Of a stretch of DNA of 20,036 bases, positions 1 to 20,036 are shown piece by piece. The position numbers and the translations under genes are program-made. The notes beneath the pieces are model-generated. The model saw only the letters and a list, made by a program, of their open reading frames with translations. It made no database searches and was not told where the DNA came from. This stretch comes from a virus, in the IMG/VR virus record IMGVR_UViG_3300006101_000654, positions 1 to 20,036 of that record. One strand, given 5' to 3'. Within the stretch, counting starts at the first letter, position 1. Each line of letters begins with the position of its first letter.

Positions 1-873
1 GTTGTCGGGGCAAGCGCCGAGGATGTCAAACACATCACCAACGTGGTCGGCAGGCTCATTGAGGTCTACTGTCTGGTAGCCGCTGGCTGGGTTGTGTGCA
101 CCGCCGAGGTCGAAGGCAAACAGATTGTTGTCCTTGGCCCATTTCACCATCATGTCCGAGATGAATCGTTCGTACAACTGTTGCGTTCCGTCTTGGATTG
201 CTGGGTTGATGTCGGCTTGCGCTTGCGTCTGTCCAGCGTGCACCCGTTGCAAGTAGAGGTTTTTGGGTATGTGGTGAAATGACGTGATTTGGTACATGCG
301 GCACATCAGGTCTTGGTCATCAAGCACAACGAAGGTGTCGTTGTAGCCACCCACCGCTTCGTAAACGCTCTTGCGCCACGCCCTGAGGTGATTTGGTGCA
401 TACCAGATGTATGCGACGTGATGAGGGTGTGGGGACTTTGATTTCACCACTTGGTAGTTGCGGTCTGCGTAGTATGACCACCCGTAGTTGTCATCAAACC
501 GAGAGTAGTTCGGTGTTCCATCCTCGTTTATTTGCGAGAAGTCGGAGTAGACGAAGCCAACGTCGGGCATTCCACCAAATGCCTTGACCACCTCGTCGAG
601 CGCCGTCGGCAGAAGAAGGTCGTCGTGGTCAAGTTCCAAGATGATGTCGCCGTTGCACAACTCCACCGCACGCTTTTTCAGTGCGCCCACGCCCTTGACA
701 TTTGGCTTGGCGTGTGAAACTCTGACACGGCTGTCGTCAGGCATGTCCCACTCTGCGCCGTTGTTCAGCAACACCACCCATTCCCAGTCGGGATTCGTCT
801 GCGCTTTGAGGCTTTCGTACACTTCATCTAGCCACTTTGGATTGTGACTGGGCGTGAACACTGAAATCGTCAT
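1..873 (-). CDS. Family 2 glycosyltransferase fused to the start of a methyltransferase-like domain (partial, runs off window)
   Basis: This open frame of 291 codons has no stop inside the window, so its C-terminus lies beyond position 1. Residues 1-40 begin MTISVFTPSHNPKWLDEVYE, the nucleotide-sugar-binding fold of GT-A family 2 enzymes. An acidic DHDD metal-binding motif lies near residues 80-84, and a VLDDQDLMCRM stretch resembles the usual ED.DL catalytic region. From about residue 250 the protein changes to FDLGGAHNPASGYQTVDL, which looks like motif I of a SAM-dependent methyltransferase. A two-domain enzyme is therefore inferred. The ATG lies 8 bases after the stop of the glycine-rich fibre gene, so the two are probably co-transcribed. 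A likely role is glycosylation of virion fibres or a host surface sugar. The substrate cannot be told. The glycosyltransferase call is firm; the methyltransferase call is moderate because only its beginning is visible. Confidence 0.85.
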   Translation of the reverse strand, partial: MTISVFTPSHNPKWLDEVYESLKAQTNPDWEWVVLLNNGAEWDMPDDSRVRVSHAKPNVKGVGALKKRAVELCNGDIILELDHDDLLLPTALDEVVKAFGGMPDVGFVYSDFSQINEDGTPNYSRFDDNYGWSYYADRNYQVVKSKSPHPHHVAYIWYAPNHLRAWRKSVYEAVGGYNDTFVVLDDQDLMCRMYQITSFHHIPKNLYLQRVHAGQTQAQADINPAIQDGTQQLYERFISDMMVKWAKDNNLFAFDLGGAHNPASGYQTVDLNEPADHVGDVFDILGACPDN

Positions 874-881
874 GGAGACGA

Positions 882-2507
882 CTATACCCCGTTTGTGTGG
901 ACGACTTCCTGATACCCACCGAGGTAGGGGTTCAGTGCCCCTGCGATGCCTGTGTATGGATAGGCCGCTCCGCTCGCCCAACAGATGCGCACAACGCCGT
1001 TTCCACCTTGAGGCCACCAGCCGATTGGTGGCGTGAAGGACTGGTTGTTGTAACTGGGGTTGTTGTTGATACCGCCGTAGCCGACAGTAATCGTGTAGGT
1101 GTTTCCTTGCACGAGACTGATGTTGTTAGCGTAAAGCAACGCTCCACCGCCACCACCGCCTGAACCCGTCCCAGCGTCGGGGGTTGCGTTCGCACCGTTT
1201 CCACCAAGACCACCGCCTGGGAAGCCGCCGTTGCAATACAGATACGCCTGCGGAGTATTGGTTGAGGTGAAGCCAGCAAACGTACCGCTAAGAAAGTTGT
1301 AGTAGTTGATGAGGCCACCGCCAGCAGTTCCCGTGTTGCCCCAAGTGGAACCGCCGAAGCCACCGTAAGTGTTGTACGAAGCGGCGCCAACCGTGTGGGC
1401 AGAGCAAGGGTTTGCAACCTGTCCGTTGTTTTGACTTGGAGTGACATACCAAGTCGTGTACGTCGTTGCTGGGCCGCTGTACGAAACTAGCGTGCAAGAC
1501 AATGCACCTGTGGCAGAGTTGTACGAAGTTACCTGTTGGATTGAGTAATAGTAATACGTTGTTCCACCAGCATCTGTTTGGGGGGTGAACGTAAGGTACA
1601 TACCCGTGGTGATTGGAAGTCCTGTTCCAATGGTTCCCGACCATGAGGCTGATAACGCACGGGCAGTTGACGTTCCCGACGTTCCCCAGCCACCGTAAAT
1701 GCCCGTGCCACCGCCACCACCACCGAAATAGGTTTCATTGTTGGTGTTTCCACCAGCACCACCGCCGCCGCCGCCCCCAGCAGCGCCAGTAGTCCCTGAG
1801 GCATTGTTCGCCCCACCCGTTCCACCAGCAGCATTGTAACCAGCGCAACCGCCGCCGCCAGCCTGTCGAGCAGCACTCCCCGTTCCACCAGCGCCACCTG
1901 CATAACCTGAGTACGTTACGGTTCCAAGAGTTCCTGATGTTGAAATGGCTCCGCCTGCTCCGCCCGTAGGGTTTGCGCCCGTTTTTCCACCATTAGCGGT
2001 AAGCGTGTACGTTCCATTGGAGAACGATGATGAGCCACCATTGCCGTAGTTGGAACTAGCAAAGGGCGTTCCACCAGAGCCAGAGCCACCGCCACCGCCG
2101 ATGCAAAGAATGGTGGCTGTGGCGGTCACGGGGCTTACCCAAGAGTAAGTGGTGGAATAACCGCCCGTACCATTGAATGGAATGTTTCCGTAGCCAACGT
2201 ACAACGTGACACTTGTGGTGATACCCGTGGCGCTTGACACTGTGAAGGTCGTGGCACTCACAACTGAAGCGACCGTCGTGACGTTCCTGCATACCGAGGT
2301 GGCGGTGGACGTAAACACGTTCATTCCAGCAGAGATGTTTCCCGTACTGGCGACGGTTACCGTCGTTCCCGAAACCGCCGACACAGCGTAAGCGTTGTAG
2401 TTGTTCGAGGTTGGTAGAAAAAGATGCGAGTAAACTGTGCGTGTGTCGGTAGTCTCAAACCCTGCACCACGAGCCGTTCCTTCAGCAAACGTATTTGGAA
2501 AGGGCAT
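882..2507 (-). CDS. Glycine-rich tail fibre / adhesin protein
   Basis: This 541-residue protein has an N-terminal part (about 1-100) containing a small beta module ending TGITTSVTLYVG. A long glycine-rich domain (about 110-500) follows, opening with a YSWVSPVTATATILCIGGGG segment and closing with NGVVRICWASG. Glycine-rich domains framed this way are typical of phage tail-fibre tips and receptor-binding adhesins. The start was placed at the ATG that overlaps the stop of the upstream collagen-like gene (TAATG). An 11-residue upstream extension is possible but less likely. It is the second member of a collagen-like plus glycine-rich pair; the other pair lies at 4818-9400. It is likely a virion surface protein, with host-range variation expected. 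The exact assignment as fibre tip is inference. Confidence 0.8.
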   Translation of the reverse strand: MPFPNTFAEGTARGAGFETTDTRTVYSHLFLPTSNNYNAYAVSAVSGTTVTVASTGNISAGMNVFTSTATSVCRNVTTVASVVSATTFTVSSATGITTSVTLYVGYGNIPFNGTGGYSTTYSWVSPVTATATILCIGGGGGSGSGGTPFASSNYGNGGSSSFSNGTYTLTANGGKTGANPTGGAGGAISTSGTLGTVTYSGYAGGAGGTGSAARQAGGGGCAGYNAAGGTGGANNASGTTGAAGGGGGGGAGGNTNNETYFGGGGGGTGIYGGWGTSGTSTARALSASWSGTIGTGLPITTGMYLTFTPQTDAGGTTYYYYSIQQVTSYNSATGALSCTLVSYSGPATTYTTWYVTPSQNNGQVANPCSAHTVGAASYNTYGGFGGSTWGNTGTAGGGLINYYNFLSGTFAGFTSTNTPQAYLYCNGGFPGGGLGGNGANATPDAGTGSGGGGGGALLYANNISLVQGNTYTITVGYGGINNNPSYNNQSFTPPIGWWPQGGNGVVRICWASGAAYPYTGIAGALNPYLGGYQEVVHTNGV

Positions 2508-3511
2508 TAGTACTTGACCTGTGAGGCAAAGACCGTCCAAGTGCTGGTACCCGTTGACATGATGGTGAACGTGTACACGTCAACGGTTGATGGGTTGGCG
2601 CTCGATGGAGCGGTGCCACCCTGCCAAAACGTTGTGATGCCATTTGACGTGTTGCCACTTGGTGGAAACTGGGTTGTACTTGAGTACGAGTTTGTTCCAT
2701 TGAGCGTGTAGGTAAACGGGGCATACGCAGTCGCACCGTTCAGTACTGAAAAGACTACGGTGGCGGACTGACCAGAAGTTGTTGGCGCACCCGTGATTGC
2801 AATGGTGTACTGACCGCCGACACCACCGTTGTAATAGGCGAAGGCAGGGTTAGTGGCAAGTGCAATGGTGACCGTGCTGGAAGATGCGATTGAACTACCA
2901 CCGAGAGTGAATGCCTCGTAGGGAGCATTGAACACGGCGTTCTGAGAGACGGCTGAGTTTCCTTGGTTGCCCTGAAAACCTTGGTTTCCCTGAGGCCCTT
3001 GAGGAAGGGTAAAGTTGAATACGCCCTGACCAGCAGTTGCGGAGACGTTGGTGACGATTGCAGGGTTGGGGTACGCCGTTGTGGTGACCGTACCGACGGC
3101 AATGGAAGATTGGTTACCTTGAAATCCTTGGTTACCTTGGAAACCTTGATAACCCTGAGGCCCAATCAAGGTTGACTGGGCACCTTGGATACCCTGTACG
3201 CCCTGAACTCCTTGCACCCCTTGGATACCCTGATTGCCCTGAAGTCCCTGTGAGCCGACGACGGCGGTAACCCACGAGCCGATAACGAGCGGAGTTGATG
3301 TGGTGATACCCGTTGAGTTGGCAACAAGAATGTTGGTCGAACCTACAATCTGCGTAATGACCGTGTTTACACCAGCGGACGCATTCTCCACTGACATTCC
3401 GACAGCCATACCAGTGGTAGAGGTGAAAGTAACGTTATTCGGGGCACCACCCACAAAGACGGGCGTAAACGGAGACCCAGATACTGGGACAAAATACTTC
3501 AGTTGTGCCAT
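2507..3511 (-). CDS. Collagen-like tail fibre protein (short paralog)
   Basis: This 334-residue protein carries Gly-X-Gln collagen-type repeats at about residues 85-135 and again near 170-185. Between them is a module of roughly 40 residues starting SSIAVGTV and ending NFTLPQG, a common spacer in phage fibres. Residues 20-75 form a small beta module ending TGITTSTPLVIG. The C-terminal 110 residues (from GAPTTSGQSATVVF to the final KY) match the C-terminus of the 1085-residue fibre at 6143-9400. Trimeric collagen-like fibres are known in tailed phages, and this is likely a virion appendage. The ATG lies one base after the kinase stop (TGAAATG). Its stop overlaps the next start as TAATG, suggesting translational coupling with the glycine-rich protein. 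Confidence 0.85.
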   Translation of the reverse strand: MAQLKYFVPVSGSPFTPVFVGGAPNNVTFTSTTGMAVGMSVENASAGVNTVITQIVGSTNILVANSTGITTSTPLVIGSWVTAVVGSQGLQGNQGIQGVQGVQGVQGIQGAQSTLIGPQGYQGFQGNQGFQGNQSSIAVGTVTTTAYPNPAIVTNVSATAGQGVFNFTLPQGPQGNQGFQGNQGNSAVSQNAVFNAPYEAFTLGGSSIASSSTVTIALATNPAFAYYNGGVGGQYTIAITGAPTTSGQSATVVFSVLNGATAYAPFTYTLNGTNSYSSTTQFPPSGNTSNGITTFWQGGTAPSSANPSTVDVYTFTIMSTGTSTWTVFASQVKY

Positions 3512-3512
3512 T

Positions 3513-3932
3513 TCACTGCGCCTTTCGGATTAGTTCCAAAACCATCTGAAGTTCTTGCTCAACGGTCAAACCGTCTTTGATTACGAGGTCTGCGTCAGGC
3601 GTTTCCCACATGGCGTTGGTGTCGGGGTATGGACTTGACCCTATTCTATCTACCCAAATCAAGAAGTCTGGTTCGCCAAATGCTTCACGGGTGTCTGCCG
3701 TCGGGCAAACAAAATCAACGACGACGGTGAACTCTTGTTCCTCAAACAGACGAGCCATTCCACCAAGACGACGTGCTTGCTCGATGCGGTCTGCGTGCGA
3801 GAAGCCAAGGTCGTTACTAACGTGCTTGCGAACTGCGTCTGCGTTGAGGTGAATAGCGCCAAGCCATTCTGACAGCGCCTCTGCAAGAACTGTTTTCCCA
3901 GCCGTCGGAAGCCCGATTATCTGGATAATCAC
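3513..3932 (-). CDS. Adenylylsulfate (APS) kinase-like P-loop kinase
   Basis: This is a small P-loop kinase of 139 residues from the chosen GTG start. The Walker A motif GLPTAGKT sits at residues 7-14. The stretch LNADAVRKHVSNDLGFSHAD, followed by R, aligns by eye with the conserved DGDNVRHGL..DLGF...DR region of CysC-type APS kinases. VVVDFVCP matches their 'AFISP' strand. APS kinase phosphorylates adenylylsulfate to PAPS, the sulfate donor for sulfotransferases. The C-terminal lid region is shorter than in cellular CysC (about 200 residues). The GTG start overlaps the sulfotransferase stop as GTGA and puts the P-loop at the usual distance from the N-terminus. A TTG at 3947 is an alternative that adds five residues. 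A related small nucleotide or sugar kinase cannot be excluded, but the sulfotransferase next door favours APS kinase. Confidence 0.75.
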   Translation of the reverse strand: MIIQIIGLPTAGKTVLAEALSEWLGAIHLNADAVRKHVSNDLGFSHADRIEQARRLGGMARLFEEQEFTVVVDFVCPTADTREAFGEPDFLIWVDRIGSSPYPDTNAMWETPDADLVIKDGLTVEQELQMVLELIRKAQ

Positions 3933-4591
3933 TGTCCCTGCTTCCAAAACAACGAGTTGTCCATGTAGATTTCACTGTCCGCTTCCGTCATTTTCTGAAG
4001 GCGCTTGACTTGCGAATACGACAGACTGTTGAAGGTCAACTGGCTCTGCGTGTTGGCATTGTAGTTCGGCATGGTGTATTTGGCGTTGATGAGGTCGGGC
4101 AGGTCAAACCGTGTGCAGATTGCTTTGCGAACGTCCTCTAGCGTTTCACCATTGAGTTGGTTGTCACGGAGAAGCACGTCCACTCGCTTGACGTTCGTGC
4201 GCACCAGTTCGCCGTCCACCTCGATTGGCTTGGTGTTCAAGTCATTCAGTGGCACTGGCGGTACCCCGTCCCACGAGTAAACGAACATCTTGCTCTGGTA
4301 GTTGGTTAGTGCTACTTCGTACTCATCAAGCCACTCGTCAAAGGTGAAATAATCGTCCATAATCTGCGTGCGAATGTGGGTGTAGTGGCTGACGAGACGA
4401 CGCATTGGCTCTCGGATTGAACTGATGACAAACGTCTCGTCGTCAACGTCCTTCCAACCGTAATGTTGCTGGCTTCCAGTGGTGAAAAGTTCGTGTCCTT
4501 CCACGCCGTGGGCGTAGACCAAAGGGTCAAGCAGGGCAGACTTGATGTACGTTCCGCCTGCTTTTGGAATGTGGTGATGGAAGATTTCCAT
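3929..4591 (-). CDS. Sulfotransferase family protein
   Basis: This 220-residue protein has HIPKAGGTYIKSAL near residues 7-20, the 5'-phosphosulfate-binding loop of PAPS-dependent sulfotransferases. ISSIREPMRRLVSHY (about 56-70) is the 3'-phosphate-binding element with the conserved Arg and Ser-type residues. The length and the spacing of these motifs fit the Golgi-type Sulfotransfer_2 group. The enzyme would transfer sulfate from PAPS to a carbohydrate hydroxyl. It sits inside the fibre operon. Its start overlaps the stop of the 75-residue gene (TAATG), and its stop overlaps the start of the APS-kinase-like gene (GTGA). The natural reading is a PAPS-making and PAPS-using pair. Whether the acceptor is a virion glycan or a host surface polymer is unknown. 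Confidence 0.82.
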   Translation of the reverse strand: MEIFHHHIPKAGGTYIKSALLDPLVYAHGVEGHELFTTGSQQHYGWKDVDDETFVISSIREPMRRLVSHYTHIRTQIMDDYFTFDEWLDEYEVALTNYQSKMFVYSWDGVPPVPLNDLNTKPIEVDGELVRTNVKRVDVLLRDNQLNGETLEDVRKAICTRFDLPDLINAKYTMPNYNANTQSQLTFNSLSYSQVKRLQKMTEADSEIYMDNSLFWKQGQ

Positions 4592-4818
4592 TAGGCGATT
4601 GGGTTGGGATTGGGCGCAAAGGGAATGGCGCTAAGGGTCTGTGGTGGAATAAAGTTTGCGCCGTCGTATGTCCAACCGACATTTGGAACGATGTCGTCAT
4701 TGGTTACGTCAATGATGTGCGCCGAAGAGGTGAACGACGTAGCGAGCGTGTCGTCCGTGTTGAGGACGAGCGTTACGTTTCCACCAGCGTCTACGAATGC
4801 GATTACTGCGTTTGCCAT
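4591..4818 (-). CDS. Small virion-associated hypothetical protein
   Basis: This 75-residue protein begins MANAVIAFVDAGGNVTLVLN and contains NVGWTYDGANFIPP near residues 46-59. A 'VGW.YDG..F..P' segment recurs in short phage proteins that sit beside tail fibres, so a fibre-associated or assembly role is possible. No catalytic motif or membrane segment is seen. The start overlaps the stop of the glycine-rich fibre gene (TAATG), with a GAGGTGG Shine-Dalgarno-like stretch about 7 bases upstream. The stop overlaps the sulfotransferase start in the same way. The C-terminus is Pro/Ala/Asn-rich. I do not recognise a specific family. Confidence 0.7.
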   Translation of the reverse strand: MANAVIAFVDAGGNVTLVLNTDDTLATSFTSSAHIIDVTNDDIVPNVGWTYDGANFIPPQTLSAIPFAPNPNPIA

Positions 4819-6143
4819 TAGTTGACCACCTCGTTTGTCGTGGTATTTACATTAGTTGACGGGAAGTTGCGAGTAAGACCAGCGATGCCCCACACGATGC
4901 GCACCGCCCCACCGCCTGCGCCAGCCTGAATGTTGGCGGCTAGGCTAGGGCTGTTTACCGACCCAGAGGCTGTGGTTCCGCTGTACGTCGAGTTGACCGT
5001 GAAAGAAGATGCGTTAGCACTGGTAATCAGGTACGTCCCGTTATAGGTGGCATTGATGCCACCTAGGTAAACGAACTGCCCTGCCTTGAAGGTGTTTGAG
5101 GCAGTAACAGTTGTCACGCTTCCGTTCCCAGTTATTGTGACGGGATTTATGAGCGTTGATGTTCCACCACCACTTGCAGTTCCTACCTGCACCGTGTACG
5201 TTTGATTTGGAACGACTGAGTAGTTGTTGATGTATGCCAATGCTCCACCACCGCCAGAAGCAATGCTTGCAAAGGTAGTGGTCTGCCCAGCGCCACTGTA
5301 CGGCGGACTTGGGACGCTAAACCCTGCGCCACCGCCGAACGCTCCACCGCCACCCGAACCGCCGTAGTCAAGAGTTGGTGATTGGTAGTTGCTCCAAGAG
5401 ACACCTATACCGCCAGCAAGCCCATAAGTACTCGTGTCTGAAGCGCCAGCCGTGCCCACCGTGTCTATTTGATTGCCACTTGCGTCCGACTGTCCGCCGT
5501 TTCCACCAGCAGAACTTCCGCTACCGCCACCTGTTCCGCCCGACGCAACGTTGGAAGCAAAGGTGCCCTTTGCCCCACCCGTTCCTGAGTAGCCAGAGTT
5601 TGCGCCATACACGCCCGTTCCGCCACCACCACCGCCGCCGCTCACTCGTGCGCTGTTTTGGTAGTAGCCAGACCCGCCACCACCGCCGCCGTCGGTTGAC
5701 GTTCCGCCTGCACTTCCGCCACCGCCAGTATTTAGTGTCGAACCGCCTGCACCGCCCGTGGAAGAGTATCCGCCTGCGCCACCGCCACCTGCACCGTTGT
5801 AGGCGTTGCCAGCACCGCCTGAGCCACCAGTTCCTGCCAAAACCGTGCCACCCGTACCGTTGGCTTTTCCACCAGAAGAAGCCACAATGCTTGCGTTTCC
5901 AAAGTACGAAGTTCCGCCGCCGTACAATCCACCGCCTGCGCCAATGCACACAATGCTGACGTTGTACACACCTGCTGGGCACGTCCATGTGTACGTTTGC
6001 ACATTGTTTGATGCCGTGGAAGAAAGGGAGTACTGAGTTGCCGTGTAAAGGTGCGAGCCAGTTGATTGGTTGAATTGAACGGTTTGGAACTCACCGTAAG
6101 CGTCCACCGACATCTCTGCTCGTGCTGAAATGATGGGGGACAT
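4818..6143 (-). CDS. Glycine-rich tail fibre / adhesin protein (paralog)
   Basis: This 441-residue protein has an N-terminal lead (about 1-50) and then TYTWTCPAGVYNVSIVCIGA, which opens a glycine-rich domain full of GGGG runs (about 70-320). The domain closes with GGAVRIVWG near residue 415. The arrangement matches the glycine-rich protein at 882-2507. Within the domain, residues about 330-395 form an inserted beta module (TASNTFKAGQFVYLGGINAT). A very similar module occurs in the 1085-residue fibre directly upstream (TASNSLVAGQEVYITGATGN). The protein is expected on the virion surface as a fibre tip or adhesin. The start overlaps the upstream stop as AAGTACTAATG, the same 11 bases found at the other collagen/glycine-rich junction. 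Confidence 0.8.
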   Translation of the reverse strand: MSPIISARAEMSVDAYGEFQTVQFNQSTGSHLYTATQYSLSSTASNNVQTYTWTCPAGVYNVSIVCIGAGGGLYGGGTSYFGNASIVASSGGKANGTGGTVLAGTGGSGGAGNAYNGAGGGGAGGYSSTGGAGGSTLNTGGGGSAGGTSTDGGGGGGSGYYQNSARVSGGGGGGGTGVYGANSGYSGTGGAKGTFASNVASGGTGGGSGSSAGGNGGQSDASGNQIDTVGTAGASDTSTYGLAGGIGVSWSNYQSPTLDYGGSGGGGAFGGGAGFSVPSPPYSGAGQTTTFASIASGGGGALAYINNYSVVPNQTYTVQVGTASGGGTSTLINPVTITGNGSVTTVTASNTFKAGQFVYLGGINATYNGTYLITSANASSFTVNSTYSGTTASGSVNSPSLAANIQAGAGGGAVRIVWGIAGLTRNFPSTNVNTTTNEVVN

Positions 6144-9100
6144 TAGTACTTATTCAGGTTTAGGAGTAGCGTCCAAGTATTGGTGCCCGTACAGATTACG
6201 TTGATGACGTACACATCGAGGGTAGAAACGTCCGCACTAGACCACGCCATTCCACCTTGGTAGTACGACGTGATGCCGTTGTTCGTAGCACCTTGCGCTG
6301 GGAGAGTGGTGAACGATGCGGTTGACGTTGCACCCGTGGCTGGATTTGTTACCGAGAAGGACGACGACGTGGCGCTGAGGACAACCCACGAACCGTTGAA
6401 GTTGCTGTTTCCTGTCGCACCCGTAATGTACACTTCCTGCCCTGCTACCAGAGAGTTGCTGGCAGTGTAGGTAACAACGCCACCCGTATACGAAATGGCA
6501 GAGATGGCAGTCGAAGCGCCCGCTTGGTATCCGTTCACTGAAATGTTGCTGGGCAAGTACGCAGTTGCCGAGTTGTTGACCATGAGGGCAACTGTGATTG
6601 ACTGACCAGCAGTAGTTGGAGCATTTGTCAAGTTCAACTGCCACGGAGCGGTTGGTGAATACGAGTTGTAGTAGTACACCGACTGGGTGTTGAGAGGGAT
6701 TGACGCTGGGACGGCGTTGCTCAACTGCGCCGTCGAGAGGTTTACGCTTTCGATTGGTGAAGCGATGATGGGGAAGTTGATGATGGGCGAAGTCAGGGTC
6801 TTGTTCGTAAGGGTCTGAGAAGCCGTCGTTCCCACAACCTGCTGGGCAATACTGGCTGGGTCGTAGGTGGACGTACTCATGTTTCCACCACCCTGAGGGC
6901 CTTGAGTACCATTCCCCGAAGCGGTTGTGTCTAGCCAGAGAAGCGTCGTGTCGTATGGGGGCAGACCGTTGCCAGAGGTGAAAATGCCTTGCGCACCTTG
7001 GTTACCTTGGTTTCCTTGATTACCCTGATAGCCCTGCGCACCGCTGGTTCCATTTGTGCCTGCCTGACCCTGTGGGCCTTGTGGCAAAGTGAAGTTGAAC
7101 AGTCCTTGCCCAGCAGTCACACTGACGTTTGTGACGACGGCGGGATTGGCGTATGACGTGGTGGAAACAGTGCCGACGGCGATTGAGGATTGGTTACCTT
7201 GGAACCCCTGATTTCCTTGGACACCCTGAAGCCCCTGATTGCCCTGATTTCCTTGGTTACCCTGTGCCCCTTGATAAGTGACTTGTTGGGCAGTGAAAAT
7301 AACCCCAGGAGTTGCTGGGACGGTGGGGCTTGTCTGCGAACCTGAAGTGGTGATGGCAATAGTTGTACTAGACGGTGCCCACATCAACTGAATGTAGTCG
7401 TTTGCATTGGCGTTGACTATGTAGTTGATAGAGGCGATTAGTGCGCCAGAACCGCCGTGGCTATTTCCTGAGACGTTGTAGATGGAGTTGCTTTCAACAA
7501 CGTCAACACCGTTTTGGCGTATCCATACGTCCACGTTGTCGGAGTTACTGTCCGAGTTGGTGAACTGGATTGAGTACTGAACGTTGTACGTTCCTGCGTT
7601 GCCAAACGTAACTTTGTTTCCACCAACAATGGTCACGCCGTAGTTGGCAACTGTTGTGTTGATGTTTACGATGTTGGCAACAGTCGTGGAAGAAACGGTT
7701 TGCGTAGTTGTGTCGTAAGCAGAAAGGTAGTTGGCGATTACACCACCAGCACCCTGAATACCCTGCGGCCCTTGTGGGCCGACGGAGTTGGTCTGAATGA
7801 ACGAGATGTTGTCGGTGCCAATGCGAATTGAGCCGTCAGGATTGGAACCGTTGCCATTCTCAATCCATGCCGTTCCTGCATAGACCGTTCCGTCGGTAAC
7901 GAAAACGTAGTCGCCTTCTTCGACCTGACCAACGAGGTGATTGTCGTAGTCGGTAGCACGGGTCAGTTTCCATTTTGCCGATGACGAGCCAGTGGCGGTG
8001 ACTGTGTAGATGCCGTTTTGGGTTTTGTCAGACTGACCAGCAATAAGAACACGGTCACCGACTGCAAGGTAAGGGGTGGTGTAACCATCAATCGAAAGGG
8101 TGCCGTTCGTCGTCGCAACAATGTATGCCCCGACACCCGTACCGTTTTCAGCGTCTGCACTACCAGCCGTGTATGAAGGAGAGTTTCCAAGGGGCGTAGT
8201 TTGGACTGCCTCACACGATTGGTGGGCGTTCAGCGTTGAGGAAGCGCCTTGGACACCTTGCGTTCCTTGGACACCTTGCGTTCCTTGATTTCCTTGATTT
8301 CCCTGTGAGCCAGTGTTACCTTGTACACCTTGCACGCCCTGTGTACCTTGCGCACCAGTGTTACCAATTAGCCCTTGATTACCTTGGAACCCCTGATTGC
8401 CCTGTACGCCCTGTACTCCTTGCGTACCCTGCACTCCTTGAACGCCTTGTACGCCGTTATTGCCGCTGTTGCCTTGGTTTCCCTGTAGACCTTGCGAACC
8501 AACCGCACCCGTAAGGAAAAGGGTGTTTGGGCTACGAGGTACACTGTCGCCAACCGAGTAGTCAACCGTAAAGATGACGTAGGCGCTTGCTGGAAACGTT
8601 CCGTCTACGGTTGTCAAAATGCCTTCTGCATAGTTTGTTGTAGGCGCTGATTGAGCGCACAGTCGAACTCGCTGACCAACTTGAAGTGCGCTAAAGCCGT
8701 AAGGATTTCCACTGTTGAATGGAGTGGAAATTGTTAGCGTTGTTCCGACAAGGCTCGCCCCATAGGTAATGGGTTGATTGTTGTTTACAACTGGCGTGTA
8801 CCCAACACCTTGGAAGCCTTGGCTTCCCTGTGTCCCTTGACTTCCTTGCGTCCCCTGAAAGCCTTGGGTACCTTGGGTACCTTGGGTACCCTGCGTGCCC
8901 GTAGAACCCCACTGAAGCCCTGATGCACCAACAGTGAGCACTTGTCCCGTAGAGCCTTGTGGCAGTCGAGCGAGTGAGTTGGCACCTGAGCCAATGAGAA
9001 GGTCGCCAGATGCGACGATTTGCCCAACGGTTTCAGCAACGGCGTAGTTTGCCTCTGAGATGTCCGTCGAGGTCATGATTGGAACAACGGACGCACCCGA

Positions 9101-9400
9101 AGCGTGCGACATTCCAGTACCCGACGTAGCGGTGTCAAACGCACGCACCACGCCCGTCAAAGTGACATTAGAACCTGACCAGTTGTAGACGTTGGCTGGG
9201 ACGTAGATGTGCTCTTCGAGCGACGTTCCGTAGTCGAGGGCGAGGTAGAAACCGCCGTTGATGCCAAGTCCTGCCCACGAGCCGATGCCTGCCGAGAAGG
9301 TCAGGTAGATGGTGGTATCCGTGGCCCCGATGGGCGACGTTAGAAGCGCAGCGTATGGTTCGCCCGTGTAACTGTTGAGCGAATAGGGAGTTCTTGCCAT
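6143..9400 (-). CDS. Large collagen-like tail fibre protein with C1q/TNF-like domain
   Basis: This 1085-residue modular fibre reads in order: an N-terminal virion-attachment part (about 1-170, with GDLLIGSGANSLARLPQG near its end); collagen-like Gly-X-Gln repeats (about 172-203); a beta domain (205-298); a long collagen stretch (298-390); and a domain with AVGDRVLIAGQSDKTQNGIY (about 440-465), common in phage fibres. Next come a C1q/TNF-like jelly-roll (about 555-700, with VTFGNAGTYNVQYSIQF), two further collagen segments around an SSIAVGTV module (about 700-815), and a C-terminal module ending NKY. Trimeric virion fibres are built this way. The C-terminal module carries a small inserted beta domain (TASNSLVAGQEVYITG) that the short paralog at 2507-3511 lacks. 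AGGGG lies 5 bases before the ATG. A small hairpin separates it from the upstream gene. Confidence 0.88.
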   Translation of the reverse strand: MARTPYSLNSYTGEPYAALLTSPIGATDTTIYLTFSAGIGSWAGLGINGGFYLALDYGTSLEEHIYVPANVYNWSGSNVTLTGVVRAFDTATSGTGMSHASGASVVPIMTSTDISEANYAVAETVGQIVASGDLLIGSGANSLARLPQGSTGQVLTVGASGLQWGSTGTQGTQGTQGTQGFQGTQGSQGTQGSQGFQGVGYTPVVNNNQPITYGASLVGTTLTISTPFNSGNPYGFSALQVGQRVRLCAQSAPTTNYAEGILTTVDGTFPASAYVIFTVDYSVGDSVPRSPNTLFLTGAVGSQGLQGNQGNSGNNGVQGVQGVQGTQGVQGVQGNQGFQGNQGLIGNTGAQGTQGVQGVQGNTGSQGNQGNQGTQGVQGTQGVQGASSTLNAHQSCEAVQTTPLGNSPSYTAGSADAENGTGVGAYIVATTNGTLSIDGYTTPYLAVGDRVLIAGQSDKTQNGIYTVTATGSSSAKWKLTRATDYDNHLVGQVEEGDYVFVTDGTVYAGTAWIENGNGSNPDGSIRIGTDNISFIQTNSVGPQGPQGIQGAGGVIANYLSAYDTTTQTVSSTTVANIVNINTTVANYGVTIVGGNKVTFGNAGTYNVQYSIQFTNSDSNSDNVDVWIRQNGVDVVESNSIYNVSGNSHGGSGALIASINYIVNANANDYIQLMWAPSSTTIAITTSGSQTSPTVPATPGVIFTAQQVTYQGAQGNQGNQGNQGLQGVQGNQGFQGNQSSIAVGTVSTTSYANPAVVTNVSVTAGQGLFNFTLPQGPQGQAGTNGTSGAQGYQGNQGNQGNQGAQGIFTSGNGLPPYDTTLLWLDTTASGNGTQGPQGGGNMSTSTYDPASIAQQVVGTTASQTLTNKTLTSPIINFPIIASPIESVNLSTAQLSNAVPASIPLNTQSVYYYNSYSPTAPWQLNLTNAPTTAGQSITVALMVNNSATAYLPSNISVNGYQAGASTAISAISYTGGVVTYTASNSLVAGQEVYITGATGNSNFNGSWVVLSATSSSFSVTNPATGATSTASFTTLPAQGATNNGITSYYQGGMAWSSADVSTLDVYVINVICTGTNTWTLLLNLNKY
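8240..8510 (-). repeat. Collagen-like coding repeat, 9-base unit
   Basis: Degenerate tandem 9-base units encode Gly-X-Gln triplets (GVQ, GTQ, GNQ, GFQ). This is the longest uninterrupted collagen-like block of the fibre gene, about 90 residues. Third-position glutamine dominates and proline is absent, so stability would not depend on hydroxyproline. Shorter blocks of the same kind occur around 6990-7085, 7190-7275, 8800-8905, 2955-3005 and 3105-3255. Confidence 0.85.
8862..8888. repeat. Perfect tandem triplicate of a 9-base unit
   Basis: CCTTGGGTA is repeated three times without change and encodes three Gly-Thr-Gln triplets on the minus strand. The neighbouring units differ at synonymous positions, so this stretch looks like a recent slippage product and a likely site of length variation. 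Confidence 0.9.
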
Positions 9401-9408
9401 TTCAGCCC

Positions 9409-9427
9409 CTAAGGGTTATCCCCTTAG
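9409..9427 (-). promoter_or_regulatory. Hairpin over stop codon ahead of the large fibre gene
   Basis: CTAAGGG-GATAA-CCCTTAG (minus strand) is a perfect 7-bp inverted repeat with a 5-base loop. Its 5' arm contains the TAA stop of the upstream gene. Its 3' arm touches the AGGGG ribosome-binding site of the fibre gene. It lacks a T run, so it is more likely to tune translation or protect RNA ends than to terminate transcription. Confidence 0.5.
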
Positions 9428-10146
9428 TTGCTCAGCAACCAAGTAGGCGTAACCTTCAGGGTGTCGTTCGCTCCAAGGGTCGGGCCTGCATTGGTTGCTG
9501 AACCATCTGCGAAGTTGGCGGCGTAGTAAATGTTTCCTGTCGTGGTGCTGGAAACGGCATCCGTAATGAAGTAGCCGTTCGCCTGAGGCCACGAACCAGT
9601 CGCCGTGAACGTAACCTGACCGCCCGTTGACTTTTCACCATTCACGGTGTCACCGATGAGAACGGTTGCGCTAGTCGTGTGCGATGAGGTGAAGGCGGAA
9701 GAAACCGTTACCGTCGAGCCAGAGATACCCGTAATGACTTTGAGTTCCGAGGTACCAGTGCTGTCGAAGTTGGCGGTCATACCAATGGCGACACCCGTGG
9801 TCGAAGAAAGCGAAGCAGTCCACGAGCCAGAAGCGATTGAGGCGCTAGGCGTGGTGGAAAGAACTGGCGAACCAGCGTTGTATGCAGTAGCGGTTGCAAT
9901 GGCAGCAAAGTTGACAGACTGGCGGCTGTAACCCGATGCGGCGGTGCCAGAAGCGCCCCAGATTTCGTAACCCGAAGAGTTCAACGTGGCGAGGGTGACC
10001 GTAGCGGCAGGAACCGTGGTACCAGAGAAGTTAGTGAAAAGACCAAGGTAGTAGGTCGGGGCGGTACCAGAAGGCGTGGTGCCAGTAGGCACGGCAAGTT
10101 GGTTGAAAATCTTTGTCAAGCCTTGGTTGAAGAATACCTGAGCCAT
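9424..10146 (-). CDS. Tail-type virion structural protein
   Basis: This 240-residue protein starts MAQVFFNQGLTKIFNQLA and is rich in Ser, Thr, Ala and Gly with alternating beta patterns. Residues about 75-90 (GASGYSRQSV-like) and the C-terminus (NGYFITDA, IYYAANFADG, NDTLKVTPTW) resemble structural proteins encoded next to tail fibres in other tailed phages. Residues about 101-160 hold an inserted beta module (SSTTGVAIGM...ISGSTVTV). Related versions are in the fibre proteins at 882-2507 and 2507-3511. AGGAG lies 6 bases before the ATG. It is probably a baseplate or fibre-base component. The precise position in the virion cannot be read from the sequence. Confidence 0.7.
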   Translation of the reverse strand: MAQVFFNQGLTKIFNQLAVPTGTTPSGTAPTYYLGLFTNFSGTTVPAATVTLATLNSSGYEIWGASGTAASGYSRQSVNFAAIATATAYNAGSPVLSTTPSASIASGSWTASLSSTTGVAIGMTANFDSTGTSELKVITGISGSTVTVSSAFTSSHTTSATVLIGDTVNGEKSTGGQVTFTATGSWPQANGYFITDAVSSTTTGNIYYAANFADGSATNAGPTLGANDTLKVTPTWLLSN

Positions 10147-10207
10147 GTCTACTCCTAGGGGTTTGCGCTGTGTCTATTCTGCCACAGGATTGGTGAAATG
10201 AAGCCCT

Positions 10208-10669
10208 TTACTGCTGGGCATCGCCCATGAACGTGCGCAGTTCATGGCTCAACTTCTTGACCTCACGAAGTTCTACTTCGAGGCGGTGGAGTACTTCGGC
10301 ACTCTCCTTAGAGATTTGCAAGTGCGACAAGGCTTGCTCTGCGGAGACGGCATCGGCTCGCTTGGCGGCAATCAGCAGAATCGCCCCTTGCAAGCCAGCC
10401 AACATCGAGAGGAAGAGATTTAGCAAGATGAACGGGTACGGGTCGAACCCCTTGTTGTTCAGCCAAAAGACATTGACCGCTGCCCAGATTGCCATGAACA
10501 CCAAGAATGTGCCCACGAATCCCCATGAACCCATTTTGTTGCGCACCGCATCCGCAGCCTTTTCACCACGGGTTAGTTCGCCACCCGTGCGGACAAATGG
10601 GTGGTCGTTCCAAGGGTTGTTTGCGTCGTACCAGTCGGGAAGCGTCCCGTCAGTCCACTCATTTGACAT
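10208..10669 (-). CDS. DUF1003-family membrane protein
   Basis: This 153-residue protein has two hydrophobic segments (about 49-67 and 79-102) joined by NNKGFDPYPFILLNLFLS, which is the signature of the DUF1003 family, including the FDPYPFILLN core. After the membrane part, residues 103-150 form a charged, coiled-coil-like tail (LHRLEVELREVKKLSHELR). The function of DUF1003 proteins is not established. The gene overlaps the end of the DUF4406 gene by 11 bases, and GAGG lies 6 bases upstream of the ATG. In a phage, a two-segment membrane protein could act in lysis, superinfection exclusion or host-membrane remodelling, but nothing here decides between these. Confidence 0.85.
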   Translation of the reverse strand: MSNEWTDGTLPDWYDANNPWNDHPFVRTGGELTRGEKAADAVRNKMGSWGFVGTFLVFMAIWAAVNVFWLNNKGFDPYPFILLNLFLSMLAGLQGAILLIAAKRADAVSAEQALSHLQISKESAEVLHRLEVELREVKKLSHELRTFMGDAQQ

Positions 10670-11033
10670 GAATGACCTCTGCTCTGGTGATGATGTTGAC
10701 GTTGGTTAGTCTCTCCAGCATTTGCGCAGGGGGACGATTGGGGTAGATGGCGTAAGTTTCCAATCCTGCCGCTACTGCCGCAGCCATTTCCACCTTCGCA
10801 CCCTCGCTGGTTGCCCACCCCATGAGAACGGCGATTGCGTCGCACTCTAGGAGTTCCTTCAGGTGCGCCCTAAACGCCTCTGAGCGGCCCACAGTCTCGT
10901 CTGGGGTATCTCTGCCCCCAGTTGGGTTGTAAACGTCGTATCCTGCCCTCTGAAGGGCATCTGACGCTTTGTTGAAGGCTGGGAAGTTGCCCTGAGGTAT
11001 GCCACGCATTGCGCCACTGATGTAAAACTTCAT
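10659..11033 (-). CDS. DUF4406 protein (nucleoside 2-deoxyribosyltransferase-like)
   Basis: This 124-residue protein opens YISGAMRGIPQGNFPAFNKA and contains AGYDVYNPTG, CDAIAVLMGWATSEGAKVEMAAA and GLETYAIYP. These are the conserved blocks of DUF4406, a family with the fold of nucleoside 2-deoxyribosyltransferases. A glutamate in SEGAKVEMA sits where the family usually keeps its E. The family is frequent in tailed phages and is thought to act on nucleotides or related small molecules; the reaction has not been settled. It overlaps the DUF1003 gene downstream and follows the Lys-tailed small gene by 22 bases. Confidence 0.85.
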   Translation of the reverse strand: MKFYISGAMRGIPQGNFPAFNKASDALQRAGYDVYNPTGGRDTPDETVGRSEAFRAHLKELLECDAIAVLMGWATSEGAKVEMAAAVAAGLETYAIYPNRPPAQMLERLTNVNIITRAEVIHVK

Positions 11034-11055
11034 AGGCGACCTGCGTTACGGCTTT

Positions 11056-11313
11056 CTACCTAGTGGTTTTCTTAGCGACGGGCTTCTTGGAAGGAGCCTT
11101 CTTGACGGGAACCGTTTTCACCACGGGAGCCTCTTCTGGCTCAACCGTTGCGGTGAGTTCGGCAATCTCGTCGCTGCTCAACTTGACGAGGTAGTCGGTG
11201 CTGACAAGCGCCTGCAAGTTCGCCCAGTTGGAAGCGTCAACAAGTTCATTGACCTTGTAGTCAAAATCACCTGCGGACAGCAACTTTGTAACACGGTGTG
11301 TTGGAGTACTCAT
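11056..11313 (-). CDS. Small protein with lysine-rich C-terminal tail
   Basis: This 85-residue protein starts from the ATG at 11313. Residues 1-60 are acidic and helical (DFDYKVNELVDASNWANLQA, then SSDEIAELTATVEPEE). Residues 61-85 are a Lys/Pro/Ala tail (VKKAPSKKPVAKKTTR) reminiscent of histone-like or nucleic-acid-binding tails. The open frame reaches nine codons further up to a TTG, but that would run into the terminator. No clear Shine-Dalgarno is visible. It is the first gene after the capsid terminator, where phages often keep head-completion or DNA-associated proteins. I do not recognise the family. Confidence 0.65.
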   Translation of the reverse strand: MSTPTHRVTKLLSAGDFDYKVNELVDASNWANLQALVSTDYLVKLSSDEIAELTATVEPEEAPVVKTVPVKKAPSKKPVAKKTTR

Positions 11314-11334
11314 GAGATTTAGCGTACCACAGTA

Positions 11335-11374
11335 AAGCAAAATCCCCCCCGAACCCGAAGGCCGAGGGGGATTT
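11335..11374 (-). terminator. Rho-independent terminator after the major capsid gene
   Basis: On the minus strand, AAATCCCCC pairs with GGGGGATTT (9 bp). The inside can form a further stem closed by a C(TTCG)G tetraloop. TTTTGCTTTA follows directly. It lies 20 bases after the capsid stop codon and would end the capsid transcript. Confidence 0.85.
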
Positions 11375-11393
11375 CACTGAACTGCTTTGGAAC

Positions 11394-12380
11394 TTAGATA
11401 ATCGAGTTCCAGAAGAAGCCGAGGTCGGCGGCAACAACCTTGTCGTCGAAGGCGATTTCACCTTCAACACGGTCAGCCTTCAACTCTTCCATGCGGAAGC
11501 GTGAAACACCAACCGTGGTGCCGAGGCCACCCGAAACGCCAGTCCACATGAACGTGTAACCAGCCGAAGGGGTCATCAGACCAGGGTTAGGAGCCGAGTA
11601 GCACAACAGAGCGTTGTTGTTGGCGGTGAAGTTGTACGAGCCAGTCAAGCCTTCGTCAGCCGTGTTCACGACTGCCTTGGCGACGAGCACACGGTCAAGA
11701 CCGAAGAGTTGAGCAATCAAGTCCTCGGTGATGATGGCACCAGCCTGCGTGTACTTGTAGCGGTCAACCAGCGTGGGGTGAGCCTTCAACTTCTGAAACA
11801 CGGGGTACGAGAGCACGAGCGTGTTGGGTTCGTAACCAGTGTTCTGAAGAACCTGATACTTGGCCCACTCGATGTCCACGATAGGCAGACCGTTGGAGTA
11901 GTCAGACCACTTGATGGTCTGCGTCGTACCAGCGGTACCTGCGCCAGCGGTTACACCGATAGCGTCGGTGCCCCACACGCCACCCTGAAAGAAGTCCTGC
12001 GCCCACTGAATCTCACGGCGGAGAAGCAGACGCTGGGTGACGAACTGCGTCGCTTCCATGTCGGGGTTGAGGGGGTTGTCGGCGTTAGCACGGGTCTGGT
12101 CGCCAATGTCCTTGTGGAAGGCGAACACGTCGGCCTGATAGGTGTCCGTGGTGAGGCCGTAACCTGAACCAGCGGAAGCCGTACCGTCGGCACGACGCTG
12201 AGCCTCGTCACGGAACCAGTCGTCCTTGGTGTACTTGAAGTAGAGGTTTGACTTCTTGTCCACTGGAACGACAGGGAAAACCTTGTCCGCAATGAAGTTG
12301 TTGGTGTTCTGCAAGTACGCAACCGAAATGTTCGTCAGGATTGCGTCAATGTGAACGTTGTTTACTGATGGCTGTGGCAT
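11394..12380 (-). CDS. Major capsid protein
   Basis: This 328-residue protein begins MPQPSVNNVHIDAILTNISV and has FIADKVFPVVPVDKKSNLYF, typical of the N-arm and E-loop region of HK97-fold phage capsid proteins. DDWFRDEAQRRADGTAS follows, and LLLRREIQWAQDFFQGGVWG lies in the spine-helix area. NTLVLSYPVFQKLKAHPTLVD and the C-terminal MEELKADRVEGEIAFDDKVV, then VAADLGFFW, are hallmarks of this group. The length and the position after scaffold and decoration genes fit. An AAAGGA lies 12 bases upstream of the ATG. It is followed by a strong terminator, which fits a highly expressed gene. It forms the icosahedral shell. Confidence 0.93.
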   Translation of the reverse strand: MPQPSVNNVHIDAILTNISVAYLQNTNNFIADKVFPVVPVDKKSNLYFKYTKDDWFRDEAQRRADGTASAGSGYGLTTDTYQADVFAFHKDIGDQTRANADNPLNPDMEATQFVTQRLLLRREIQWAQDFFQGGVWGTDAIGVTAGAGTAGTTQTIKWSDYSNGLPIVDIEWAKYQVLQNTGYEPNTLVLSYPVFQKLKAHPTLVDRYKYTQAGAIITEDLIAQLFGLDRVLVAKAVVNTADEGLTGSYNFTANNNALLCYSAPNPGLMTPSAGYTFMWTGVSGGLGTTVGVSRFRMEELKADRVEGEIAFDDKVVAADLGFFWNSII

Positions 12381-12398
12381 GTTATTTCACAGTCCTTT

Positions 12399-13136
12399 CT
12401 AGATAGCACGCACGGCGGCGGCAGCCGACAGAGCGAGGGTGATAACGTCACCAGCAGCCGAGGCTGGGGTGAGCGCAGTACCGACGACAAACGGAATCGT
12501 CGTTGACGTGACGTTCGTACCCGACAGGTAGAACGTGGTCGAAACCGCACGACCTGAACTGTCAACCGTGATGGGAGCGCCAGCGGTAACGGCAGCGCCA
12601 GCAATCACCTTCGTGATGCCCGAAATCGTGATTTCGGCCTCAGAGTTGCCCTCAACACCAGCGTTGGAGTTCAACTTGGTGATGGGCTGGTTCTGAAGAA
12701 CACCGACGGCACGGTCAGAAGCAGCCGTGACGAGGGTGGCAACAGGGCCGTTCTGGTAGGGCTGCGACGAAGGGGTCACGTTGGCGGTGACGGTAGCCGA
12801 GGTCAGCGCCAGAACCGAGAGGTTCACGGCGGTGATGTTGGTACCACTGTAGGTAATGCCCGTGATGAAGGCACCAGCAGGAATCTGCGAGGTACCAGCA
12901 GCAGCGGTGACGGGAGCGCCAAGGACGATTCCAGCACTCGACGCAACAGTGATGCCAGTAATCTGGCTGCTGTTGGTGGTCGTGGTACCAGTGAAAGCGG
13001 CGGACGACAAGCCTGCAACCTTCACGAACTTGAACTGTGGCGAGGACGACACGATTCCGTTGGTGATGGTTGAGTTCAGGGTGTTGTCAGCCGTCATCGT
13101 AATCTTGACGGCGTATGGATTCTGCTCGAAAGCCAT
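12399..13136 (-). CDS. Capsid decoration / cement protein
   Basis: This is a 245-residue, Ala/Thr/Val-rich beta protein. The C-terminal half (EAEITISGITKVIAGAAVTA, then GAPITVDSSGRAV and ALTPASAAGDVITLAL) matches the pattern of DUF2190-type head decoration proteins, and DRAVGVLQNQP is also characteristic. Residues about 45-125 appear to be an inserted beta module (NSSQITGITVASSAGIVLGA). A plain DUF2190 protein of about 110-130 residues would lack it, and it loosely resembles the fibre modules in this window. Its place directly before the major capsid gene supports a capsid-stabilising role. An AAAGG lies 10 bases upstream of the ATG. Confidence 0.82.
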   Translation of the reverse strand: MAFEQNPYAVKITMTADNTLNSTITNGIVSSSPQFKFVKVAGLSSAAFTGTTTTNSSQITGITVASSAGIVLGAPVTAAAGTSQIPAGAFITGITYSGTNITAVNLSVLALTSATVTANVTPSSQPYQNGPVATLVTAASDRAVGVLQNQPITKLNSNAGVEGNSEAEITISGITKVIAGAAVTAGAPITVDSSGRAVSTTFYLSGTNVTSTTIPFVVGTALTPASAAGDVITLALSAAAAVRAI

Positions 13137-13139
13137 GGC

Positions 13140-13955
13140 TTAGCGACCTTTCTCGTTGAGGTAAGACGTGTACAGGTCGGGGTTGCTCTGGGCGACAGAC
13201 ATCAGCGCAGCCTCGAACGAAGGAGCGGTGCCAGAGGCAACAGCGGCCTTAGCAAGCGATTCCATCTTCGAGAAAGCGTCGTCGGTCATGACGGGAGCGT
13301 CCGAACCAACCTCAGTGAAAACAACGTTGGTTTCCACGAGGGCGTTAGCACTGTCGAGGGCCTTGACGATTTCACCAGCGAGAACGCCGTCTACTTCTGA
13401 AAGGCGACGAAGGGCAGGGCCAACAATCGTAGGGTCAATGTTGAGGTGCGACCAGCCAGCAGCCTTGATGACAGCAGCCTCATCAGCACGAGCCTCACGC
13501 TCGGCAATAAGGGCAGCCTCAGAAGCAGCAGCCTTGCGAAGGGCAGCCTCGGCGTTAGCCGAAGCCTCGTCCAGCATCTTGCGAATAGCCTGTGGCATCG
13601 CCTTGATGATGTCAGCCTCGCTCGCAGCCTCAGGAACGATGACAACATCGGTCATCTCTGAAACTTCAGACATAGTTTTCTCCTTGAAAACTTTGAGGGT
13701 TTCCAAAACAGCGTTCGCTGCCTTGGCGGTGTCCAGTGAAATCTCGTCTGCTTCGATTTCCTCAGCAGGCAACTCGGTTACCTCTTCAACAGGGGCAACT
13801 TCGTCCGAGACTTCAGTGGGACGGAGTTCGTCAAGCACCGCTTCAGCATCCGCAGGGCTTGCCGACTTCATGACGACCCAACCATCGTGCAGGTGCGCAG
13901 GGTGGTCAACACCCGACGTTTCCTTGATGCTCAGTTTCACGAGTTTGCGAGCCAT
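13140..13955 (-). CDS. Capsid scaffold / maturation protein with nested internal start
   Basis: This is a 271-residue protein. Residues 7-31 (KLSIKETSGVDHPAHLHDGW, then VVMK) resemble the N-terminus of XkdF-type or scaffold proteins found ahead of phage capsid genes. Residues 35-75 are acidic. Residues 105-170 are a long charged Ala/Glu helix (ANAEAALRKAAASEAALIAE) typical of scaffolds. A full prohead protease domain is not evident. An in-frame ATG at 13673 has an ideal AAGGAG six bases upstream, better than the site of the first ATG. It would give a 177-residue C-terminal product. The gene heads the capsid operon behind a promoter and an operator-like palindrome. Scaffold is my preferred reading. 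Confidence 0.75.
   Translation of the reverse strand: MARKLVKLSIKETSGVDHPAHLHDGWVVMKSASPADAEAVLDELRPTEVSDEVAPVEEVTELPAEEIEADEISLDTAKAANAVLETLKVFKEKTMSEVSEMTDVVIVPEAASEADIIKAMPQAIRKMLDEASANAEAALRKAAASEAALIAEREARADEAAVIKAAGWSHLNIDPTIVGPALRRLSEVDGVLAGEIVKALDSANALVETNVVFTEVGSDAPVMTDDAFSKMESLAKAAVASGTAPSFEAALMSVAQSNPDLYTSYLNEKGR
13680..13685 (-). promoter_or_regulatory. Internal Shine-Dalgarno for the nested scaffold product
   Basis: AAGGAG, six bases, then ATG at 13673, all in frame inside the scaffold gene. The coding sequence is K-E-K-T-M, so codon choice alone could give the motif, but the spacing is optimal. It would start a shorter product of 177 residues. Confidence 0.6.
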
Positions 13956-14012
13956 TCGCTTCTGCTTTCTACGACTTGACCAAACGGGAACCCGTAGGTC
14001 TTGACATAGTGA

Positions 14013-14040
14013 ACAGTAGAGGCAGTTTTGGAAATGTCAA
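14013..14040 (-). promoter_or_regulatory. Promoter of the capsid operon
   Basis: On the minus strand a perfect TTGACA -35 (14040-14035) is followed by 16 bases and TACTGT (14018-14013) as -10, placing the start of transcription near 14006. It leads into the scaffold, decoration and capsid genes. The -10 has only three consensus matches but keeps the TAnnnT pattern. Confidence 0.6.
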
Positions 14041-14058
14041 GTGTCAAATACTTGACAC
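14041..14058. promoter_or_regulatory. Operator-like palindrome
   Basis: GTGTCAA-ATAC-TTGACAC is a perfect 7-bp inverted repeat directly upstream of the capsid-operon -35. Three more half-sites with a TTGAC/GTCAA core lie at 13976-13981, 14001-14006 and 14035-14040, the last being the -35 itself. This is a plausible site for a dimeric repressor or activator. Confidence 0.6.
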
Positions 14059-14070
14059 GACGAAAGACGA

Positions 14071-14886
14071 CTAGAAGGGGTCGTCGGGGGTGGTGGAATA
14101 GAGGGGGCAGATGTCCTTGAACGAGCACCACTTATCGCACAGATTGTTGGCGATTGGTGGAAAGTAGCCAGCGTTGTACCAGCCCTCAATCTTCGCCCAC
14201 GCCTCTCGGACACGGCGCTCTGCGTAGCGGACATCTTCGTCGGTGACATCAATCACCAGCGTCTTGCCAAACTGAACGTAGAGCAGTCGAATCTGCTTGG
14301 GGCGCTCTCCAAGAACTTGCTCACACAGGTAGGCGTAAATCTTGGCAGGTAGAATGGCTGCCGCTTTGTACTTGTCGGTAGGGACTTTGCCAGTCTTGTA
14401 GTCCACAATCACCAACGAGCCGTCAGGGTCACGGTCTAAGCGGTCTAGGATGCCACGGAGCGTCCACCCGCCCATGTCTACGTCCATCTTGATTTCGATG
14501 CCTTCTGAGGTGATTTTCTCTGGGTTCTCCATCGTGAAGTAGGTGCGGATGTACTTGGCGAGGTCACGGGCGAACGTTTGCACGCCGACCTCATCGAGTT
14601 CCATTTCACCAGCAATCTCGTCGCTCACGAGCGTGGGGAATAACTCACGCATCACTTCGAGGGTGTAGTCGAGGGTGCGGAGTTCGGGTGTCTCGGTGGT
14701 TCGCAGGAACACGGTTTCCAGCACTTCGTGGAACACGGTGCCACGGTAAGTCGCCATCTTCTTCGCCTCTGGGAGACGCTCGATGGTGGAATACTGATAC
14801 TGGCGTGGACACGTCTCGATTTGGTTCACTCGGCTAGGTGATACGCCATAGGGCTTTTCGCCTAGATACACAGGAACGCTCGACAC
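14071..14886 (-). CDS. Cas4/RecB-like PD-(D/E)XK nuclease with Fe-S cluster cysteines
   Basis: This 271-residue protein shows the RecB-nuclease motifs in order: VSPSRVNQIETCPRQYQY with Cys26; GTVFHEVLE with His53; GILDRLDRD with Asp148; VIVDYKTGK with Asp162 and Lys164; and a C-terminal Cys250, Cys254, Cys260 cluster (CDKWCSFKDIC). One early cysteine plus three late ones is the 4Fe-4S arrangement of Cas4 and AddB-type exonucleases. All catalytic residues are present, so activity on DNA ends is expected, probably in recombination or genome processing. No CRISPR genes are nearby. The start at 14886 gives a complete N-terminus. It is separated from the upstream 90-residue gene by 27 bases. Confidence 0.9.
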   Translation of the reverse strand: MSSVPVYLGEKPYGVSPSRVNQIETCPRQYQYSTIERLPEAKKMATYRGTVFHEVLETVFLRTTETPELRTLDYTLEVMRELFPTLVSDEIAGEMELDEVGVQTFARDLAKYIRTYFTMENPEKITSEGIEIKMDVDMGGWTLRGILDRLDRDPDGSLVIVDYKTGKVPTDKYKAAAILPAKIYAYLCEQVLGERPKQIRLLYVQFGKTLVIDVTDEDVRYAERRVREAWAKIEGWYNAGYFPPIANNLCDKWCSFKDICPLYSTTPDDPF

Positions 14887-14913
14887 GATGTCAACCTTAT
14901 CAGTTGGGTGATG

Positions 14914-15186
14914 CTAGATGGTGGACTGCGTAATGGGGCTGATGAACGTGTTGTATTCGATTGACGACTTCAACACCCGTGCCATCTTTTCACCAGTGCG
15001 CAACGCTTCTTTGCGGTTCTTGCAGTAGATGGAGAAGTCGGAGACGGGGGTTATTACACCAGTGAACGCTTCGTTACGGATGAGACGCAGTTCGCCGTAC
15101 TCTCTGTTCTGCCAAGCGACCAAACGGTAAGGGCCTAACTTGGCTTCCTGTTGACCGAAGTCATCAGGCTCAGTCCATTTCAGCAA
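14914..15186 (-). CDS. Hypothetical protein, TTG start
   Basis: This is a 90-residue protein with LGPYRLVAWQNREYGELRLI, a beta-rich middle, and a helical charged C-terminus (KNRKEALRTGEKMARVLKSS). The frame stays open further upstream, but that part overlaps the coiled-coil gene. The TTG at 15186, one base after that gene's TAA, is the most economical start; a TTG at 15195 is possible. No family is recognised. It lies between the coiled-coil gene and the nuclease and is probably co-transcribed with both from the promoter at 15510-15537. Existence is likely because the frame is long and fits the tight packing. The start is uncertain. Confidence 0.6.
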   Translation of the reverse strand: MLKWTEPDDFGQQEAKLGPYRLVAWQNREYGELRLIRNEAFTGVITPVSDFSIYCKNRKEALRTGEKMARVLKSSIEYNTFISPITQSTI

Positions 15187-15187
15187 C

Positions 15188-15475
15188 TTACGCAACTTCA
15201 ACGGCAGAACCCGTGGTTTCCTCGGCGTACTGGACAAGGTGGCTGGCGGTAGCAAGAGTGCTCAGACTGTCAATCTGGCCTTCCAACTTGGTGATGTGGT
15301 CGCCTGCCTCGATGATGGCCTTGGTGAGGCGTTCGTTGTCGGCTGCCAACTGCGTAAGCGTGGCGCTCTGCTTGTGGGCGAGGTTGATAAGGGCGGTGAT
15401 GTCATTGTCGTCAGGGGTGCCCTGCACGACGGCCTTCATGATGCGTTCGGTCAGTTCGTCTAGGTTGCTGCTCAT
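15188..15475 (-). CDS. Small coiled-coil protein
   Basis: This 95-residue protein starts at an ATG with an ideal AAGGAG six bases upstream (15487-15482). The sequence is mostly helical with heptad-like spacing (ATLTQLAADNERLTKAIIEA, then GDHITKLEGQIDSL), so a coiled-coil oligomer is likely. There are no enzyme motifs. The frame extends further upstream, but that part overlaps the regulator gene and lacks a good start. A well-formed promoter lies 35 bases upstream, so this is the first gene of a short unit with the 90-residue protein and the nuclease. The function is unknown. Confidence 0.75.
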   Translation of the reverse strand: MSSNLDELTERIMKAVVQGTPDDNDITALINLAHKQSATLTQLAADNERLTKAIIEAGDHITKLEGQIDSLSTLATASHLVQYAEETTGSAVEVA

Positions 15476-15509
15476 AACACTCTCCTTGGTAGGGGGGTTG
15501 CCTAACTCT

Positions 15510-15537
15510 AGTGTATCACCACTATTTGTAAAGTCAA
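15510..15537 (-). promoter_or_regulatory. Extended -10 promoter before the coiled-coil gene
   Basis: TTGACT (15537-15532), 16 bases, then TACACT (15515-15510), preceded by TGA to form an extended -10 (TGNTAnnnT). Transcription would start near 15503, leaving a short leader with AAGGAG before the ATG at 15475. It overlaps the end of the LexA-like gene. Confidence 0.65.
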
Positions 15538-15896
15538 ACATCCCCAACGTATCGGAGCACGGCGGCGTTCTCGAAGGTCGTCTTGGCGGTGTATTCCACC
15601 TCAGTTGTCTTGCCGCAGTCGTTGCACTGAAGGGGCATGGGGTTAGCGATTTTGCGAACTCGCCAGTCGTGGGCGCAGTATCGAACATCACCATTGTTGA
15701 CGAGGCGTATGTTGCGCCCCTTGGAGCCAAACTTGATTAGCCCTTGTCGCTCTAGTTCTTTTAGGTGAACCGACACAGTGGACGTTGAGGTCACGCCGAC
15801 GGCGGCGCAGATGGCTCGATACGTCGGGGCGTAGCCGAGATTATCCCAGTGCCAGCCGATGTATTTGAGTATCTTGTCCCGTGTACCTGTAGCCAT
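15534..15896 (-). CDS. LexA-type winged-helix regulator with C-terminal Cys cluster
   Basis: This is a 120-residue protein. Residues 5-66 follow the LexA DNA-binding domain pattern: KILKYIGWHWDNLGYAPTYR, AICAAVGVTSTSTVSVHLKE, then LERQGLIKFGSKGRNIRL. The LexA autoproteolysis domain is missing. Residues 74-94 instead hold Cys74, His76, Cys91 and Cys94 (CNDCG), a likely zinc-binding knuckle. It would bind a DNA operator, possibly as a dimer through the wing or zinc part. The ATG lies 24 bases after the upstream stop, with GGTGA directly before it. Its own target may be the TGTCAA palindrome 1.5 kb away; that link is inference only. Confidence 0.85.
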   Translation of the reverse strand: MATGTRDKILKYIGWHWDNLGYAPTYRAICAAVGVTSTSTVSVHLKELERQGLIKFGSKGRNIRLVNNGDVRYCAHDWRVRKIANPMPLQCNDCGKTTEVEYTAKTTFENAAVLRYVGDV

Positions 15897-15920
15897 TCAC
15901 CACAGCGTAGCAGGGTTTAG

Positions 15921-16418
15921 TTATTCGGCGTGAGTGTTGGCAAGCATGCCAGTGGCGGTATCAGCATTGAAGGAAGCGATTGCCGCCCTCTGAGCCAAAG
16001 CCTGCGCCTCAGGGTCTTTCTCGTATGACGCTTGTCCGCCCAATGGGGCGATGTGGTCGAGAATGGCCTCGTGAGCCTGCGCTGCATCGAGGTGGGCCTG
16101 AATCGCACGGGTCGCACGCATGCGGTCACCGTTAGACATTTCACTGCTGTGCTTTAGAACCATGTTCTTGATTCCTTCGGCGGTGGTGCGGTGAATCTGG
16201 GCGAGGGGCTTGGTCAGGCCATTGGAGATGCCGATGCCACGAGCGAAGTTCTGGGCGTTGGTGGAAAGGAAGTGTGCGCTGCTCACGGCCTTTTCCATGT
16301 CTGCACCCGACTGCCACTGGTTGCCGTGGAAGGCGTGTCCCTTCACGTCACCCTTGGCTATTTCACCAACCTTGGCCCAGTTTGGGGCAAGTGCGTCTGT
16401 TGAGAAAGGGTTGGTCAT
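15921..16418 (-). CDS. GHxFxGNQ-motif protein 1 (Ala/His-rich, unknown function)
   Basis: This is a 165-residue protein. It begins MTNPFSTDALAPNWAKVGEI and carries KGDVKGHAFHGNQW at residues 22-35. A helical region follows with AQIHRTTAEG (about 89-98) and AIQAHLDAAQAHEAILDHIA near 115-135. The N-terminal block is nearly identical to that of the next gene upstream. The start is the ATG at 16418 with AAGGAG five bases before it; a GTG two codons earlier is less likely. Short GHxFxGNQ segments occur, as I recall, in head-associated proteins of other actinophages, but I know of no proven role. It could be an internal virion or head-assembly protein. No enzyme motif is seen. Confidence 0.72.
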   Translation of the reverse strand: MTNPFSTDALAPNWAKVGEIAKGDVKGHAFHGNQWQSGADMEKAVSSAHFLSTNAQNFARGIGISNGLTKPLAQIHRTTAEGIKNMVLKHSSEMSNGDRMRATRAIQAHLDAAQAHEAILDHIAPLGGQASYEKDPEAQALAQRAAIASFNADTATGMLANTHAE

Positions 16419-16427
16419 GGTCACTCC

Positions 16428-17378
16428 TTAGTGGTTTCGGAACTCTGCGCCCGTGTCAGCGCCAGTGTCACGACTTAGATTTTCGGCAACGGTGCTTGCG
16501 CCTCGTGCAAGCATGGTGTTGTCACGGAGAATAGGACTTGTTGAGCCGCTTGCGTGTTGTTCGGCAACCCAGTTGTGAAGTTCTGCGGCGTGGTCGTGGG
16601 CGGCGATTGCCGACTTCAGAGCGCCCTGCTTCTCAGGGTTAGTCTCCTTGGCAAGGGCGTTTTTCAGCACTTGGCTGGCAATGCCGTGCTCGAAGGCTGC
16701 TGCACGGTGGGCGTTGGCGATTTGTGCGCCAGTACCACCGTGCTGAACAAGGTCACGAGCGTGCGAGGCAGCCATGAGAGCAGACCAGCCAGCGCCGTCC
16801 CGTCGTACATGGTCAAATCCCTTGTCGAAGGGGTTTGAGGCGTACTGATTGCCGTGAAACTCGTGGCCCTTTACGTCGCCCTTCGTCACAAAAGACTTTT
16901 CAGCACCAGAGAGGATGACGTTGCCGTCGGTCACGCCTGCATTGCGACCAGACGTTGCCTTCATGGTTGCATCGGCGGCCTTCAGGGTGTTTTCAGCACT
17001 GGGGTTGTCGGCAGCGGCGTAGTGTGCGGCTGCTGCGGCTTCGTGCAACTTGGCGGCACCCTCTTCCATTGCGTATGAACGCCCGTTGGGGTTGTGGTAA
17101 CTGGCGGCAAGTTGACGCATGCGGCCTGCCTCTTCGAGGTGCATACGAGCCATGCGGTCATGGGCCATGGTGGAAACGGTTGGCAACTTTTTGCCTGCGC
17201 TCGCTGCCATCTGCGACGCTCGGTCACGAAGTGAGTTCAGAGCATCCCGTGTTTCACCCGTGGAACGAGCCGTGTATTGGTTGCCGTTGAAAGCATGGCC
17301 TGCCAACTCGTACTTCAGGATTTCACTGGCGGACTTCCAAACTGGAACCAGTGCGTCAGTAGAGAAGGGGTTTTCCAT
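16428..17378 (-). CDS. GHxFxGNQ-motif protein 2 (two-unit, unknown function)
   Basis: This 316-residue protein looks like two units of the same family in tandem. Unit 1 (1-150) starts MENPFSTDALVPVW, has GHAFNGNQY at 27-35 and an Ala/His-rich helix region (KLHEAAAAAHYAA). Unit 2 (about 158-316) has TKGDVKGHEFHGNQYASNPF at 165-184, then IANAHRAAAFEHG and AIAAHDHAAELHNWVAEQHA. The start overlaps the stop of the upstream paralog as TAATG. Its own TAA lies inside the AAGGAG site of the downstream paralog, so all three are translationally linked. There are no catalytic residues, no membrane segment and no signal peptide. Structural or DNA-condensing roles are possible but unproven. Confidence 0.72.
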   Translation of the reverse strand: MENPFSTDALVPVWKSASEILKYELAGHAFNGNQYTARSTGETRDALNSLRDRASQMAASAGKKLPTVSTMAHDRMARMHLEEAGRMRQLAASYHNPNGRSYAMEEGAAKLHEAAAAAHYAAADNPSAENTLKAADATMKATSGRNAGVTDGNVILSGAEKSFVTKGDVKGHEFHGNQYASNPFDKGFDHVRRDGAGWSALMAASHARDLVQHGGTGAQIANAHRAAAFEHGIASQVLKNALAKETNPEKQGALKSAIAAHDHAAELHNWVAEQHASGSTSPILRDNTMLARGASTVAENLSRDTGADTGAEFRNH

Positions 17379-17884
17379 TAGAGGTTTCCCATGCCTTTCG
17401 TCATTTCATCAGCGTTGGCGCTGGCGTAAGAAGCGTTTTCCGAAGCGTCCTTAGCCGAAGCAACAAGAGCGTTCATCTTGTTGCGAGAAACCGTGCTACC
17501 CGTGGCTGGCTTGATTGACTGCGTAGCGACCTTTGCTGAAGCGGAAGAAGCCTTGATGTGTGCATCTGAGGCGGCGTTGTGAGCGTCAATCGCCTTGCGT
17601 GCTGCGCCCCACTTGGAGAGGGGGATTTTCGCACCCTTCATTCCTGCCTCGATTGCCTTAGCAGCCTCTCGGTGGGCAAAAGCAATGTTGCTGTGTTCGC
17701 CAGCCGAACCAGCGCTGTTTCCGCCACGCACGTCTTTGAGCGTCTGTAGGGCGTGGTCACGAAGTTCACCAGAAGCAGTGGTGTACTGGTTCCCGTTGAA
17801 TGCGTGCCCAGCAGTCTCGTATTTCACCACGGGGTAGCGAGAGAGGGATTTGAGTAGTTCGTCGGGGTGGAAGCCAGATGACAC
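17378..17884 (-). CDS. GHxFxGNQ-motif protein 3 (Ala/Ser-rich, unknown function)
   Basis: This 168-residue protein starts at a GTG with AAGGAG six bases upstream. Residues 17-34 (YPVVKYETAGHAFNGNQY) carry the family motif. Then come IAFAHREAAKAIEAG (about 68-82) and AIDAHNAASDAHIKASSASA (about 98-117), matching the 'AHRxAA ... AIxAHxxAAxxH' pattern of its two neighbours. The N-terminal NPFSTDAL block is replaced by GFHPDELLKSL. It is the first gene of the three-gene paralog set and follows the intergenic region with the plus-strand RNA candidate. The function is unknown. Confidence 0.7.
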   Translation of the reverse strand: MSSGFHPDELLKSLSRYPVVKYETAGHAFNGNQYTTASGELRDHALQTLKDVRGGNSAGSAGEHSNIAFAHREAAKAIEAGMKGAKIPLSKWGAARKAIDAHNAASDAHIKASSASAKVATQSIKPATGSTVSRNKMNALVASAKDASENASYASANADEMTKGMGNL

Positions 17885-17957
17885 GAAGTTCTCCTTGTCG
17901 GGATTTCTACCTCAGATACTACGCCACGATTTCCTAAACCGATGTTCCAAAACCCCA

Positions 17958-17986
17958 TTGACGGTGGTGATAAACGGTGCTAGACT
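17958..17986 (+). promoter_or_regulatory. Plus-strand extended -10 promoter
   Basis: TTGACG (17958-17963), 17 bases, then TAGACT (17981-17986) preceded by TGC, giving an extended -10. The predicted start is near 17993. It is the only convincing promoter seen on the plus strand, and no plus-strand protein gene follows it. Confidence 0.6.
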
Positions 17987-17992
17987 TCGCCC

Positions 17993-18071
17993 GACTGACT
18001 TGGGGGCGCTGGACACAACGCCAAGTACATTCACACCGACCCCTGCCGAAAGGTGGGGGATTCGGTTTATT
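17993..18071 (+). ncRNA. Candidate small RNA on the strand opposite to all genes
   Basis: From the predicted start, about 79 nt can fold into two stem-loops. Stem 1 (17999-18025) pairs CUUGG..CG with CGCCAAG around a ten-base loop CUGGACACAA. Stem 2 (18035-18066) is a 13-bp stem with a GAAA tetraloop followed by UUAUU. Two G-U pairs in stem 2 become A-C mismatches on the opposite strand, so the plus strand is the better folding one. A 14-base segment (18008-18021) recurs at 19925-19938 and is therefore complementary to the lysin mRNA start. No tRNA or known RNA family is recognised. Confidence 0.45.
18035..18071 (+). terminator. Terminator-like hairpin ending the plus-strand RNA
   Basis: ACCGA-CCCCTGCC, loop GAAA, GGTGGGGG-(AT)-TCGGT, then TTATT. 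The stem is long and GC-rich, but the T tract is short and broken, so termination may be partial. It overlaps the stop codon of the deformylase gene on the other strand. Confidence 0.5.
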
Positions 18072-18564
18072 GGGGCCTGTTTGCGTCCCAAAGTGAGGTG
18101 AAATGGCCTCGCTCCGCTTCGCCAATGTGCTCCAAGAGCAGGTATCCATCGAGATGGTCTGTCTCGTGCTGAAAGATGCGAGCGAGCAATCTTTCCCCTT
18201 CAATCCTGTACTGGTTCCCGTCAAGGTCAAAGGCCGTCAAGGTCGCTTTGTACGAGCGGCTGATTTGCCACCCGAACTTGGGCACCGACAAGCAGCCTTC
18301 GGGCGTGACTTCGATGTCAAGGGGGTCAGTGAAAACCTCTGGGTTGATGGCGACGTGAGCGCCCGTGCCGTCGCCGCTGTCCCAAACGAACATGCGGTGC
18401 GAGTAGCCGATTTGGTTGGCGGCAAGCCCGACACCGAGGTGAAAGTACATGGCCTCAACCATCTCGGCGGCAATCATCTTTATGTTGTCTGTGATTTCAC
18501 TGACTGGGGTCGTGGGGGCTTCCAAAATGGGGTCGCCGTAGAAACGCACGGCTGGGATGTTCAC
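18067..18564 (-). CDS. def: Peptide deformylase
   Basis: This 165-residue protein has all three deformylase motifs: GVGLAANQ (residues 44-51), EGCLS (89-93) with the metal-binding Cys, and HETDH (133-137) with the catalytic Glu and the two His ligands. It removes the formyl group from the N-terminal methionine of new proteins. The GTG start overlaps the stop of the coiled-coil gene as GTGA and leaves a normal deformylase N-terminus (IPAVRFYGDPIL). Translation is probably coupled. Phage-encoded deformylases are known, especially from aquatic phages, and may support the translation of abundant virion proteins. All key residues are intact. It is the last gene of the small-gene cluster. Confidence 0.95.
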   Translation of the reverse strand: MNIPAVRFYGDPILEAPTTPVSEITDNIKMIAAEMVEAMYFHLGVGLAANQIGYSHRMFVWDSGDGTGAHVAINPEVFTDPLDIEVTPEGCLSVPKFGWQISRSYKATLTAFDLDGNQYRIEGERLLARIFQHETDHLDGYLLLEHIGEAERGHFTSLWDANRPQ

Positions 18565-18827
18565 CGTGCGCCCATTTCTCTCTTCGCCTCTTCGAGCAGT
18601 TCGGCGGTGAAGTCCTCTGGCGACAGTTCGGTCTTGGCGTGGGACATCAACTTGCCGCAAGCGATGCTGAACGCCCATGTGTACAGGCTGAGTTCCTCGT
18701 CGAGGTGCGTCAACTCCTTGCGGTAGCCGAGAACCATCTGGTCGTGCTTGGCAATCAGCCCTGCCATCCCAGTGCGCATGGTAGCCAACTTCTCTTCGAG
18801 GTCGGCAATCTGCTTCGACTTACGCAC
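18561..18827 (-). CDS. Small coiled-coil hypothetical protein
   Basis: This 88-residue protein, from a GTG start, has RKSKQIADLEEKLATMRTGM at its N-terminus and then HDQMVLGYRKELTHLDEELS. It is strongly helical with heptad-like leucines. A short hydrophobic stretch (YTWAFSIACGKLM) lies near residues 49-61. There are no enzyme motifs. It overlaps the Cys-cluster protein upstream by 8 bases and the deformylase downstream by 4 bases, so it is part of a tightly coupled chain. The function is unknown; a coiled-coil adaptor is the most one can say. Confidence 0.65.
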   Translation of the reverse strand: MRKSKQIADLEEKLATMRTGMAGLIAKHDQMVLGYRKELTHLDEELSLYTWAFSIACGKLMSHAKTELSPEDFTAELLEEAKREMGAR

Positions 18828-18972
18828 GGTACTTCTCTGGCACTGGGCCTGTGTACGGAGCGCCGTTCAGGTCTGAGGTGAACGGGAAACGTGTCGAGCA
18901 CTGCTGGCACATGACGTAGGTCTTAGCGCCTGCGTTCATCAGAATCCACTTGTGGAAGGCGCAACTAGCCAT
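18820..18972 (-). CDS. 50-residue Cys-cluster (zinc-ribbon-like) protein
   Basis: This short complete frame (50 codons plus TAA) starts MASCAFHKWILMNAGAKTYV. Cys4, His7, Cys22 and Cys25 (CQQC) form a C-x2-H...C-x2-C pattern that could bind zinc. The tail is PYTGPVPEKYRA. It overlaps the upstream gene by 8 bases and the downstream gene by 8 bases, exactly filling the gap between them, which supports it being real despite its size. No family is recognised; small zinc-binding proteins of this kind are common in actinophages. Confidence 0.65.
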   Translation of the reverse strand: MASCAFHKWILMNAGAKTYVMCQQCSTRFPFTSDLNGAPYTGPVPEKYRA

Positions 18973-19138
18973 GCTGAACCGTCATGACGTACTTGCTGGC
19001 GTTGGCTGTGAACGCTTGCGCCTCTTCCTTCGTGGCGAAGTCGGGCGATGTCATAACGGTGTAGTAGTAGCCATCACCACCTTGGTAGGTCTTGAAAAAG
19101 AACCCGTTGCCATTCCAAATCTCGACGACTTTACTCAT
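18965..19138 (-). CDS. 57-residue hypothetical protein
   Basis: This complete frame starts MSKVVEIWNGNGFFFKTYQG, followed by YYYTVMTSPDFATKEEAQAF and a short tail ending VQHG. The pattern (beta strands rich in aromatic residues, then one helix) suggests a small compact fold. The ATG lies in the last codons of the gene upstream (8-base overlap), and the TAG overlaps the start of the Cys-cluster gene. No function is recognised. Its fit into the chain of overlapping genes is the main support. Confidence 0.6.
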   Translation of the reverse strand: MSKVVEIWNGNGFFFKTYQGGDGYYYTVMTSPDFATKEEAQAFTANASKYVMTVQHG

Positions 19139-19340
19139 CAATAAACGCCTTCATGTCTTGCGCCAGTTCTTCCCACTGCTCTGGTGAACCGAGACGAACG
19201 ACGTGCAAGCACACGTCCGTGCCGTTCTCCATGAGGTCTGCTTCCGTCTCCGTCAAGGGCACGCCCTCGTGAGTTTCGCATACCTGCTCGGAGCAGAAGC
19301 CATTGTCAATCCCGTGCTGAAGCCACTCGTCAAAGTTCAC
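19131..19340 (-). CDS. Small actinophage-type hypothetical protein
   Basis: This 69-residue acidic protein from a GTG start begins MNFDEWLQHGIDNGFCSEQV, followed by CETHEGVPLTETEADLMENG and DVCLHVVRL. This sequence type (NFDEW, GIDNGFC, C.THEG.P) looks familiar to me from short proteins of actinobacteriophages, where it has no known function. Three cysteines and one His may bind metal. It lies 24 bases after the lysin stop and overlaps the next gene by 8 bases. No strong Shine-Dalgarno is visible. Confidence 0.65.
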   Translation of the reverse strand: MNFDEWLQHGIDNGFCSEQVCETHEGVPLTETEADLMENGTDVCLHVVRLGSPEQWEELAQDMKAFIDE

Positions 19341-19364
19341 GAGGGTTACTCTATCAGAGTGGCG

Positions 19365-19940
19365 TTACCAGCCGTGACCGCAACCGTACTGGTCGGGGAC
19401 GTAGTTGCCCACGCCGTCGCTCGCCTGAATGCGTCGGGCGACAGTGACCTGCTGAATGGGGGTAGCGTCCGAGGCGTTCTGGGCGAACTGCGTTCCGCCA
19501 AAGCGAACCCAGTTGTAGTTGGTGATGCCAAGTCCGCCTGAGTAGACGCTCCCACGGACGTGCCAGTTCCCGCCTTCTTCGCACTGGTTGACCTTCGCCC
19601 ACTGGCTCATAACGTATGGCGTTATAGACGATGCCCAATCGTGCGCTACGGGCTTCCTAGCGACCTTGTGGTGAACCACTGGGGTTGCGAGGTGCGGACG
19701 GATACCAAGGGCGTGGGGCAAGGGACGGCTTCCGCCGAACCAGAGGATTGTAATCATCTTGGGCGCAGTCGTCCGAGCGGCGAGGTGATGGGCCACCTTG
19801 GGCGCAGCGTGGAACGTTCCTACGACAAGGGAGACTACGACTGTCAGTGCGAGGAAGCCACCTCGCACCGTGCCTAGCACGAGCCTGCCTTGGTAGAGGG
19901 ATAGAACGGTACCGCTATTGGGTTGCTGGACACAACGCAC
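19365..19940 (-). CDS. Rpf-like transglycosylase (cell-wall lysin) with membrane anchor
   Basis: This frame has 191 codons from a GTG. Residues 27-43 (GGFLALTVVVSLVVGTF) form a signal anchor. Residues 105-191 match the resuscitation-promoting-factor-type transglycosylase-like domain: QWAKVNQCEEGGNWHV with Cys120 and catalytic-type Glu121, then YSGGLGITNYNWVRFGG, PIQQVTVARRIQ and a C-terminal YGCGHGW with Cys187. Such domains cleave the glycan strands of actinobacterial cell walls. The protein could be a lysis enzyme or, less likely, a virion-associated entry enzyme. The start is unsure. AAGGAG abuts the GTG at 19940 with no spacing. A GTG at 19880 would still keep the anchor and may be coupled to a 19-residue leader frame. 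A promoter lies upstream. Confidence 0.83.
   Translation of the reverse strand: MRCVQQPNSGTVLSLYQGRLVLGTVRGGFLALTVVVSLVVGTFHAAPKVAHHLAARTTAPKMITILWFGGSRPLPHALGIRPHLATPVVHHKVARKPVAHDWASSITPYVMSQWAKVNQCEEGGNWHVRGSVYSGGLGITNYNWVRFGGTQFAQNASDATPIQQVTVARRIQASDGVGNYVPDQYGCGHGW
19874..19933 (-). other. Possible leader peptide frame in the lysin start region
   Basis: A 19-codon frame starts at a GTG that sits six bases after AAGGAG, the best-spaced start in this region. It ends in TAG, overlapping an in-frame lysin GTG at 19880. It could couple or throttle lysin translation. It rests on spacing alone. Confidence 0.3.
19925..19938. repeat. 14-base sequence shared with the plus-strand RNA candidate
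   Basis: GCTGGACACAACGC is identical to 18008-18021. On the lysin mRNA (minus strand) it is the complement of the RNA candidate's loop and flanks. It covers the last base of the first GTG and the leader GTG at 19933. Confidence 0.55.
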
Positions 19941-19969
19941 TCCTTTGGTTGCCCATTGGGGGATGCACC

Positions 19970-19998
19970 AGTTTACCCGAATGTGACGGATAAGGCAA
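19970..19998 (-). promoter_or_regulatory. Promoter upstream of the lysin gene
   Basis: TTGCCT (19998-19993), 17 bases, then TAAACT (19975-19970) on the minus strand. Transcription would start near 19963 with a leader of about 23 bases. Each box has four consensus matches. It would drive the lysin and the small-gene cluster down to the deformylase. Confidence 0.5.
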
Positions 19999-20036
19999 GT
20001 ACTAAGCGATTTCCTTGCAAATAAAGGGTTTTGCCC

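Follow-up and report, generated by a model that had tools for sequence, protein, structure and literature searches.

The DNA examined here, referred to as the window, is a 20,036-nucleotide (20-kb) piece of a virus contig from a lake-type phage. On its minus strand, a sulfotransferase gene and an APS-kinase-like gene are embedded in a run of fibre genes. In order of transcription, the genes are as follows:

6143 to 9400, minus strand: collagen-like tail fibre, 1085 aa (Pfam Collagen, 4e-24; PHROG tail fibre, 2e-46)
4818 to 6143, minus strand: glycine-rich fibre-like protein, 441 aa (sequence, PHROG search)
4591 to 4818, minus strand: 75-aa gene directly 5' of the sulfotransferase (ORF; PHROG 14370, unknown function)
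3929 to 4591, minus strand: sulfotransferase, 220 aa, ATG start, Sulfotransfer_2 type (Pfam PF03567, PHROG, family profile, motifs)
3513 to 3932, minus strand: APS-kinase-like protein, 139 aa, compact, GTG start (ORF, Pfam, model)
2507 to 3511, minus strand: collagen-like tail fibre, 334 aa, immediately 3' of the kinase (Pfam Collagen, 1e-8; PHROG tail fibre, 3e-14)
882 to 2540, minus strand: glycine-rich fibre-like protein, start uncertain (sequence)
1 to 1017, minus strand: glycosyltransferase family 2 plus methyltransferase gene, interrupted by the contig end (Pfam Glycos_transf_2, 1.8e-10)

Rereading of the coordinates and the junction confirmed the two reading frames and the 4-nt GTGA overlap described in the initial annotation; the sulfotransferase/kinase junction reads CAGTGATT. 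The stop codon of the 75-aa gene overlaps the sulfotransferase start as TAATG, and the kinase stop lies 1 nt from the start of the next fibre gene. Because of these two overlaps and the 1-nt gap, the genes around the pair look translationally coupled. The Pfam and PHROG searches also bore out the placement of the pair between two fibre gene pairs, with a glycosyltransferase–methyltransferase gene further down. The gene cut by the contig end is intact in contig L004 (67.9 kb), which is almost identical to the window across the 9.9 kb compared, and there consists of a GT2 domain followed by a methyltransferase-like part.

Most of the changes between the window and contig L005 fall at third codon positions; dN/dS is about 0.12 in the kinase gene and about 0.21 in the sulfotransferase gene. 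Given this bias and the low ratios, neither gene is a chance reading frame, and purifying selection acts on both. The window capsid protein is closest to those of Arthrobacter and Microbacterium phages (48–52%), and an actinobacterial host is therefore likely. Among phage records, neither a near DNA match to the window nor a match to the sulfotransferase was found, and kinase matches were limited to 28–40% identity; isolates thus offer no direct context. Elsewhere on the minus strand of the window, three consecutive genes (15921 to 17884) carry GHxFxGNQY-like motifs (GHAFHGNQW, GHAFNGNQYT and GHEFHGNQY). Positions 18067 to 18678 encode a phage peptide deformylase (NCBIfam, 134 bits, over the cut-off), and positions 14071 to 14886 a Cas4/AddB-like nuclease (TIGR00372, 53.9 bits, under the cut-off of 65).

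The sulfotransferase matches Pfam Sulfotransfer_2 (PF03567; 7.3e-5) at 23.4 bits against a cut-off of 22, a slim margin that is backed by the family profile. In PHROG it matches galactose-3-O-sulfotransferase (4.6e-4). A profile built from 18 relatives retrieved heparan sulfate 6-O-sulfotransferase (E = 0.0019), the 2-O enzyme scoring more weakly. The family keeps the motif forms HIPKxGG for binding of the 5'-phosphosulfate and R-x-P-x2-R-x2-S for binding of the 3'-phosphate, and H43, a candidate catalytic base, is invariant in the 18 relatives. The two motifs are located as follows:

4553 to 4573, minus strand: 5'-phosphosulfate-binding motif HIPKAGG, residues 7–13 (H7, K10 and G13 invariant in 18 relatives)
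4388 to 4414, minus strand: 3'-phosphate-binding motif R60-EP-MRRLV-S68 (R60, P62 and S68 invariant in 18 relatives)

The kinase matches Pfam APS_kinase (PF01583) over residues 2–84 with 4.1e-15 and 56.6 bits (cut-off 21.1). Against the strict NCBIfam apsK model (TIGR00455) it reaches 57.3 bits, short of the cut-off of 138.7. Structure prediction, suggested in the initial annotation as a check, was carried out on the kinase with an alignment of 19 relatives and gave a mean pLDDT of 96.3. When the model was ranked against the PDB, the best 30 entries were all APS kinases or proteins with APS-kinase-type domains, aligned across all 139 residues with Z of 16.9–19.5 and rmsd of 1.5–2.1. Gluconate kinases form the next structural group, from Z 15.9 and with 16–17% identity. 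Two segments carry the residues of interest:

3891 to 3914, minus strand: P-loop GLPTAGKT, residues 7–14 (invariant or near-invariant in 19 relatives)
3786 to 3839, minus strand: APS-contact segment D32 to R49, with D32, R35, F44 and R49 (alignment with Salmonella CysC)

The four contact residues are invariant in the alignment from the phages through to Salmonella CysC and correspond to D480, R483, F492 and R497 of Mycobacterium tuberculosis CysC. In that enzyme Asp480 has been proposed as the base, Arg483 and Arg497 anchor the phosphosulfate, and the adenine of APS is stacked against Phe492; the lid contributes Arg559, which contacts the ATP adenine, and the catalytic Lys562, a transition-state residue (PMC4373884). 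The CysC lid segment that holds this Arg and Lys, CExRDPKGLYKKAR, is deleted in the whole phage kinase family, in agreement with the earlier description of a compact kinase without much of the lid; R96 is a candidate for the residue taking the place of the lid Lys. LDGD has likewise lost its first Asp across the family; in the present kinase Asn stands there, and the motif reads LNAD. By sequence and model the protein resembles an APS kinase, and most likely it also acts as one. The APS-kinase fold and contacts, together with the PAPS-binding motifs of its partner, are consistent with the proposed specialised pair of a PAPS-making and a PAPS-using enzyme. The lid deletion, the Asn in LDGD and the apsK score below the cut-off count against this reading.

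A profile scan with the window-type sulfotransferase matched 29 contigs. In all ten of the nearest, which span sulfotransferase identities from 100% down to about 28–32%, the kinase lies directly 3' of the sulfotransferase. The kinase is long in L090 and short in the remainder, one sulfotransferase type thereby pairing with both the short form (window, L005, L006, L009 and L011) and the long form (L090). The 4-nt overlap is shared by the window and most lineages with this nearest sulfotransferase type. Lack of joint conservation in related phages had been named at the outset as grounds for abandoning the functional pairing; this did not apply, the pair recurring in five or six lineages. No kinase was found within the flanks (up to 5 kb per side) of the 19 more distant sulfotransferases (clade L095–L113), and the pairing is therefore not universal.

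The surroundings of the pair were also compared. In the distant contig L006 the order is glycine-rich fibre, sulfotransferase, kinase, collagen-like fibre, fibre, small gene and GT2–methyltransferase; the wider operon order is thus kept even though the sulfotransferase is only about 30% identical to that of the window. In L011 a 687-aa collagen-like fibre lies immediately 5' of the pair. The window, L005, L006 and L011 all have the pair set among genes for virion fibres. In L090 it follows a gene of the GDP-mannose dehydratase/epimerase type.

The kinase has at least 568 viral relatives, which fall into two size classes, about 139 aa (short) and about 252 aa (long), the latter with a C-terminal NMNAT-type nucleotidyltransferase. 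Sulfotransferases of several types were found within five genes of the kinase in 27 of 62 distinct neighbourhoods (two of the 27 being weak), and Pfam added a further case, L012. More than half of the 62 neighbourhoods are without a sulfotransferase within five genes, which counts against a sulfation role. Sulfotransferase families other than that of the window recur next to other members of the kinase family; in the Pelagibacter single-cell contig L193, a Sulfotransfer_1 gene (3e-26) immediately precedes the kinase.

A Fisher test on these neighbourhoods (p = 4e-12) was set aside as biased, the sulfotransferase profiles having been seeded mainly from kinase neighbours. It was replaced by an independent Pfam test across the whole of 49 kinase contigs. 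Pfam detected a sulfotransferase in 18 of them, and in 16 of these 18 its distance from the kinase was at most 2.5 kb, against an expectation of 3.7 (P < 1e-6). On the kinase tree, sulfotransferase adjacency requires at least six changes (13 by parsimony) and so does not go back to a single inherited event. In the same 49 contigs (1.78 Mb, mostly fragments), no CysH/CysD-family gene (PF01507) was detected, controls being positive in 14 of 14 genomes. Classical ATP sulfurylase was likewise absent from the 49 contigs, a result counted against the sulfation reading.

Several further features were seen around members of the family. Proteins with a phrog_7759 N-terminal part precede the kinase gene at L180:1788-2630 and L022:5153-6001, and the C-terminal part of the L180 protein weakly matches Sulfotransfer_1 (0.0019). 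Members of one uncharacterised protein family turn up repeatedly close to the short kinase or to the pair (L007:6419-7102, L009:5592-6281, L011:8725-9474 and L090:2344-3069); the L009 copy matches phrog_7084 and the other three are alike by eye. The kinase is flanked by tRNA genes at L007:5193-5984 and L009:4349-5186. In L009 a sulfotransferase separates tRNA-Asp from the kinase, and at the same place L007 has tRNA-Asn and no sulfotransferase.

The long form differs by its C-terminal domain, which matches NMN adenylyltransferases (6.9e-7) and carries the conserved motifs GRYQPWHEGH, YGRDVGYKIE and ISATxKR. Fusions of this type were seen at L043:6001-6756, L090:5708-6460 and about 50 further loci. 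The C-terminal tail of the long-kinase model has pLDDT below 50 and is unreliable, so the nucleotidyltransferase was judged by its sequence only. The fusion is a candidate for either a miniature PAPS synthase or an NAD-type enzyme. Short-form contigs searched, including the window-matching L003 and L004, contained no separate nucleotidyltransferase. In Pelagibacter contigs L192 (5995-6793) and L196 (5995-6776), kinase and nucleotidyltransferase are adjacent separate genes inside a breakdown operon of the glycine betaine/DMSP type, and in L192 a HalD-like oxygenase comes next. A DUF2061 membrane protein usually follows the long kinase (for example L043:6813-7028), and a DUF2061 match was present in 47 of 60 downstream neighbours scanned for short and long kinases together; the literature gives no function for DUF2061.

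Taken together, it is probable that the pair forms a phage-encoded sulfation cassette, in which the kinase makes PAPS and the co-translated sulfotransferase uses it to sulfate a carbohydrate of a surface structure, either the phage fibre or the host envelope. APS would be provided by the ATP sulfurylase of the host, although in long-form phages the fused nucleotidyltransferase could supply it instead. In the late phase of gene expression the compact kinase, its truncated lid notwithstanding, would phosphorylate host APS to give PAPS, from which the sulfotransferase would then move sulfate to an acceptor, most likely the carbohydrate of a glycosylated phage fibre or of the host envelope. Because sulfotransferases recur beside the kinase and CysH/CysD is absent from the 49 contigs, PAPS is most likely supplied for sulfation rather than for sulfate reduction. 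Together with the fibre-gene context, these two observations support the link to surface structures rather than to general sulfur metabolism put forward in the initial annotation; that interpretation as a whole is borne out in part, largely where it concerns the enzyme pair.

The choice of acceptor appears about even. The position of the pair among late fibre genes and beside the glycosyltransferase–methyltransferase gene suggests a glycan of the fibre. In its most elaborate form, the pair and this gene would together build a sulfated, methylated glycan on the collagen-like fibres of the phage, the lid-less kinases would represent a reduced sulfate-activation system and the 252-aa fusion a miniature PAPS synthase; this combination is rather unlikely. 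A host-envelope target, through which an altered receptor glycan would block superinfection or change phage adsorption, is a serious possibility, if a little short of an even chance. The nucleotide-sugar dehydratase gene ahead of the L090 pair and the glycosyltransferase genes near Pelagibacter relatives of the kinase fit it, as does the similarity of the sulfotransferase to carbohydrate sulfotransferases. The placement among virion fibre genes in four contigs is better suited to late modification of the virion but is still compatible with a host target.

The kinase might instead have a small-molecule substrate other than APS, such as a sugar or a nucleoside of NAD salvage, and the long form would then adenylylate or cytidylylate the product. 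Room for another substrate, at least in part of the family, is left by the kinases without a nearby sulfotransferase and by the frequent NMNAT-like fusion. One upstream neighbour is a weak PnuC match, a relative in a Stenotrophomonas phage adjoins NADAR and MazG-like genes, and some cellular relatives lie in osmolyte or organosulfur operons without a sulfotransferase, as in Pelagibacter, which also counts against sulfation. The missing lid residues point the same way. Nevertheless, the invariant APS contacts, the 30 APS-kinase entries at the head of the structural ranking, the recurrent linkage to sulfotransferases and the lack of the nucleotidyltransferase domain in the short-form contigs make this explanation improbable. 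A helper role in assimilatory sulfate reduction, as published surveys interpret viral cysC (PMC10914622, PMC9529941), in which the kinase would serve CysH and the making of cysteine and have nothing to do with the sulfotransferase, is very improbable in view of the lack of CysH/CysD genes in the 49 contigs (mostly fragments), the excess of sulfotransferases beside the kinase and the 4-nt overlap. Truncation of the lid and loss of the LDGD Asp might also mark a degenerate, inactive relative retained for a different function, for instance as scaffold of the sulfotransferase, but the (near-)invariant P-loop and contact residues and the kinase dN/dS make this highly unlikely. If the sulfation cassette operates as proposed, an APS kinase working without the lid Lys would inform which parts of the enzyme are essential.

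Compared with known APS kinases (PF01583; the Penicillium enzyme, human PAPSS1 and M. tuberculosis CysC), the phage kinase shares the fold, the P-loop and the four APS contacts. It differs in lacking the lid with its adenine-stacking Arg and catalytic Lys, in reading LNAD for LDGD and in falling below the apsK cut-off. The nearest named viral structure is the APS kinase of Ralstonia phage RSL1 (B2ZYE1; TM 0.90, 36% identity), which has 231 aa against the 139 aa found here. The general arrangement recalls rhizobial NodPQ–NodH, in which a dedicated PAPS supply and a sulfotransferase decorate a surface signal. NodPQ provides both ATP sulfurylase and APS kinase in full, whereas the phage locus has the compact kinase only.

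Sulfotransferases are likewise borne by other phages, as with PHROG 3347 (galactose-3-O-sulfotransferase) and contigs of OM43 phages, for which the function was stated to be unclear (PMC10580990). In contrast to these, the present sulfotransferase gene overlaps the gene of a kinase that would supply its co-substrate and lies within a fibre operon. No report of a coupled phage cysC–sulfotransferase cassette was found in the literature; each component was already known from phages.

Viral cysC genes of freshwater and hadal phages have been counted as auxiliary metabolic genes of assimilatory sulfate reduction (PMC10914622, PMC9529941), and cysC genes and whiB-encoding actinophages were reported in one study. 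These genes, which also come from freshwater phages, probably belong to the same broad kinase group, as judged without sequence-by-sequence comparison. Unlike the published reading, the neighbourhoods described here point to sulfation. The genomic linkage to sulfotransferases and the lack of a PAPS reductase in the contigs, mostly fragments, suggest that many of these phage 'sulfur-cycle' genes serve the sulfation of surface structures.

Follow-up and report, generated by a model that had tools for sequence, protein, structure and literature searches.

We identified a putative small RNA gene in a 20,036-base virus record with head and tail genes (the whole of which is referred to as the window), and the RNA it would encode has a stretch perfectly complementary to the start-codon region of a leader ORF elsewhere in the same record. 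The leader overlaps the gene for an exported cell wall hydrolase, and in one group of related phages the RNA and the leader carry a matched base change. The RNA is most probably a trans-encoded antisense RNA that, beginning with a loop-loop contact, blocks translation of the leader and thereby of the enzyme.

Genomic context and structure of the putative small RNA gene

Among cultured phages, the major capsid protein of the window has its closest counterparts in Arthrobacter and Microbacterium phages (the three best matches share 51-52% identity), and the host is therefore likely to be actinobacterial. Two proteins encoded on the minus strand (2507-3511 and 6143-9400), one of them 1085 aa long, have collagen-like tail-fibre matches (phrog_5073). 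The small RNA gene is situated where two minus-strand genes are separated by 182 nt (17885-18066), a gap put at 180 bases when the DNA was first read. Its parts and neighbours are as follows.

17378-17884, minus strand: 168-aa protein, bordering the small RNA on the side opposite the deformylase
17958-17963, plus strand: -35 box TTGACG of the small RNA promoter
17978-17986, plus strand: extended -10 element TGC-TAGACT, with a 17-nt spacer from the -35 box
17993-18071, plus strand: predicted small RNA of about 79 nt, the 5' end placed from the -10 box
17998-18026, plus strand: 5' hairpin with stem ACTTGG/CCAAGT, whose loop and 3' arm bear the antisense sequence
18008-18021, plus strand: antisense core GCTGGACACAACGC, of which the shared part is TGSACACAACGC
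18035-18071, plus strand: intrinsic terminator, a 13-bp GAAA hairpin with a TTTATT tail
18067-18678, minus strand: peptide deformylase, convergent with the small RNA

A sequence-only reading had proposed a plus-strand small RNA here, with an extended -10 promoter followed by two stem-loops, and its description is borne out. The -35 box, the spacer and the extended -10 element lie where it placed them, and RNA beginning at 17993 folds into two hairpins, the second with 13 base pairs, a GAAA loop and also a 2-nt bulge, followed by the TTTATT tail. It had also favoured the plus strand as the folded RNA; the plus strand indeed folds better than shuffled sequences (z -3.9 and 0 of 200 shuffles as good for 80 nt; z -2.7 and 2 of 200 for 83 nt), whereas the minus strand does not (z +0.81).

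Neither promoter-like sites (8 found, 7.7 expected from shuffles) nor terminator-like sites (17 found, 21.4 expected) are enriched in the window. Because such matches are singly at chance level, the case for a small RNA gene rests on conservation. No Rfam model reaches its gathering score in the window; CRISPR-DR57 (E 5) and a fragment of the c-di-GMP riboswitch (E 7.9) score far under the cut-off. No tRNA was found in the window, and a blastn search against 50,697 phage records gave no match.

The 168-aa protein and a neighbouring 316-aa protein (together 16428-17884, minus strand) have a similar N-terminal stretch. In relatives, tblastn finds more copies of this repeated module beside these genes.

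Conservation of the putative small RNA

Relatives were gathered via the deformylase, the 168-aa protein and the capsid protein. The small RNA unit is present in 13 virus records including the window (W), and 8 distinct sequences were aligned. The other unit-bearing IMG/VR contigs are 3300025773_000006, 3300000439_000015, 3300032241_001154, 3300032284_001259, 3300032241_001301, 3300025383_000182, 3300032236_001244, 3300000176_000034, 3300020718_000010, 3300020732_000270, 3300020716_000642 and 3300032579_000010. Four records (L063, L064, L065 and L186) have an identical RNA, so that the independent lineages number only about five.

The neighbour gene of the unit is exchanged in some records. L029 and L032, in which the deformylase has no tblastn match, retain block 17971-18072 at 83-84% identity. 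In these two the position of the deformylase is taken by an ORF of about 102 aa (L029:4673-4981 and L032:4772-5080), and the small RNA stays. The promoter, 5' hairpin and terminator still form one unit in the more distant L034, L064 and L082, in which the terminator stems differ in sequence and the form is kept. Every small-RNA lineage has a -35 box beginning TTGAC or TTGAT, a spacer of 16-17 nt and a -10 box reading TAGACT, TAGAAT or TAGGCT. A promoter-to-terminator scan recovers the unit in W, L029, L034, L064 and L082.

The RNAs of seven lineages fold with z values from -2.4 to -5.4. In the 5' stem 87.5% of 56 alignment cells are paired, a value that 11 of 500 shuffles match, and two of the seven pairs are changed on both sides, as in 78 of 500 shuffles; we regard stem covariation, taken alone, as modest support. 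For the same alignment RNAalifold predicts 15 pairs, five with changes on both sides. Relatives thus display both the conserved promoter boxes and the compensatory stem changes that had been set beforehand as the check on the candidate, and the region is best read as a gene for a plus-strand small RNA. Like other phage base-pairing small RNAs, the unit has its own promoter and terminator and no conserved ORF.

A covariance model comprising the -10 box and the 5' hairpin found only the known lineages among 66, 51 and 69 loci and 44 whole records. A scan of viral sequences with Rpf-type proteins gave 80 loci, of which 69 were searched with the model, and added no new lineage (L327 is the L034 contig). 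The 85 stretches returned by a 15-mer scan of viral contigs were mostly unrelated single matches, kept if they had a promoter or leader context.

A leader ORF and an exported enzyme as the putative target

The loop of the small RNA hairpin contains TGGACACAACGC. The window has a second copy of this sequence at 19927-19938, which the sequence-only reading had not pointed out, and relatives have one too. The minus strand there reads GCGUUGUGUCCA and holds the start codon of a leader ORF, in the arrangement SD-GCGUU-GUG-UCC. The features of this region are listed below.

19970-19998, minus strand: target mRNA promoter TTGCCT-17-TAAACT, with the same layout by eye in other leaders
19940-19946, minus strand: Shine-Dalgarno sequence AAAGGAG of the leader ORF
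19925-19938, minus strand: target site GCGUUGUGUCCAGC, perfectly complementary to the small RNA core
19922-19936, minus strand: start-codon hairpin GUUGU-GUCCA-GCAAC, formable in all 16 leaders read
19874-19933, minus strand: leader ORF of 19 codons with a GTG start, MSSNPIAVPFYPSTKAGSC, its stop overlapping the next start (GTGCTAG)
19365-19880, minus strand: exported Rpf-like transglycosylase of 171 aa (PF06737), export signal by eye

A promoter of the target type was independently recovered by the unit scan in L038 and L043. The leaders were read from 12 loci with 13 pattern matches; L211/L186 and L064 are one sequence, and the L082 match at 6088 is not a leader but the small RNA gene itself in reverse complement. 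This leaves 11 leaders (W, L024, L026, L029, L032, L034, L064, L082, L187, L192 and L194). Across lineages the leader ORF has 19-25 codons, and in 10 of the 11 it overlaps a downstream ORF (GTGCTAG or GTGA), the L192 sequence being cut by the contig end.

The window enzyme matches PF06737, Transglycosylase-like (Rpf), with 57 bits against a cut-off of 27. Among seven SLT-type proteins, PF06737 matches three and PF01464 two (E <= 0.01), and most relatives have a different lysozyme-like domain behind the same leader. In the window and in L024, L026, L029, L032, L064, L082, L187 and L194 the leader and the signal-like start are constant, and the hydrolase domain is either Rpf-like (PF06737) or SLT/lysozyme-like. 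The control region thus appears to stay while the enzyme is exchanged. A PF01471 wall-binding protein, which may be a separate lysin, occurs in 7 of 14 related records; a PF00589 integrase and a PF01510 amidase occur in none of the 14, some of which may be incomplete.

All 16 leaders can form GUUGU-NNNNN-ACAAC or a variant of it across the start codon, the four inner pairs in every leader and the outer pair in 11; at least four of the five pairs are found in 36 of 386 background windows around Shine-Dalgarno-preceded starts. A 14-row alignment omits L043, which MAFFT shifted, and L194, whose leader is that of the window, both of which are in the 16-leader count. In this alignment 94.3% of the cells pair and the covariation score is reached by none of 500 shuffles; only one pair changes on both sides, a number that 390 of 500 shuffles reach. 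Two more pairs change on both sides, in L043 only. The minimum-energy fold of the 135-nt leader does not include this small hairpin. The 5-nt loop reads GUCCA or GUGCA, matching UGGAC or UGCAC in the RNA, in the core-bearing lineages only, and it differs in each lineage that lacks the core.

Complementarity and co-occurrence

Complementarity to an mRNA start region, as expected of a base-pairing small RNA, is conserved. The contiguous match between each RNA and its own leader is 14 nt in W, L026 and L032, 13 in L029, 12 in L034 and L064 and 18 in L082, and in each of these seven lineages none of 500 dinucleotide shuffles of the RNA reaches it. Cofolding energies as good as the observed were obtained with 3 of 200 shuffles for W, 6 for L026, 0 for L032, 0 for L029, 8 for L034, 1 for L064 and 0 for L082, the gain over shuffles being weaker in L034 and L026. 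Energies from RNAduplex were disregarded, as they included long internal loops. Within the sequence covered for each lineage, no complement of the RNA is longer than the leader; it is the single longest in five of seven cases and shares that place with one other site in L026 and in L034.

In the lineage of L063, L064 and L186 one base is changed in both partners, the RNA having C for G and the leader G for C; the L064 sequences read TGCACACAACGC (RNA) and GCGUUGUGUGCA (leader). The L064 RNA matches its own leader over 12 nt and each of nine other core-bearing leaders over 9, and the RNAs of other lineages match the L064 leader over 9-11 nt. The matched change is a single event.

Among 38 capsid rows, 12 have the RNA and 26 do not. 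The 12-18-nt core match is present in all 10 RNA-bearing rows that cover both sites, L030 and L065 ending too early for the target. In the corresponding table the rows for L063, L064, L065 and L082 also count the reverse complement of the RNA gene as a core position. The core is found in none of the 17 RNA-less rows with the enzyme gene, several of which are near copies; in L059 and L073 the gene is at the contig edge and the leader unread. On the capsid tree the presence of the RNA requires four changes, at least three of them forced by well-supported branches. The distance from RNA gene to target is 1.4-3.1 kb (1.9 kb in the window).

Three records (L194, L187 and L192) have the core and no RNA was found in them, the sequence beyond the target being 2.7, 2.1 and 0.2 kb long. 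L194, with 2.7 kb covered and the RNA absent, counts against the antisense reading.

The leaders of eight RNA-less lineages match the small RNAs over 5-10 nt, and a search of the RNA-less lineages for another leader partner gave no convincing one. L075 has a 65-nt promoter-terminator unit (2509-2610, plus strand; TTGATG-17-TATAGT, strong terminator) downstream of a transglycosylase gene on the same strand. We considered whether this unit could be the partner of the L075 leader instead, which it matches over 7 nt at most; it is possibly a different small RNA in a lineage without the present one.

Proposed mechanism and alternative explanations

We propose that the plus-strand unit at 17958-18071 is transcribed from its own sigma-70-type promoter and ends at its intrinsic terminator. 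In this RNA of about 79 nt, CUGGACACAACGC would be displayed by the 5' hairpin, across its loop and 3' arm, and would pair with the start-codon hairpin of the leader (loop GUCCA), encoded on the opposite strand 1.9 kb away in the same phage. Pairing probably starts loop to loop and extends to 12-18 bp across the start codon, and ribosomes would then be unable to start on the leader. With the leader blocked, the exported Rpf/lysozyme-like wall hydrolase would not be made either, because the end of the leader overlaps the start codon of the enzyme gene. As the duplex covers the leader start codon, activation is unlikely. The purpose may be to keep an exported wall-cutting enzyme off until late; such an enzyme reaches the wall without a holin, which would explain tight control, and a similar reason has been given for the control of bacterial Rpf enzymes (PMC6009663).

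The five-base loop might further serve as a specificity code between competing phages, as in the incompatibility of plasmids with antisense RNAs, an extension that we consider doubtful. A co-infecting relative that shares the loop (GUCCA) would have its wall enzyme silenced by the RNA of the infecting phage, and one whose loop is changed (GUGCA) or whose match is lost would not. If so, the loop changes and losses would be escapes from the RNA of a rival.

It is improbable that the shared 12-mer works instead at the DNA level, as an operator to which a phage repressor binds at both promoters, with no regulatory RNA involved. The core does lie shortly downstream of both promoters, and a repressor of changed specificity would also give a matched change. 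However, one copy occupies the loop and one arm of a hairpin whose stem covaries, and the terminator that follows is constant in form despite wholly different sequences; the extent of the match varies by lineage (12, 13, 14 or 18 nt). The copies are also opposite in orientation relative to their promoters, with the other copy exactly at a start codon. Nor do we think it probable that the small RNA is real but acts mainly on a host mRNA, its phage match being secondary, although host genes are the targets of several phage small RNAs already described (PMC12197685). The leader match is exact in every RNA-bearing lineage that covers it and changes together with the RNA, and a scan of genome contigs with the target pattern gave three matches, none with the leader layout.

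Two further readings are very improbable, each to the same degree. The unit could encode a small peptide, since some lineages have a reading frame that begins close to the core (ATG GAC ACA ACG in L029 and L034, by eye). However, W, L030, L064 and L082 have CTG at that codon, the window has no ATG from 17981 to the terminator (one TTG and one GTG only), and the 3' halves are wholly different save in their folding. The hairpin could also be a mere terminator or spacer between convergent transcripts with a chance promoter match, as the lack of enrichment of promoter-like and terminator-like sites would allow; against this, the promoter boxes, hairpin and core are conserved across lineages with differing neighbours, and the T-rich tail comes after the hairpin on the plus strand.

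To our knowledge, regulatory RNAs of phages are hardly known beyond a few model systems. For the antisense RNA proposed here a target can be named from sequence alone, with a matched base change in both partners, and the RNA points to the timing of an exported wall-degrading enzyme. The finding suggests a general search for repeats shared, within one phage genome, between opposite-strand intergenic hairpins and start codons.

Comparison with known systems

The literature searched, which included few subscription-journal papers, gave no description of the present RNA. Of the phage RNAs that a 2025 review names, the nearest are sar, OOP and PAK_P4as15 (PMC12197685). The sar RNA of phage P22, of 68/69 nt, base-pairs with an mRNA of the phage, whose translation it lowers (PMC12197685). 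Its target differs, being an antirepressor gene, and neither a leader ORF nor a wall enzyme is involved. PAK_P4as15 of Pseudomonas phage PAK_P4 is a proposed endolysin repressor that delays lysis; it is about 550 nt long, cis-encoded opposite the endolysin gene, and, according to the same review, absent from the related PAK_P3 (PMC12197685). In Pseudomonas phage PAK_P3, early antisense RNAs are reported to lie over structural genes (PMC4933390). Highly expressed noncoding RNAs, their function given as unknown, have been described in actinobacterial phages, WC1 and D29 among them (PMC10986025). An antisense RNA of Mycobacterium tuberculosis lies opposite the ribosome binding site of the Rpf gene rpfB; it is bacterial and cis-encoded, and its expression in trans left rpfB expression unchanged (PMC6009663).

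The window has no Rfam covariance-model match to C4 antisense RNA, and by this test the present RNA falls outside that family. The C4 RNA of phages P1 and P7 is likewise a short RNA of phage origin, complementary in stretches to an mRNA of the phage, its target being ant. CopA of plasmid R1, in the CopA-tap-repA system, acts on a leader peptide coupled to the main gene and starts by loop contact; it is cis-encoded with full complementarity and controls replication.

In the Sok-mok-hok system of plasmid R1 a small antisense RNA blocks a leader ORF needed for the downstream gene (PMC4147584). The product here differs from hok, being an exported wall hydrolase of a virus, where hok is a small membrane toxin. 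The sequence encoding Sok overlaps that of its target region, whereas the present RNA gene lies 1.4-3.1 kb from its target, with a 12-18-nt match. With a non-overlapping RNA and a 171-aa PF06737 enzyme as the product, the pair falls outside the type I toxin-antitoxin systems of the Sok-mok-hok family. The mode of action would nevertheless be that of Sok-mok-hok, since the antisense site belongs to a leader ORF with its stop codon overlapping the start of the gene behind it.
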